Origin: Ignavibacteriales bacterium
GTDB taxonomy: Bacteria; Bacteroidota; Ignavibacteria; T3Sed10-11
Length of the DNA stretch: 53,160 nt
NCBI GenBank assembly: GCA_003562775.1
Contig: PWTU01000450.1
Span: 1-53,160, forward strand
Direction of reading: 5' to 3'
In this document: piece after piece, positions 1 to 53,160 of the stretch
How the letters are laid out: the number at the start of each line of letters is the position of its first letter
How positions within the stretch are numbered: position 1 is the first letter of the stretch
Position numbers and translations under genes: made by a program
Notes under the pieces: generated by a model
The model's input: the letters and a program-made list of their open reading frames with translations, nothing else
Database searches by the model: none
Told to the model about the DNA's origin: nothing

Positions 1-1292
1 GATTCGGCATCGAGCCAGAAACGTCCGCTCGTTACGACACGGTCGCCGTCTTCGAGTCCATGCAAAACTTCATAATAATTTTCGGCAAGCGGTCCGAGAT
101 GTACTTCGACGGGTTCGAATCTTCCCCGACCCTGTTCTTTAAAGACCACCGTGCGCCGACCGGTTTTCAAAACTGCATCCTTATGAACGGTAAGCCGGTC
201 ACCCAGATCAATAAGGAAGGAAACCCATCCGTACTGTTCCAGTTTAATCGCGTGGTTCGGGTTCGATACTTCTATTCGTACCGGTAATGTTCTGGTCATC
301 GGATCGATTGTCGGATGGATAAACGCGACGCGCCCGTCATATGAATTGCCGGGATTTCCCTGAAGTGTAAATTCCACCTGTTGTCCTTCGGATACAAACG
401 GGAGATCATCTTCATAAATATCTGCCATGAGCCAGACGGTACGAAGATCGGCGATTTCGTACAGCATCATACCGGGCATCACCTGCATACCGTCACGAAC
501 GTTTTTCTTGATGACGGTACCGTTAAAGGGAGCTGTTAATGTAACTTCAAGCAATGCTTCGCCTTTTTGTTTGACCCGTTCAATTTCCGATGCGGGCATG
601 CCGAGTAGGCGCAGCCGTTCACTGGCTCGTTTTGCCAGGTTTTGATTACCGCGGTTCAGCGCAACGAGATAATCTTCCTGGCTGCTTACCAAATCCGGGC
701 TGTACAGCGTTACGAGCGGTTGACCGCGCCGTACGGTAACGCCGGTCTCGTTTACATGGGTTTTCTCGACCCATCCGTCAACCCGTACGGTAAGCTCGGC
801 TTCCCGTCGCTCATCGCTTTTGACCCTTCCCACAGTTCTGATAGTCGGTCGAAGATGCCGGGTCTTTACCGTGTCGTAGGTCATACCGATGATTTGCTGT
901 TGAGTAGGGGTGATCCGGAGTCTCCCACGCGGTTCGTCGGGATCCTCGTGATCGTCGTGGTCCGTATATACCGGTGTTAAATCCATACCGCAGAGCGGGC
1001 ACGAACCCGGTTCGTCATCCTGTATCTCCGGATGCATCGGGCATGTCCAGTATTCTATTTCCGCTTCATGATCATGAGAATGGTCGTGCTCATAATCATC
1101 GTCATCATCCTCCCGCACCGGCGTCAAGTCCATGCCGCATAACGGGCAGGGTGTTTGTTCGCTTTCTTTTATTTCCGGATGCATGGGGCATGTCCAATAG
1201 GCAATACCGTCTTCATGATCGTGATCGTCCGAACTGCACCCGGCAATTCCAAACATAAATAAAAACCCTATGAAAAAAATTAAATATTTCAT
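1..1292 (-). CDS. CusB-type RND efflux periplasmic adaptor lipoprotein with two heavy-metal-binding domains (3' part outside window)
   Basis: Periplasmic adaptor (membrane fusion protein) of a tripartite RND metal efflux pump. It would link an inner membrane CusA-type pump, expected beyond the window edge, to the TolC-type channel encoded just upstream. The reading frame is open for 430 codons to the edge. A signal peptide ends in the lipobox IAGC (Cys19), so it should be a lipoprotein. Two copies of a small metal-binding domain follow, at about 32-59 and 80-108, each with the pattern YWTCPMHPE ... CPLCGMDLTPV, joined by an Asp/His-rich linker. From about residue 125 the sequence matches the CusB/HlyD family: a barrel-sandwich hybrid (TVRVDGWVEK, PLVTLYSPDL), an alpha-hairpin, and beta-barrel strands (LRTVWLMADIYEDDL). 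Cu/Ag or Zn/Co are plausible substrates; the sequence does not decide. The tandem metal-binding domain is the unusual part. Confidence 0.93.
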   Translation of the reverse strand, partial: MKYLIFFIGFLFMFGIAGCSSDDHDHEDGIAYWTCPMHPEIKESEQTPCPLCGMDLTPVREDDDDDYEHDHSHDHEAEIEYWTCPMHPEIQDDEPGSCPLCGMDLTPVYTDHDDHEDPDEPRGRLRITPTQQQIIGMTYDTVKTRHLRPTIRTVGRVKSDERREAELTVRVDGWVEKTHVNETGVTVRRGQPLVTLYSPDLVSSQEDYLVALNRGNQNLAKRASERLRLLGMPASEIERVKQKGEALLEVTLTAPFNGTVIKKNVRDGMQVMPGMMLYEIADLRTVWLMADIYEDDLPFVSEGQQVEFTLQGNPGNSYDGRVAFIHPTIDPMTRTLPVRIEVSNPNHAIKLEQYGWVSFLIDLGDRLTVHKDAVLKTGRRTVVFKEQGRGRFEPVEVHLGPLAENYYEVLHGLEDGDRVVTSGRFWLDAE

Positions 1293-1345
1293 AAACTCAC
1301 CTCTCATTAATTATCTAACTTGAATTATAAACTGTAAACCCGAAA

Positions 1346-2608
1346 CTAAAAAATAATTCCCGCCTGGCGTTCAAGTTCTGCAATGGCTTTGTGGAACTCC
1401 GCCCGCGCCATATAATATTCCATGCGAAACATCTCCAGCATACGAAAACTATCGAGAACCATGAGATATTCGGTTTTACCGGCTTGAAAAGCACCCAGCG
1501 CTGATTCGGCTGTTTGTTCTGCGTTCGGAATCACTTCCTCACGATATAAACGGAGGACATCAAGCTGCGTTTCAAGATCCAGCAATGCTTGCCGCATTTC
1601 TGAACGAGCCATTGTTGTCATGTTCTTTAGTGCCTTTTCACGGGAGCTTCTCTCGCTCTGTGCTTCGCTGACCCGTTTGGTTATCATATTACTTGACCAG
1701 GGAGCAAGCGGTATTTGCAACGATACCATCGCGCCGAGTTGATCTTCCATACCTCCGGGCATCTGCATGTACATAACATCGACCATAATATCGGGATAAT
1801 ACTCACGCCGCGCCGAACGTATCTCGGCTTCATTCATTTGAATTCCCGACCGTATAGCTTGAATATCCGGTCGTTCGGCAAGCATTCTGCGCTCCATTTC
1901 ATCCAGGTTATCAGGGACATCTTCAGGCGGTAGAGTAAGTATGACACCGAGCTGTTCGTTCGGATCACGGTCGAGCTTCTGGTTGAACATCACGAGCATC
2001 TTGTTGTAATCGTTTAGTATCGTTCGCTCTTCCGTCCGGAGTTTCGACAGGTTCGTCTGTGCTGAAAGAACCGCATCCAATCCTACCCGGTCTACTTCAT
2101 ACATTCGTTCTGCCGAAGCGACAAAATTTTCGAGCAACCCCTGAATTTCCCGGTTGACTTCATGTTTTTTCTGCATCATCCACAGTTGGTAATATGTTTC
2201 TTTTACGTTCGCTGCAAGTTGAACCTCGTCGTCGCCGCGATTGAACGAGGACATTTCATAATTTGCACGCTCCATATCGATACGTGCCGAAATTTTTCCG
2301 GGGAAGGGAATCCGCTGTGATAATGAATATACATGCATATCCATATAGTTTAACTGATCCATCGTCCCGATGGGCTGCCGGTTAAATTGATATTTCAATG
2401 TCGGCGGCATCCAGGATCGCATCTGGGAGATACGCTGTTCGGTCGCCTGTTCACGAAATCGTGATGCCTCTATCCCTGGATTATTTTCGAGGGCTTCCCG
2501 GAGCAGAGATTCCAGCGGTGGCGCTTCCTCAGCCGGTTCCGGCATTTGCGCTCCGGTTGTTTGAAATCCGATAAAAATTGCTACAATGAATGCAAATATA
2601 CGCAGCAT
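1346..2608 (-). CDS. TolC-family outer membrane efflux protein (CusC-like)
   Basis: A 420-residue outer membrane channel of the OEP/TolC family, expected to form the trimeric exit duct of the metal efflux pump. Residues 1-20 form a signal peptide ending near TTGA. The mature protein is largely long amphipathic helices in two repeats, with the family pattern of helix starts such as LLREALENNPGIEASRFRE near the N-terminus and ALGAFQAGKTEYLMVLDS near the end. The TolC gene lies 53 bases upstream of the adaptor gene and on the same strand, so the two are probably co-transcribed. The N-terminus has no lipobox Cys, unlike many CusC proteins. Confidence 0.93.
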   Translation of the reverse strand: MLRIFAFIVAIFIGFQTTGAQMPEPAEEAPPLESLLREALENNPGIEASRFREQATEQRISQMRSWMPPTLKYQFNRQPIGTMDQLNYMDMHVYSLSQRIPFPGKISARIDMERANYEMSSFNRGDDEVQLAANVKETYYQLWMMQKKHEVNREIQGLLENFVASAERMYEVDRVGLDAVLSAQTNLSKLRTEERTILNDYNKMLVMFNQKLDRDPNEQLGVILTLPPEDVPDNLDEMERRMLAERPDIQAIRSGIQMNEAEIRSARREYYPDIMVDVMYMQMPGGMEDQLGAMVSLQIPLAPWSSNMITKRVSEAQSERSSREKALKNMTTMARSEMRQALLDLETQLDVLRLYREEVIPNAEQTAESALGAFQAGKTEYLMVLDSFRMLEMFRMEYYMARAEFHKAIAELERQAGIIF

Positions 2609-2669
2609 TTTATTATTCCTTCGTATTTATATATGTATAAATAATGTATGATTACAAATAATTGTACGG

Positions 2670-2693
2670 TATTAATATATTACTATATTAATA
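2670..2693. promoter_or_regulatory. Perfect AT-only inverted repeat upstream of the efflux genes
   Basis: Two 10-base arms, TATTAATATA and TATATTAATA, flank the 4-base spacer TTAC. It lies about 62 bases before the TolC-type start and after the stop of the small Cys/His protein. Its place and symmetry suit an operator for a metal-responsive repressor, but the region is very AT-rich and chance is possible. Confidence 0.35.
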
Positions 2694-2740
2694 TCTAAAA
2701 CTTTATAATTTTTTTTTATTTAGATAGTAGACAGGATAGC

Positions 2741-3163
2741 TTAGCGCAGGAATGAGCTAAAATGGATAGACGTACTGATACCGTGTAAATCGTAGATGGA
2801 TTGTATCGGGTCCGTGGTATCAAGTGATGTGAATACAGGTTTTTCATCCGGAGTTGTTACCACTTCAACAGGAGTAACATTGTAAACAATTATTTGTGAA
2901 AGATTTAATGTGTTCGCTATGTAATTGTCAAATGTTTTGGTCTTGGTAACCACGACATTGCAACATTCAGTATTGTTGACACTAACTATAACAGGGGTGT
3001 TTTTCGCAGGTTCGTGATCGGGATGGCAGTTTGTGCAAACCGGCGCCTCCATATCCATTCCCATTGAGCAAATATATTCCACCGCCGCGAATCCTACATG
3101 AAAGAAGGAAAATAGCACCAGGAATGATAGTACAAACACCTTATATGTTGTTGAATTTTTCAT
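2741..3163 (-). CDS. Small secreted Cys/His-containing protein at the head of the efflux operon
   Basis: A 140-residue protein that I do not recognise as a named family. The ATG chosen begins MKNSTTYKVFVLS and gives a standard signal peptide ending at about FAA (residue 26-27). A start 12 codons further upstream is possible but would bury the signal. The mature N-terminus carries a cysteine/methionine/histidine cluster (ICSMGMDMEAPVCTNCHPDH), and a Cys-Cys pair follows at NTECCNV. The rest is beta-rich with no obvious membrane segment, and it ends in SSFLR. It is first in a minus-strand set with the TolC-type and CusB-type genes, so a metal-chaperone or sensing role in the periplasm is a reasonable inference only. 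Confidence 0.7.
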   Translation of the reverse strand: MKNSTTYKVFVLSFLVLFSFFHVGFAAVEYICSMGMDMEAPVCTNCHPDHEPAKNTPVIVSVNNTECCNVVVTKTKTFDNYIANTLNLSQIIVYNVTPVEVVTTPDEKPVFTSLDTTDPIQSIYDLHGISTSIHFSSFLR

Positions 3164-3297
3164 TATCATAAATATATACAACAAACGTGCCATTAGCAAG
3201 TTCCCGAAAAACAGATTATTTTCGAATCCGGCAATTTGAAACTTCTTAAATATAAGAATTTACCCTCAATATGCGTTATATGATTTCCAAAATTTTG

Positions 3298-3313
3298 TAT
3301 AGAATTTTCTATA
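3298..3313. promoter_or_regulatory. 16-base palindrome upstream of the enoyl-CoA hydratase gene
   Basis: TATAGAA and TTCTATA are perfect 7-base arms around TT. The site is 64 bases before the chosen start of the hydratase gene, within the divergent region with the metal operon. It could be an operator or part of a promoter. Base composition is AT-rich, so the support is weak. Confidence 0.22.
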
Positions 3314-3376
3314 TTGCATTTTTTCATTCATTTAGCTACTTTGAAGTATTTAGAATTTATACGGATATCCTCCACT

Positions 3377-4156
3377 ATGAGTTATACTCATCTCGATTAC
3401 GAGGTAAAAGGGCGTGTAGCATATATTACGTTAAATCGACCCGAGAAACGAAACGCATTTAATGCGGAGCTTGTGAAAGAGTTGGCACAAGCATTTGTAT
3501 CGGCTGAAAAAGCAAGTGATGTTCGTGTCGTGGTTCTGCGGGCAAACGGGAAAGCGTTTTGCGCCGGCGCCGACCTTGCCTACTTGCAGGAACTTTCAGG
3601 TTTTACATTTGAAGAAAATCTGGAAGATTCCCAATCAATGATGCGTTTGTTTATGCATATGTACAAGATGAAAAAAACTATAATTGCACAGGTGCAGGGA
3701 TCGGCACTCGCCGGTGGATGCGGTTTAGCAACGGTATGCGATATCATAGTTGCATCAGATAATGCGGTGTTCGGTTATCCGGAATCGCGAATCGGCTTTG
3801 TCGCAGCGCTTGTAATGGTATTTCTTGTTCGCAGAATAGGGGAGGGAAAAGCCCGGGAATTGTTACTAACCGGAAAAACAATCTCTGCCGGTGAAGCCCA
3901 TGCAATTGGTTTGATTAATGAGGTTACCTCCCCCGGAGACCTTGATAAAATAGTTGAAGAATACTGTGTACAATTGTCAAAAAATGTCAGCGGCTCCTCT
4001 GTCGCCATTACAAAAGAAATACTTTCAAAAGTACAGGGTATGGAAATACAGACTGCTCTTGAATTCGCCGCTCGTATGAATGCTGCGACAAGAATGACCG
4101 ACGATTGTAAACGTGGAATAAATGCATTTCTTAATAAAAAAACTATCGAATGGTAA
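3377..4156 (+). CDS. Enoyl-CoA hydratase/isomerase family protein
   Basis: A 259-residue crotonase-fold enzyme acting on acyl-CoA thioesters, as in fatty acid or branched-chain amino acid breakdown. The start MSYTHLDYEV matches the usual family N-terminus; frame upstream of it has no homologous look. The first oxyanion-hole segment is FCAGADLAYL at about 61-70 and the second is SALAGGCGLA at about 109-118. The glutamate matching rat hydratase Glu164 is in YPESRIG (about residue 136). The position matching Glu144 appears to be Gly (GGCGLA instead of GGCELA), so the exact reaction may be hydration of an unusual substrate, isomerisation or something else. The next gene, apt, starts 19 bases after its stop. 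Confidence 0.9.
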   Translation: MSYTHLDYEVKGRVAYITLNRPEKRNAFNAELVKELAQAFVSAEKASDVRVVVLRANGKAFCAGADLAYLQELSGFTFEENLEDSQSMMRLFMHMYKMKKTIIAQVQGSALAGGCGLATVCDIIVASDNAVFGYPESRIGFVAALVMVFLVRRIGEGKARELLLTGKTISAGEAHAIGLINEVTSPGDLDKIVEEYCVQLSKNVSGSSVAITKEILSKVQGMEIQTALEFAARMNAATRMTDDCKRGINAFLNKKTIEW

Positions 4157-4175
4157 AATAACGGAGAATACATAC

Positions 4176-4709
4176 TTGACAACAAACGAATACTTAAAAT
4201 CAACTATAAGAAGTGTCCCAGATTTTCCTAAAAAAGGAATTGTTTTCCGGGATATAACAACTTTGCTAAAAGATCCGGCGGCATTAAAACAGGTCGTCGA
4301 TTTATTCCAGGAAGAATATAAAAATAAAAACATTACAAAAGTGGTTAGCGTGGAATCGCGCGGCTTTATTTTCGGAGCGGCTCTCGCATATAAGTTAGAT
4401 GCAGGATTTGTACCTATTCGGAAGAAAGGAAAATTGCCGGCCGAAACCATCAGGCAGGAATACAAGCTTGAATACGGAACCGACGCTATGGAAATACATG
4501 CAGATGCTATACAACCCGGCGACCGAATAGTAATTCACGACGACTTGCTCGCAACAGGGGGGACCATTGAAGCTGCATGTAAATTGGTAGAACGATTGCA
4601 GGGTGAAATTGTCGGCTTGTCGTTTCTTATTGAGCTTTCGTTTCTTAATGGAAGGCGGCGAATTAGTAAATATCCTATTCAAACACTTATTACATACGAT
4701 AGCGAATAA
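4176..4709 (+). CDS. apt: Adenine phosphoribosyltransferase, TTG start
   Basis: Cytosolic purine salvage enzyme that joins adenine and PRPP to give AMP and pyrophosphate. The 177-residue product has the typical family length and N-terminus (IRSVPDFPKKGIVFRDIT). The ESRGFIFGAALA segment and the PRPP-binding loop VIHDDLLATGGT (about 119-130) are intact. A TTG start is chosen because GGAG lies nine bases before it and the length fits the family. An ATG 18 codons upstream would overlap the preceding gene by 35 bases and add residues the family lacks. It lies in a tight plus-strand run; the peroxiredoxin gene begins six bases after its stop. Confidence 0.94.
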   Translation: MTTNEYLKSTIRSVPDFPKKGIVFRDITTLLKDPAALKQVVDLFQEEYKNKNITKVVSVESRGFIFGAALAYKLDAGFVPIRKKGKLPAETIRQEYKLEYGTDAMEIHADAIQPGDRIVIHDDLLATGGTIEAACKLVERLQGEIVGLSFLIELSFLNGRRRISKYPIQTLITYDSE

Positions 4710-4715
4710 TATTAT

Positions 4716-5186
4716 ATGTTAGCAATAGACAATGTTGCACCGGACTTTGAGGCGGAGAATTCGGACGGAACAACAATACGATTATCGGATTATAAGGATA
4801 AGAGCAACATAGTTCTTTTTTTTTATACGAAAGATTTCTCGCCCATTTGTACAAAACAGGCACGTCAATTTCGTGATAAATATGAATATTTTAAAAATCA
4901 TGATTGCGAAATCATCGGTGTTAGTTACGACAGCCCTGACCGGCACAGAGAGTTTAAAGAAGTAAATCGTCTGCCATATCATCTCGTAAGTGATCAAGAT
5001 AAAAATATTGCGAAAAAATATAATGTAACGAGATTTGGCGGTTATTTGCCGTTTGTGAAACGGGTAACTTACTTTATTGATAAATCCGGCACGATTCGAA
5101 ATGCAATTCATCATGAATTCAATATTGTTAGACACATGCAGGAAGTCCGAAATACATTGCATGAAATTGCAGAATTTAATCAATGA
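4716..5186 (+). CDS. Bcp/AhpC-TSA family peroxiredoxin
   Basis: A 156-residue thioredoxin-fold peroxidase of the BCP type, reducing hydrogen peroxide or organic peroxides in the cytosol. The peroxidatic cysteine is Cys45 in FSPICTKQARQF. The motif differs from the family PxxxT/SxxC: the proline is Thr (YTKDFSPIC), and the usual resolving cysteine five residues on is Arg, so it looks like a 1-Cys enzyme. The C-terminal strand and helix (YFIDKSGTIRN) are normal. It overlaps the next gene by four bases (ATGA), which suggests translational coupling. Confidence 0.9.
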   Translation: MLAIDNVAPDFEAENSDGTTIRLSDYKDKSNIVLFFYTKDFSPICTKQARQFRDKYEYFKNHDCEIIGVSYDSPDRHREFKEVNRLPYHLVSDQDKNIAKKYNVTRFGGYLPFVKRVTYFIDKSGTIRNAIHHEFNIVRHMQEVRNTLHEIAEFNQ

Positions 5187-5986
5187 AATATAACCATCAC
5201 ATTATAGGTAGATTGCTAATAACGATAGTGATCGTTTTGATTTCAGCCAAGGTAACCAGCGGCATCGTTGAGCGGGTTGCACCTGAGCAATTTTCATACG
5301 ATGAACGACTTCGCTATACCGTGACCTATCTCGGTATCCGGATCGGTACTATTGAAATGTTGAACCGGTATAACGAAAACGAACCTAAAAGCATCAACGA
5401 AACGGTCATAACGTTGCGGACGTTCTCGGGAATACCGTTTCTCTCGGTTCATACGGAATTCTACAGCAAGCGCGGATCCGATGGTTTTTTCACTGAATCC
5501 ACAACATTCGATCGGGAGCGAAGCAAATGGGCATACTATCATGCAAGCCGAGAGGATAAAGAGACAGAGATTGTAGTGGATCGTGGCTACCAGGACAGAG
5601 ATAGCGGCGAAATTTTCGACGTTGAAGTAGATACTTTACATCTTGGGAAAAACGTTCACGATGCACTTACATTTATCTCTATTCTTCGAGATTCTATACA
5701 AGATGAAGATACATATGAATTGGATGTTCTTATTGACCGGTCTGTAGAAAAAATAAAAATTATTTCTCCAAATAAAAAGGAAATAATAGATGTACGTGCT
5801 TTTGACAACGAAACACAAGCGTATCATATAACAGGAGTGATTGATTTTACTGCAATTCACGGACTTACAAGAGAATATCAATCCTGGATCAGCACCGATA
5901 GACACCGGATTCCGTTAAAAGCGCAGGTCCGCATCGGAATTGGTTCGGTAAAAATCGAACTTGAAGAATATGAGTATATCGAATAA
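5183..5986 (+). CDS. DUF3108-domain exported protein
   Basis: A 267-residue protein with a hydrophobic signal segment at about 9-25 and then the DUF3108 signature, EQFSYDERLRYTVTYLGI followed by RIGTIEM, where a beta strand pair begins the domain. The rest is beta-rich (FYSKRGSDGFFTES, VRIGIGSVKIELEEYEY). DUF3108 proteins are predicted envelope or lipid-binding beta-sheet proteins in Gram-negative bacteria; the function is not known. Its start overlaps the peroxiredoxin gene by four bases and its end overlaps dapF by 17 bases, so all three are likely one transcript. Confidence 0.85.
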   Translation: MKYNHHIIGRLLITIVIVLISAKVTSGIVERVAPEQFSYDERLRYTVTYLGIRIGTIEMLNRYNENEPKSINETVITLRTFSGIPFLSVHTEFYSKRGSDGFFTESTTFDRERSKWAYYHASREDKETEIVVDRGYQDRDSGEIFDVEVDTLHLGKNVHDALTFISILRDSIQDEDTYELDVLIDRSVEKIKIISPNKKEIIDVRAFDNETQAYHITGVIDFTAIHGLTREYQSWISTDRHRIPLKAQVRIGIGSVKIELEEYEYIE

Positions 5987-6923
5987 CACAATACACATAC
6001 CGTTTATTAAAATGTCTGCCGCGGGGAACGATTTTGTTCTCATCGATGAAATACATACCGGCAATAAAATAAAAAATTATAATCTTTTTGCGCAAAAAGT
6101 ATGTAATCGACGTCTCGGTATCGGAGCAGACGGACTACTGGTATATAAATCTCACAACGAGCTGCCGTTTGAAATGGTATATTATAATTCGGACGGTTCC
6201 ACCGGCGGCATGTGCGGAAACGGCGCACGTTGTATCTCTGCATATTATTTCGATGTTTATGGAAAAAATGAAACAACCGTACAATTTAAAGCTTTTGGTA
6301 AAATTTACTCTGCGTCTTCCGACGGTAAAATAATAACTCTGTCAATGCAAAACCCGACCCAATTATTAACGGATCTGGCTATCAATGTCGAGGGAGTTGA
6401 TATATCGTGCAACTTCATCGATACAGGTTCACCACATACCGTTTTATTTTTCGTAGATATAAAAAACCAATATTCAGGCAAAACATTTGAGAGTTTCGAC
6501 ATACATACACTCGGCAGACAAATCAGACTACATGAAGCATTCAAGCCATTGGGGACAAATGTTAATTTTGTTGAGATAGTAACCGATACTCAAATCCGCG
6601 TGCGAACATATGAACGTGGCGTTGAAGAGGAAACGTTCTCTTGCGGAACAGGTTCTATAGCTTCTGCCATCCTTGCAGCGCTTCGTTTTAAGTGTCAACC
6701 ACCGATACAGGTCCACACACGAAGCGGAGAAAAACTTATAGTCGATTTCAAGGGCAATTTAATCAATCATGAAATTATGCAAGTATCACTTGCCGGTACA
6801 TGGATATTCCATTACACCGGATCGGTCTTTATTTCCGAAAAAGAAGATATAGCAGGATCAAGACACATACCCGATTTTGCAATCGCCGCATTATATTCAC
6901 AAACAATTCAAAGGAGCCGGTAA
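5970..6923 (+). CDS. dapF: Diaminopimelate epimerase with C-terminal tail
   Basis: Converts LL- to meso-diaminopimelate for lysine and peptidoglycan synthesis in the cytosol. Both catalytic cysteines are present: Cys82 in MCGNGARC and Cys225 in FSCGTGS. The N-terminus (FIKMSAAGNDFVLID) is that of the family. The ATG start is preferred over a TTG three codons upstream. At 317 residues it is longer than the usual 270-285, because about 30 charged residues follow the last family strand (WIFHYTGSVFI). The gene starts inside the end of the DUF3108 gene, and its TAA stop shares one base with the ATG of the lipid kinase gene. Confidence 0.94.
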   Translation: MSISNNTIHIPFIKMSAAGNDFVLIDEIHTGNKIKNYNLFAQKVCNRRLGIGADGLLVYKSHNELPFEMVYYNSDGSTGGMCGNGARCISAYYFDVYGKNETTVQFKAFGKIYSASSDGKIITLSMQNPTQLLTDLAINVEGVDISCNFIDTGSPHTVLFFVDIKNQYSGKTFESFDIHTLGRQIRLHEAFKPLGTNVNFVEIVTDTQIRVRTYERGVEEETFSCGTGSIASAILAALRFKCQPPIQVHTRSGEKLIVDFKGNLINHEIMQVSLAGTWIFHYTGSVFISEKEDIAGSRHIPDFAIAALYSQTIQRSR

Positions 6924-7825
6924 TGGAAACATATTCTTTTATCATCAATCCGATGGCAGGAAAGGGTAGAGGTAAAAAACTTTTTCATACGCTTGAATCA
7001 TTAATTCGCCGGCATTTTCCGGATTCCGAGATTATTCTGACCGAACGAAGGATGCATGCATTTGAACTTGCATCAGAGAGAAAAAATAATTCCGGTAGTA
7101 CGGTCATAGCCGTTGGAGGCGATGGAACGGTTAACGAAGTCGGGAACGGCTTGATTGGCGGGAATGCAGTTATGAGCGTTATTCCAATAGGTTCCGGCAA
7201 TGACTTTGTGAAAATGTTCGGGATTCCAACCGATATTACAAAAGCAGTTGAGAAAATAAAACACGGGACTATTCGTGATTCTGATGCAGGATTTGTGACT
7301 ATTAATGCTGTCGATGGAAATGAAACAAAACGATATTTTCTTAACGGCATCGGAATCGGATTTGATGCTGCAGTAGCAAATCAAACTACAAAGTTCAAAC
7401 ATTTGCGCGGCGTGAGTCTCTATGCTTTTTCTGTTGCCGTTGTTTTGTTTAATTATAAAACTCCGAATATGATGATGTCGATGAACGGCGCTATAATGAA
7501 CGGAGAGCATTTTTTAATTGCAATCGGCAATGGGAAATGTGCCGGCGGCGGTTTCTATCTCACGCCGGAAGCGGAAATCGACGACGGTTTGCTCGACGTA
7601 TGTTTAGTTGACAATGTGAGTATCCCTCAGGTTGTAAAAATATTTCCAAAAGTTATGAAGGGGAAACATAAAGGCCATAACAAAGTACATTTTTACCGTA
7701 CCGATGCGTTACGCATTGAAACAAAAGGAGAAATTATGGTGCACGCCGACGGCGAAGTGCTTGCAACGCAGGCGCGTGATATTAACATAGAAGTTGTACC
7801 GAAAGCACTGAAGGTCCTGGCTTAG
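6923..7825 (+). CDS. YegS/DgkB-type diacylglycerol or lipid kinase
   Basis: A 300-residue cytosolic kinase of the DAGK catalytic family, which phosphorylates diacylglycerol or a related lipid with ATP. The hallmarks are NPMAGKGRG near residue 10, the nucleotide loop GGDGTVNEVGNG at 65-76, and PIGSGNDF at 88-95. The ATG overlaps the dapF stop by one base and has AAGGAG upstream. Recycling of diacylglycerol released in membrane or envelope lipid turnover is the likely role. The true lipid substrate is not shown by the sequence. Confidence 0.92.
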   Translation: METYSFIINPMAGKGRGKKLFHTLESLIRRHFPDSEIILTERRMHAFELASERKNNSGSTVIAVGGDGTVNEVGNGLIGGNAVMSVIPIGSGNDFVKMFGIPTDITKAVEKIKHGTIRDSDAGFVTINAVDGNETKRYFLNGIGIGFDAAVANQTTKFKHLRGVSLYAFSVAVVLFNYKTPNMMMSMNGAIMNGEHFLIAIGNGKCAGGGFYLTPEAEIDDGLLDVCLVDNVSIPQVVKIFPKVMKGKHKGHNKVHFYRTDALRIETKGEIMVHADGEVLATQARDINIEVVPKALKVLA

Positions 7826-7834
7826 TTGATAAAT

Positions 7835-8263
7835 ATGAGAAAAAATACTGATCGTCGCACGGTCATAAATCGCCTGTTAGTCATCTGGACGGCCATTACA
7901 TCCATACCATTTATTTCAGCTATAATCTATTTTATTTATCCTCCGTCAAAAAAATTTGTCGGATCAAAAGTTTTAGGAAGCGTAGATACTCTACAGCCAA
8001 ATACGGGAAGAGTCGTACAATTAGGCGAGCAACCGGTTATCGTGATTACTTTAGACAGGGGGGAGACTATAGCATACGGAGCAAATTGTACTCATCTTGG
8101 TTGTGTTGTCGGATTTCGGAAAGAAAGAGGAGATATATATTGCGCGTGCCACGGGAGTTCGTTCGATCTTCAAGGGCATCCGGTATCCGGACCCGCACAA
8201 CGCCCGCTTGAAAAAATTCCTGTTAAAATCGAGAACGATCAAGTAATTATTTATACTGTATAA
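7835..8263 (+). CDS. Rieske iron-sulfur protein of a cytochrome bc complex
   Basis: A 142-residue membrane-anchored 2Fe-2S protein that takes an electron from quinol. The N-terminus has a twin-arginine-like DRRTVINRLL and one membrane segment (about 14-34). The cluster ligands are Cys85 and His87 in CTHLGC and Cys103 and His106 in CACHGSSF; Cys90 and Cys105 would form the usual disulfide. An ATG is chosen over a TTG three codons upstream; the Shine-Dalgarno sequence is weak for both. The cytochrome b gene follows after 26 bases, so the two encode one complex. Confidence 0.95.
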   Translation: MRKNTDRRTVINRLLVIWTAITSIPFISAIIYFIYPPSKKFVGSKVLGSVDTLQPNTGRVVQLGEQPVIVITLDRGETIAYGANCTHLGCVVGFRKERGDIYCACHGSSFDLQGHPVSGPAQRPLEKIPVKIENDQVIIYTV

Positions 8264-8289
8264 AGAAATGTTTATAGAAGACCCCATCG

Positions 8290-9360
8290 ATGTATAAGAG
8301 GACGATTTATATTACTCGTGAGTGGATGCGAAACCGTATGCCGGTCGATGCTTTTATTGAGCATTTGAAATCAAAAAAAGTCCCGATGCATCGTCATTCA
8401 ATATGGTACTATTTCGGGGGTTTAACTCTTTTCTTCTTTATAGTGCAATTGGTTACCGGCATACTGTTAATGTTTTATTATCGGCCGACCCCGGAGCATG
8501 CATATCAAAGTATTCTATTTATCATGAATGAGGTAAGCTATGGGTGGGTGATACGTTCTATCCATAGCTGGGCGGCAAATTTCATGATAGCGACGCTTTT
8601 TATTCATCTTATAACAGTGTTTTTTATGCAGGCATACCGGCCGCCGCGCGAAATGATGTGGGTATCGGGAGTTATATTATTGGGATTGGTGCTTGGATTT
8701 GGTTTTACCGGATATTTGTTGCCGTGGGATGAAATAGCATTTTATGCCACACAAATCGGGACGGAAATTCCGCGCACTATTCCGGTTGTTGGCGACTCTA
8801 TTATGATGTTATTAAGAGGAGGTCGAGAAATTGGCGCTTCTACGCTAACGAGAATGTATGCTTTACACGTTGTTGTCTTACCTCTTGCAACATTATTATT
8901 TGTCGGTATACACTTATTTTTGAACCAGTATTACGGTGTTAGTAAACCGATAAAAGTTAAATCAGTGCGAGAGCCGATTCAATTCTATCCGAATTTTATG
9001 CTCCGGGATTTCCGGATGTGGTTAGTTGCATTGCTTATATTATTATCAATAGCGATGATATTTCCATGGGGATTGAGTGAAGAAGCAGACGTTCTTAAAC
9101 CAGCGCCGGAAGGAATAAAGCCCGAATGGTATTTTTTACCACTTTATCAAACGCTGAAAATAGTACCGTCACGACTGTGGTTATTTGACGGCGAGGCGAT
9201 AGTTAATGTAATTTTTTTGACAGGTGGTTTATTGTTGATCTTGCTGCCGTTTATCGATGGGAAATCCAGAAAGAATGAGAGTAATAAACTCGTTAAGGTA
9301 GCCGGCGCTATTGTTTTAATTTACTTAATTTTAATGATGATATTTGCATATATAGATTAA
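8290..9360 (+). CDS. Cytochrome b of a Rieske/cytochrome b complex, fused form
   Basis: A 356-residue polytopic membrane protein holding two b hemes and the quinol oxidation site, pumping protons by the Q-cycle. Heme ligands are His92 and His106 in one helix and His193 and His208 in the other. Fourteen residues separate the latter pair, as in b6 proteins, whereas bc1 has thirteen. The Qo motif PEWYFLP is intact and the C-terminal part is fused, so this is b6 plus subunit IV in one chain. No cytochrome c1 gene is next to it, as in the petCB operon of Chlorobi. The Rieske gene precedes it and a 65-residue membrane protein follows. Confidence 0.95.
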   Translation: MYKRTIYITREWMRNRMPVDAFIEHLKSKKVPMHRHSIWYYFGGLTLFFFIVQLVTGILLMFYYRPTPEHAYQSILFIMNEVSYGWVIRSIHSWAANFMIATLFIHLITVFFMQAYRPPREMMWVSGVILLGLVLGFGFTGYLLPWDEIAFYATQIGTEIPRTIPVVGDSIMMLLRGGREIGASTLTRMYALHVVVLPLATLLFVGIHLFLNQYYGVSKPIKVKSVREPIQFYPNFMLRDFRMWLVALLILLSIAMIFPWGLSEEADVLKPAPEGIKPEWYFLPLYQTLKIVPSRLWLFDGEAIVNVIFLTGGLLLILLPFIDGKSRKNESNKLVKVAGAIVLIYLILMMIFAYID

Positions 9361-9364
9361 TATT

Positions 9365-9562
9365 ATGGCGTATTATATAATATTTATTATATGGATATGG
9401 TTGCTTTCTGAAACTGAAAATACGAGTGTAGATTTACCTGCTCTGGAAATAAGAATAAATATGTTGTTGATCGTCGGAATAATGATACTGGGGTTAATAA
9501 TGTTGATTAGCTTAAAAATTTATCAAATTGAATCTGCTGTAAAGAGGGAAAAGAAGGAATAA
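9365..9562 (+). CDS. Small two-helix membrane protein downstream of cytochrome b
   Basis: A 65-residue protein with two predicted membrane helices (about 3-14 and 33-50) separated by an acidic loop (SETENTSVDLP), and a charged tail (AVKREKKE). It starts four bases after the cytochrome b stop and on the same strand, so it is almost surely co-transcribed. I do not recognise the family. A small accessory subunit of the quinol-oxidising complex is the simplest inference from its place. Confidence 0.65.
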   Translation: MAYYIIFIIWIWLLSETENTSVDLPALEIRINMLLIVGIMILGLIMLISLKIYQIESAVKREKKE

Positions 9563-9593
9563 TTCTACTTTACATAATCTACATTATGCGACA

Positions 9594-10481
9594 TTACTGT
9601 TTTTTCAACATTACCTTGCGTTCACGGTATAATTGGCCTACCATTGCGCCAAATAAAAATACTATAGATGAATAATAAAGCCATAATGCAATACCTGCAA
9701 ATATGGTCAGCGCGCCAAATATCCGTGTAATGTTGCCGAAGTTGGTTATATAAATGCCAAAAAAGTACTTTGCAATTTCCCATAATAATGCAGAGACTGT
9801 TGAAGCGACTACCAGTACATCAAAATTCAATCTGATAAACGGCAGAAATCTGTACAATACAAGAAACATTGTCCAAGTGAAGATAAAGCTCAGGGTGATG
9901 GGCAATAATCCGGGTATCCGGAAATTATCAAGAATTTCGACACGCTCAATTAAAAACTGTTTTATTATGTATATCGCGGTGCTGCCAAATAACATAAATA
10001 CAAACAGAAACCCTATTATAATCAGTACCTGAAAATCGCGGAGTTTTTGAAGTAAGATGTTTCTTGAGATGCCTACTTTGAATATCTCATTAAGAATAGT
10101 TCGTGCAGTACCGAATAAAAATGTAGACAACCATAAAACACCGACAAGACCTATTATTCCGGCAGTTTGCCGGTAATCGACAAGATCGGTAAGCCGATTA
10201 TGTACCTCAAGGCGAACCTGTTCCTCATATCCGGGTAACGGTAGAAATTGCGATATATACTCCTCCACCACTTCCATTGATTCTTCTGCTGAAAGAAAGA
10301 ATCCAAATGCAGAAAACAACAACAATGCCCATGGTATCAAGCATAGCATAATTCCAAATGCTAAGCTTGCGCCGTGAATCATTAAATGCTCCGATTTGAA
10401 ACGTTCGTAAATGCCTCTGATATAATACTTTACAGAAGCTATTAACTTTACTATTTTCGGATTTACTATAAAGGTTTTCAA
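9594..10481 (-). CDS. YihY/BrkB family inner membrane protein
   Basis: A 295-residue polytopic protein with about six membrane helices, of the YihY/BrkB (former ribonuclease BN) family. Family features include [19 protein letters not shown] near the first helix and the glycine-rich last helices ([18 protein letters not shown]). A basic tail ends the protein. The role in the cell envelope is unknown; an old RNase BN assignment was wrong for this family. Its start overlaps the purL stop by four bases. Its stop faces that of the small membrane protein. Confidence 0.9.
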
Positions 10482-12748
10482 TTTTCAGTAACAACTATTT
10501 GCTTACTTTTAGCCGCGCTCATTATCGATGATATTCTTTCATAGTATGCGTTATATATTTTTCCAATATCGAGATCGATAATTTCATTGATAGTTAATTT
10601 AGAGCCACCGACTGTTCCAATTTCCTCCATTAAAATACTTGAATAATTTTGATGTAACTCGATTAATTTCTTGGCGTTAGATTCGGCCACCGAAACTAAA
10701 ATCCGCGACTGATCTTCGCCAAATAAGAACAAATCAGGGCGCATATTCATATCCATGCGGAGATTTGCTCCAATTGATTTTTCTCCGGAAACACAACACT
10801 CGGCAATAGCAACTGCTAAACCGCCGTCGCTAATATCGTGAGCGGATTCCAGGATTCCGTTTTGAATAGCTTTTAGGACAAATTCCTGCAAGAGCTTTTC
10901 TTTGTTTAAATAGATAGCCGGTGCATCTCCGATATTTTTTTTATGTGCTAATGCAAGATACTCAGATCCGCCTATATGCCCCTTTGTTTCACCTAAAAGA
11001 AATATTCGATCTCCTTCTTTGGCGAAACTCGACGTGGTTATATAGTCTAAATTATCGATCACTCCAAGCATTCCTATTACCGGTGTGGGATACACTCTGT
11101 CAGTTTGGCTTTCATTGTAAAAACTTACATTTCCACCGGTGACCGGGGTGCCTAATATGGAGCAGGCATCGCTCATTCCGGCAATCACTTCAGAGAATTG
11201 GTAGTATATCTCGGGATCATATGGATTTCCGAAATTCAGGCAATTTGTAATTGCAACCGGTATTGCACCGGAGCATACGACATTTCGGGCTGCCTCTGCG
11301 ACAGCAATCTGTGCGCCTCTTCTGGGATTCAGATATACGTAACGTCCATTACAATCGGTTGATACGGCAATTGCCTTGTTAGCTTTTTTCACTCTGATGA
11401 CAGCGGCATCGGTTCCCGGTCCTATTATGGTATTTGTTTGAACCATCGAATCGTACTGTTCATACACCCATCTCTTACTGGTAATATTTGGTGTAGATAA
11501 CAACTCTAATACTGTTGTATTGTAGTCGGTTGGTTCATTTACTTTAAGTTGTTTATCGTTTCTTACCTGGTCTAAATATGCGGGCTTTTTTGTTTCCCGT
11601 TTATAAACAGGAGCATCACCTCCCAACACAAGTGATCGCGCCGGTACACTTGCTTTGAGATCATTATCTTTCCAAAAATGTAAGTAATTATCATCGGTAA
11701 CGGTACCAATAACGACAGCATGTAAATCCCACTTATTGAAAATATCAATCACTCTATCTTCATACCCTTTTTTTACAACCATAAGCATGCGTTCCTGGGA
11801 TTCTGACAGTAGAATTTCATACGCCGTCATATTTTCTTCTCTTGTCGGCACAAGATCCAGATTAATATCCATCCCTGCACCACCCCGGAAACTCATTTCA
11901 GATGTTGAACAAATAATTCCGGCGGCGCCCATATCCTGTATGCCTATCAGATAATTGGCTTTAATTACTTCAAGTGTAGCTTCCAATAATAGTTTCTCCG
12001 TAAACGGATCTCCAACCTGCACCGAAGGTCTCTTTGCTTCAGATTCCTCACTCAATTCTTCCGATGCAAATGTTGCACCGTGTATACCATCCCTGCCGGT
12101 TGCTGAACCGACTATCATAACCGGATTTCCGACACCCTTTGCAATTGCTTTAGCAATACGATTTTGCCGGACCACTCCAACAGCCATAGCATTAACCAAG
12201 GGATTTTCCGTATAGCATTTATCAAAATATACCTCTCCTCCCACTGTCGGGACACCAAAACAATTACCGTAATCTCCAATTCCTTTTACTACATTTCGGA
12301 ATAAATATTTTACACGCTGATTACTCAGGTCGCCAAACCGGAGAGAATTCAAAGCTGCAACGGGTCGCGCTCCCATGGTAAAAATATCGCGTAATATCCC
12401 CCCTACACCGGTCGCGGCGCCCTGATAGGGTTCGATTGCCGATGGATGATTGTGACTTTCAATTTTGAATGCAATGGCAAGTCCGTCTCCTATATCAACA
12501 AGTCCTGCATTCTCTTCACCCGCTTCTACTAACAATCTGTCGCCTTTTCTGGGTAAAGTTTTTAACAACGCAATAGAGTTTTTATAGCTGCAGTGTTCAC
12601 TCCACATAACACTAAAGCAACCGAGTTCGGTATAATTCGGCTCGCGTCCAATAAGCTCAATTATTCTATTATATTCCCACTCTGTTAGCCCGTGTTCTTT
12701 GGCTAACTCAACGGTCACTTCGATTTCATGACTATATGGTCGGTTCAT
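10478..12748 (-). CDS. purL: Phosphoribosylformylglycinamidine synthase subunit PurL
   Basis: ATP-dependent amidotransferase subunit of purine synthesis, converting FGAR to FGAM with ammonia from PurQ. The 756-residue length is that of the small PurL that works with PurS and PurQ. The N-terminal signature ([15 protein letters not shown], about 44-58) and the two AIRS-like halves are present, including [18 protein letters not shown] and the second-half [13 protein letters not shown]. The start [10 protein letters not shown] fits homologs; a longer frame upstream would run into the terminator of the neighbouring gene. No purQ or purS gene is in the window. Confidence 0.96.
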
Positions 12749-12816
12749 TTCGATCAAATGCCTGTTTGTATTTTTATAAATGTTTACAACTATACAATGT
12801 ACAAAAATGAAGGGAG

Positions 12817-12850
12817 AAATAAAAAGCCCATTGCCGTATAGGCAATGGGC
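12817..12850 (-). terminator. Rho-independent terminator of the SGNH lipoprotein gene
   Basis: Reading on the minus strand, a perfect 10-base stem (GCCCATTGCC with GGCAATGGGC) and a 5-base loop are followed by TTTTTATTT. It lies 27 bases after the lipoprotein stop and separates it from purL. Confidence 0.9.
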
Positions 12851-12876
12851 CATCATCAAAAAATATCTTCAATATG

Positions 12877-14226
12877 CTAAAAACTTGTATATAGATTGAC
12901 TATATTTTTGAATTCCGTTGCATCAATCTCAAACAATCGTTTATACTTTGTCGGGGCGTCAATATCTGCGGTTACAAGTTCGATGCTCGGGGGTATGGTC
13001 CCTATATCAATCAAGGGAAAACTTGCACCGAAGTCCCTGTTCATAACGGTTAAAAATTCATTTGTAACGAGTGCATTACCCCAGGAAGTCAAGTGCACAC
13101 CGTCGAGACTAAATATACCTCCGGTTACAAAATCTGTTGTTAATGTCATTTCACCGAGTTTATACCCCTGTTCTTTAATTTCGTTTATTCGTGCATTAAT
13201 ATCGACAAGACCAAAACTGTATGTTTGTGCAAGGGTTTCAATTGTTTGGTTAAATCTTTGTATTCGATCGTCAACAAATTGCTGCTGAGATACGCTCAAC
13301 ACGACATGGTTCGGTAATGGTCTACCGTTGCCGTTTAATGCTTCCGGAATTCCATATCCTTGATTTATAAACTCAAGTGCCGTTAGCAGCAGCTTATCTC
13401 CCGGTGAAATTCCGATATAGAATATTGGATCGCCTTCAGGATCGGTAACCGGTTGTCCTGTTTCGGGATTAATAATAACCGGAGGAACAGTATTGACAAA
13501 TGGTATGACCTTTAAATCAGGTATATTAGCCAGTATAACGGTAGCTCCTGATTGCCCGGCATAAGAGGCCAATATTTGTGCAACCTGACTATAGATCGCC
13601 GTAAAGATTTGTGGGTTTGCAGCTGTCGGTGGAGTCGTTTCTCCTCCACTTACTACATATGCAAGTATGTCACTACTTCCTAACCAAAAAGTCAATAAAG
13701 TTGGTTGTAAATTTATTGCCTGCTCGATAATTGAATTTCCGAATTGCTTATTTCTCAATACAATCTGAAAAAAAGGATTATCCCTCTGATTGGCTTTTTG
13801 TGCAAAGTCCGTTGTATCGGCAACATCCAGGATGAGAGATCCGGGGATTCCCAGATTATTATACGGCCGTTGAAGTTGCGCATTTAATAACGTCGGGTTC
13901 GGAGGATCGTTTTGAACTACAAATGGTTCGATAGATTGAACACGCATTCGGGACGGTATTCCCGGGTCATCGATCAGCGGCTGTTCAAAGTCTTCGATGC
14001 TCAGTTGTTGCGCAAGTAAATTCGGAAAGCTATATCGTTGACCAGATTTGTACAAACTGTTATTTTGTAACCCTGAAGTCAGACTGTTTCCCACTGCTAC
14101 ATATCTTGTCAGATCGATCTGTCCGGGATCAAGCGACGGCGGATCAATTTCACTGTAGTCCTCGCAACCGAATAAAGCGAGGAGTAATATCAGTGTTATG
14201 CCGGTGATGATAATACGAATTTTCAT
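12877..14226 (-). CDS. SGNH/GDSL-like hydrolase lipoprotein
   Basis: A 449-residue lipoprotein (lipobox LFGC, Cys21) with an SGNH hydrolase fold, predicted to cleave ester or lipid substrates in the periplasm or at the outer membrane. The nucleophile block is VAVGNSLTSG (Ser48), with Asn in place of Asp in GDSL. A block-III-like FWLGSSDIL is present, and the Asp/His pair is in DGVHLTSWGNAL. The two FadL-type porin genes lie directly upstream on the same strand, and this pairing is common in Bacteroidetes-like genomes. A shared role in lipid uptake is likely. Confidence 0.88.
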   Translation of the reverse strand: MKIRIIITGITLILLLALFGCEDYSEIDPPSLDPGQIDLTRYVAVGNSLTSGLQNNSLYKSGQRYSFPNLLAQQLSIEDFEQPLIDDPGIPSRMRVQSIEPFVVQNDPPNPTLLNAQLQRPYNNLGIPGSLILDVADTTDFAQKANQRDNPFFQIVLRNKQFGNSIIEQAINLQPTLLTFWLGSSDILAYVVSGGETTPPTAANPQIFTAIYSQVAQILASYAGQSGATVILANIPDLKVIPFVNTVPPVIINPETGQPVTDPEGDPIFYIGISPGDKLLLTALEFINQGYGIPEALNGNGRPLPNHVVLSVSQQQFVDDRIQRFNQTIETLAQTYSFGLVDINARINEIKEQGYKLGEMTLTTDFVTGGIFSLDGVHLTSWGNALVTNEFLTVMNRDFGASFPLIDIGTIPPSIELVTADIDAPTKYKRLFEIDATEFKNIVNLYTSF

Positions 14227-14259
14227 GGTATCCTCATTGCATTTAAAATAAAATATTCA

Positions 14260-15501
14260 TTAAAAATTAAGTCGAAAATTTAATGATAATAGATTTGCCG
14301 ATGAATTATATCTCCCGTTCATTAACGCACCAGGGGCGTATTCAATATTAGAATTTTCAACCGTGCGCTCGACAAATCTCAGAAACATATATCCCACATC
14401 GACACCGAATGTTTCGGTAAAATTATAACCGACCCCAATTGTAAATCCATGTCTGTCGGAATCGGGTAAACGCGGGGTTAAATACTCTTCAGGAGTTGGG
14501 TTCGAATCGAATAAATAACCGGCCCTGAGAGCGATTGTACTGTTCAATATATATTCCAGGCCGAATCTGATTATATAACCGTCGGAGTAATTTAAATCAA
14601 GAGACTGAGTGGTTTCTCCGTCAATAAATTCTATTGTTATATCCTGAACTTCTTCCCAGAAAACGTATTGGTAACCAAAGTTAATTGTAAGATCCGAAAT
14701 CCCTTTAAATGTTATACCGGCGTGTAAATTAGCGGGCAGTGAAACCGATGTGCTTACGTCTTCACCGGGTAATTGACCAAGCAACTGTTGAGGAATTCCT
14801 GAATAGTCGGCGTCACCGGTAAAATCTACCTGCGCACTGCTTCTGTATGCCAATCCTATTGCAACATTAGGATCCGGTGTCAGATACAGACCTACATTCC
14901 AACCGATGCCTGTTCCCGAACCGGATAAATTTACAATCCCTTCACCCGCGAAAGGTGCAAATGATAGCGCCTGAGTAAGTTCAACATCGCCTATTACGTA
15001 ATTTAATCCTGCACCAACACCAATATAGTCATTGATTTTGTATGCAACAGTAGGATTAATAGAGAAGGTACGCAATGTACTTTTTATTGCAATAAAACGC
15101 CCTACCCAATCGGACGGCCATTCCGTACCGAGACCGTATGGATTGAAAACACCAATTCCATATGCCAATCCGCCGGGTGTCGTATGTGAGGCATACAATG
15201 CTGAAGGATAAAATACCCTTTTTACTATTTCTGTTTTTTCGATTGAAGGCGCCGGTCCACGGAATTTTGCATCAGGAAAAATCAATGTAGATCCGAACAG
15301 AATACTTGTTCCGTTCACGTACCCAAGTGCTCCAGGATTAAAATATACAGCTGATGCATCGTTTATATTGGAAAATATCGCGCCGGCCATTGCTGTCCCG
15401 CGAGCGCCGTGCTCATTAACCTGAAAACCTCCCGTTTGTGCGGGAATGGCATATATTAAATGGATAATCAGGGTAATAATGCTGAATGAAAAGATTCTCA
15501 C
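14260..15501 (-). CDS. OmpP1/FadL family outer membrane transporter (second copy)
   Basis: A 413-residue outer membrane beta-barrel of the FadL family, which takes up long-chain fatty acids or other hydrophobic compounds. A signal peptide is followed by GGFQVNEHGARGTAMAGAIF, the family hatch with its NEHGAR motif, and the barrel ends with LLSLNFRLNF. It closely resembles the next porin along its length (for example DSNPTPEEYLTPRLPDSDRHG against DSNPTPDEYMTPRLPDSDRHG). So it is a tandem duplicate. The start of the SGNH lipoprotein follows 33 bases after its stop. Confidence 0.93.
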   Translation of the reverse strand: MRIFSFSIITLIIHLIYAIPAQTGGFQVNEHGARGTAMAGAIFSNINDASAVYFNPGALGYVNGTSILFGSTLIFPDAKFRGPAPSIEKTEIVKRVFYPSALYASHTTPGGLAYGIGVFNPYGLGTEWPSDWVGRFIAIKSTLRTFSINPTVAYKINDYIGVGAGLNYVIGDVELTQALSFAPFAGEGIVNLSGSGTGIGWNVGLYLTPDPNVAIGLAYRSSAQVDFTGDADYSGIPQQLLGQLPGEDVSTSVSLPANLHAGITFKGISDLTINFGYQYVFWEEVQDITIEFIDGETTQSLDLNYSDGYIIRFGLEYILNSTIALRAGYLFDSNPTPEEYLTPRLPDSDRHGFTIGVGYNFTETFGVDVGYMFLRFVERTVENSNIEYAPGALMNGRYNSSANLLSLNFRLNF

Positions 15502-15563
15502 AATGACCTCCCTGAAATTGTGAATGAAAAATAAGATTAATATTGAGCGACGATTTGTTAGTA

Positions 15564-15599
15564 ACTCCGGGAACCCATCAGATAACGGGTCCCCGGAGT
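15564..15599. other. Strong stem-loop between the two FadL genes
   Basis: A 13-base stem with one mismatch (ACTCCGGGAACCC with GGGTCCCCGGAGT) and a 10-base loop sits about 20 bases after the stop of the first FadL copy. No clear U-run follows on the minus strand, so it may be an mRNA stabiliser, a Rho-type stop or an attenuator rather than a classic terminator. Confidence 0.6.
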
Positions 15600-15619
15600 G
15601 AAATGATCTTGTTTAGAAA

Positions 15620-16873
15620 TTAAAAGCTAAAATTAAAATTTAAACCGAACAAATTAGCATTGCTGTTATACGTTCCGTTAAATCCCTGAAATTGATTTTC
15701 AACGGTTCTTTCGACGAATTGCAAATACATGTATGATGCATCAATTGTCAACAGGTCGCTGACCTTATACCCGACGCCGATACTGATCCCGTGTCGATCA
15801 GAATCCGGTAATCTTGGGGTCATATATTCATCCGGCGTCGGATTCGAGTCAAAGAGATAGCCGCCTCTCAACGTCAGCATCTCATTCAGGAAATATTCTA
15901 CTCCGAAACGAAGAATGAATCCATCATCATAATTAAGCATAAGCTGTTGTTTATCCTGAACTACTGTCCCGTCGGGGAGTTGCGTTTTCGTTTCAAAATC
16001 AATTTCAATATCTTCCACAATATTCCAGAAGATATGTTGATAACCTAAATTCAGACTGAGGTTTTCGTTTACTTTATAAGTCGCACCAACTAAAAGATTT
16101 GCAGGCAGCGATATTCCGGTCGTAACATTTCCACCGGGCAATAGCGGCGCGAGTGGCTGCGGCACCTCAAGCTCCGCCTCACCGTCAAATTCTAAATCTA
16201 TAGAACTCCTGTAGGCAAGACCAAGCGTAATTTGATCGGATGGTGAGAAATAAATTCCGATATTCCACCCTATTCCATCTCCTGTTCCATCAAAATCTGC
16301 TCTGCCTTCTGCTGGAATACCAAAATCTTGTAGAGGAAGTGCTTGAGTTAGATTCACAGTCGCATAGACATAATTGAATCCGGCGCCGATGCCCAGATTA
16401 TCACCTATTCGATATGCGATTGTCGGATTAAAGAAAAATGTCCTTAATGTACTTTTTATACCCAATGCCCGTCCTGGCCAATCTTCAGGCCATTCGGTCC
16501 CCAAACCGTACGGATTAAATATTCCTAATCCAAATGCAAGTCCGGTATCAAGAGTATGCGAGGCATATAATGTTGAGGGGTAGAACATTTGAGATTCGGC
16601 ATCAGTTTCGGTAGTCAACGGCGCCGGACCTGTAAATGTAGATGATGGAAATATTAAAGTGCTTCCGAGAATAACATTTGTCCCGGGCATAAAGCCGAGT
16701 GCACCCGGATTGAAATATATTGCGGATGCATCGTGAATATTAGCAAATACTGCCCCACCCATTCCCGTCGCGCGTGCACCATGCTCATTAACTTGGAAAC
16801 CACCCGCTTGTACTGTCATTACGCCAAAAACAATAATAGTCAGTATTGCTATACATTGATTTAGTCTTTTCAC
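15620..16873 (-). CDS. OmpP1/FadL family outer membrane transporter (first copy), GTG start
   Basis: A 417-residue FadL-type barrel protein, the first of two tandem paralogs. The GTG start is chosen because AGGGAG lies eight bases before it and a normal signal peptide begins at once (VKRLNQCIAILTII). An ATG 25 codons upstream would bury that signal. The mature start GGFQVNEHGARATGMGGAVF and the last strand (FGLNFNFSF) match the family. The two copies have diverged enough to suggest different substrates or dosage roles. This cannot be judged without structural or expression data. Confidence 0.93.
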   Translation of the reverse strand: MKRLNQCIAILTIIVFGVMTVQAGGFQVNEHGARATGMGGAVFANIHDASAIYFNPGALGFMPGTNVILGSTLIFPSSTFTGPAPLTTETDAESQMFYPSTLYASHTLDTGLAFGLGIFNPYGLGTEWPEDWPGRALGIKSTLRTFFFNPTIAYRIGDNLGIGAGFNYVYATVNLTQALPLQDFGIPAEGRADFDGTGDGIGWNIGIYFSPSDQITLGLAYRSSIDLEFDGEAELEVPQPLAPLLPGGNVTTGISLPANLLVGATYKVNENLSLNLGYQHIFWNIVEDIEIDFETKTQLPDGTVVQDKQQLMLNYDDGFILRFGVEYFLNEMLTLRGGYLFDSNPTPDEYMTPRLPDSDRHGISIGVGYKVSDLLTIDASYMYLQFVERTVENQFQGFNGTYNSNANLFGLNFNFSF

Positions 16874-16958
16874 GGTGTATCTCCCTATTTTGGTTAGTAG
16901 CTTATTTGGTTTGTTTAGGTTTGTACGTTTTGTTAAAAAAATGTACAAATATTTGGTC

Positions 16959-17474
16959 TTATTTAATTATTGTTGCTAATGGTTGCCCTTTTTCTACTGT
17001 CTGACCTGGTTTTACGTGTAATTTATCGATTTTTCCTTTGACAATAGATCGAATCTCGTTCTCCATTTTCATCGCTTCGAGCACAATAAGCGCCTGATTT
17101 TCAGTGATAGAATCACCTTCATGAACAGTAACATCTATTACCATACCGGGCATTGGCGCCGTAATTTCTATGGGGCCATCTGCGCCGGTGGTGTCGGATA
17201 TGAATTCACGAAGTCGTTTGCTCCTCTCGTCTTCAACAGTACAATGATACTCTTTTCCATTGATATTTGCAATATATGCGTTATTTCCCGACCGCTCAAG
17301 GGTCATGCTGAATGATTTTCCGTTCAGAAGGAGTGAAGAACGATTCACATCAATTTCAATCCAATCTATCTCATAACCGGGACTGCCATGGATAGAAATG
17401 CCGGTTTGAGAATCAATCTGAACGTCGATTTCCGTCCCATTTATCTGAATTGTATAAGTAGTTTTTGCCGGCAT
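16959..17474 (-). CDS. Biotin carboxyl carrier protein of an acyl-CoA carboxylase
   Basis: A 171-residue biotin carrier for a biotin-dependent carboxylase. The C-terminal biotinyl domain starts near residue 103 (ITAPMPGMVIDVTVHEGDSI) and carries the biotin lysine, Lys136, in EAMKMEN. The first 90 residues form a separate beta-rich segment like those of propionyl- or acetyl-CoA carboxylase carrier subunits in FCB bacteria. Its start is directly against the biotin carboxylase stop (one-base overlap), so the two are one unit. No carboxyltransferase gene is near, so the acyl-CoA substrate is unknown. Confidence 0.92.
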   Translation of the reverse strand: MPAKTTYTIQINGTEIDVQIDSQTGISIHGSPGYEIDWIEIDVNRSSLLLNGKSFSMTLERSGNNAYIANINGKEYHCTVEDERSKRLREFISDTTGADGPIEITAPMPGMVIDVTVHEGDSITENQALIVLEAMKMENEIRSIVKGKIDKLHVKPGQTVEKGQPLATIIK

Positions 17475-18979
17475 TATTTGTCGATCATTCTATATTGATA
17501 TTTCCACTGCGATATTTTGTTCTGTTTTACCAGAGGCAATACAGGTTGTTTTTTTTGACGATGGACCATCGCCGCTGCAGCTATTGCTACAGCAATGAGT
17601 TCATCATCATATGATTTTCGTAGTTCTTCCGGATTATAATCATCTGACATAAAATGGGTGGTATAAGATCCGTCGATAAAACGCGGGTGTCGGATAACAT
17701 GTATACAGGCGGGAATATTTGTAATAATTCCCTGTATTAAGTATTCATTCAGAGCACGGTCCATTCTTCCGAGGGCTTCGTTTCGTGTTCTTCCCCACGC
17801 GATGAGCTTGGATACCATTGGATCGTAATGAACGGTAATTTCATTTCCTTGTTGTATCCCCCTGTCTTCCCGTATGCCGGGACCTGATGGCGCCTGCAAA
17901 CGCTTTACCGTTCCAATCGACGGCAGGAAGTTGTTCAACGGATCCTCTGCATAAATCCGACATTCAATTGCATGTCCATTAGCTACTATATCTTTCTGTT
18001 TAAATGAAAGCGGTTTACCTGAAGCTATTGCAATTTGCTCTTTAACAATATCAACTCCGGTAATCAGCTCGGTCACAGGATGTTCTACCTGTACCCGGGT
18101 ATTCATCTCGAGAAAGTAAAAATTCTTTTTTTCATCAAGTAAAAATTCGATTGTCCCGGCGTTAACATAATTACAGGCCTTCGCCGCTTTAATAGCTGCG
18201 TTTCCCATTTCATCTCTTATTCGCCGGTCTATAGCAAGTGACGGCGCTTCTTCGATTATTTTCTGGTGTCGCCGTTGTATGGAACACTCGCGTTCGCCAA
18301 GATGAGCACAATTTCCGTGTTCATCTGCCATAATTTGAATCTCTATATGTTTTGGAGCTCGAATATACTTTTCGATATATACTCGATCGTCACCGAATGC
18401 CGACCGGGCTTCATTCTGAGCTGCTTTGAACGAACCTTGTAAATCCTTATCTTCTTCTACAATTCGCATCCCTTTGCCTCCGCCGCCTCCGGCAGCTTTC
18501 AGTAATACAGGATAGCCAATATTTGTAGCAACTTGATGTGCATCGGAAAGACTTGTCAGCGGTTTTATGGTACCGGGAACTATCGGTACTCCCGCTTCTT
18601 TCATAAGCTTTCGAGCAGCAGTTTTATCACCCATTGCTTCGATTGAGGCGGCAGAAGGTCCGATAAAAATAAACCCTTCATTGGAAACACGTTGTGCGAA
18701 CGTTGCATTTTCCGATAAAAAACCGTATCCCGGGTGGATCGCATCGACATCTGCTTTTTTTGCGATTGCTATGATCATATCCTGATTAAGATAACTGTGA
18801 GACGACGGCGACGGTCCGATATGATATGCTTCATCCGATAACAAAACGTGCGGCGATGTTCTGTCCGAATCCGAGAAAACAGCAATGGTACGAATTTTCA
18901 GTTCACGACAGGCACGAATAATTCGGACCGCTATTTCTCCGCGATTTGCGATTAATATTGATTTTATGGTATGTTTCAT
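17474..18979 (-). CDS. accC: Biotin carboxylase subunit
   Basis: A 501-residue ATP-grasp enzyme that carboxylates biotin on the carrier protein using bicarbonate. The N-terminus (SILIANRGEIAVRIIRAC), the ATP-grasp glycine loop (KAAGGGGGKGMR) and the catalytic EMNTRVQVEHPVTE are all present. The start is chosen from the IANRGE position and overlaps the mutS2 stop by one base. It is about 50 residues longer than E. coli AccC, with a tail that ends in KYQYRMIDK. Membership of an acetyl-CoA or a propionyl-CoA carboxylase cannot be told from this subunit. Confidence 0.94.
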   Translation of the reverse strand: MKHTIKSILIANRGEIAVRIIRACRELKIRTIAVFSDSDRTSPHVLLSDEAYHIGPSPSSHSYLNQDMIIAIAKKADVDAIHPGYGFLSENATFAQRVSNEGFIFIGPSAASIEAMGDKTAARKLMKEAGVPIVPGTIKPLTSLSDAHQVATNIGYPVLLKAAGGGGGKGMRIVEEDKDLQGSFKAAQNEARSAFGDDRVYIEKYIRAPKHIEIQIMADEHGNCAHLGERECSIQRRHQKIIEEAPSLAIDRRIRDEMGNAAIKAAKACNYVNAGTIEFLLDEKKNFYFLEMNTRVQVEHPVTELITGVDIVKEQIAIASGKPLSFKQKDIVANGHAIECRIYAEDPLNNFLPSIGTVKRLQAPSGPGIREDRGIQQGNEITVHYDPMVSKLIAWGRTRNEALGRMDRALNEYLIQGIITNIPACIHVIRHPRFIDGSYTTHFMSDDYNPEELRKSYDDELIAVAIAAAAMVHRQKKQPVLPLVKQNKISQWKYQYRMIDK

Positions 18980-21351
18980 TATTTTGCATACTTCAATTCT
19001 ACAACGGTTACTCCAGAGCCGCCTTCGTTCCAATTTCCCAATCTTGACAACCGAACATTCGGATGCTTTATAAGATATTCATTGATTCTTTTACGTAAAA
19101 CACCGGTCCCTTTGCCATGTATAATTTCAACCTCATTATAGCCCGCAAGAACCGCCCGGTCCAAAAACGTATCGACTGCATTGACTGCTTCATCCCCCGT
19201 GAGTCCACGAACATCAACGGTACGCGAATAGCTCTCATCCATTGTATTTGTTACCAAACTCGTTGATGGCCGTTCTCTTTTTGCAGATCGGGTTTGTTTT
19301 GTTAATCGCTCCCTGTGGACCCGCATTTTTACCGATCCGAATAATACCTGCGTATACCCTTCTTCATCAACCGGCGTAAGTACCTCACCCTCTTCCTTCC
19401 CATCACCGATCGAAACGCGATCTCCCTTTACAATTGGAGCAATATCCGATTCAACCGGAGGTTTATCTGTTGCTTCTTTCCGCTGACGTTCGATTTCTTG
19501 TTTAAAGGTATTAATTTCCTCGCGCCACTTTTTCGTTAATTCCGAATCGGCTTGTGATTCTCTAATCTCTTTGACTGCTTTTTCAATTATTGCATTTGCC
19601 CGTGCAACTATTTGTTTCGCTTCTTCAGCCGCCCCCCGTTTGAGAGCTTTCATCTCACGTTTTAACGAGGTCACTTTTTCCTCATATTCACCTGTTAATT
19701 GTTCGAGCCGTTTCTTCTCTGCTGAAAGTTTTGTCAATTCTCGTTTATACCGTTGACTCTGTTGTTCAAGTTCAATAAGCAATTGTTCTATCCGGGATTT
19801 TGTTCCTCCGAGGAAATAACGGGCACGAGAAATAAGATAGGCGGGAAACGCTAACCGTTGTGCAATTTCAAGTGCGTAACTGCTTCCCGGAATTCCCGCC
19901 GTGAACCGGTAGGTCGGCGTCAGTTGATCCTGATCGAATTCCATTGCTCCGTTTTCGATGCCGGGGGTTTTGTACGCAAATGCTTTTAAATCGCCATGAT
20001 GTGTCGTTGCTATGCTAATCATTCCTTGATCAGTAAGATACCGCAGAATTGACGAGGCGATCGCGCTTCCTTCAACGGGATCGGTGCCGGCGCCGATTTC
20101 ATCTATAAGCACTAATGACTTATGGTTCGCATTTTCGATAATATATTTTAAAGTTGTTAGGTGAGATGAAAAAGTACTAAGATCTTGTTCGATCGATTGC
20201 TCGTCTCCCATTGCGACGAAAATCTTTTCGAATACCGGTATCTCTGTTTCGTCGGAAGCGGGTATATGTAAACCGGATTGGTACATAAGACACATTAACC
20301 CAACGGTTTGCATTGCAACGCTTTTTCCACCTGCATTCGGGCCGGTGATTATAAGAGTATTGTATTCTTCGCCGATTTCCAGTGATAGCGGCACTACTTC
20401 ATCCCGTTTATGGTGGTGCAGTAGAAGAGGATGACGAGTATCGATCAACTTAATAGTATTTTCATTGTTTTCTCTCGGCGTTATTCCAATAATTTCTACC
20501 GAATAATTTGCTTTTGCGTAGATAAAATCGATTTCAGCGAGGGTATCGATTGTTGTGAGCAATTGATCTTTTTTTTCGGCGATCTTCTCTGTGATAGACC
20601 GGAGAATACGCTGGATTTCACGCTGTTCCCGGATTTGATAATCGCGCAGTTCGTTATTTATTTCAAGTGTTTCCGCCGGTTCGATAAAGACCGTAGCACC
20701 GCTTGCACTTGCACTATGAATGAATCCGGATAATTGATGTTTGTATTCGACTTTCACCGGGAGCACCATTCGTCCGTCGCGTGTCGTTATCAATTCTTCC
20801 TGCGCCATTCCCTGCGAAGAAAGGGATTTCAGGATTCGATCGAGACGTTTACGCAGTGTTTCCGAGACGGAGCGAATCGCGCCGCGGATTCTTTGCAAAT
20901 CCTGACTCGCATTATCACGGACTTCACCATCTTCATTAATGATGCCGTCGATATGATGTTCAAGTACCTTATCTGCTATTAAATTATCCGAGAGTTCGAC
21001 CAAATGTGGATATTCGGTTGATCTATTTTTCATATAATGCCGCAGCTCTCGCGAGGTACAAAGCGTTTGAAGAATATGCAACAATTGCTTGCCTGTAAGT
21101 ATATTTCCCTCTATTGCTGCGCGATGAACATCGGTTCGAATATCCTGAAATTCGCGTACCGGGATCGGATCATCGGTTTCAAGTATCGCTTTCATTTCAT
21201 TTAAGAGGGAATGATTATGCAATATCTCATAACGGGATGACGAAGGGGTACAGAGTGAAACCCGTTCTTTTCCCAACGGTGACTGAGCATATCGTCTGAT
21301 GCGATCGAGAACGCTGGAGAATTGTAATTTTTCTAATGCCTGCGTAAACAC
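18979..21351 (-). CDS. mutS2: Endonuclease MutS2
   Basis: A 790-residue homolog of MutS without the mismatch-recognition domain, linked to suppression of recombination and to rescue of collided ribosomes. The ATPase core has GPNAGGKS (337-344) and the DEIGAGTDP Walker B region (about 418-427). A long coiled coil at about 510-630 is rich in Lys/Glu, then a KOW-like segment follows. The Smr nuclease domain is at the end (VDVRGLTGDEAV, IIHGKGTG). The accC start overlaps its stop. The cvpA gene lies seven bases upstream, an arrangement known in many bacteria. Confidence 0.95.
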   Translation of the reverse strand: MFTQALEKLQFSSVLDRIRRYAQSPLGKERVSLCTPSSSRYEILHNHSLLNEMKAILETDDPIPVREFQDIRTDVHRAAIEGNILTGKQLLHILQTLCTSRELRHYMKNRSTEYPHLVELSDNLIADKVLEHHIDGIINEDGEVRDNASQDLQRIRGAIRSVSETLRKRLDRILKSLSSQGMAQEELITTRDGRMVLPVKVEYKHQLSGFIHSASASGATVFIEPAETLEINNELRDYQIREQREIQRILRSITEKIAEKKDQLLTTIDTLAEIDFIYAKANYSVEIIGITPRENNENTIKLIDTRHPLLLHHHKRDEVVPLSLEIGEEYNTLIITGPNAGGKSVAMQTVGLMCLMYQSGLHIPASDETEIPVFEKIFVAMGDEQSIEQDLSTFSSHLTTLKYIIENANHKSLVLIDEIGAGTDPVEGSAIASSILRYLTDQGMISIATTHHGDLKAFAYKTPGIENGAMEFDQDQLTPTYRFTAGIPGSSYALEIAQRLAFPAYLISRARYFLGGTKSRIEQLLIELEQQSQRYKRELTKLSAEKKRLEQLTGEYEEKVTSLKREMKALKRGAAEEAKQIVARANAIIEKAVKEIRESQADSELTKKWREEINTFKQEIERQRKEATDKPPVESDIAPIVKGDRVSIGDGKEEGEVLTPVDEEGYTQVLFGSVKMRVHRERLTKQTRSAKRERPSTSLVTNTMDESYSRTVDVRGLTGDEAVNAVDTFLDRAVLAGYNEVEIIHGKGTGVLRKRINEYLIKHPNVRLSRLGNWNEGGSGVTVVELKYAK

Positions 21352-21357
21352 GGAATA

Positions 21358-21888
21358 TTACGTTATAGTTTCTTTTATATCTATATCCTGTAAAAATATT
21401 TCAAAAAATTCACGAACCTGAGGAAAAAATATATAAAGTGTTTCAAATACGAGCGGTGCAAAGCCGTGCACCACCGAATACAAAACAGATCGATTAATGA
21501 TATCTTCAGAGGGAAAATCAATCAGTGAGAGCAAATGTAATACCAAACTGACAAGTATGGCGCCTTCAATGAAACCGAATAGTCCACCCCCAAGTCGATC
21601 CCAGGATTTATACAGTTCATTTTTTTTCCCGAAAACTCTGTACACAATGTTTCCCGATATGAGCACAAAAAGAAACACAATTAAGAAGGCCAGTATTGTG
21701 GAGAATAAAGATGGCCACGTGAAGCTCGCCTGCAGCCACTCTGAAATAAAATGATGCGTATGGATGGCAATATAGAATGCAGCAATGAGTACGATAAGCC
21801 CGAAGATTTTTTTTATAATTCCATCAAAAAATCCTGAAAACACAAAAAGGCCTATTCCGACCGCTATTCCGATATCCACCCCTGTCAT
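21358..21888 (-). CDS. CvpA family membrane protein
   Basis: A 176-residue protein with about four membrane helices, of the CvpA family. Family features are the N-terminal helix pair (VDIGIAVGIGLFVFSGFFDG) and LGGGLFGFIEGAILVSL near residue 105. CvpA proteins are linked to colicin V production and envelope stress, without a settled biochemical role. It starts three bases after the YqeY stop and ends just before mutS2, a conserved neighbourhood. Confidence 0.86.
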   Translation of the reverse strand: MTGVDIGIAVGIGLFVFSGFFDGIIKKIFGLIVLIAAFYIAIHTHHFISEWLQASFTWPSLFSTILAFLIVFLFVLISGNIVYRVFGKKNELYKSWDRLGGGLFGFIEGAILVSLVLHLLSLIDFPSEDIINRSVLYSVVHGFAPLVFETLYIFFPQVREFFEIFLQDIDIKETIT

Positions 21889-21891
21889 AAT

Positions 21892-22359
21892 CTACCCGCC
21901 GAGAAGTTTTCGTACAATATTCTGCACTTCTTTTCCATCTGCGCGACCTTTCATTTGCGGCATCACAGTCGACATCACCTTCCCCATATCTTTCATTGAA
22001 TCCGCTTCAACCGCTTCAATGGCTTCACGCACCTTCTCCTCGATTTCTTCGTGTGCAAGCTGAGTGGGAAGGTATGTTTGAATAACTTCGAGTTCTTTTC
22101 GCTCTTCATCGGCGCGATCGTTACGTCCTGCCTTCGTATACTCATCTATCGATTCCCGCCGTTTTTTTGCGGCTGTAGCAATGGTCGAAAGAACTTCCTC
22201 TCCCGTCAATTTTTCTCCCTTACCTCTGAGGGCAATTTCTCTCTCTTTTAACGCCGCACGAAGTGAACGAAGAGTTTCGAGTTTTGTTTTATCTCCGGCT
22301 TTCATTGCAGCGCTAAAATCTGAATTTATGCGTTCGATGATTTCGATTTTTTCTGACAT
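21892..22359 (-). CDS. GatB/YqeY domain protein
   Basis: A 155-residue cytosolic protein matching YqeY, which resembles the tRNA-binding C-terminal tail of GatB. Typical features are the N-terminal helix (LRSLRAALKEREIALRG), the EERKELEVIQTYLPTQL helix, and the KDMGKVMSTVMPQMKGRADG motif. A general tRNA-binding or amidotransferase-linked role has been proposed for the family. It begins the minus-strand run that continues through cvpA and mutS2. A terminator lies upstream of its start. Confidence 0.93.
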   Translation of the reverse strand: MSEKIEIIERINSDFSAAMKAGDKTKLETLRSLRAALKEREIALRGKGEKLTGEEVLSTIATAAKKRRESIDEYTKAGRNDRADEERKELEVIQTYLPTQLAHEEIEEKVREAIEAVEADSMKDMGKVMSTVMPQMKGRADGKEVQNIVRKLLGG

Positions 22360-22369
22360 ACGTTGTGTT

Positions 22370-22407
22370 AAAATAAAAAAAGGCAGGGTTGAAAATGTTT
22401 CCCTGCC
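22370..22407 (-). terminator. Rho-independent terminator of the ExbD operon
   Basis: The stem GGCAGGG with CCCTGCC and a 12-base loop is followed, on the minus strand, by a run of T (TTTTTTTATTTT). It lies about 70 bases after the last ExbD stop and just before the YqeY start, so it isolates the two operons. Confidence 0.82.
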
Positions 22408-22476
22408 TTTTGGATTTATATTCGTTTTAATACACGTTCCATCGTACCAATACGTGTTTATTATTTTAAAAATCGT

Positions 22477-22890
22477 CTACAAACGATGCAAAGATGAATA
22501 ATTTATCCGCAATGCGTCTGCTTCACGAAGTTGCTGCTGAATATCCGTCACGACACCCATTTCCGAGTTTCGATCAATCCTCATCGAAACAATCAAATTT
22601 GGTATTTCCACTCGTTTTTGATACATGATCGAGCTAATGTCATCTATACGTACGATGTTATCATCGATCTGTATTCTCCCATCGCGACCCACCCATATGT
22701 AGGATATGAGTCGTTTGTTGTCGATCCGTTCGATCATATATGCTTCCGGCAGCGTGTATTCGACCTGTACATCGAATTCCCGGAGAACTGTTGTTAACAT
22801 AAAAAAGATCAACAACATAAATATAATGTCCGGGAGCGACGCCGTCGGTATTTCCTGCTTCGTCGTGGCTTGTTTCTTCTTAAACTTCAT
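22477..22890 (-). CDS. ExbD/TolR-type proton channel subunit (second copy)
   Basis: A 137-residue inner membrane protein with one helix (IIFMLLIFFMLTTVL, about 21-36) and a periplasmic domain. The helix is preceded by the conserved acidic residue in IPTASLPDIIF, the proton-carrying Asp. It pairs with the adjacent ExbB/TolQ homolog. Its sequence differs much from the other ExbD copy, so the two may form a mixed complex or serve different partners. A 38-base gap separates it from the first copy. Confidence 0.9.
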   Translation of the reverse strand: MKFKKKQATTKQEIPTASLPDIIFMLLIFFMLTTVLREFDVQVEYTLPEAYMIERIDNKRLISYIWVGRDGRIQIDDNIVRIDDISSIMYQKRVEIPNLIVSMRIDRNSEMGVVTDIQQQLREADALRINYSSLHRL

Positions 22891-22928
22891 AAGACCACAT
22901 CCCTTTTCATGTTATTATAACAGTGCCG

Positions 22929-23426
22929 TTATTCTGGTTCGGCTAATGATATCCGCTGTGGAATTGCCTGTCGTACTTGATCAAGCTGTTCTCGTGTTAC
23001 ATCCTGCAAACGTACGCCGAAATTTTGCCGGGCGTATTCTTCACGAAGTTCATTATATGCCATTTTTAACTGATCGATCGTATCGATATATATATTATAC
23101 GGCGTTCGCCTGTCTACTTTAACCGAGACGATAAGATCGGGATTGCCCCGGATTTTATCCGCTATAGTTCCGGATATTTGCGGCACGCTAATGATGTTCC
23201 CGTCAAGCAATACTTCGCCGGCAGCATTCACGAGTATGTTTGCAAGGTTTTCTTCAATTACCTCAATTTCTTCCGCTTCATCAACCGGCGGCGGTAACAC
23301 AAGTCCGATACCGGTATCAACGTCTATCGTTGTTACGAGCAAGAAAAAGATGAGCAACAAGAAAGCTATGTCGGCCATCCCTGCCAGCGGAATAGAGGCG
23401 CCTTCTTTTTTCTTACGTTTTAACAT
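22929..23426 (-). CDS. ExbD/TolR-type proton channel subunit (first copy)
   Basis: A 165-residue single-helix protein with the conserved Asp in IPLAGMADIAFLLLIFFLL. The periplasmic domain contains the family strand VSVKVDRRTPYNIYIDTI. It is encoded 22 bases downstream of the ExbB/TolQ gene on the same strand, and the three form one motor operon. The C-terminus carries an extra Gln/Glu-rich tail. Confidence 0.92.
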   Translation of the reverse strand: MLKRKKKEGASIPLAGMADIAFLLLIFFLLVTTIDVDTGIGLVLPPPVDEAEEIEVIEENLANILVNAAGEVLLDGNIISVPQISGTIADKIRGNPDLIVSVKVDRRTPYNIYIDTIDQLKMAYNELREEYARQNFGVRLQDVTREQLDQVRQAIPQRISLAEPE

Positions 23427-23447
23427 AAGGATAACTTCCTATCGTTA

Positions 23448-24191
23448 CTATTTTTTCTCCTGACCCTGGTCTTTACTTTCTTTTGGTGTTGCCGTCGCTT
23501 GTGCAGTCGAAACTTTTTTGCCTTGTTTCATCAGCAACAGCGAGTCTATCAATTCTATAGAACTTTCTTCCATCTCAATAACCACTTTGTCGATTCTTGA
23601 AACGAAATAATTGTAAAACACTTGCAAGATCACTGCAACAACAAGACCGAATAACGTGGTTAACAATGCAACGGAGATACCGCCTGCAACAATTTCAGGG
23701 GAGATATTGCGTGCTTCTCTGATAGCATCAAATGCCGAGATCATACCCTGAACCGTTCCGGTAAATCCGATCATCGGTGCAATCGCAATAAACGTTGAAA
23801 TCCAGATTAAGTTTTTCTCCAGAAAAGCCATCTCGATTCCACCGTAGCTGATAATTGCTTTTTCTGCTGCTTCGATACCTTCATCGGCGCGGAGCAGTCC
23901 TGCCTGAAATACGCTTGCGACCGATCCACGGTTTTTGCTACATACATCGAGTGCAGCGTCTACACCACCTTCGTCAAGTGCTTTTTTCACTTGAACCAGA
24001 AATTTTCTTGTATTGACGGTTGCTCTACTGAGTGTCCAGATGCGCTCAAGTGAAAAGGCAAGGCCTAAAACCAAACAGCCCAAAATGACGTGCATAAAAT
24101 GGCCGCCTTCTACATACTTTTCCTGTAACCAGTTAAGTGCGCCTCCGCCGTCGACTTGAAGAAGGAAGGTGAAAATGCCAAATTGATCCAT
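23448..24191 (-). CDS. MotA/TolQ/ExbB-type proton channel protein
   Basis: A 247-residue inner membrane protein of the ExbB/TolQ family that, with ExbD, uses proton flow to power TonB or Tol processes. Three helices are seen: near residues 33-48 (MHVILGCLVLGLAFSLE), then the family pair around IAPMIGFTGTVQGMISAF and ISVALLTTLFGLVVAV. The tail is Lys/Gln/Glu-rich. No TonB gene is nearby. The TonB-dependent receptor lies two genes further along the same strand and could be powered by this motor. Confidence 0.92.
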   Translation of the reverse strand: MDQFGIFTFLLQVDGGGALNWLQEKYVEGGHFMHVILGCLVLGLAFSLERIWTLSRATVNTRKFLVQVKKALDEGGVDAALDVCSKNRGSVASVFQAGLLRADEGIEAAEKAIISYGGIEMAFLEKNLIWISTFIAIAPMIGFTGTVQGMISAFDAIREARNISPEIVAGGISVALLTTLFGLVVAVILQVFYNYFVSRIDKVVIEMEESSIELIDSLLLMKQGKKVSTAQATATPKESKDQGQEKK

Positions 24192-24333
24192 TATAATGAT
24201 TCCTCCTTAGTTTCGGATTAGAGATTGTTATTAGTTAGATAAATGAATTAATTTAAAAATAATAATTGTCAGGCTATAACCAAAAATACGTTTTAAATTA
24301 TAGAATAACGAATTTTATGTATAAAGTCAAATA

Positions 24334-25059
24334 TTATTTCACCCCGCCGAACGCCTCAATTACCTCACCGTTTATGCTGTCCGACGATTCTTTGCATAAA
24401 AATGCAATAATATCGGCAAGTTGTTCGGGAGTTACCCAATACCTCATTTCCTGCGGGTCGCCCCAGGATTCATTGTCAGGAGTTTTTATGATACTTGGCG
24501 CTATGGCGTTTATCGTGATGCCTGAGCGTTTGAATTCCATCCCGAGCATTCGTGTAAGAAATGCCACCCCTGCCTTTGCAACTCCGTATGCACCGCGCCG
24601 GGCTTCCGGGTATATCCCCGGTTTTGCCGAGATATTAATTATTCTTCCATAGTTGTTATCTTTCATTCGAAGGATCGCTTCCCGGGAAGCAAGAAAACAA
24701 GTGGTAAGGTTACGATCCATCATATTTTTCCATCCATCGTATGATATATCGGTAAATGGTACGGGGTCCATATAATCGCCCACTATATTGCAAAGTATTG
24801 AAACGGTAGAAAATTTTTCGATTGTTTTGTTGAAAACTTCGGCTACATCATCTTCTTTTGTTACATCGGCATGTACGGAAATTACATTATTTGAATCTTT
24901 GATAAGTTGATCCGGAAGAACCGATAATCTATTCTCCTTCATATACGTTAATGTAAGTTTACACCCTTCATTATATAACCGTTCTGCAACGGCAGGACCA
25001 AGTCCGCCCGTTGCACCGGTGATGATCGCAACTTTATTTTGAAGTGACATGCGCTCCAT
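24334..25059 (-). CDS. Short-chain dehydrogenase/reductase
   Basis: A 241-residue SDR family NAD(P)-dependent oxidoreductase. The nucleotide site is TGATGGLG (15-22). The catalytic Ser is in NISAKPG and the Tyr/Lys pair in AYGVAKAG. The C-terminus ends with a normal NGEVIEAFGG segment. Substrate unknown; FabG-like or sugar/lipid reductase roles are all possible. An alternative ATG three codons downstream exists; Shine-Dalgarno evidence is weak for both. It stands between the ExbB operon and the metal cluster. Confidence 0.88.
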   Translation of the reverse strand: MERMSLQNKVAIITGATGGLGPAVAERLYNEGCKLTLTYMKENRLSVLPDQLIKDSNNVISVHADVTKEDDVAEVFNKTIEKFSTVSILCNIVGDYMDPVPFTDISYDGWKNMMDRNLTTCFLASREAILRMKDNNYGRIINISAKPGIYPEARRGAYGVAKAGVAFLTRMLGMEFKRSGITINAIAPSIIKTPDNESWGDPQEMRYWVTPEQLADIIAFLCKESSDSINGEVIEAFGGVK

Positions 25060-25120
25060 GCATTTTGAGAATAATAAGGTGCAATATAAACCGATATTTA
25101 AAAAGATGCAAGCAATATAA

Positions 25121-25161
25121 TAAAAAAATACATTCCAATGGAATCGCCATTCGAATGTATT
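25121..25161 (-). terminator. Rho-independent terminator of the metal-uptake cluster
   Basis: A long stem (AATACATTC and AATGG paired with CCATT and GAATGTATT, one C-C mismatch, loop AATCG) is followed on the minus strand by TTTTTTTATTA. It lies 23 bases after the stop of the last lipoprotein gene. Confidence 0.9.
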
Positions 25162-25183
25162 CTTTTGAATTTATTTTGGATAA

Positions 25184-25690
25184 TTATTCTACTACACGAA
25201 ATGTAACCGGTGTTGTTGCAGCATCTGCGTGGTCACCGTGCCAGAGTATAAATTCAATCATGGTTTCACCGACTTCAAGTCCATATATATGAACATGATC
25301 GCCGTGAAATAGAATATCCTCATCAAGAGATAAATCGATAACATCGGTCGGTGCATTTTGTGATATCCAGTATCTGGCCTCATACTCACATCCTTCACAT
25401 AATTCGAGTTGTTCACCGTGAGAGTTATATACTTCAATCCCCAGGGATACCCGTGTACGTTCTTCTTCCGCCGATTTACTCAATTCATATAACACGTTCG
25501 TATCCCATCCATCATCATGTGTCCATGTTGCTATTACCGGACGGGCAGTTACTGTTCGATCTATAATGTTCACCGTTTCCATATCATCAACATGACCATT
25601 ATCCGGTTCTGTCGAACGATCGCATCCTGCAAAAAATAAAAATGTAAAAATGAGGAGGAACAGTCCCGTCAAGAATTCGTTAGATTTCAT
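25184..25690 (-). CDS. Lipoprotein with His-rich motifs downstream of a TonB receptor
   Basis: A 168-residue lipoprotein (lipobox FAGC, Cys23). The body is beta-rich. Two His/Asp motifs (HGDHVH and WHGDHAD) near the C-terminus and CEGCEYEARYW before them are possible metal ligands. I do not recognise a named family, although similar lipoproteins sit next to ZnuD-like receptors in related genomes. It begins 50 bases after the receptor stop and ends at a strong terminator, so it is the last gene of the cluster. A metal-binding or metal-relay role at the outer membrane is an inference. Confidence 0.75.
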   Translation of the reverse strand: MKSNEFLTGLFLLIFTFLFFAGCDRSTEPDNGHVDDMETVNIIDRTVTARPVIATWTHDDGWDTNVLYELSKSAEEERTRVSLGIEVYNSHGEQLELCEGCEYEARYWISQNAPTDVIDLSLDEDILFHGDHVHIYGLEVGETMIEFILWHGDHADAATTPVTFRVVE

Positions 25691-25740
25691 AATATCACCT
25701 CGTATATTAGTTTAAAAATCAGTTTTATTGTTTTGTTAAA

Positions 25741-28095
25741 TTAAAATAATACCTGATACGACACCCTGATGTTGCGTCCCGGCTGCGGTGCGACGTCTTT
25801 CACGCGCGATAAATGATCACGCCAGACAGCATCGGCGGCGTTTTCAATATTTAAAGTTATCGAATGTAACAATTTATACTGCATCCACCGGTATCCGATT
25901 CCTGCACCCAACAAATTATACGAAGGTGTCGGTAATTGCGGTTTAATGGTCTCATCCTGATTCAAAGGGTCTGGAATTGGCAACGGCACTCTATTCTGAG
26001 ATGCTGCAGCGGTGTATCCGACCGATGCGAAAAACCTCTTCCCTTCATATCGAAGGTTGATATTTCCGTTTAACGGGGGGATGAACGGTAAAGGATCGTC
26101 GTCTATGGTTCTTGTTGCATGAACATAGCTGGCCGTCGCATCGATAACGATATTATTCCATATTATGAATTCGAGTTTACCTTCAGCACCGTAAAAGACC
26201 GCATTATCGCTCCTTGCCTGAAATACCGGATACCGGCGCAAACGGGGATCTATTTCTCCTGTTGGTTCATAGTAGATGTAATTTGAAACGAAATTATAGA
26301 ACAGATTGAAATCCGTTTTCAGACGGGTCGATTCACCACGAAGAAAGAGGTCGACACCCGTACCAATTTCCGCATCGAGTTCCGGATTCCCAATATCGAA
26401 TGAAAAATCGGCAAGATGAGGACCGTCGGAATAAAGTTCTTCGATTGCAGGATGTCTGAATGCTCGTGATGTACTTATACCGATCTTCCAGCCGGGTGCT
26501 AAATTGTAGAGAAAAGCAAGCGATCCCGAAAAAGCATTAAAAGTGCGGTCCGATACCGGAATCAACCTTTCACCCGAACGAATAGGATCTTTCCGGTAAG
26601 GTTCTATGACTGTCCGGTCGTACCGTATGCCCAACTGAAATCGCAGTGACCGATAAGCGAATTCTTCAAATGCGTATATAGATGCAACGGTCTCCGTTGC
26701 CGAACGCGTACCCGTAAAACCCCGGACTGAACGCAAATCACGGTACCTGAACGAAATTCCTGCAGCACCTTCGGTCCGGATATCTCCATTGTAGTGAATA
26801 TGACGGGCTACAAGACTGACGCTCGAAGAGAGCTGATCGAACTCTGCCCCGATAATTGGACGGCCATCTACGGTTTCTCCCTCAATCTCAAGATGGTTAT
26901 AGCGGGTAATATGAGCGTCAAGTTCTATATCACTGAACCACCCTATTCCGTCATAATGGATAGCTTTAAGGCGGCCGACCCTTCTGATGAATTCAACATT
27001 AACTCCTCCGGTATGCGCACCAGGTATCAATTCACCATCAAACTCACCCGGTACCCCGTATCTCATTTCGTATTGACGGTACGATGTGCCGATATACCCC
27101 CAATCCATAATCCGGCTGATGCCTGCGCTGACGTTATACCCGTCTAATCCGGTAGACGGCAACGTTCCCTTCGGAGTACGAATATTGCCGGCTGTGCGTG
27201 CACTCGCATCACCGCGTATTGAGAATGAACCCATCGGTATGTTTATCATACCGCCTCCACTGTATCCATCGTTATAGGATTCTCCCCGGATAGCAATTGT
27301 CCCGGTTATACGGTCCGGAAGGTTGCGCGGAATTTCTTCACGGATTACATTTATTACTCCTCCGAGTGCATTACTGCCGTATAACAATCCGGCAGGTCCC
27401 CGGATTACTTCTATTCTCTCGGTCGTTACAGGTTCAATCGCTACGGCGTGATCGGCTGCTGTGGTAGAAAGGTCGCCGGTCCGTTGCCCGTCTTCAAGTA
27501 CAAGAACACGGTCGCCCCCCATTCCCCGTATCACCGGTTGTGTTGCGGCAGCACCGAAGGATTGTTGTGCAATACCGGGAAGATGAACAAGCGAAGCCGG
27601 CAGAGTCCCCTGCATTTTTCTTTGTAGTTCCAACCCGCCCAAAACACTTGTCGGTTGGTAGGCCTCGGATACACCGCGCTCCCGCCCGGTACCGGTAACG
27701 ACCACAGATTCAGAGATTTCAAAAACCGAAGGTATAAGGTCAACTGCTATATGAACGGTATCGTCAGTGGTTACTTCCACTTCCTTTTCAACCGGAGTAT
27801 ACCCGATATGCTGAATTGTAACGGTATAATTGCGCACCGGCATATTATCAAATTGAAATGTACCATCTTCACGCGATATCCTGTATCGTCCTGTATCTTT
27901 AAGCCGTATATTTGCAAAAAGGATCGGTTCACCGGTTTCGATATCCCGGACAACTCCATGAATGGCCCCGTAATCCCGCTGGAGATATGGTGGTGAAGTA
28001 TAGCTATCTTCTCCTCCATAACCGGCAACCGTTAAAAAAACAGCAAGAGAAAGCAATATGAATATATGTTTTCTCATATTGTGTTTGAACCTCAT
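25741..28095 (-). CDS. TonB-dependent receptor with N-terminal carboxypeptidase-regulatory-like domain
   Basis: A 784-residue outer membrane receptor. After the signal peptide a CarboxypepD_reg-like beta-sandwich is seen (AIHGVVRDIETGEPILFANI, about 45-120). The plug follows, with the segment SVVVTGTGRERG and the VIRGPAGLLYGSNALGGVINV region, and then a long barrel ending in VSYQVLF. The plug segment with ADHAVAIEPVTTERIEVI resembles ZnuD-like metal receptors. Two close Met starts exist (codons 1 and 7); the Shine-Dalgarno evidence is indecisive. Neighbours with Cys and His motifs support a metal or metal-chelate substrate. The match is an inference. Confidence 0.9.
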   Translation of the reverse strand: MRFKHNMRKHIFILLSLAVFLTVAGYGGEDSYTSPPYLQRDYGAIHGVVRDIETGEPILFANIRLKDTGRYRISREDGTFQFDNMPVRNYTVTIQHIGYTPVEKEVEVTTDDTVHIAVDLIPSVFEISESVVVTGTGRERGVSEAYQPTSVLGGLELQRKMQGTLPASLVHLPGIAQQSFGAAATQPVIRGMGGDRVLVLEDGQRTGDLSTTAADHAVAIEPVTTERIEVIRGPAGLLYGSNALGGVINVIREEIPRNLPDRITGTIAIRGESYNDGYSGGGMINIPMGSFSIRGDASARTAGNIRTPKGTLPSTGLDGYNVSAGISRIMDWGYIGTSYRQYEMRYGVPGEFDGELIPGAHTGGVNVEFIRRVGRLKAIHYDGIGWFSDIELDAHITRYNHLEIEGETVDGRPIIGAEFDQLSSSVSLVARHIHYNGDIRTEGAAGISFRYRDLRSVRGFTGTRSATETVASIYAFEEFAYRSLRFQLGIRYDRTVIEPYRKDPIRSGERLIPVSDRTFNAFSGSLAFLYNLAPGWKIGISTSRAFRHPAIEELYSDGPHLADFSFDIGNPELDAEIGTGVDLFLRGESTRLKTDFNLFYNFVSNYIYYEPTGEIDPRLRRYPVFQARSDNAVFYGAEGKLEFIIWNNIVIDATASYVHATRTIDDDPLPFIPPLNGNINLRYEGKRFFASVGYTAAASQNRVPLPIPDPLNQDETIKPQLPTPSYNLLGAGIGYRWMQYKLLHSITLNIENAADAVWRDHLSRVKDVAPQPGRNIRVSYQVLF

Positions 28096-28150
28096 TTCAG
28101 TATGTATAAAATTTATGAACCTGCACTGGTATATCAGGCCGGTTCATATA

Positions 28151-28516
28151 TTAGGAATATTTTTTTAGGAAAAATCGGGCAAGGTAAGGTGGTGAACGGG
28201 GTTCGGTAAACAACAGATAATCTTCACTGCGAAACGATATAGTGTTCTCCGGAGTTACCTCATCAAGTAGAATAATGTTTGTTACTTGTAATTTCTCACA
28301 ATCAATAGTTGAGGATGTTGTGATGCGCGCGCAATGTATACAATAATGATTGTCGGCAAGGTTGGGGTGATTTGCGTGGTCATTGCAATGATGACTATTG
28401 AGATATACGGTTGGATCATTGCTGAAATTGTATGGCTCTTCTTTATGGTGGTGAAATGCACCACCCATATTAAATAATAGTAAAACCGACAGCAGGTATG
28501 TTAGTTTCCTATCCAT
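28151..28516 (-). CDS. Small exported His/Cys protein upstream of the TonB receptor
   Basis: A 121-residue protein with a signal peptide (YLLSVLLLFNMGGAF) and then a dense His/Cys region: FHHHKEEP, HHCNDHANHP and NHYCIHC. The second half is beta-rich with one more Cys (TIDCEKL) and an end rich in Phe, Leu and Lys. The layout (signal, CxxC-type cluster, beta part, aromatic end) is like the small protein at the head of the efflux operon, but the sequences differ. I do not recognise a family. Its place in the metal cluster suggests a periplasmic metal-binding part. Confidence 0.72.
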   Translation of the reverse strand: MDRKLTYLLSVLLLFNMGGAFHHHKEEPYNFSNDPTVYLNSHHCNDHANHPNLADNHYCIHCARITTSSTIDCEKLQVTNIILLDEVTPENTISFRSEDYLLFTEPRSPPYLARFFLKKYS

Positions 28517-28559
28517 ACGTCCGTTGTTATTGAAAATGTTTATATAGCTATAAAACTAT

Positions 28560-28582
28560 GCCGGAACCGATTAAGTTCCGGC
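28560..28582. terminator. Stem-loop between the MerP-like and the small His/Cys genes
   Basis: GCCGGAAC pairs perfectly with GTTCCGGC around a 7-base loop, 13 bases after the MerP-like stop. On the minus strand it is followed by ATAGTTTTAT, a weak U-run, so it may act as a leaky terminator. Confidence 0.6.
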
Positions 28583-28594
28583 AAGAAAGATTAT

Positions 28595-28951
28595 TTACCG
28601 GCAACAATCAGGCAGTGTTGCATAAACAGTTTCGTCACGCTTGGTGTCATTCGCGTGATAACCGGCTGCTGCAATAGCTTCTTCAATTTCTTTTAAGGTG
28701 GTAATCTCTGCGTTGTAGCTTACCGTACCAATTTTATTGTCGAAATCTACCCGCATACCTTCAACTCCTTCTACCTTTGCAACAGCTTGCTGAACTGTTG
28801 CAACACACATCTGACATTTAAGGGTTTCCATTTTGATGGTATCTGTGGCAAATTCGATAGTAGGAATTTCTTCGGTCTGTTCACCGTTGCCACAACCTAT
28901 AAAGAGAAAGAATCCCAGTACTATGGGGATAAATGAAAAAAAATTACGCAT
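28595..28951 (-). CDS. MerP-like HMA-domain lipoprotein
   Basis: A 118-residue lipoprotein with a heavy-metal-associated (HMA) domain. The lipobox is FIGC (Cys20). The metal-binding pair is in TLKCQMCVATVQQAV (CxxC). The domain follows the usual beta-alpha-beta-beta-alpha-beta order with GYHAND at the end, and the tail carries an extra Cys-Cys in PDCCR. It is first in the minus-strand cluster leading to the TonB receptor. It probably passes soft metal ions, such as Cu, Zn or Hg, at the periplasmic face of a membrane. Confidence 0.9.
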   Translation of the reverse strand: MRNFFSFIPIVLGFFLFIGCGNGEQTEEIPTIEFATDTIKMETLKCQMCVATVQQAVAKVEGVEGMRVDFDNKIGTVSYNAEITTLKEIEEAIAAAGYHANDTKRDETVYATLPDCCR

Positions 28952-29189
28952 GTTATAAATGTCTCCTAATGGTTTTAAAATACTATATGATGTAAGTTCT
29001 ACAGAGATTCAAATATTTCTCTCTAAGGAAAAAATAGATAATGAACTCGAAAATGTAACATTGAAAAATTATCTTTGGTTCCATGGAATTTAGACAATTT
29101 TGTTGAATTTAATACATCTTTTCTGTTATCTTAATAATAATGGATTTTTAATGATAATAAATAAAAGGATTAACGAAAGGTTCTGCAGC

Positions 29190-30248
29190 ATGAAAAATTT
29201 GATTCTTTGGACTTTTTTTGTTGTGTTGTCCATACTTTTCCTTGCAATTACCACCACCACAGATACAATAGACTCTCAACTTCGGTTTGACGGTGAAAAT
29301 CATTTAAGCAATATTCGGCAATTGACATTCGGCGGCACAAACGCAGAAGCATATTTTTCCTTCCGACAGGATCAATTGGTGTTTCAATCAACACGCGATG
29401 AATTTGAGTGTGATCAAATATTTACGATGAATCTTGACGGTTCAGATGTTCGGTTAGTAAGCACCGGAAAGGGACGTACTACCTGCGCATATTTCCTTCC
29501 CGGCGATAGTTTAATCCTGTATTCTTCGACACACGCCGCTTCGGATAAATGCCCCCCTCCTGTCGATCGCGATCGCGGTTATGTATGGAAGCTGTATGAC
29601 GAATTCGACATTTATCTTGCCCGGCTCGACGGGACGATTGTGAAAACACTCGCCAGCAGCCCAATGTACGATGCCGAAGCAACCGTATCACCGACGGGTG
29701 ACCGCATCATTTTCACATCGCTGCGTGACGGCGATCCGGCATTATATACAATGAATCTTGACGGCAGCGATTTACGAAAACTTACCGACAGGAAAGGATA
29801 CGAAGGCGGTGCTTTTTACTCTCTTGACGGGACACAAATTGTTTATCGAGCAAATTATCCAAAAGATGAAGAAGAATTAGCCGATTATGAACGACTTATG
29901 AAAGACCGGATGCTGCGTCCTATGCGGCTTGAAGTGTATGTTATGGATGCCGACGGATCAAATCTTCATCAGGTTACACAGCTCGGCGCCGCGAGCTTCG
30001 CACCATTTTTCCATCCCGACGGAAAAAGAATTATATTTTCATCAAACTACGCAGACCCGGATAGAAGAATTTTCAATCTTTTTATGATTAATACAGATGG
30101 TACCGGTTTAAAACAAATCACCCATAATGATTCATTTGATGGTTTCCCTGTATTTTCAAACGACGGCAAAACCCTTGTATGGGCATCGGGGCGAAATGCT
30201 CAGTCGCCTCGAGAAATAAATGTTTTTATTGCAGACTGGGTTGAATAA
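29190..30248 (+). CDS. TolB-like beta-propeller (PD40 repeat) exported protein
   Basis: A 352-residue protein with an N-terminal signal anchor and several PD40/WD40-like blades, each with patterns such as MNLDGSDVRLVSTG or MNLDGSDLRKLTDRKG and MDADGSNLHQVTQLG. These are the propeller repeats found in TolB-like and peptidase-linked proteins. The start is preferred at MKNLILWTFF because AAAGG lies before it at nine bases. An ATG 30 codons upstream makes no sense as a signal. The next gene, an M28 peptidase, begins 19 bases after its stop. Confidence 0.88.
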   Translation: MKNLILWTFFVVLSILFLAITTTTDTIDSQLRFDGENHLSNIRQLTFGGTNAEAYFSFRQDQLVFQSTRDEFECDQIFTMNLDGSDVRLVSTGKGRTTCAYFLPGDSLILYSSTHAASDKCPPPVDRDRGYVWKLYDEFDIYLARLDGTIVKTLASSPMYDAEATVSPTGDRIIFTSLRDGDPALYTMNLDGSDLRKLTDRKGYEGGAFYSLDGTQIVYRANYPKDEEELADYERLMKDRMLRPMRLEVYVMDADGSNLHQVTQLGAASFAPFFHPDGKRIIFSSNYADPDRRIFNLFMINTDGTGLKQITHNDSFDGFPVFSNDGKTLVWASGRNAQSPREINVFIADWVE

Positions 30249-30267
30249 TTTTTATGAGAGGTTAAAT

Positions 30268-32100
30268 ATGACTTTCAAAAAAAGTTTTCCCGTTTACATT
30301 GTATTGCTTATTTCTGCTGTCTTTTTTCTACACAGTATCGAAAAAGATACATTCCGGAGTGCACGAATCACAAAAGATGAGCTTTCACGACATGTGTATT
30401 ATCTTGCATCCGACGAATTAGAAGGACGCCGTGCAGGAACCCCTGAAGCGAAAAAGGCAGTGGAATATATTGCGAATGAGTTTATAACCTACGGACTTTT
30501 CCCTCACCCCGAAACTGTTGAGGTAACGAGTTGGGAAGATTATCTGCAACCTTTCGAATTCGCAGCCGGCGTCGAACATGGTGAGGAAAATCTTGTTACA
30601 CTGAGAATACCGGATGAAAGTATTAATCTCTCTCACGGTGAACAGTTTCAGACGCTTCCTTTTTCGTCCAGTGGTTCGGTGAGTGGGGAGATAGTTTTTG
30701 CAGGGTTTGGAATCTCCTCGAGAGAAAATGAGTATGACGATTACCGGCATATATCATTAGAAGGAAAAATAGCTCTCATTTTTCACGGTTCTCCCGATAT
30801 TGATGATCCGCACGGTGTGTTGAATCGTTTTGCCACCCCGCGTTATAAAACAATTGCAGCACGTGAGGCAGGCGCTGAAGCACTGATTATCGTTACCCCA
30901 CCTGATGTGGGTTCCGATGCACTTATGCGCAGCAGACTCGACAGAAATCCAGCAACATCGGGATTACCGGTGATTAATATAACTCCGGAAATAGCCGATA
31001 AAATTCTGGAACAATCGGGATATACGGCAATAGATTTATACCGGAAAATACTTGAATCGCGAGAACCGAACTCATTTATTTTAAACGACATACAGGCAGA
31101 CATACAAACCGATCTCCATACTATAACGGCGACCTGTTATAATGTCGTCGGCTTTTTACCCGGTAATCATCCGGATAAGAAAAATGAGGTTATAATAATC
31201 GGCGCGCATTACGATCATCTTGGTTGGGGCGGCGACGGTTCGATGGCGCCTGACGTACATGCAATCCACCACGGTGCAGACGACAATGCTTCTGGAACCG
31301 CAGGTTTACTTGAACTTGCACAAAAATTTGCATCGAATAAGGACCAACTCGACCGGAGCATGCTTTTTATTGCTTTTGGAGCGGAAGAGCTTGGATTGAT
31401 TGGTTCGAGTTATTATGTTGAAAACCCTTATTTCCCGAATGAACATTCGACGGCGATGATTAACCTTGATATGATTGGAAGAATGCAGAATGACGAACTT
31501 ACCATTTTTGGCGTCGGAACTTCACCCATCTGGGAATCGATGTTGGAATCATTTCCTCAATATGATGAGTTCTCGATCCGTACGAATCCGGATGGATTGG
31601 GTCCGAGCGATCACGCTTCTTTTTACAGAAAAAACATTCCGGTTCTCTTTTTTCATACCGGACTTCATGGTGATTATCACCGTCCTTCCGATACTGCAGA
31701 GAAAATAAATTATGAGGGAATGGAACGAATTGTCAAATACGTATACGATGTTGCATTAGAATTGAATACATACCGGGAACCAATCGCATTTACCCGGGTG
31801 GAATCGACGGCACCGCGCGGCACTGCCCGAGGTATTCGCGTCTATGTCGGTACCATGCCCGATATCGTCGGCGATTCGGGTGGTATGGGAGTGATCGAAG
31901 TTCGAAGTGATTCACCGGCAGAAAAAGCCGGCATAAAAGGTGGAGATATTATAATTAACTTTGGCGGAAAATCGATTGAAAATGTATATGATTATACGTA
32001 TGCTTTAGGTGAGTATAATCCGGGAGATATAGTCGAAGTAGTGATACTAAGGAATGGTGAGGAGATTTCACTTGAAGTGGAGTTAGGGGCGCGTCCGTAA
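30268..32100 (+). CDS. Exported M28 metallopeptidase with PDZ domain
   Basis: A 610-residue zinc aminopeptidase exported by a signal peptide (VYIVLLISAVFFLHS). Domains in order are a PA (protease-associated) insert near residues 130-280, the M28 catalytic domain with GAHYDHLG and DDNASG around residues 315-350, FGAEELGLIGS, and SDHASFY and HTGLHGDYH near its end, then a C-terminal PDZ domain (VEVRSDSPAEKAGIKGGDI). GAGAGG, four bases before the ATG, supports the start. The propeller gene is adjacent, so a peptide-processing pair is likely. Its stop faces that of the hemerythrin gene. Confidence 0.93.
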   Translation: MTFKKSFPVYIVLLISAVFFLHSIEKDTFRSARITKDELSRHVYYLASDELEGRRAGTPEAKKAVEYIANEFITYGLFPHPETVEVTSWEDYLQPFEFAAGVEHGEENLVTLRIPDESINLSHGEQFQTLPFSSSGSVSGEIVFAGFGISSRENEYDDYRHISLEGKIALIFHGSPDIDDPHGVLNRFATPRYKTIAAREAGAEALIIVTPPDVGSDALMRSRLDRNPATSGLPVINITPEIADKILEQSGYTAIDLYRKILESREPNSFILNDIQADIQTDLHTITATCYNVVGFLPGNHPDKKNEVIIIGAHYDHLGWGGDGSMAPDVHAIHHGADDNASGTAGLLELAQKFASNKDQLDRSMLFIAFGAEELGLIGSSYYVENPYFPNEHSTAMINLDMIGRMQNDELTIFGVGTSPIWESMLESFPQYDEFSIRTNPDGLGPSDHASFYRKNIPVLFFHTGLHGDYHRPSDTAEKINYEGMERIVKYVYDVALELNTYREPIAFTRVESTAPRGTARGIRVYVGTMPDIVGDSGGMGVIEVRSDSPAEKAGIKGGDIIINFGGKSIENVYDYTYALGEYNPGDIVEVVILRNGEEISLEVELGARP

Positions 32101-32105
32101 AAAAG

Positions 32106-32597
32106 CTATACCATCTTCCGGGTAACTTCGCGAAGCTCATCCTTTGTGAGAAAACGTTGTAGCATCGGAAAGAGAATATGATTCTCTTTATGGATATGGT
32201 TAACCATTATCTGTACGATTGTACGTGCAATAAGCAAGAATTGTTGAATCGCTTCCTCGTCGTCTTTATTTTTTGTAATCGCATGTGCTGCTTCTTGAAG
32301 CGTTTCAAAATGTCGTGCAAGATGACGGTGATCATCTTTCAGCGACCTTGTCGGCCCATCGACATACCGTTCGACAACCGGGAATAGCGCCTCCTCTTCC
32401 CTTCTATTATGCACTTCTACTTCTTCTTTTATAAATTCCATAGAATGGTCGAGTGTTTTTAGAAGTTCGTCATCGACGCCTTTCTCTTTAATCGATGCCG
32501 CAATTTTATTCAGGGTTCGAAGATGCATAAGTACTTCCTCATGCTCCTGTATAAACATTGCTATCGGGTCTATCTGTCGTATAGCCGGTTGTGCCAT
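32106..32597 (-). CDS. Hemerythrin HHE domain protein
   Basis: A 163-residue cytosolic protein with the four-helix hemerythrin fold and the usual ligands: HEEVLMHL near residue 19, HNRREEEALFP near 79, the middle helix DDHRHLARHFE, and HIHKENHILFPML near the end. It binds a non-heme diiron centre and may sense or detoxify oxygen, NO or peroxide (RIC-like). The M28 peptidase gene ends five bases away on the other strand. Confidence 0.9.
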   Translation of the reverse strand: MAQPAIRQIDPIAMFIQEHEEVLMHLRTLNKIAASIKEKGVDDELLKTLDHSMEFIKEEVEVHNRREEEALFPVVERYVDGPTRSLKDDHRHLARHFETLQEAAHAITKNKDDEEAIQQFLLIARTIVQIMVNHIHKENHILFPMLQRFLTKDELREVTRKMV

Positions 32598-32709
32598 TTT
32601 TAATTCAACTATTTTACTTTAATTAATAAAGACTTATTATTCTGAATATAATCATTTTTACGCGTCATTTTCAACTATAACAAAAAAATAAGTCGCTTTA
32701 TTCCAAACA

Positions 32710-33096
32710 TCAAATATAATCATCCATTGCAGACCGAATTTCATCCTCATTCATTCCAAAATAATGCCCTAATTCGTGAAAAACGGTAGTAAGAACCTGA
32801 TAACGTAATTCTTCTTTTGTTTTACAAAATCTTTCAATATTCTTCTGAAAAATCTGTATTCTATCGGGCATTACCGGCGTCATACCGTACCATCCTCCCC
32901 GTTCGGTTAACGGCACCCCGGTATATAAACCAAGCAGAGTATGTTTTTCGGAAGCTGCCGCTCTATCAAGATCGTCGTCATTCGGCATATCTTCGACTAT
33001 AATTTCAACATTATCCAATGCCGTTTGAAAATGCCGGGGAAGCATTTTCAGAGCTTCTTCGACAAGCGATTCAAACGCTTCTCGTGAGACTTTCAT
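32710..33096 (-). CDS. Small zincin metallopeptidase (DUF1025-like)
   Basis: A 128-residue protein with the zinc motif HELGH in FHELGHYFGMNEDE (about residues 110-123). The short length and the motif near the C-terminus match the DUF1025 metallopeptidase-like family. The start MKVSREAFES is chosen because it overlaps the upstream gene by the ATGA pattern. A frame extending 49 codons upstream is just the neighbour in another frame. Activity is unknown. Confidence 0.9.
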   Translation of the reverse strand: MKVSREAFESLVEEALKMLPRHFQTALDNVEIIVEDMPNDDDLDRAAASEKHTLLGLYTGVPLTERGGWYGMTPVMPDRIQIFQKNIERFCKTKEELRYQVLTTVFHELGHYFGMNEDEIRSAMDDYI

Positions 33097-33827
33097 ACAA
33101 CACCCATATACGTAGATACAATGGAATAAAATGCAATTGTCGGAAGAAGAGCTGCAACAATTACCATCAGCGTGGTTGTTAACACGACCTTCATTCTTTC
33201 CGAAAGGATTTTCAACCCTATTATTAGCAAAACTATCGACCAAACGATAAGTACTGAATCAAGGCCGATCACCATACTATATACTACCGGATTCAGTGAA
33301 AATGGAGACGGTTCATTCGTAAACAGATACATACCGAATATCCCGACTTCCACCGGGAATATAAATAACACCGACAGGATAATTGGAAAACTCGAATACG
33401 ATACAACAGCGCGTATATCCCGAAAATTTATCGACGATCTATACAGACGCAGGCAAACCGACACAACCATCGAGAGGAACATAATGACAACGATACCCGC
33501 AACCGGACCGAGCAAGATGATGAGCAACAATATGACCTGTAAATTATCTATCAACAATCCTATATTCGACAGCCAGAAAAGCAATGCGACATAAGCAAAA
33601 CCGAAAAGCATTTGAATCGGAAATACGTAATTTTTTTGCTGTGCAATAATTATACGCTGCATTGCGGTCGCCGGTGATTCGATTAAGAGCCACAATGTTT
33701 CAAACAAATGAAGCGATGCAATCCGGTCTCTGAGATAACCGCCGCATGACCGGCAGGTTATTATCAGCGAAGGATTTTCGGTTTTACAGACCGGACAAAT
33801 AGTTTTATTGTAATTCTTTTTACTCAT
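33093..33827 (-). CDS. Zinc-ribbon, Yip1-like multi-span membrane protein
   Basis: A 244-residue protein with an N-terminal zinc ribbon (CPVCKTENPS then CRSCGGYL) and five or so membrane helices, in the pattern of Yip1-domain proteins. Function is unknown. The start overlaps the tryptophanase stop by four bases, and its own end overlaps the zincin start, which suggests that the three genes are translated together. Confidence 0.85.
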   Translation of the reverse strand: MSKKNYNKTICPVCKTENPSLIITCRSCGGYLRDRIASLHLFETLWLLIESPATAMQRIIIAQQKNYVFPIQMLFGFAYVALLFWLSNIGLLIDNLQVILLLIILLGPVAGIVVIMFLSMVVSVCLRLYRSSINFRDIRAVVSYSSFPIILSVLFIFPVEVGIFGMYLFTNEPSPFSLNPVVYSMVIGLDSVLIVWSIVLLIIGLKILSERMKVVLTTTLMVIVAALLPTIAFYSIVSTYMGVV

Positions 33828-35203
33828 GTAATCGGTTCGAATCTTGCCGTAAAATGACGAAGCATAGGTGCCTCATATACGATATTGTACCCTTTCAAAG
33901 ATTCACGGCCTTTGTACATTTCGATAATAACTTCAACCACATAGTCAATGTGACTTTGCGTATAAACCCGTCTCGGTATTGCAAGCCGGACAAGTTCCAT
34001 CGTTGCGGGGATAAAATTACCTGTTTTTTTGTCTGTTTTTCCGAACATAACACTGCCGATTTCTACCGCCCGTATTCCACCGAACCGGTATAATTCACAG
34101 ACAATGGATTGACCGGGAAATTTTTCCGGTGGAATATGCGGGGTAAATCCTCTGGCATTTAAATAAATAGCGTGGCCACCAGGCGGCCGGAGAATCGGTA
34201 CCCCGGCATCCATCAGCTTTTCCCCGAGATATTCAGTAGAACGTAAACGGTATCTTAAATAATGTTCGTCTACAACCTCAACGAATCCCTGTGCAATCGC
34301 TTCGAGATCCCGTCCGGACAATCCGCCGTATGTTGGAAATCCCTCGGTTACGATTAATATATTTCGAGCCGACTGTGCAAGGTTCTCATCGTTCATCGCA
34401 AGAAAACCACCCATGTTAACCAGCGCATCTTTTTTTGCGCTCATAGTACATCCATCGGCAAGCGAAAACATCTCCTGTGCAATTTCCTTGACCGATTTAT
34501 CTGCATACCCTTCTTCACGAAGCTTGATAAAGTATGAATTCTCTGCAAACCTGCACGCATCCAGGAAAAACGGTATATTATATTTTTTTAAAACATTCTT
34601 CACGGCACGCAGGTTTTCCATCGATACCGGCTGCCCGCCGCCCGCATTGTTTGTTACGGTCATCATACCGATCGGTATATTTTCCGGACCCCGCTCCTTG
34701 ATGAATTTCTCCAATTTTTCGATATCCATGTTTCCTTTAAATGGATGCAGTGAATCCGGATCTTTTCCCTCATCGATAACAAGGTCAATTGCCTCGGCGC
34801 CCGAATATTCGATATTAGCACGGGTAGTATCGAAGTGTGTATTATTAGGAACGAATTTTCCCGCACCACCTAAAATAGTGAATAGTATTTTTTCAGCAGC
34901 TCTCCCCTGGTGTGTCGGAATTATATATTTATAACCTGTTATGTCGCGAACGGCCGATTCAAACTTATAAAAACTACGTGCCCCTGCATACGATTCATCA
35001 CCGTCCATAATCCCAGCCCACTGTTTTGCACTCATCGCAGCGGTGCCGCTGTCGGTTAACAGGTCGATGAGCACATCATCTGCAAGAATCATAAAGGGAT
35101 TATAGCCGGCATCCTGTAAAATACGCTCACGTTCTTCCGTAGTGGTGAAACGAATCGGTTCAACTGATTTGATTCTGAAGGGTTCAATTATTGTTTTCAT
35201 CAT
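33824..35203 (-). CDS. tnaA: Tryptophanase / beta-eliminating lyase
   Basis: A 459-residue PLP enzyme that breaks L-tryptophan to indole, pyruvate and ammonia, or tyrosine to phenol in a close relative. The PLP lysine is in MSAKKDALVNMGG. Comparison with E. coli TnaA and Citrobacter tyrosine phenol-lyase gives the two residues that set specificity: HFDTTRAN has Asp where tyrosine phenol-lyase has Thr124, and RAVEIGSVM has Ile where it has Arg381. Both agree with tryptophanase. The first residues (EPFRIKSVEP) are nearer to the tyrosine enzyme. A leading Met pair exists; the first is kept. It heads a unit with two overlapping genes. Confidence 0.9.
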   Translation of the reverse strand: MMKTIIEPFRIKSVEPIRFTTTEERERILQDAGYNPFMILADDVLIDLLTDSGTAAMSAKQWAGIMDGDESYAGARSFYKFESAVRDITGYKYIIPTHQGRAAEKILFTILGGAGKFVPNNTHFDTTRANIEYSGAEAIDLVIDEGKDPDSLHPFKGNMDIEKLEKFIKERGPENIPIGMMTVTNNAGGGQPVSMENLRAVKNVLKKYNIPFFLDACRFAENSYFIKLREEGYADKSVKEIAQEMFSLADGCTMSAKKDALVNMGGFLAMNDENLAQSARNILIVTEGFPTYGGLSGRDLEAIAQGFVEVVDEHYLRYRLRSTEYLGEKLMDAGVPILRPPGGHAIYLNARGFTPHIPPEKFPGQSIVCELYRFGGIRAVEIGSVMFGKTDKKTGNFIPATMELVRLAIPRRVYTQSHIDYVVEVIIEMYKGRESLKGYNIVYEAPMLRHFTARFEPIT

Positions 35204-35293
35204 TATAAAGTCGTATGTTATAGGTTCGAGGTAAAGAGTTATCCTCTAAAATACAAAATTTATCTAATAATTACACTAAATCAGCAGAGCATC

Positions 35294-35758
35294 ATGTACG
35301 ATAAACCGATTCAGGATTATTACGATAACGATGTAAGTCAGTGTTATGGCTGCGGATATTCAAATACGCATGGGCATCAAATAAAAACCCATTGGGACGG
35401 CAAGAAATCGGTTACCCGGTTCTTACCAAAGACATACCACACGGCAATACCCGGCTACGTATACGGGGGATTGATAGCATCACTGATCGATTGTCACGGC
35501 ACCGGAACTGCCGCCGCAGCGATGGCTGAAAAACGAGGCATGGATCTAACAACCACGAACGCCCCCCGATTCGTAACGGCATCGCTTCAGGTCAGCTATT
35601 TAAAACCAACCCCTACCGACACAGAGTTGACACTAACTGGCAAAGTGAGAGAAATTACAGAAAGAAAGGTAATTGTAGATATCCAGCTCTCGGCCAATAC
35701 TACGGTCTGCGCCGAAGGGACCGTCATTAGCGTGGAAATGCGCCCTCAGCAGAAATAA
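35294..35758 (+). CDS. PaaI-type hotdog thioesterase
   Basis: A 154-residue hotdog-fold protein predicted to hydrolyse acyl-CoA thioesters. Family elements are CYGCGYSNTHG near the N-terminus, a catalytic-region segment IPGYVYGGLIASLIDCHGTG and the C-terminal strands that end in VISVEMRP. It is oriented away from the tryptophanase gene. Its substrate could be phenylacetyl- or another aryl-CoA, but the sequence does not settle this. Confidence 0.88.
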   Translation: MYDKPIQDYYDNDVSQCYGCGYSNTHGHQIKTHWDGKKSVTRFLPKTYHTAIPGYVYGGLIASLIDCHGTGTAAAAMAEKRGMDLTTTNAPRFVTASLQVSYLKPTPTDTELTLTGKVREITERKVIVDIQLSANTTVCAEGTVISVEMRPQQK

Positions 35759-35841
35759 TTTGAATTTTTGGAAACTTAAATAGTCCGGTACATTGTTATA
35801 GTTTCATACGTTAACATCTCAAATTCAATAGGGAGGAAAAA

Positions 35842-36198
35842 ATGAGATATTATACTTCTTTACTTTCGATTGTAGCAATCACATTTTTACTCATTGGTTG
35901 CGCCCCGCCCGAAGAAGAACCCGATCTCACCGCAAATCAAAAAATCGAACAAATCAATGATTGGCTCCCCGATATAAAAATGGAGCTTGCGATGGAAGGA
36001 GAATACGCCTGTTGTTTGAGTGAAGGATGTAATGAATGTTTGCTTGCTCATGGCAGTTGTCCGTGCTACAATAATCTCACTGAGGGTAAACCGGTATGCG
36101 GCGAATGCTATGCCGGCTGGCAATTAGGAAGAGGGATTGATAACGACTTTACGAAAGAAGACGTAAAACTGGATACCGACCATCATCACGAACATTGA
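35842..36198 (+). CDS. Cys-rich lipoprotein of unknown function
   Basis: A 118-residue lipoprotein (lipobox IGC, Cys20). The middle has eleven or so cysteines: YACCLSEGCNECLLAHGSCP, CPCYNNLTEG and KPVCGECYAGW, and the tail ends with HHHEH. GGGAGG precedes the ATG by six bases. I do not recognise the family. The motif spacing hints at metal or heme binding. It is followed 48 bases on by another Cys-rich gene, and both lie between a thioesterase and miaA. Confidence 0.72.
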   Translation: MRYYTSLLSIVAITFLLIGCAPPEEEPDLTANQKIEQINDWLPDIKMELAMEGEYACCLSEGCNECLLAHGSCPCYNNLTEGKPVCGECYAGWQLGRGIDNDFTKEDVKLDTDHHHEH

Positions 36199-36246
36199 TT
36201 ACGACCTAATCACCGTATGTATAACTAATCTACAGAGGAGTGCTTT

Positions 36247-36633
36247 ATGAGAAATATTATTATTCCATCTGCAATCGTGTTGATAATCACAGCGGTTGCA
36301 TTGTCATTCGGAGTGTTCACCGGTGACAGCCAAACAGCAGTTGTTAAAAGTACGGAAAAAGAATGTGTGAGGGCTGAAGTTGTCGCATCCGGAAATGAAT
36401 GTGGTGACAAAGTCCGCGCGACCATGGCTTCCGGAAAGAAAGAGTGCGGAACGTCAACAACTGCAGCGAAAGTCTCAAAGTCTATCGAATGCCCTCACAG
36501 TGGCGTAGTATTAAAAGCCGAAAGTGAGAAAAAATCCTGTGGAGAAAAATCAACCGCAGTGCACGCATCGGCAGAAAAAGCAGACAAAGATGAACCGTGT
36601 TGTGACAAACATGCGATGGCGCTTGCAGATTAA
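36247..36633 (+). CDS. Exported Cys-repeat protein of unknown function
   Basis: A 128-residue protein with an N-terminal hydrophobic helix (IPSAIVLIITAVALSF) and then six short repeats, each with a Cys: KECVRAEVVASG, NECGDKVRATMASG, KECGTSTTAA, IECPHSGVV, KSCGEKSTA and EPCCDKHAM. The repeat unit is about 15-19 residues. AGAGGAG lies nine bases before the ATG. It is a good candidate for a periplasmic metal- or thiol-handling protein, but this is an inference. No homolog is known to me. Confidence 0.72.
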   Translation: MRNIIIPSAIVLIITAVALSFGVFTGDSQTAVVKSTEKECVRAEVVASGNECGDKVRATMASGKKECGTSTTAAKVSKSIECPHSGVVLKAESEKKSCGEKSTAVHASAEKADKDEPCCDKHAMALAD

Positions 36634-36654
36634 TCAGCTGTAGCAAGTAACGTT

Positions 36655-36698
36655 AACAGGGGCATATCGATATTTATCGAAACGCCCCTGTTATTTTA
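36655..36698 (+). terminator. Rho-independent terminator shared by convergent genes
   Basis: AACAGGGGC pairs with GCCCCTGTT around a loop of about 20 bases and is followed by ATTTTAT on the plus strand. It lies 22 bases after the Cys-repeat stop; the T-run overlaps the miaA stop codon. Confidence 0.8.
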
Positions 36699-37631
36699 TA
36701 GATTTTTGGTATGGTACGTGATTATTTCACGAGCGGCGGTTTTCAGATCGTCATCAGATCGGACGGTAATCCAGCGAATCCGTTTTTCTTTCCCGAACCA
36801 CGTCATCTGACGTTTCGCAAATCGGCGGGTATTTTGTTTTATCCGGTCAATTAATTCTTCCCTGTTAATTCTCCCCTCATGATATTCGATAGTCTCGGCA
36901 TATCCTACAGATTGAAGTGATTGAGAAAATTTTGAATACCCCTGTTCAAGCAAGGTTTGTACTTCGTCAATTAAACCGTTTTCGATCATTTTGTCGACGC
37001 GCCGGTCAATTCGGTTGTATAATACTCCCCTATCCCACTCCAAACCGAACCAGAGGACCTTATACGGCAACGGATCATTTGATTTTTGTTCGAGTTCGCC
37101 GCGGGTCATACCGGTCATATAGTAAATTTCAAGTGCACGCATAACACGACGCGGGTTTTTTAAATCAATCAACTCCGCTCCACCCGGATCAATCCTCCGT
37201 AATTCCTCTACAAGTTTCTTCAAACCGTCCTTTTCAAATCGAGCTGCAATACGTTGACGTAATTCATCGTCTACCTCGGGAACATCGATTATGCCGTCGA
37301 CCATAGCTTTAATGTAAAGTCCCGTACCCCCGACTACAAAAGGAATACGATCTTGTTTAAAAATTTCATCTATTTTTCGTCTCGATTCTCTTGCATACTT
37401 TCCGGCGTTCCAAATTTTATCAGGTTCGAGCATGTCAACAAAATGATGCGGTACTGCACGTAAATCTTGTATCTCCGGCTTAGCCGTGCCTATGTCCATA
37501 TATTTATAAATTTGGCGTGAATCGGCGGAAATAATCTCAACCGGGAGTTCTGAAGCAACATGCAGCGCCGTTTGAGATTTACCCGATGCAGTGGGAGATG
37601 ATAATATGAGTACTGTTTTGCTGCCTGACAT
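36696..37631 (-). CDS. miaA: tRNA dimethylallyltransferase
   Basis: A 311-residue enzyme that adds the dimethylallyl group to A37 of tRNAs that read UNN codons. The P-loop is SSPTASGKSQTAL near the N-terminus, and SADSRQIYKYMDIGTAKP follows. The catalytic and DMAPP-binding elements (PFVVGGTGLYI, KNPRRVMRALEI) and the C-terminal KQMTWFGKEK are present. It begins nine bases after the pcm stop. Confidence 0.95.
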   Translation of the reverse strand: MSGSKTVLILSSPTASGKSQTALHVASELPVEIISADSRQIYKYMDIGTAKPEIQDLRAVPHHFVDMLEPDKIWNAGKYARESRRKIDEIFKQDRIPFVVGGTGLYIKAMVDGIIDVPEVDDELRQRIAARFEKDGLKKLVEELRRIDPGGAELIDLKNPRRVMRALEIYYMTGMTRGELEQKSNDPLPYKVLWFGLEWDRGVLYNRIDRRVDKMIENGLIDEVQTLLEQGYSKFSQSLQSVGYAETIEYHEGRINREELIDRIKQNTRRFAKRQMTWFGKEKRIRWITVRSDDDLKTAAREIITYHTKNL

Positions 37632-37640
37632 AACTTCGAT

Positions 37641-38279
37641 TTAATTAGACCAACCCCGTTTTCCGATAAGAGGTACAAATTTAAATCCCTGCACTTCTCT
37701 TGTAAGAAATTCCTCACCTTTTTTCTCAATTATGTGCAGTTTTTGTTCGTCAAGTCCACCGATCGGTATAACTAATCTTCCTCCTTCATCAAGTTGGTCG
37801 AGCAGAGGTTGCGGTATGGTGGGAGATCCGGCAGTGACGAGTATACCATTATAGGGTTTGAAATCAGACCAACCGAGCGTTCCATCTCCGGCCCGCGCTG
37901 CAACCCGATAACCGAGTTTATCAAGACGTTTCCTCGCCTCGTTTAAAAGTTGATAATTACGTTCGATGGTAAATACTCTTACCCCCATCGAAGCGAGAAT
38001 AGCCGCCTGGTACCCAGACCCTGTTCCGATTTCAAGCACTTTCTCTCCTTCTTTCGCCTTTAACGATTCGGTCATAAATGCAACGGTATAGGGTTGTGAG
38101 ATAGTTTGTGAATAGCCGATCGGAAGCGCACAATCGTCGTATGCCCTATTGATAAACGCTTCCATTACAAACATATGCCGCGGTACTTTTTCCATCGCTT
38201 CAAGCACTCTTTTATCACTTATTCCACGGTCTTTAAGTAACTGTATCATTTCACGACGTTCGTCGTCAAACCGTCTCAA
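37641..38279 (-). CDS. pcm: Protein-L-isoaspartate O-methyltransferase
   Basis: A 212-residue SAM-dependent enzyme that methylates isoaspartyl residues for protein repair. The SAM-binding motif is VLEIGTGSGYQAAILA (about 80-95). GYSQTISQPYTVAFM before it and the family sequence near the end (FVPLIGKRGW) are complete. A 12-base gap separates it from the diadenylate cyclase gene. Confidence 0.94.
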   Translation of the reverse strand: MRRFDDERREMIQLLKDRGISDKRVLEAMEKVPRHMFVMEAFINRAYDDCALPIGYSQTISQPYTVAFMTESLKAKEGEKVLEIGTGSGYQAAILASMGVRVFTIERNYQLLNEARKRLDKLGYRVAARAGDGTLGWSDFKPYNGILVTAGSPTIPQPLLDQLDEGGRLVIPIGGLDEQKLHIIEKKGEEFLTREVQGFKFVPLIGKRGWSN

Positions 38280-38291
38280 ATAAACCTCAAA

Positions 38292-39110
38292 TTATTTTTC
38301 TTTTGATTTTACACTACCAAATATTGTACGCAATGATGCCTCACTCACTTCCTCGATTGCCTCTTCTAATTTTTCACGAAGTTCGTTCGGAGTTAATCCG
38401 CGCATTAATTCACCGTTTTCGGCAACTGAAATTGTTCCCGTTTCTTCCGATACAACAACAACAAGAGCGTCGGATTGTTCGGAGATTCCCAATGCTGCTT
38501 TATGGCGCATACCGAGCGTTACTCCTCCGACTGTTTTACGCTCGGAAAGCGGCAGCGTAACTCGTGCAGCTTCTATAATTCGATCTTTTATCACCACGGC
38601 GCCATCATGTAAAGGCGATTTTGGGTTGAAAATAGAAATAAGAAGGTGTTTACTAACACGAGCCTCCAGCGGATGACCGGTTTCAATAAAACTCCTGATT
38701 CCGGTTGTTCTCACGATAACAATTAACGCCCCAAACTTTTTCTCCGACAATTCCGCTGCGGCTTCAACGATTTCATCGACCGATTCGGTGACATCTAATT
38801 TTATAAATACCCTCACCAGCCGGTTCCTTCCGAGATATACCAACAATCGTCTTATTTCGGGTGCAAAAAGTACAATAAAAGCAATGACCCAGATATCGCT
38901 CAATGTTTTCAAAATCCAGGTCATCACCTTCAAATCCATCGCCTGGGCAATAAATGAAAAGGCAATAATAACAAGCAAACCGATAAATATGTGAATCGCC
39001 AGCGTCGAGCGCATAAGCATATATAATTTATATACAATGAGCCCGACAATTGTCATATCGATTAGATCGGATACGGTAACCGTTAAAAATCCGATACGTA
39101 TAATTTCCAT
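38292..39110 (-). CDS. cdaA: Diadenylate cyclase (CdaA type)
   Basis: A 272-residue membrane enzyme that makes c-di-AMP from ATP. Three N-terminal helices are followed by the DAC domain with the DGA motif in SPLHDGAVVI. The second motif, RHR in most DACs, is RHK here (GMRHKAALGIS). This conservative change may affect activity. It overlaps the dihydropteroate synthase stop by one base, as in many FCB genomes, and ends with a charged tail. Confidence 0.93.
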   Translation of the reverse strand: MEIIRIGFLTVTVSDLIDMTIVGLIVYKLYMLMRSTLAIHIFIGLLVIIAFSFIAQAMDLKVMTWILKTLSDIWVIAFIVLFAPEIRRLLVYLGRNRLVRVFIKLDVTESVDEIVEAAAELSEKKFGALIVIVRTTGIRSFIETGHPLEARVSKHLLISIFNPKSPLHDGAVVIKDRIIEAARVTLPLSERKTVGGVTLGMRHKAALGISEQSDALVVVVSEETGTISVAENGELMRGLTPNELREKLEEAIEEVSEASLRTIFGSVKSKEK

Positions 39111-39994
39111 TATGCTAACCGGTCTATTTCTTCAATAGTATCTGTTCCGAATAAAACTGCATGTGAAAGTTGTACAGCTCGTTTTGTAGCAGCGACATCA
39201 TGTACACGAACTATGGAAGCGCCGTTCATGATTCCGATAACTGCTGCGGCGATACTTCCTTCCAGACGTTGATCGACGGGGAGATTCAAAATCTTACCGA
39301 TAAATGATTTCCGGGAAGGGCCGATCAATACCGGACAACCGAGTTCGGTAAATGTACGCAGAGACCGCAATAATTCCAAATTATCCTGTACTCGTTTACC
39401 GAACCCGATTCCGGGGTCGATTATAATCTGTGAAATTCGGTGTTCTTGTGCAAATTCAATTCGTTTTTTTAAAAAGCTTTTTATCTCGTTCACGACATCC
39501 TTATAGGACGGATTATTCTGCATAGTTTTCGGCTCGCCTTTCATATGCATCAAAATCACCGATGCATTGTATTTAGCGACAACAGACGCCATATTTTCAT
39601 CGAAACAAAGAGCGCTTACGTCATTAACAATAAGAGCGCCTCGTGTAAGCGCCTCCTTTGCAACCTCCGATTTATATGTGTCAATCGAAATGACGGCATT
39701 TTTGTTATATTTTAATATTCCTTGAATGACCGGAATAACGCGATCAATTTCTTCGTTTTCGGTAATTCTGTCGGAACCGGGTCGGGTCGATTCTCCACCG
39801 ATATCAACAATGTCTGCACCTTCGTCGATCATTGCAAGTGCATACTCTACCGCACCGTCTGGATCCACGTACCTTCCACCGTCGGAAAAAGAGTCAGGTG
39901 TTGTGTTCAAAATACCCATTATATACGGCCGCTTGTAAAAATCGAAAATTTTCGAACCGTACAACTGTCTCATTGATGGTCGAATGTTATTCAC
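39110..39994 (-). CDS. folP: Dihydropteroate synthase
   Basis: A 294-residue enzyme of folate synthesis, joining p-aminobenzoate to the pterin pyrophosphate. The N-terminal signature MGILNTTPDSFSDGG and the DIGGESTRPGS loop are clear, with KSFIGKIL near the end of the barrel. It is co-directional with the diadenylate cyclase gene and overlaps the upstream SpoIID-like gene by eight bases. Confidence 0.95.
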   Translation of the reverse strand: MNNIRPSMRQLYGSKIFDFYKRPYIMGILNTTPDSFSDGGRYVDPDGAVEYALAMIDEGADIVDIGGESTRPGSDRITENEEIDRVIPVIQGILKYNKNAVISIDTYKSEVAKEALTRGALIVNDVSALCFDENMASVVAKYNASVILMHMKGEPKTMQNNPSYKDVVNEIKSFLKKRIEFAQEHRISQIIIDPGIGFGKRVQDNLELLRSLRTFTELGCPVLIGPSRKSFIGKILNLPVDQRLEGSIAAAVIGIMNGASIVRVHDVAATKRAVQLSHAVLFGTDTIEEIDRLA

Positions 39995-41288
39995 TCTCTA
40001 TCCGTATCGTTCGTAATTGTGGGAAATAATACCGAAGGATTTCGGGAAAGGTTTTACCGTTTCGTGCCTGTAATCGAGCAGATTCGCGGCATAACCCTAC
40101 ACCATGGCCGATGCCCCACCCTATAAAAAGCACCTCTTCCGATTCCGGTGCCATATTACTATAGTTAATATTCAGCGATTGTAAGGGGTGTTCTTTTTCC
40201 AAAGCATCGTCAGAATCTTTTATCTGGAACCAGTCACTTAAAATGATTCCGGATACATCACCCTGAGCAATTTGTTTTCTGAATTCCTCGACCGTGTAAG
40301 TTTTTTTATTTTCTCCCATCTGCGCCGTAATGAACTGCGGCCTTCCATTTTCATAAAATTTGCTTATCCACACTTTAACGTGATTAAAACTTCCGAATAA
40401 CAAATTCCCTAAATCGTGAGAGTTAACAACCTTTATCCATTCATAACTGCCGGTCGAGAGACAGTTTTCGCAAAGCACTACCTGATAGCTTGGCTTCGAT
40501 GGCAGGTCCTGCCAAACCATATCGGGTGTAGCGGTCATACCTCCGCATATTTCAGTGGAGTATAGAACAACCGGTTTGTTGTGAGAAACCGCAATGTATC
40601 CTTTAGTAGTATGAATAACATCATAATGGTACTTTTGTGGTGATTCAGATCCGAGCACAATACCGATTCGCTCCGATTCATGAATCGGTTCCCCACCGTC
40701 GAAGGCATATAAATTTGTTCGCAGAAGAACTGACAGTGCTTCTTGAAATGGTTGTGGATCGTTTTTTTTCACGATTTCCGCCATCATAGAAGCAATGATA
40801 TCGTGTTCATAACAATCGGCATTGAGAATGATGCTGCCCCGTACATTTGATACTGTTAATAAACCTCTGATCAGAATCGTTCTTCCTGTGTCTGTATGAA
40901 TCTCAAACGGTTTGAGGAGAAAATTCCCGTTTTGATCCACGATATTTATATCCTGATATGAAACTGTATCGACATTATCGGAGAAAATGGAAATTCCATT
41001 TTCCAATTCAGTAAACACAATTTCGAGGCCGGCAAAAACCGGCGCCATATCGATGTCATTTTTTTTAAGTATGTATAGAGGTGTTTTATCAAGCGTGGAA
41101 ATTGAAATGCTATTTATTGCCGTATTCTGAAACAATTCGATTGTAAAAACCTGTGCATTTGCATCATGCTGGTTTAATGAAGTGTACGGGTCGTTTTTAC
41201 ATGCCGTAAAATTGATCGCACAAAATATGAGAGCACACAGAAATATCTGATATGTTCTTAAACCTGATGGAACCTGATAATTAAGCAT
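39987..41288 (-). CDS. SpoIID/LytB-like lipoprotein
   Basis: A 433-residue lipoprotein (lipobox FTAC) with the SpoIID domain, which acts as a peptidoglycan glycan-strand lytic transglycosylase or amidase enhancer in sporulating and some non-sporulating bacteria. The core shows LLRTNLYAF, LYSTEICGGMTA, and the C-terminal GWGIGHGVGLCRESA, where the family usually has a Gln or Ser in place of Cys. An extra segment with two Cys (LCENC) is inserted before the last third. It overlaps folP by eight bases. Confidence 0.85.
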   Translation of the reverse strand: MLNYQVPSGLRTYQIFLCALIFCAINFTACKNDPYTSLNQHDANAQVFTIELFQNTAINSISISTLDKTPLYILKKNDIDMAPVFAGLEIVFTELENGISIFSDNVDTVSYQDINIVDQNGNFLLKPFEIHTDTGRTILIRGLLTVSNVRGSIILNADCYEHDIIASMMAEIVKKNDPQPFQEALSVLLRTNLYAFDGGEPIHESERIGIVLGSESPQKYHYDVIHTTKGYIAVSHNKPVVLYSTEICGGMTATPDMVWQDLPSKPSYQVVLCENCLSTGSYEWIKVVNSHDLGNLLFGSFNHVKVWISKFYENGRPQFITAQMGENKKTYTVEEFRKQIAQGDVSGIILSDWFQIKDSDDALEKEHPLQSLNINYSNMAPESEEVLFIGWGIGHGVGLCRESARLQARNGKTFPEILRYYFPQLRTIRIESE

Positions 41289-41360
41289 TTCCTATATATT
41301 GCATTCGGGTGATCTTCTTAATTGAATATACGAAAATCCCCCTGTCGCTGCAATATACAC

Positions 41361-41525
41361 CTATGCTTCAGGGAAAGTTTTTTCGGTATTTTGCTCCACT
41401 TTCTTGTTTTCTTTCTGTGCCTCTTTTGGGGTTTCTCTTTCCCTGGAAATCATCCGTTGTTTTTCTTTCATCTTTCTTTGTTTACTGCGATGCTTCTTAA
41501 GTACTAATTTCTTACGTTTGTTCAT
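41361..41525 (-). CDS. 54-residue very basic protein
   Basis: A very small gene with an ATG and a good Shine-Dalgarno (GGAGG, four bases before). The product begins MNKRKKLVLKKHRSKQRKMK and is rich in Lys and Arg, then becomes Glu/Lys-rich at the end. Its first half resembles the short basic proteins that bind ribosomes, such as AURKAIP1/COX24-like and THX-type small proteins, although I cannot match it. It lies 14 bases after the zinc-ribbon stop. It may be a ribosomal accessory; confidence in coding is moderate. Confidence 0.62.
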   Translation of the reverse strand: MNKRKKLVLKKHRSKQRKMKEKQRMISRERETPKEAQKENKKVEQNTEKTFPEA

Positions 41526-41539
41526 ACTTCCTCCATTCG

Positions 41540-41734
41540 TTATGGTTCAGAGCAGGAATGATAAAAACCGCATCTTGAGCATATTAATTTGCATCGTACG
41601 CTCTCGAGAATTATACCACAATTGACGCAATATTGCCAGTAATGATAGTCTTCATTTTTACGGGTTTTATCATAATTACTATTATTATTTTTGGTATCGC
41701 TCGGGGATGTATCCGTTTTATTGGACATTTTCAT
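41540..41734 (-). CDS. 64-residue zinc-ribbon protein
   Basis: A small protein with a polar N-terminus of about 30 residues and then a compact Cys-rich end: YCVNCGIIL, then VRCKLICSRCGFYHSCSEP. The four to six Cys make a zinc-ribbon-like knuckle, and the CKLxCxRCG ending with SCS is a pattern known from small bacterial proteins of no known function. It sits directly upstream of the basic 54-residue gene and after the superoxide dismutase terminator. Confidence 0.7.
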   Translation of the reverse strand: MKMSNKTDTSPSDTKNNNSNYDKTRKNEDYHYWQYCVNCGIILESVRCKLICSRCGFYHSCSEP

Positions 41735-41771
41735 ATAGCAGTTGCTTCCGGTTATAAGCGGATATTGATTA

Positions 41772-41809
41772 AAGGGGAATCATATAAAATAATACTTGAT
41801 TCCCCTTTG
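41772..41809 (-). terminator. Rho-independent terminator of the superoxide dismutase gene
   Basis: A 12-base perfect stem (AAAGGGGAATCA with TGATTCCCCTTT) and a 14-base loop lies 15 bases after the stop. On the minus strand a weak U-run (TTTAAT) follows. Confidence 0.8.
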
Positions 41810-41824
41810 ATTAAACATTGCAAC

Positions 41825-42451
41825 TTATTTTACAAATTTCTTGTATCGATCGTTAATGCGACCCCAGTGCAGATTATTGATAAAATTATCAATATACCCC
41901 GCACGACCGGGTCCATCTTTGTGATAATATGCGTGTTCGAACACATCACACGAAATGAGCGGGATTCCTCCCCAAATAGCTCCGTATTGATGTTCATCTA
42001 CAAGAACGTTTAACAAACGGCCGGAATATAACTGATCGTATACAAGCAGCCCCCATCCGCTTAGTTTTGCCGCCATTGCCGATGCTTTAAAATCCTCTTT
42101 CCACTTATCCACTGAACCGAATTCCTTCTCAATCGCTGCTTTTACATCGGGTCCTTTTGATACATCTCCGTCTCCGCCGAGAACCTCCCAGTATACATCA
42201 TGAAGTAAAGTTCCCGCGTGATTCCAGGTAAAGCGGCGTTTTAGCTCACCTACTTCACTGTAATTACCATTCGCTGCCGAACGATCGGTGCTTTCCAGAC
42301 CTTTTTCTATAGTGTTTAAAGCAACGACGTAACCCTTATGATGTTTATTATAATGCCAATCCGTGGTTTCGGGACTGACGACGCCTGAGAGAAGTTTCTT
42401 TGCTTCGTCATCCGAATAGGGACGTGCTTTAAACTTCCATTCGTATGCCAT
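41825..42451 (-). CDS. Fe/Mn superoxide dismutase
   Basis: A 208-residue superoxide dismutase. The four metal ligands fit His33 (DWHYNKHH), His84 (LLHDVYW), Asp169 and His173 (CDVFEHAYY). The family helix NHAGTLLHDVYWEVLGG and the last helix region are complete. The Fe or Mn choice cannot be told by eye. A terminator follows. A GGAGGA sequence precedes the start. The gene may be separately transcribed, as the upstream 93-residue gene is 32 bases away. Confidence 0.94.
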   Translation of the reverse strand: MAYEWKFKARPYSDDEAKKLLSGVVSPETTDWHYNKHHKGYVVALNTIEKGLESTDRSAANGNYSEVGELKRRFTWNHAGTLLHDVYWEVLGGDGDVSKGPDVKAAIEKEFGSVDKWKEDFKASAMAAKLSGWGLLVYDQLYSGRLLNVLVDEHQYGAIWGGIPLISCDVFEHAYYHKDGPGRAGYIDNFINNLHWGRINDRYKKFVK

Positions 42452-42483
42452 AATGGTATCCTCCTTATAGTAGATTTAATTGA

Positions 42484-42765
42484 TTATGAAGCTTTTTTTG
42501 TAAAATCCGGGTAATTTAATACCCACGTTTGATGATCAAGTTTCCGGAATATCTCTTTTTTCTCCATAAAATTCACAAATTCACGGGCAATTCCCTCTGC
42601 CTCTGAATATTTTACTCTCGTTTTTTTCTTTTGCTCGAAGTATTCCATCACGCCATAGTGCAGATCACGGAAAAAAACATTTGACTTGTGATACAATGGG
42701 AATTGCGTCTTTAAAAATCGGAGAAATTCTATATGATTACTTTTCAAAATGTCATTTTTTTTCAT
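42484..42765 (-). CDS. 93-residue protein of unknown function, cysteine desulfurase locus
   Basis: A 93-residue protein with no signal peptide or Cys. It begins MKKNDILKSNHIEFLRFLKT, has the segment FFRDLHYGVMEYFEQKKKT and ends with TWVLNYPDFTKKAS. The pattern of helices and a final strand pair looks like a small winged-helix domain, but I do not recognise it. It overlaps the cysteine desulfurase stop by four bases (ATGA), so the two are translated together and it probably serves the same system. Confidence 0.75.
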   Translation of the reverse strand: MKKNDILKSNHIEFLRFLKTQFPLYHKSNVFFRDLHYGVMEYFEQKKKTRVKYSEAEGIAREFVNFMEKKEIFRKLDHQTWVLNYPDFTKKAS

Positions 42766-43967
42766 GTTGAATACCTTTTTGGCAGTTTTTGTTCAGGTTT
42801 GCGTGTGTGATTTTTTTTTGCACGAAGCATTGATATCGTTTCCGACAGTCTTTGTACAGTGTAATCTATATCTCCTTCACTTGTATATCTGCCTATACCA
42901 AACCGCACTGCGGAAAACATATCGCCTTCCTGTTTATGTAACGCTCGCAGTACGTGCGAAGGTTCAATTGTTTTGCCATGGCATGCCGAACCGAGTGATA
43001 AAGCTATGTCATCCATCATCATCAACAACGCCTGTGCTTCAACACCCCTAAAACTGATATTAAGATTGTTCGGAATTCTATGTACTAAGGATCCGTTGAT
43101 TGATATATCATCAATACTTTCTCTTATACCGGTTAACAACCTGTCGCGAAGGCGCTTTATTACGGACATTTCTTCCGGATACAACCCTTCACACAGAGTA
43201 ATTGCCTTCGCTAATCCGATAATTCCCGGGACATTCAATGTTCCCGACCGGAAATTTTTTTCCTGCCCGCCGCCCAGTATAAGCGGTTCGATCTGAATTT
43301 CCGGATTATCGCCACTTACGTAGAGCAATCCGATGCCTTTTGGCCCGTAAATTTTATGCCCGGATACGGATAATAAATCAATACCGAGCTTCTGTACATC
43401 CAATTTCATTCTACCCATCGCTTGCGTTGCATCGGTATGAAATATAACATTTTTATCCCTGGCAATGGCGCCGATTTCTTTGACAGGATGTGTCACGCCG
43501 ATTTCATTATTCGCCGCCATCAACGAAATGAGAATGGTAGATTCTGTAATTGAATCACTTAGCCGGTTAAGGTCTATGAGGCCGTCCTTATCTACCGGAA
43601 GATACGTAATACGAAAGCCATTATTACTCAAATGATTACAAACCGATAATACACTGGTATGTTCGGTTGCACAGGTTATAATATGATCCCCACGATCACG
43701 ATACTTTTCGGCAACTCCGCGTATAGCCGTATTATTTGATTCGGTGCTTCCGCTTGTAAAGATTATTTCATCGGGTTTTGAATTAAAAACGGATGCAATG
43801 GACGACCGTGCATCGGTAACTGCTTCTTGTGCTTTCCAGCCGAAGGAATGAAATGTACTGGATGGATTGCCAAAATTGTCTTTGAAGAACGGATGCATTG
43901 CCTCATATACCCGGTTATCAACAGGTGTTGTCGCTTGATAATCAAGGTATACACGAGCTTCTTTCAT
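42762..43967 (-). CDS. Cysteine desulfurase (NifS/IscS family)
   Basis: A 401-residue PLP enzyme that takes sulfur from cysteine for iron-sulfur cluster or other sulfur use. The N-terminus (VYLDYQATTPVDNRVYEAM), the PLP lysine in SGHKIYGPKG and the active-site Cys in LGSACHGKTIEPSHVL are intact. The short Cys loop is as in class-I NifS/IscS enzymes. The Rrf2 gene lies two bases upstream, and the 93-residue gene overlaps the end, so this is one Rrf2-regulated unit. No IscU or IscA gene follows. Confidence 0.94.
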   Translation of the reverse strand: MKEARVYLDYQATTPVDNRVYEAMHPFFKDNFGNPSSTFHSFGWKAQEAVTDARSSIASVFNSKPDEIIFTSGSTESNNTAIRGVAEKYRDRGDHIITCATEHTSVLSVCNHLSNNGFRITYLPVDKDGLIDLNRLSDSITESTILISLMAANNEIGVTHPVKEIGAIARDKNVIFHTDATQAMGRMKLDVQKLGIDLLSVSGHKIYGPKGIGLLYVSGDNPEIQIEPLILGGGQEKNFRSGTLNVPGIIGLAKAITLCEGLYPEEMSVIKRLRDRLLTGIRESIDDISINGSLVHRIPNNLNISFRGVEAQALLMMMDDIALSLGSACHGKTIEPSHVLRALHKQEGDMFSAVRFGIGRYTSEGDIDYTVQRLSETISMLRAKKNHTRKPEQKLPKRYST

Positions 43968-43969
43968 AA

Positions 43970-44374
43970 TTAAACAATCTCAGCAATTGTCATTGTGTGG
44001 AAAAAATTATTTATATTTTTCTGAATTTTTCCGAGAGGTCGACGGATAGTACAGTCGTCAAAAATAATACAGCTTTCCGGACCGTCGGCGTAACACTCAG
44101 CGAGCATTGGTTTTTCATTCTCAATAGCATTAATGACATCCGATATCTTGATAGTGCCCGGATTATGCGCCAGCACATACCCGCCCCGTACTCCCTGATA
44201 GGAACGTATAATACGTGCCTGTGAAAGCTTTTGTAATACCTTCGCTAATAATTCATGCGGTATGTTATATTTTTGTGATATTTCCTTTGCCGTACATACT
44301 TTACTCTCCTGTATAGCAGCAAAGTGACGTAATGCAATGAGCCCGTATTCTACGCGTTTTGATAAGCGTAACAT
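43970..44374 (-). CDS. Rrf2/IscR family regulator
   Basis: A 134-residue winged-helix regulator of the Rrf2 family. The N-terminal HTH (LSKRVEYGLIALRHFA, then YNIPHELLAKVLQKL) and the wing (GVRGGYVLAH) are typical. Three cysteines, Cys94, Cys102 and Cys108, with spacing 7 and 5, could hold an Fe-S cluster. The start MLRLSKRVEY is preferred, with GAGAGG upstream, over a frame nine codons longer. It most likely regulates its own operon with the cysteine desulfurase. Confidence 0.92.
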   Translation of the reverse strand: MLRLSKRVEYGLIALRHFAAIQESKVCTAKEISQKYNIPHELLAKVLQKLSQARIIRSYQGVRGGYVLAHNPGTIKISDVINAIENEKPMLAECYADGPESCIIFDDCTIRRPLGKIQKNINNFFHTMTIAEIV

Positions 44375-44403
44375 TAACCCCTCTCTGAAAAATACGACCA
44401 AAT

Positions 44404-44446
44404 TTATCCGATTTCTGATTTAATATAAAATAAATACCGGATAAAG
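44404..44446. promoter_or_regulatory. Inverted repeat in the Rrf2 promoter region
   Basis: Perfect 8-base arms, TTTATCCG and CGGATAAA, are separated by 27 bases and end 30 bases before the Rrf2 start. They may form an operator (self-control is common for Rrf2) or a UTR structure. No match to an IscR site is claimed. Confidence 0.35.
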
Positions 44447-44572
44447 TCAAAATGAATAATTATATCGTAAATAATTAAGAAAATTCTTGATTCGCACCGG
44501 TTCTTTTCGTAATTTTAGTGAAACTACCGTTTTGTAAATATTACATTATCCTATCGAATAGTATATTAGTGG

Positions 44573-45511
44573 ATGAATAAGCATAACCCCCAAAAAATTG
44601 AAGATCTTCTCGGTGATAACCTTCCTGAACAATCTACCAGTGACAAGATTAACTACGTTGCCATTATAGGCCTTGGCGTTATGGGAAGAGGAATATGTCA
44701 AGCGATTTCAGCTTCCGGAATGGATGTTCTGGGAGTTGAGCGTAATAAAGATATCGCCGAGGAGAGTATGGATGTCATAAAAGCCAATCTGGATCGCGAG
44801 ATTCAACGTTGGGCAATTACCAAGAGCGAGCGTCAATCTATTCTTTCGCGAATTAAAATTACCGATGAACTTGAACAGGTCACCGAGTGTGATATTGTTA
44901 TTGAGGCAATCGACGAAGATTTTAAGAAAAAAGAAATTTTGTTCCAAAAACTTGACGAGCTCTGCGATCCGAATACCATTTTTATATCCAACACTTCTAC
45001 TCTGAATTTAACCAAACTCGCCGAACGAACCGGACGCGCCGATAGAATCATTGGCATGCATTTTTTACAACCGGTTCCGAAAGTTGCTTTAGTCGAAATT
45101 GTCCGTGCCTTGAAAACTTCCGATGAAACTTATGAAACCGTAAAACAATTTGCCGAGCAACTCGGTAAAACCGTCGTGGAAGTGTATGAATATCCGGGTT
45201 TTGTCACCACCCGCGTTATTGTACCAATGCTCAACGAAGCAATGCATGTACTTATGGAAGGAATTGCAACTGCCGAAGGAATCGATACTGCAATGCGTTT
45301 GGGGTATAACCAAACAATGGGACCTCTGGAATTGTCTGATACAATCGGGCTTGACGAGGTACATACCTGGATGGAAACGTTATTCCATGAACTCGGAGAT
45401 TTAAAATACCGTCCCTGCCCTATATTGAAAAAACTTGTACGGGAAGGGAAACTCGGTAAAAAAACCGGAGAAGGTTTTTTTAAATATAATGAAGTTGGAC
45501 AAAAAATATGA
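44573..45511 (+). CDS. 3-hydroxyacyl-CoA (3-hydroxybutyryl-CoA) dehydrogenase
   Basis: A 312-residue NAD(P)-dependent enzyme that oxidises 3-hydroxyacyl-CoA or runs the reverse step. The Rossmann motif is IIGLGVMGRGICQA. MHFLQPVPKVALVEIVRA follows, matching HxxNP of the family but with Gln in place of Asn. The C-terminal helix region (LGLDEVHTWMETLF-like) is normal. About 28 extra residues precede the Rossmann start. It overlaps ackA by four bases (ATGA), so they share a transcript. Confidence 0.9.
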   Translation: MNKHNPQKIEDLLGDNLPEQSTSDKINYVAIIGLGVMGRGICQAISASGMDVLGVERNKDIAEESMDVIKANLDREIQRWAITKSERQSILSRIKITDELEQVTECDIVIEAIDEDFKKKEILFQKLDELCDPNTIFISNTSTLNLTKLAERTGRADRIIGMHFLQPVPKVALVEIVRALKTSDETYETVKQFAEQLGKTVVEVYEYPGFVTTRVIVPMLNEAMHVLMEGIATAEGIDTAMRLGYNQTMGPLELSDTIGLDEVHTWMETLFHELGDLKYRPCPILKKLVREGKLGKKTGEGFFKYNEVGQKI

Positions 45512-46725
45512 ATATTTTAGTTCTTAATTGTGGAAGCTCATCGGTTAAATATCAATTTATCAACCCGGAAGAAAGGAAAATATTAACCCGCGGCGTTGTC
45601 GAACGCGTTGGAATGAGCGATGCCGTACTTCGCAATAAACGCCACGACGGCGATGAAATTGCCATCAGCGGCGAGATACTCGACCACGCAATTGCAATCG
45701 ACTATATCCTGGCTGTCCTGTTAAGTAAAAATCATGGCGTGATAAAAGACAAAGCGGAAATCGATGCTATCGGGCATCGCGTCGTACACGGAGGCGAAAC
45801 CTTTACCCAATCCGTCTTAATAACCGATGAAGTTATTAAAGGCATTCGCGATAACATAGAACTTGCACCGCTGCATAACCCGCACAATCTTCGCGGCATA
45901 ACTGCCTGCCTAAATCATTTGCCCGACACACCGCAAGTCGCAGTGTTTGATACCGCTTTTCATCAACAAATGCCGACGCATGCATATTTGTACGGTCTAC
46001 CATACTCTTTATACAGACGCTATAAGATCAGGAAGTACGGATTCCATGGCACGTCCCACCGGTATGTTTCCAGCCGCGTTGCAAAGCTCATGGACAAATC
46101 GCTTGAATCATTAAAATTAATAACCTGTCATCTCGGGAACGGATGCAGTATGGCAGCTATTGACGGAGGCATTTCAATCGATACGACAATGGGATTTACC
46201 CCGCTTGAAGGGCTTTTAATGGGTACACGTTCTGGCGATATGGATCCGTCTGTAATTCTTTATATTATGGCAAAAGAGGAGCTAAGTTCGTCAGAAGCAA
46301 ATGCACTTTTAAATAAGCATAGCGGTCTGATGGGAATTTCAGGTGTAAGCAGCGACATGCGCGACGTATTGCAGGAAGCAAGAGACGGTGAAAAGCAAGC
46401 CGGTTTTGCTTTTGAAGTATTTTGCTACAGAATAAAGAAATATATAGGTTCATATATTGCCGCTCTCGGCGGTATCGATGCAATCATTTTCACCGGCGGA
46501 ATCGGGGAGAACAGCCCGGAAGTCCGGGCGCAAAGTCTTCACGGACTTTCCTGTATAGGTATTACCATTAGCGATGAATTTAATACCTCTTCTGAAAAAG
46601 AGAAAATAATATCTGCTGCCGATAGTTCAGTTTCCGTATACGTTATTCCCACAAATGAGGAATTAATGATTGCGCTGGATACAATGATAATCGTCGGAAA
46701 AGAAGCAACACAAAAAGTTATTTAA
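45508..46725 (+). CDS. ackA: Acetate kinase
   Basis: A 405-residue enzyme that makes ATP from acetyl phosphate or runs the reverse step. The N-terminus (ILVLNCGSSSVKYQF) and the motifs VFDTAFHQQMP, HLGNGCSMAAIDGG, MGFTPLEGLLMGTRSGD and IIFTGGIGENSP are complete. It is coupled to the dehydrogenase gene by overlap. No phosphotransacetylase gene is near. The gene's last eight bases overlap the end of the opposing subtilase gene. Confidence 0.95.
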   Translation: MNILVLNCGSSSVKYQFINPEERKILTRGVVERVGMSDAVLRNKRHDGDEIAISGEILDHAIAIDYILAVLLSKNHGVIKDKAEIDAIGHRVVHGGETFTQSVLITDEVIKGIRDNIELAPLHNPHNLRGITACLNHLPDTPQVAVFDTAFHQQMPTHAYLYGLPYSLYRRYKIRKYGFHGTSHRYVSSRVAKLMDKSLESLKLITCHLGNGCSMAAIDGGISIDTTMGFTPLEGLLMGTRSGDMDPSVILYIMAKEELSSSEANALLNKHSGLMGISGVSSDMRDVLQEARDGEKQAGFAFEVFCYRIKKYIGSYIAALGGIDAIIFTGGIGENSPEVRAQSLHGLSCIGITISDEFNTSSEKEKIISAADSSVSVYVIPTNEELMIALDTMIIVGKEATQKVI

Positions 46726-48925
46726 TGAGAATCATTCGCTTCGTTTTAATAACTGAACCTGCCTTCAGACGGTAAAAATATGTCCCTGTGGGGAGATGAT
46801 GAGCATTAAACACTACCTGATGGTGCGATGCTTGCAATTCCTCGTTTACAAGGAGCGCTACTTCACGTCCGAGTATATCGTAAACAGTAAGCGTTATGTG
46901 TTGACGTTCCGTAACAGAGAATAATATAGTTGTTGAGGGATTGAATGGATTCGGGTAGTTTTGCCGGAGTGCTAATACCGTCGGAACATCGGGGACAATC
47001 GATCGCTCCGAAACGAAAATAGCCGCATCTCCAACAGCCGCCAATGCATCCGGCTTACCCCATCCCCAATCATAATTAGGAAGATTTGTCGCGTATTCAT
47101 CAGTACGCGATGTTTGGCGCAGAATGTCAAGTATATCCGTTGATTTGAGTAGTGGATTGGCCTCCAGCATCAGAGCAACTAAGCCGGTAATATGAGCGGT
47201 CGACATACTTGTACCCGAGGATATAACATACCCGTCATCCTGTAATTTTTGATGCTCTACAAAACTTAAACTTCCATCATTAGATAAAGTTGAAGCAACC
47301 ACTCTCCCGGGAGCTGTAATATCCGGTTTAATTCGTAAATCGCGTGTTGGGCCCCCACTGCTGAAATGTACAATATTGTTTCGCTCTGCATTTCTAATAC
47401 TCCTTAACTGCCCATCTTTATTAATCCAGGTAAGCTTAGTATGGTATGCCCCAACCGTTATTGCTTTCTCAGCAGTACCGGGCATCGTGACGGTAAAACG
47501 GCGTCCGGCTGTCGGGCTGAGGGTTGCTCTGTTTGTAATCATAGATTGACTGACAATCCAGGTGTTGTAACGAAATTCCGGGTTCCCGTCCAATACCGAA
47601 ACAATGAATCTCCAATCTCCCGCTTTAATTCGGTTGCTGCCCTGTAGTGTGTCGGATAAATTAATTGAAAATAATCTCGCGCCTTTTTCATTGATAAACC
47701 CGGGATTTGTATATATTTCTATACCGCCTTCATCGGTTGCAGCAGTAAATAAATCATCTCCGGTTGTCACGGTATCACGTAACCCGGATGGAGTTTCGAT
47801 AATCAATTGTATTGAATCGGCGTTTTGATACCACAGATACATCATTATGTAATCGTCGCCTCTTCCTTCCCGCGGCACCGTAAGAGAATACACAGAATTT
47901 ACTCCCGGAGGAACGAACTCACCGGTATGATTTTCCGATTCGCCGCTATTACCTGCCGCAACTACCACTACCCTGCCCGGTGTATCTGCGTAATTATCTA
48001 TTAATTTTTCATGACCGGCAGTTCCGTCGTGAGAACCAATATGACCGCCGAGACTGATATTGATTACGGCAGGTCTGTCGAACATATCCGCCACCGAAAA
48101 AATATATTCGATTCCATGCATTATTTCCTGTGTGCTGACGCTTGTTCCCGCGAACCTGACAAGCACAAATTCCGCATCCGGAGCAATACCCGTATATTTT
48201 AACTCCTTAATGCCGCCACCTCCGGCAATTCCCGCTACATGTGTTCCGTGGCCGAGACTATCTCTGCTCCGGACAAGTCTTTCGGTTTCTTGTTTTAAAT
48301 CCCTCTCAATATCATCACGCGTATATTCAACTCCAATTTCAAACATCCCGGGATGAGATTCTCCTTCAATCGGTGTCAGTGAAAGATCCCATATCCTCAA
48401 AACCCGGGATAGCTCCGGATTATCGGGATGTCTAAAATCATCGTGGAAAAAATCCAAACCGGTATCTATTAATCCGATAATGACCCCTCTGCCAGTATAG
48501 GACGAGTTATTTATAATTCCTGCGTGAACACTGTCGGCTTTGATATCGGCACGTGAAATGTCGAGCTGGAGTTCGTGCAACGGGGAATACTCTATGTACC
48601 GAATACCGGGATAATCGCTAATTTGATAAATTTCTTCTGCGGTAAGATTTGCAGTTCCAAATGTTTCATATTTTCTTATGAGAAGATATTGAATGCTATT
48701 CATTGCGGACGGCGAACCATGAATAACGATGGGGTACCGGACCGGTTCACTATGTGCAGTACCAGCTTCTTTTTTAATTGAGTCCGTAGTTCCGCCGGTT
48801 AACGTATAGCGCAGCACCGGATCAATGAGTGCATTCTCATTTTGGGATTGGGCAATAAGGTTTATTGTCCATAGAGTAATAAGCAATAAACCATATAAAA
48901 TTCTTATATATTTCCGGAAAAACAT
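46718..48925 (-). CDS. Subtilisin-like serine peptidase with T9SS sorting domain
   Basis: A 735-residue S8 peptidase. After a signal (IRILYGLLLITLWTINLIA) the catalytic Asp is at about 154 (LIDTGLD), the His at about 226 (GHGTHVAG) and the Ser later in SSGTSMSTAH. The last 80 residues form a type A C-terminal sorting domain, with NYPNPFNPSTTI and a final strand ending in KTKRMILIK, which targets proteins to the type IX secretion system. The start at MFFRKYIRIL is preferred over the longer frame because it gives a clean signal and avoids overlap with the PII gene. The end overlaps ackA. Confidence 0.93.
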   Translation of the reverse strand: MFFRKYIRILYGLLLITLWTINLIAQSQNENALIDPVLRYTLTGGTTDSIKKEAGTAHSEPVRYPIVIHGSPSAMNSIQYLLIRKYETFGTANLTAEEIYQISDYPGIRYIEYSPLHELQLDISRADIKADSVHAGIINNSSYTGRGVIIGLIDTGLDFFHDDFRHPDNPELSRVLRIWDLSLTPIEGESHPGMFEIGVEYTRDDIERDLKQETERLVRSRDSLGHGTHVAGIAGGGGIKELKYTGIAPDAEFVLVRFAGTSVSTQEIMHGIEYIFSVADMFDRPAVINISLGGHIGSHDGTAGHEKLIDNYADTPGRVVVVAAGNSGESENHTGEFVPPGVNSVYSLTVPREGRGDDYIMMYLWYQNADSIQLIIETPSGLRDTVTTGDDLFTAATDEGGIEIYTNPGFINEKGARLFSINLSDTLQGSNRIKAGDWRFIVSVLDGNPEFRYNTWIVSQSMITNRATLSPTAGRRFTVTMPGTAEKAITVGAYHTKLTWINKDGQLRSIRNAERNNIVHFSSGGPTRDLRIKPDITAPGRVVASTLSNDGSLSFVEHQKLQDDGYVISSGTSMSTAHITGLVALMLEANPLLKSTDILDILRQTSRTDEYATNLPNYDWGWGKPDALAAVGDAAIFVSERSIVPDVPTVLALRQNYPNPFNPSTTILFSVTERQHITLTVYDILGREVALLVNEELQASHHQVVFNAHHLPTGTYFYRLKAGSVIKTKRMILIK

Positions 48926-48956
48926 TGAAGGAATATCGGTTCCGTCAAGATAGAAT

Positions 48957-52366
<3,410 letters not shown>

Positions 52367-52507
52367 AGTGTAATTTCTACCCTTAGTTTGAATTATTGGT
52401 TATCGTTTGAATATACCAATTGATTTATACTTGTTCAAGAAATTTGCCTTTTTTTATAAATGTTAATAATATTAAGATAATAATTTTACCGATTATTTGA
52501 GAATAAT

Positions 52508-53014
52508 ATGAAAGTATTTACTATAACACCTATTATCAGCGTCGTATTCCCCGTATTATTACTAATTTCTTGTTCGTCGATTCCCGAGATTACGCGAGAA
52601 CCGGATGATGAACACCATCCGAAAGAACGAATCAGAAAATCGCAGATAGAACTTCGTCTTAATAATATATTACAACGGGACGAGTTCAGACATACAATTC
52701 CTTCAATCATTATAATGTCGGCTGATTACGGAGATACGATATTCTCATACCGGAGCGATCTGCTTGTTCGCCCCGCTTCGAATCAAAAATTAATAACTTC
52801 GGCGGCAGCACTTAAACTACTCGGATCGAATTTTAATTTCCGCACCATTGTATACCGTTCCGGTGAGATTACGAACGGCATACTCAACGGTGACATTATC
52901 CTCAAAGGGTTCGGAGATCCGTTACTGCGATTGCGTGATCTCGATGAAATAATCGAATCGCTGCAGTTATTCGGTATCCGGGAAATTAATGGAAACATTA
53001 TTGTTGACGAGTAA
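52508..53014 (+). pseudogene. PBP4-type D-Ala-D-Ala carboxypeptidase gene, interrupted after codon 168
   Basis: The N-terminal third of a DacB/PBP4 (S13) family lipoprotein. A signal and lipobox (LISC, Cys22) are followed by the active-site SxxK (ASNQKLITSAAALKLLG, Ser91 to Lys94) and the family strand DIILKGFGDPLLRL. The frame ends at IIVDE and lacks the SxN and KTG motifs. The family normally continues for 250 or more residues with no stop here. The stop arises at the junction with the element that begins with GTAACTACTC. So this is a broken gene, with the rest likely beyond the window. Confidence 0.8.
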
Positions 53015-53160
53015 CTACTCAGTGAATTATTAGCTTATAAAATAAAGGGTTACCCATTACTTCTTAAAGTACAACTTTATATCTTGTGTTCGTGAAAATA
53101 ATAACACAAACACGAGAAGAATTAATTGAACTCTGCCGCAATGAACCAGAAAAGGCGGCA
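53011..53160 (+). mobile_element. Left end of an IS66-like insertion element (cut by window edge)
   Basis: The sequence GTAACTACTC at the break point fits the GTAA that starts the terminal repeats of IS66-family elements, and lies where the PBP4 frame ends. About 80 bases later a small frame begins whose product resembles the N-terminus of IS66 transposases. The right end and any 8-base target duplication are outside the window. If it is IS66, the base sequence GTTGACGA at 53003-53010 should be repeated after the element. Confidence 0.6.
53092..53160 (+). CDS. Start of an IS66-family-like transposase gene (partial)
   Basis: A GTG-started open frame of 23 codons that runs to the window edge: it begins VKIITQTREELIELC and continues RNEPEKAA. 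This resembles the start of IS66-type transposases, where a Leu/Glu-rich leader with a ProGlu-containing turn precedes a coiled coil. It is too short for a firm match. Its position after the possible left repeat supports the call. Confidence 0.5.
   Translation, partial: MKIITQTREELIELCRNEPEKAA

Follow-up and report, generated by a model that had tools for sequence, protein, structure and literature searches.

What do two small, adjacent, Cys-rich proteins with predicted export signals do for the cell that encodes them? We address this question for a gene pair in the genome of an Ignavibacteriales bacterium, within a window (the whole stretch of DNA analysed) of 53,160 nucleotides.

Organization of the gene pair

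The two genes lie between a thioesterase gene and a convergent gene that we take, from sequence knowledge, to be miaA. Features of the locus, with the evidence for each in brackets, are as follows.

35294..35758, + strand, hotdog-fold thioesterase, directly upstream; left border of the cassette (PF03061, 5e-8)
35831..35836, + strand, ribosome binding site GGGAGG of the lipoprotein gene (sequence)
35842..36198, + strand, lipoprotein with eight-Cys domain, 118 aa (ORF; conservation in the genus; pN well below pS)
35842..35901, + strand, predicted lipoprotein signal peptide and lipobox LIGC, with C20 as the lipidated Cys (sequence; C20 invariant in alignment A1)
36004..36135, + strand, region of the Cys8 core, Y-x-C-C-x4-C-x2-C-x6-C-x-C-x10-C-x2-C-x2-G-W-x3-G-x-G (alignment of 18 diverse members)
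36181..36195, + strand, His-rich C-terminal tail HHHEH (alignment A5)
36235..36240, + strand, ribosome binding site GAGGAG of the Cys-repeat gene (sequence)
36247..36633, + strand, exported Cys-repeat protein, 128 aa, 7 Cys, C-terminus CCDKHAMALAD (ORF; genus alignment)
36654..36693, + strand, terminator-like hairpin 3' of the pair, shared with convergent miaA (RNA fold -23.7 kcal/mol, z -5.15)
36696..37631, - strand, presumed miaA (tRNA dimethylallyltransferase), right border of the cassette (sequence, conserved synteny)

An earlier note on this DNA, made from the sequence alone, had described two adjacent exported Cys-rich genes 48 bases apart, with good ribosome binding sites and a strong terminator at their end. 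Both ORFs, their order, the 48-bp gap, and the two binding sites were confirmed, and the terminator corresponds to the hairpin listed above, which is absent from the list produced by a simple consensus terminator scan.

The first protein carries the signal peptide and lipobox Cys of a bacterial lipoprotein (MRYYTSLLSIVAITFLLIGC), and C20 is invariant across the genus and in relative L005. The compact Cys order and HHHEH tail noted previously are both seen in the 118-aa sequence, but the count of about eleven Cys was too high. There are nine: C20 in the lipobox and eight (C57, C58, C63, C66, C73, C75, C86, and C89) packed into a 44-residue core N-terminal to the tail. An H-x-H end is common to closer members of the Cys8 family, and H94 and H96 of the mature protein are invariant across the 10 rows of alignment A5. 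Copies in three other genomes of the genus share 74–81% identity with the window lipoprotein. The core sequence contains no CxxCH heme motif, so we rejected a c-type heme role.

The second protein begins with a hydrophobic helix and has seven Cys, separated by gaps of 12, 15, 15, 16, 20, and 1. The earlier description, a signal helix followed by six Cys-bearing repeats of 15–19 residues, held for the helix but needs correction for the repeats, as the Cys number seven and most gaps are 15–16 residues. Taken by itself, the window copy showed only weak repeat regularity (225 of 5000 shuffles had an equally good 15-residue periodicity), but the regularity was clear in two genus relatives, G005 and G002 (4 and 0 of 5000 shuffles as good, respectively), whose copies have one extra repeat unit relative to the window copy. 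All seven Cys are invariant in the four genus members, each a species, while repeat number differs. Profile and single-sequence searches gave no credible relatives outside the genus; two matches there (E 0.003–0.005) fell inside a long ORF or across stops and were judged to be chance.

Conservation and linkage within the genus

Profile and single-sequence searches of genus genomes recovered both genes in G002, G003, and G005. The pair is thereby known from three genomes besides that of the window and is jointly present in four out of six. In G004, where the site is otherwise intact, the thioesterase and miaA ends are separated by 73 bp that contain neither gene, compared with 937 bp enclosing both genes in the window. 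The remaining genome, G001, yielded neither pair gene nor the thioesterase and is only 68% complete, and we consider it uninformative. The two genes have therefore been gained or lost as a unit, and this is the strongest argument for their acting together. Completeness of the window's genome is 85% and contamination 7%; we note that the same gene order occurs in other genus genomes, which argues that the contig truly belongs to it.

Across comparisons with the three other genus genomes, pN was 0.09–0.17 for the lipoprotein and 0.17–0.26 for the Cys-repeat protein, compared with a pS of 0.57–0.89, and synonymous change between copies of both genes is near saturation. Judged by these ratios, both genes are under purifying selection and are not chance ORFs.

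A tryptophanase/tyrosine-phenol-lyase-type gene (33824–35203, - strand) is divergent to the cassette's thioesterase. This lyase adjoins the thioesterase in G004 even without the pair, so its neighbourhood is independent of the pair, and we set aside a link between them. In G005, a short-chain dehydrogenase gene separates lyase and thioesterase, and in G002 such a gene lies on the upstream side of the thioesterase (loci L062 and L064); the corresponding site in the window and in G004 has none. Such varying placement among genus genomes indicates that the intergenic region changes content repeatedly.

A Cys8 family found mainly in Ignavibacteria

The core of the lipoprotein follows the pattern Y-x-C-C-x4-C-x2-C ... 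C-x-C ... C-x-[DE]-C-x2-G-[WY] ... G-x-G. Eight Cys and three Gly of this core are invariant in 18 diverse members, and the residues between the Cys are variable. The window lipoprotein belongs to the family, having the eight invariant Cys and the C-x2-G-[WY] ... G-x-G end in the A1 and A2 profiles and the alignment.

A five-member profile matched 30 out of 391 genomes of the class Ignavibacteria and, in a phylum-wide sample, 4 out of 396 genomes, all within the class. The broader core profile added one marginal phylum match (E 9.5e-4, 27 positions) with an in-frame stop. Scanning DNA for the pattern with a narrower alignment gave eight loci, every one from a record titled Ignavibacteria, Ignavibacteriae, Ignavibacteriales, or Bacteroidetes. 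Plasmids gave no match.

Library searches were largely empty. Pfam gave no family for either window protein at E up to 1, the sole NCBIfam match was PsbQ at chance level (E 0.17), and searches with the Cys8 core alignment and both protein families against Pfam, NCBIfam, and PDB gave nothing convincing. Zinc-finger repeats topped the PDB matches, but these were short, chance-level fits to the CxxCxxG stretch. We found no description of the domain in open-access literature, where absence proves little. Profile searches of both proteins likewise returned no well-described family with another role. By sequence search, the eight-Cys domain is uncatalogued in curated libraries and occurs mainly in Ignavibacteria. 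The earlier view of a pair resembling no known system is borne out for these libraries but not for the genomic context of the family.

Association with heavy-metal handling

CusB-type adaptors and P1B ATPases carry HMBD (PF19335), a module that binds heavy metals. An HMBD motif occurs in the same chain as the Cys8 domain in 20 out of 36 relatives, as a separate N-terminal domain, and HMA occurs in two out of 36; Pfam matches bear this out for L046 and L050 (HMBD) and for L056 (HMA). Genes neighbouring Cys8 genes include CusA/CzcA (TIGR00914), a copper-translocating ATPase (TIGR01511), and MerA (TIGR02053), all above curated cut-offs, as well as a CusB-like adaptor.

These neighbours were far more frequent around the family than elsewhere. 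By tblastn, a CusA, CusB, copper-ATPase, or MerA gene was present in 18 out of 34 family loci and one out of 40 control loci (Fisher p 4e-7), where several family loci are closely related, so that the p value overstates their independence, and the query pumps were drawn from family loci, which somewhat favours the family side. Family loci totalled 334 kb and control loci 348 kb, the latter largely from the same genomes and often on short contigs. The difference is nevertheless large despite this sampling bias. The field of function guessed in the earlier note, metal, was thus rightly chosen for the family. Its proposal of a metal- or thiol-storage pair stands halfway, with storage as the part that is still only putative: fusions to HMBD and HMA and the Cus, copper-ATPase, and MerA neighbours speak for metal, and joint presence and absence within one genus speaks for a pair.

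The window itself differs from this family pattern. Pfam found neither HMBD nor HMA in the window lipoprotein, and the immediate neighbours of the pair (thioesterase, tryptophanase-like lyase, and miaA) count against a metal reading. The nearest metal-type gene encodes an HMA-domain lipoprotein (28595–29008), about 7 kb away. It stands in a row (25741–29008, - strand) with a small His/Cys-bearing exported protein and a TonB-dependent receptor, possibly a cluster for copper uptake or handling. At the left window edge (1–2626, - strand), a CusB-type adaptor with two HMBD stretches accompanies an outer membrane efflux protein (CusB/CusC-like); a partnering pump gene would fall outside the window.

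A sulfur-linked sister clade

In a maximum likelihood tree of the cores, the window's genus (100/100) falls within a clade of 28 rows (96/91), 20 of them with HMBD. Because the genus sits inside this HMBD-rich clade, HMBD was probably lost there. We note that the tree derives from a short core and supports the clade, not the exact branch, of the window's genus. Midpoint rooting was used for drawing only, and the tree gives no relative age of clades.

Six other relatives, all without HMBD, form a well-supported clade (99/93). For three of these (L065, L044, and L048), the Cys8 gene immediately follows a tyrosine-phenol-lyase/tryptophanase-type gene and adjoins a rhodanese gene; two others (L060 and L074) have it beside cysteine synthase and ThiF-rhodanese genes. 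The lyase-type gene was found in zero out of 40 control loci. The L048 copy of this upstream lyase gene (6619–7883, - strand) is split between two reading frames (two HSPs), through a frameshift or an assembly error. This gene context suggests that the non-HMBD clade is a sulfur-linked branch of the Cys8 family, one that is left unexplained by a pure metal-resistance reading.

Alternative explanations

The eight Cys could pair as four disulfides that stabilise a small exported domain of structural function unrelated to metals, its association with HMBD and efflux genes being incidental. Both proteins are predicted to be exported to a place where Cys are often oxidised, so their Cys may be disulfide-bonded, and an even Cys number with variable residues in between would suit such a domain. 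However, 22 out of 36 relatives have a heavy-metal-binding module in the same chain, family loci are strongly enriched in metal pump and MerA genes, and CC, CxxC, and CxC spacings resemble thiolate metal sites. Disulfides would also leave the conserved H-x-H tail unexplained, and we regard this explanation as unlikely, though not far-fetched. A structural role could instead involve zinc or an iron-sulfur cluster in some non-resistance function, such as the docking of a different envelope protein. Two Zn(Cys)4 sites could be formed by the eight Cys of this short, dense core, but zinc-finger-like structure matches were short and at chance level and the family context is one of efflux and detoxification; we consider this proposal quite improbable.

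The Cys cluster might also carry or sense sulfane sulfur or sulfide, with metal linkage as one use among others. The clade of six includes loci with cysteine synthase, ThiF/rhodanese, or lyase and rhodanese genes, the pair in the window's genus is also near a tryptophanase-type lyase, and two genus members (G002 and G003) come from Cock Soda Lake sediment (CSSed) MAGs (PMC6704655). Nevertheless, the window's genus falls in the other, HMBD-rich clade, and the lyase of G004 keeps its place without the pair. A sulfur-handling role is accordingly improbable in our judgement.

Proposed role and comparison with known systems

On balance, we think that the two genes form a cassette that handles soft metals in the cell envelope, a reading that we favour with some reservation. 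We infer that metal is bound, which metal it is, that the Cys are thiolates and not disulfides, and that the two proteins cooperate. Lipidated Cys20 would anchor the lipoprotein in the envelope, where the eight-Cys domain and His tail may bind Cu(I)/Ag(I)-type, perhaps Hg(II), ions via thiolates. In relatives, Cys8 joined to HMBD or HMA modules would work beside Cus-type efflux pumps and copper ATPases. The window's genus would, along with the probable loss of HMBD, have added a second exported protein of variable Cys repeats of about 15 residues, probably an extra binding sink or exchange partner that adds capacity. As this protein is confined to the genus, its metal role is argued from association and composition only. 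Lipoprotein and partner would probably trap soft metal ions jointly.

Envelope copper handling by proteins adjoining CusCBA and CopA is established (PMC7558416). Periplasmic copper chaperones such as CusF resemble the window proteins in that both would act in the envelope beside CusCBA and CopA, but CusF, a barrel of five strands, relies on His/Met/Trp (PMC7558416), whereas Cys dominates here. Copper storage proteins (Csp1) are likewise Cys-lined copper sinks, some of them exported (PMC12510493). Csps form rigid bundles of four helices (PMC7558416); AlphaFold2 models of the window proteins contained no bundle of this kind, though the models were poor (mean pLDDT 61 with 10 sequences and 38 with three), and neither protein matched a curated Csp model in Pfam or NCBIfam. 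Bacterial metallothioneins (SmtA and MymT) are also small and Cys-dense, with metal-thiolate sites expected, but the window lipoprotein is predicted to be exported and lipid-anchored, its fixed eight-Cys core is foreign to the metallothioneins in PMC7558416, and no curated metallothionein family in Pfam or NCBIfam matched the window proteins. There is also a likeness in context to HMBD, a short Cys/His/Met metal module of the same resistance loci that is fused to many Cys8 relatives. The Cys8 core pattern is distinct, however, with no HMBD match.

Exported metal-binding accessory proteins are a known kind; the Cys8 family and its genus-specific partner are new to curated libraries. The finding concerns an exported, metal-resistance-linked domain missing from those libraries, in a lineage of which few members have been cultured, and fusions and gene context give this domain a testable role. 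The split between metal-linked and sulfur-linked clades offers a way to ask how a Cys cluster switches duties, and repeat expansion may have given rise to a metal sink in the case of the Cys-repeat protein specific to this genus. More tentatively, and as a possibility that we would not yet back, Cys8 may be a thiolate module of metal-detoxification and sulfur-transfer loci to which one genus has added a newly evolved, repeat-expanding Cys protein, giving a two-protein envelope metal sink.
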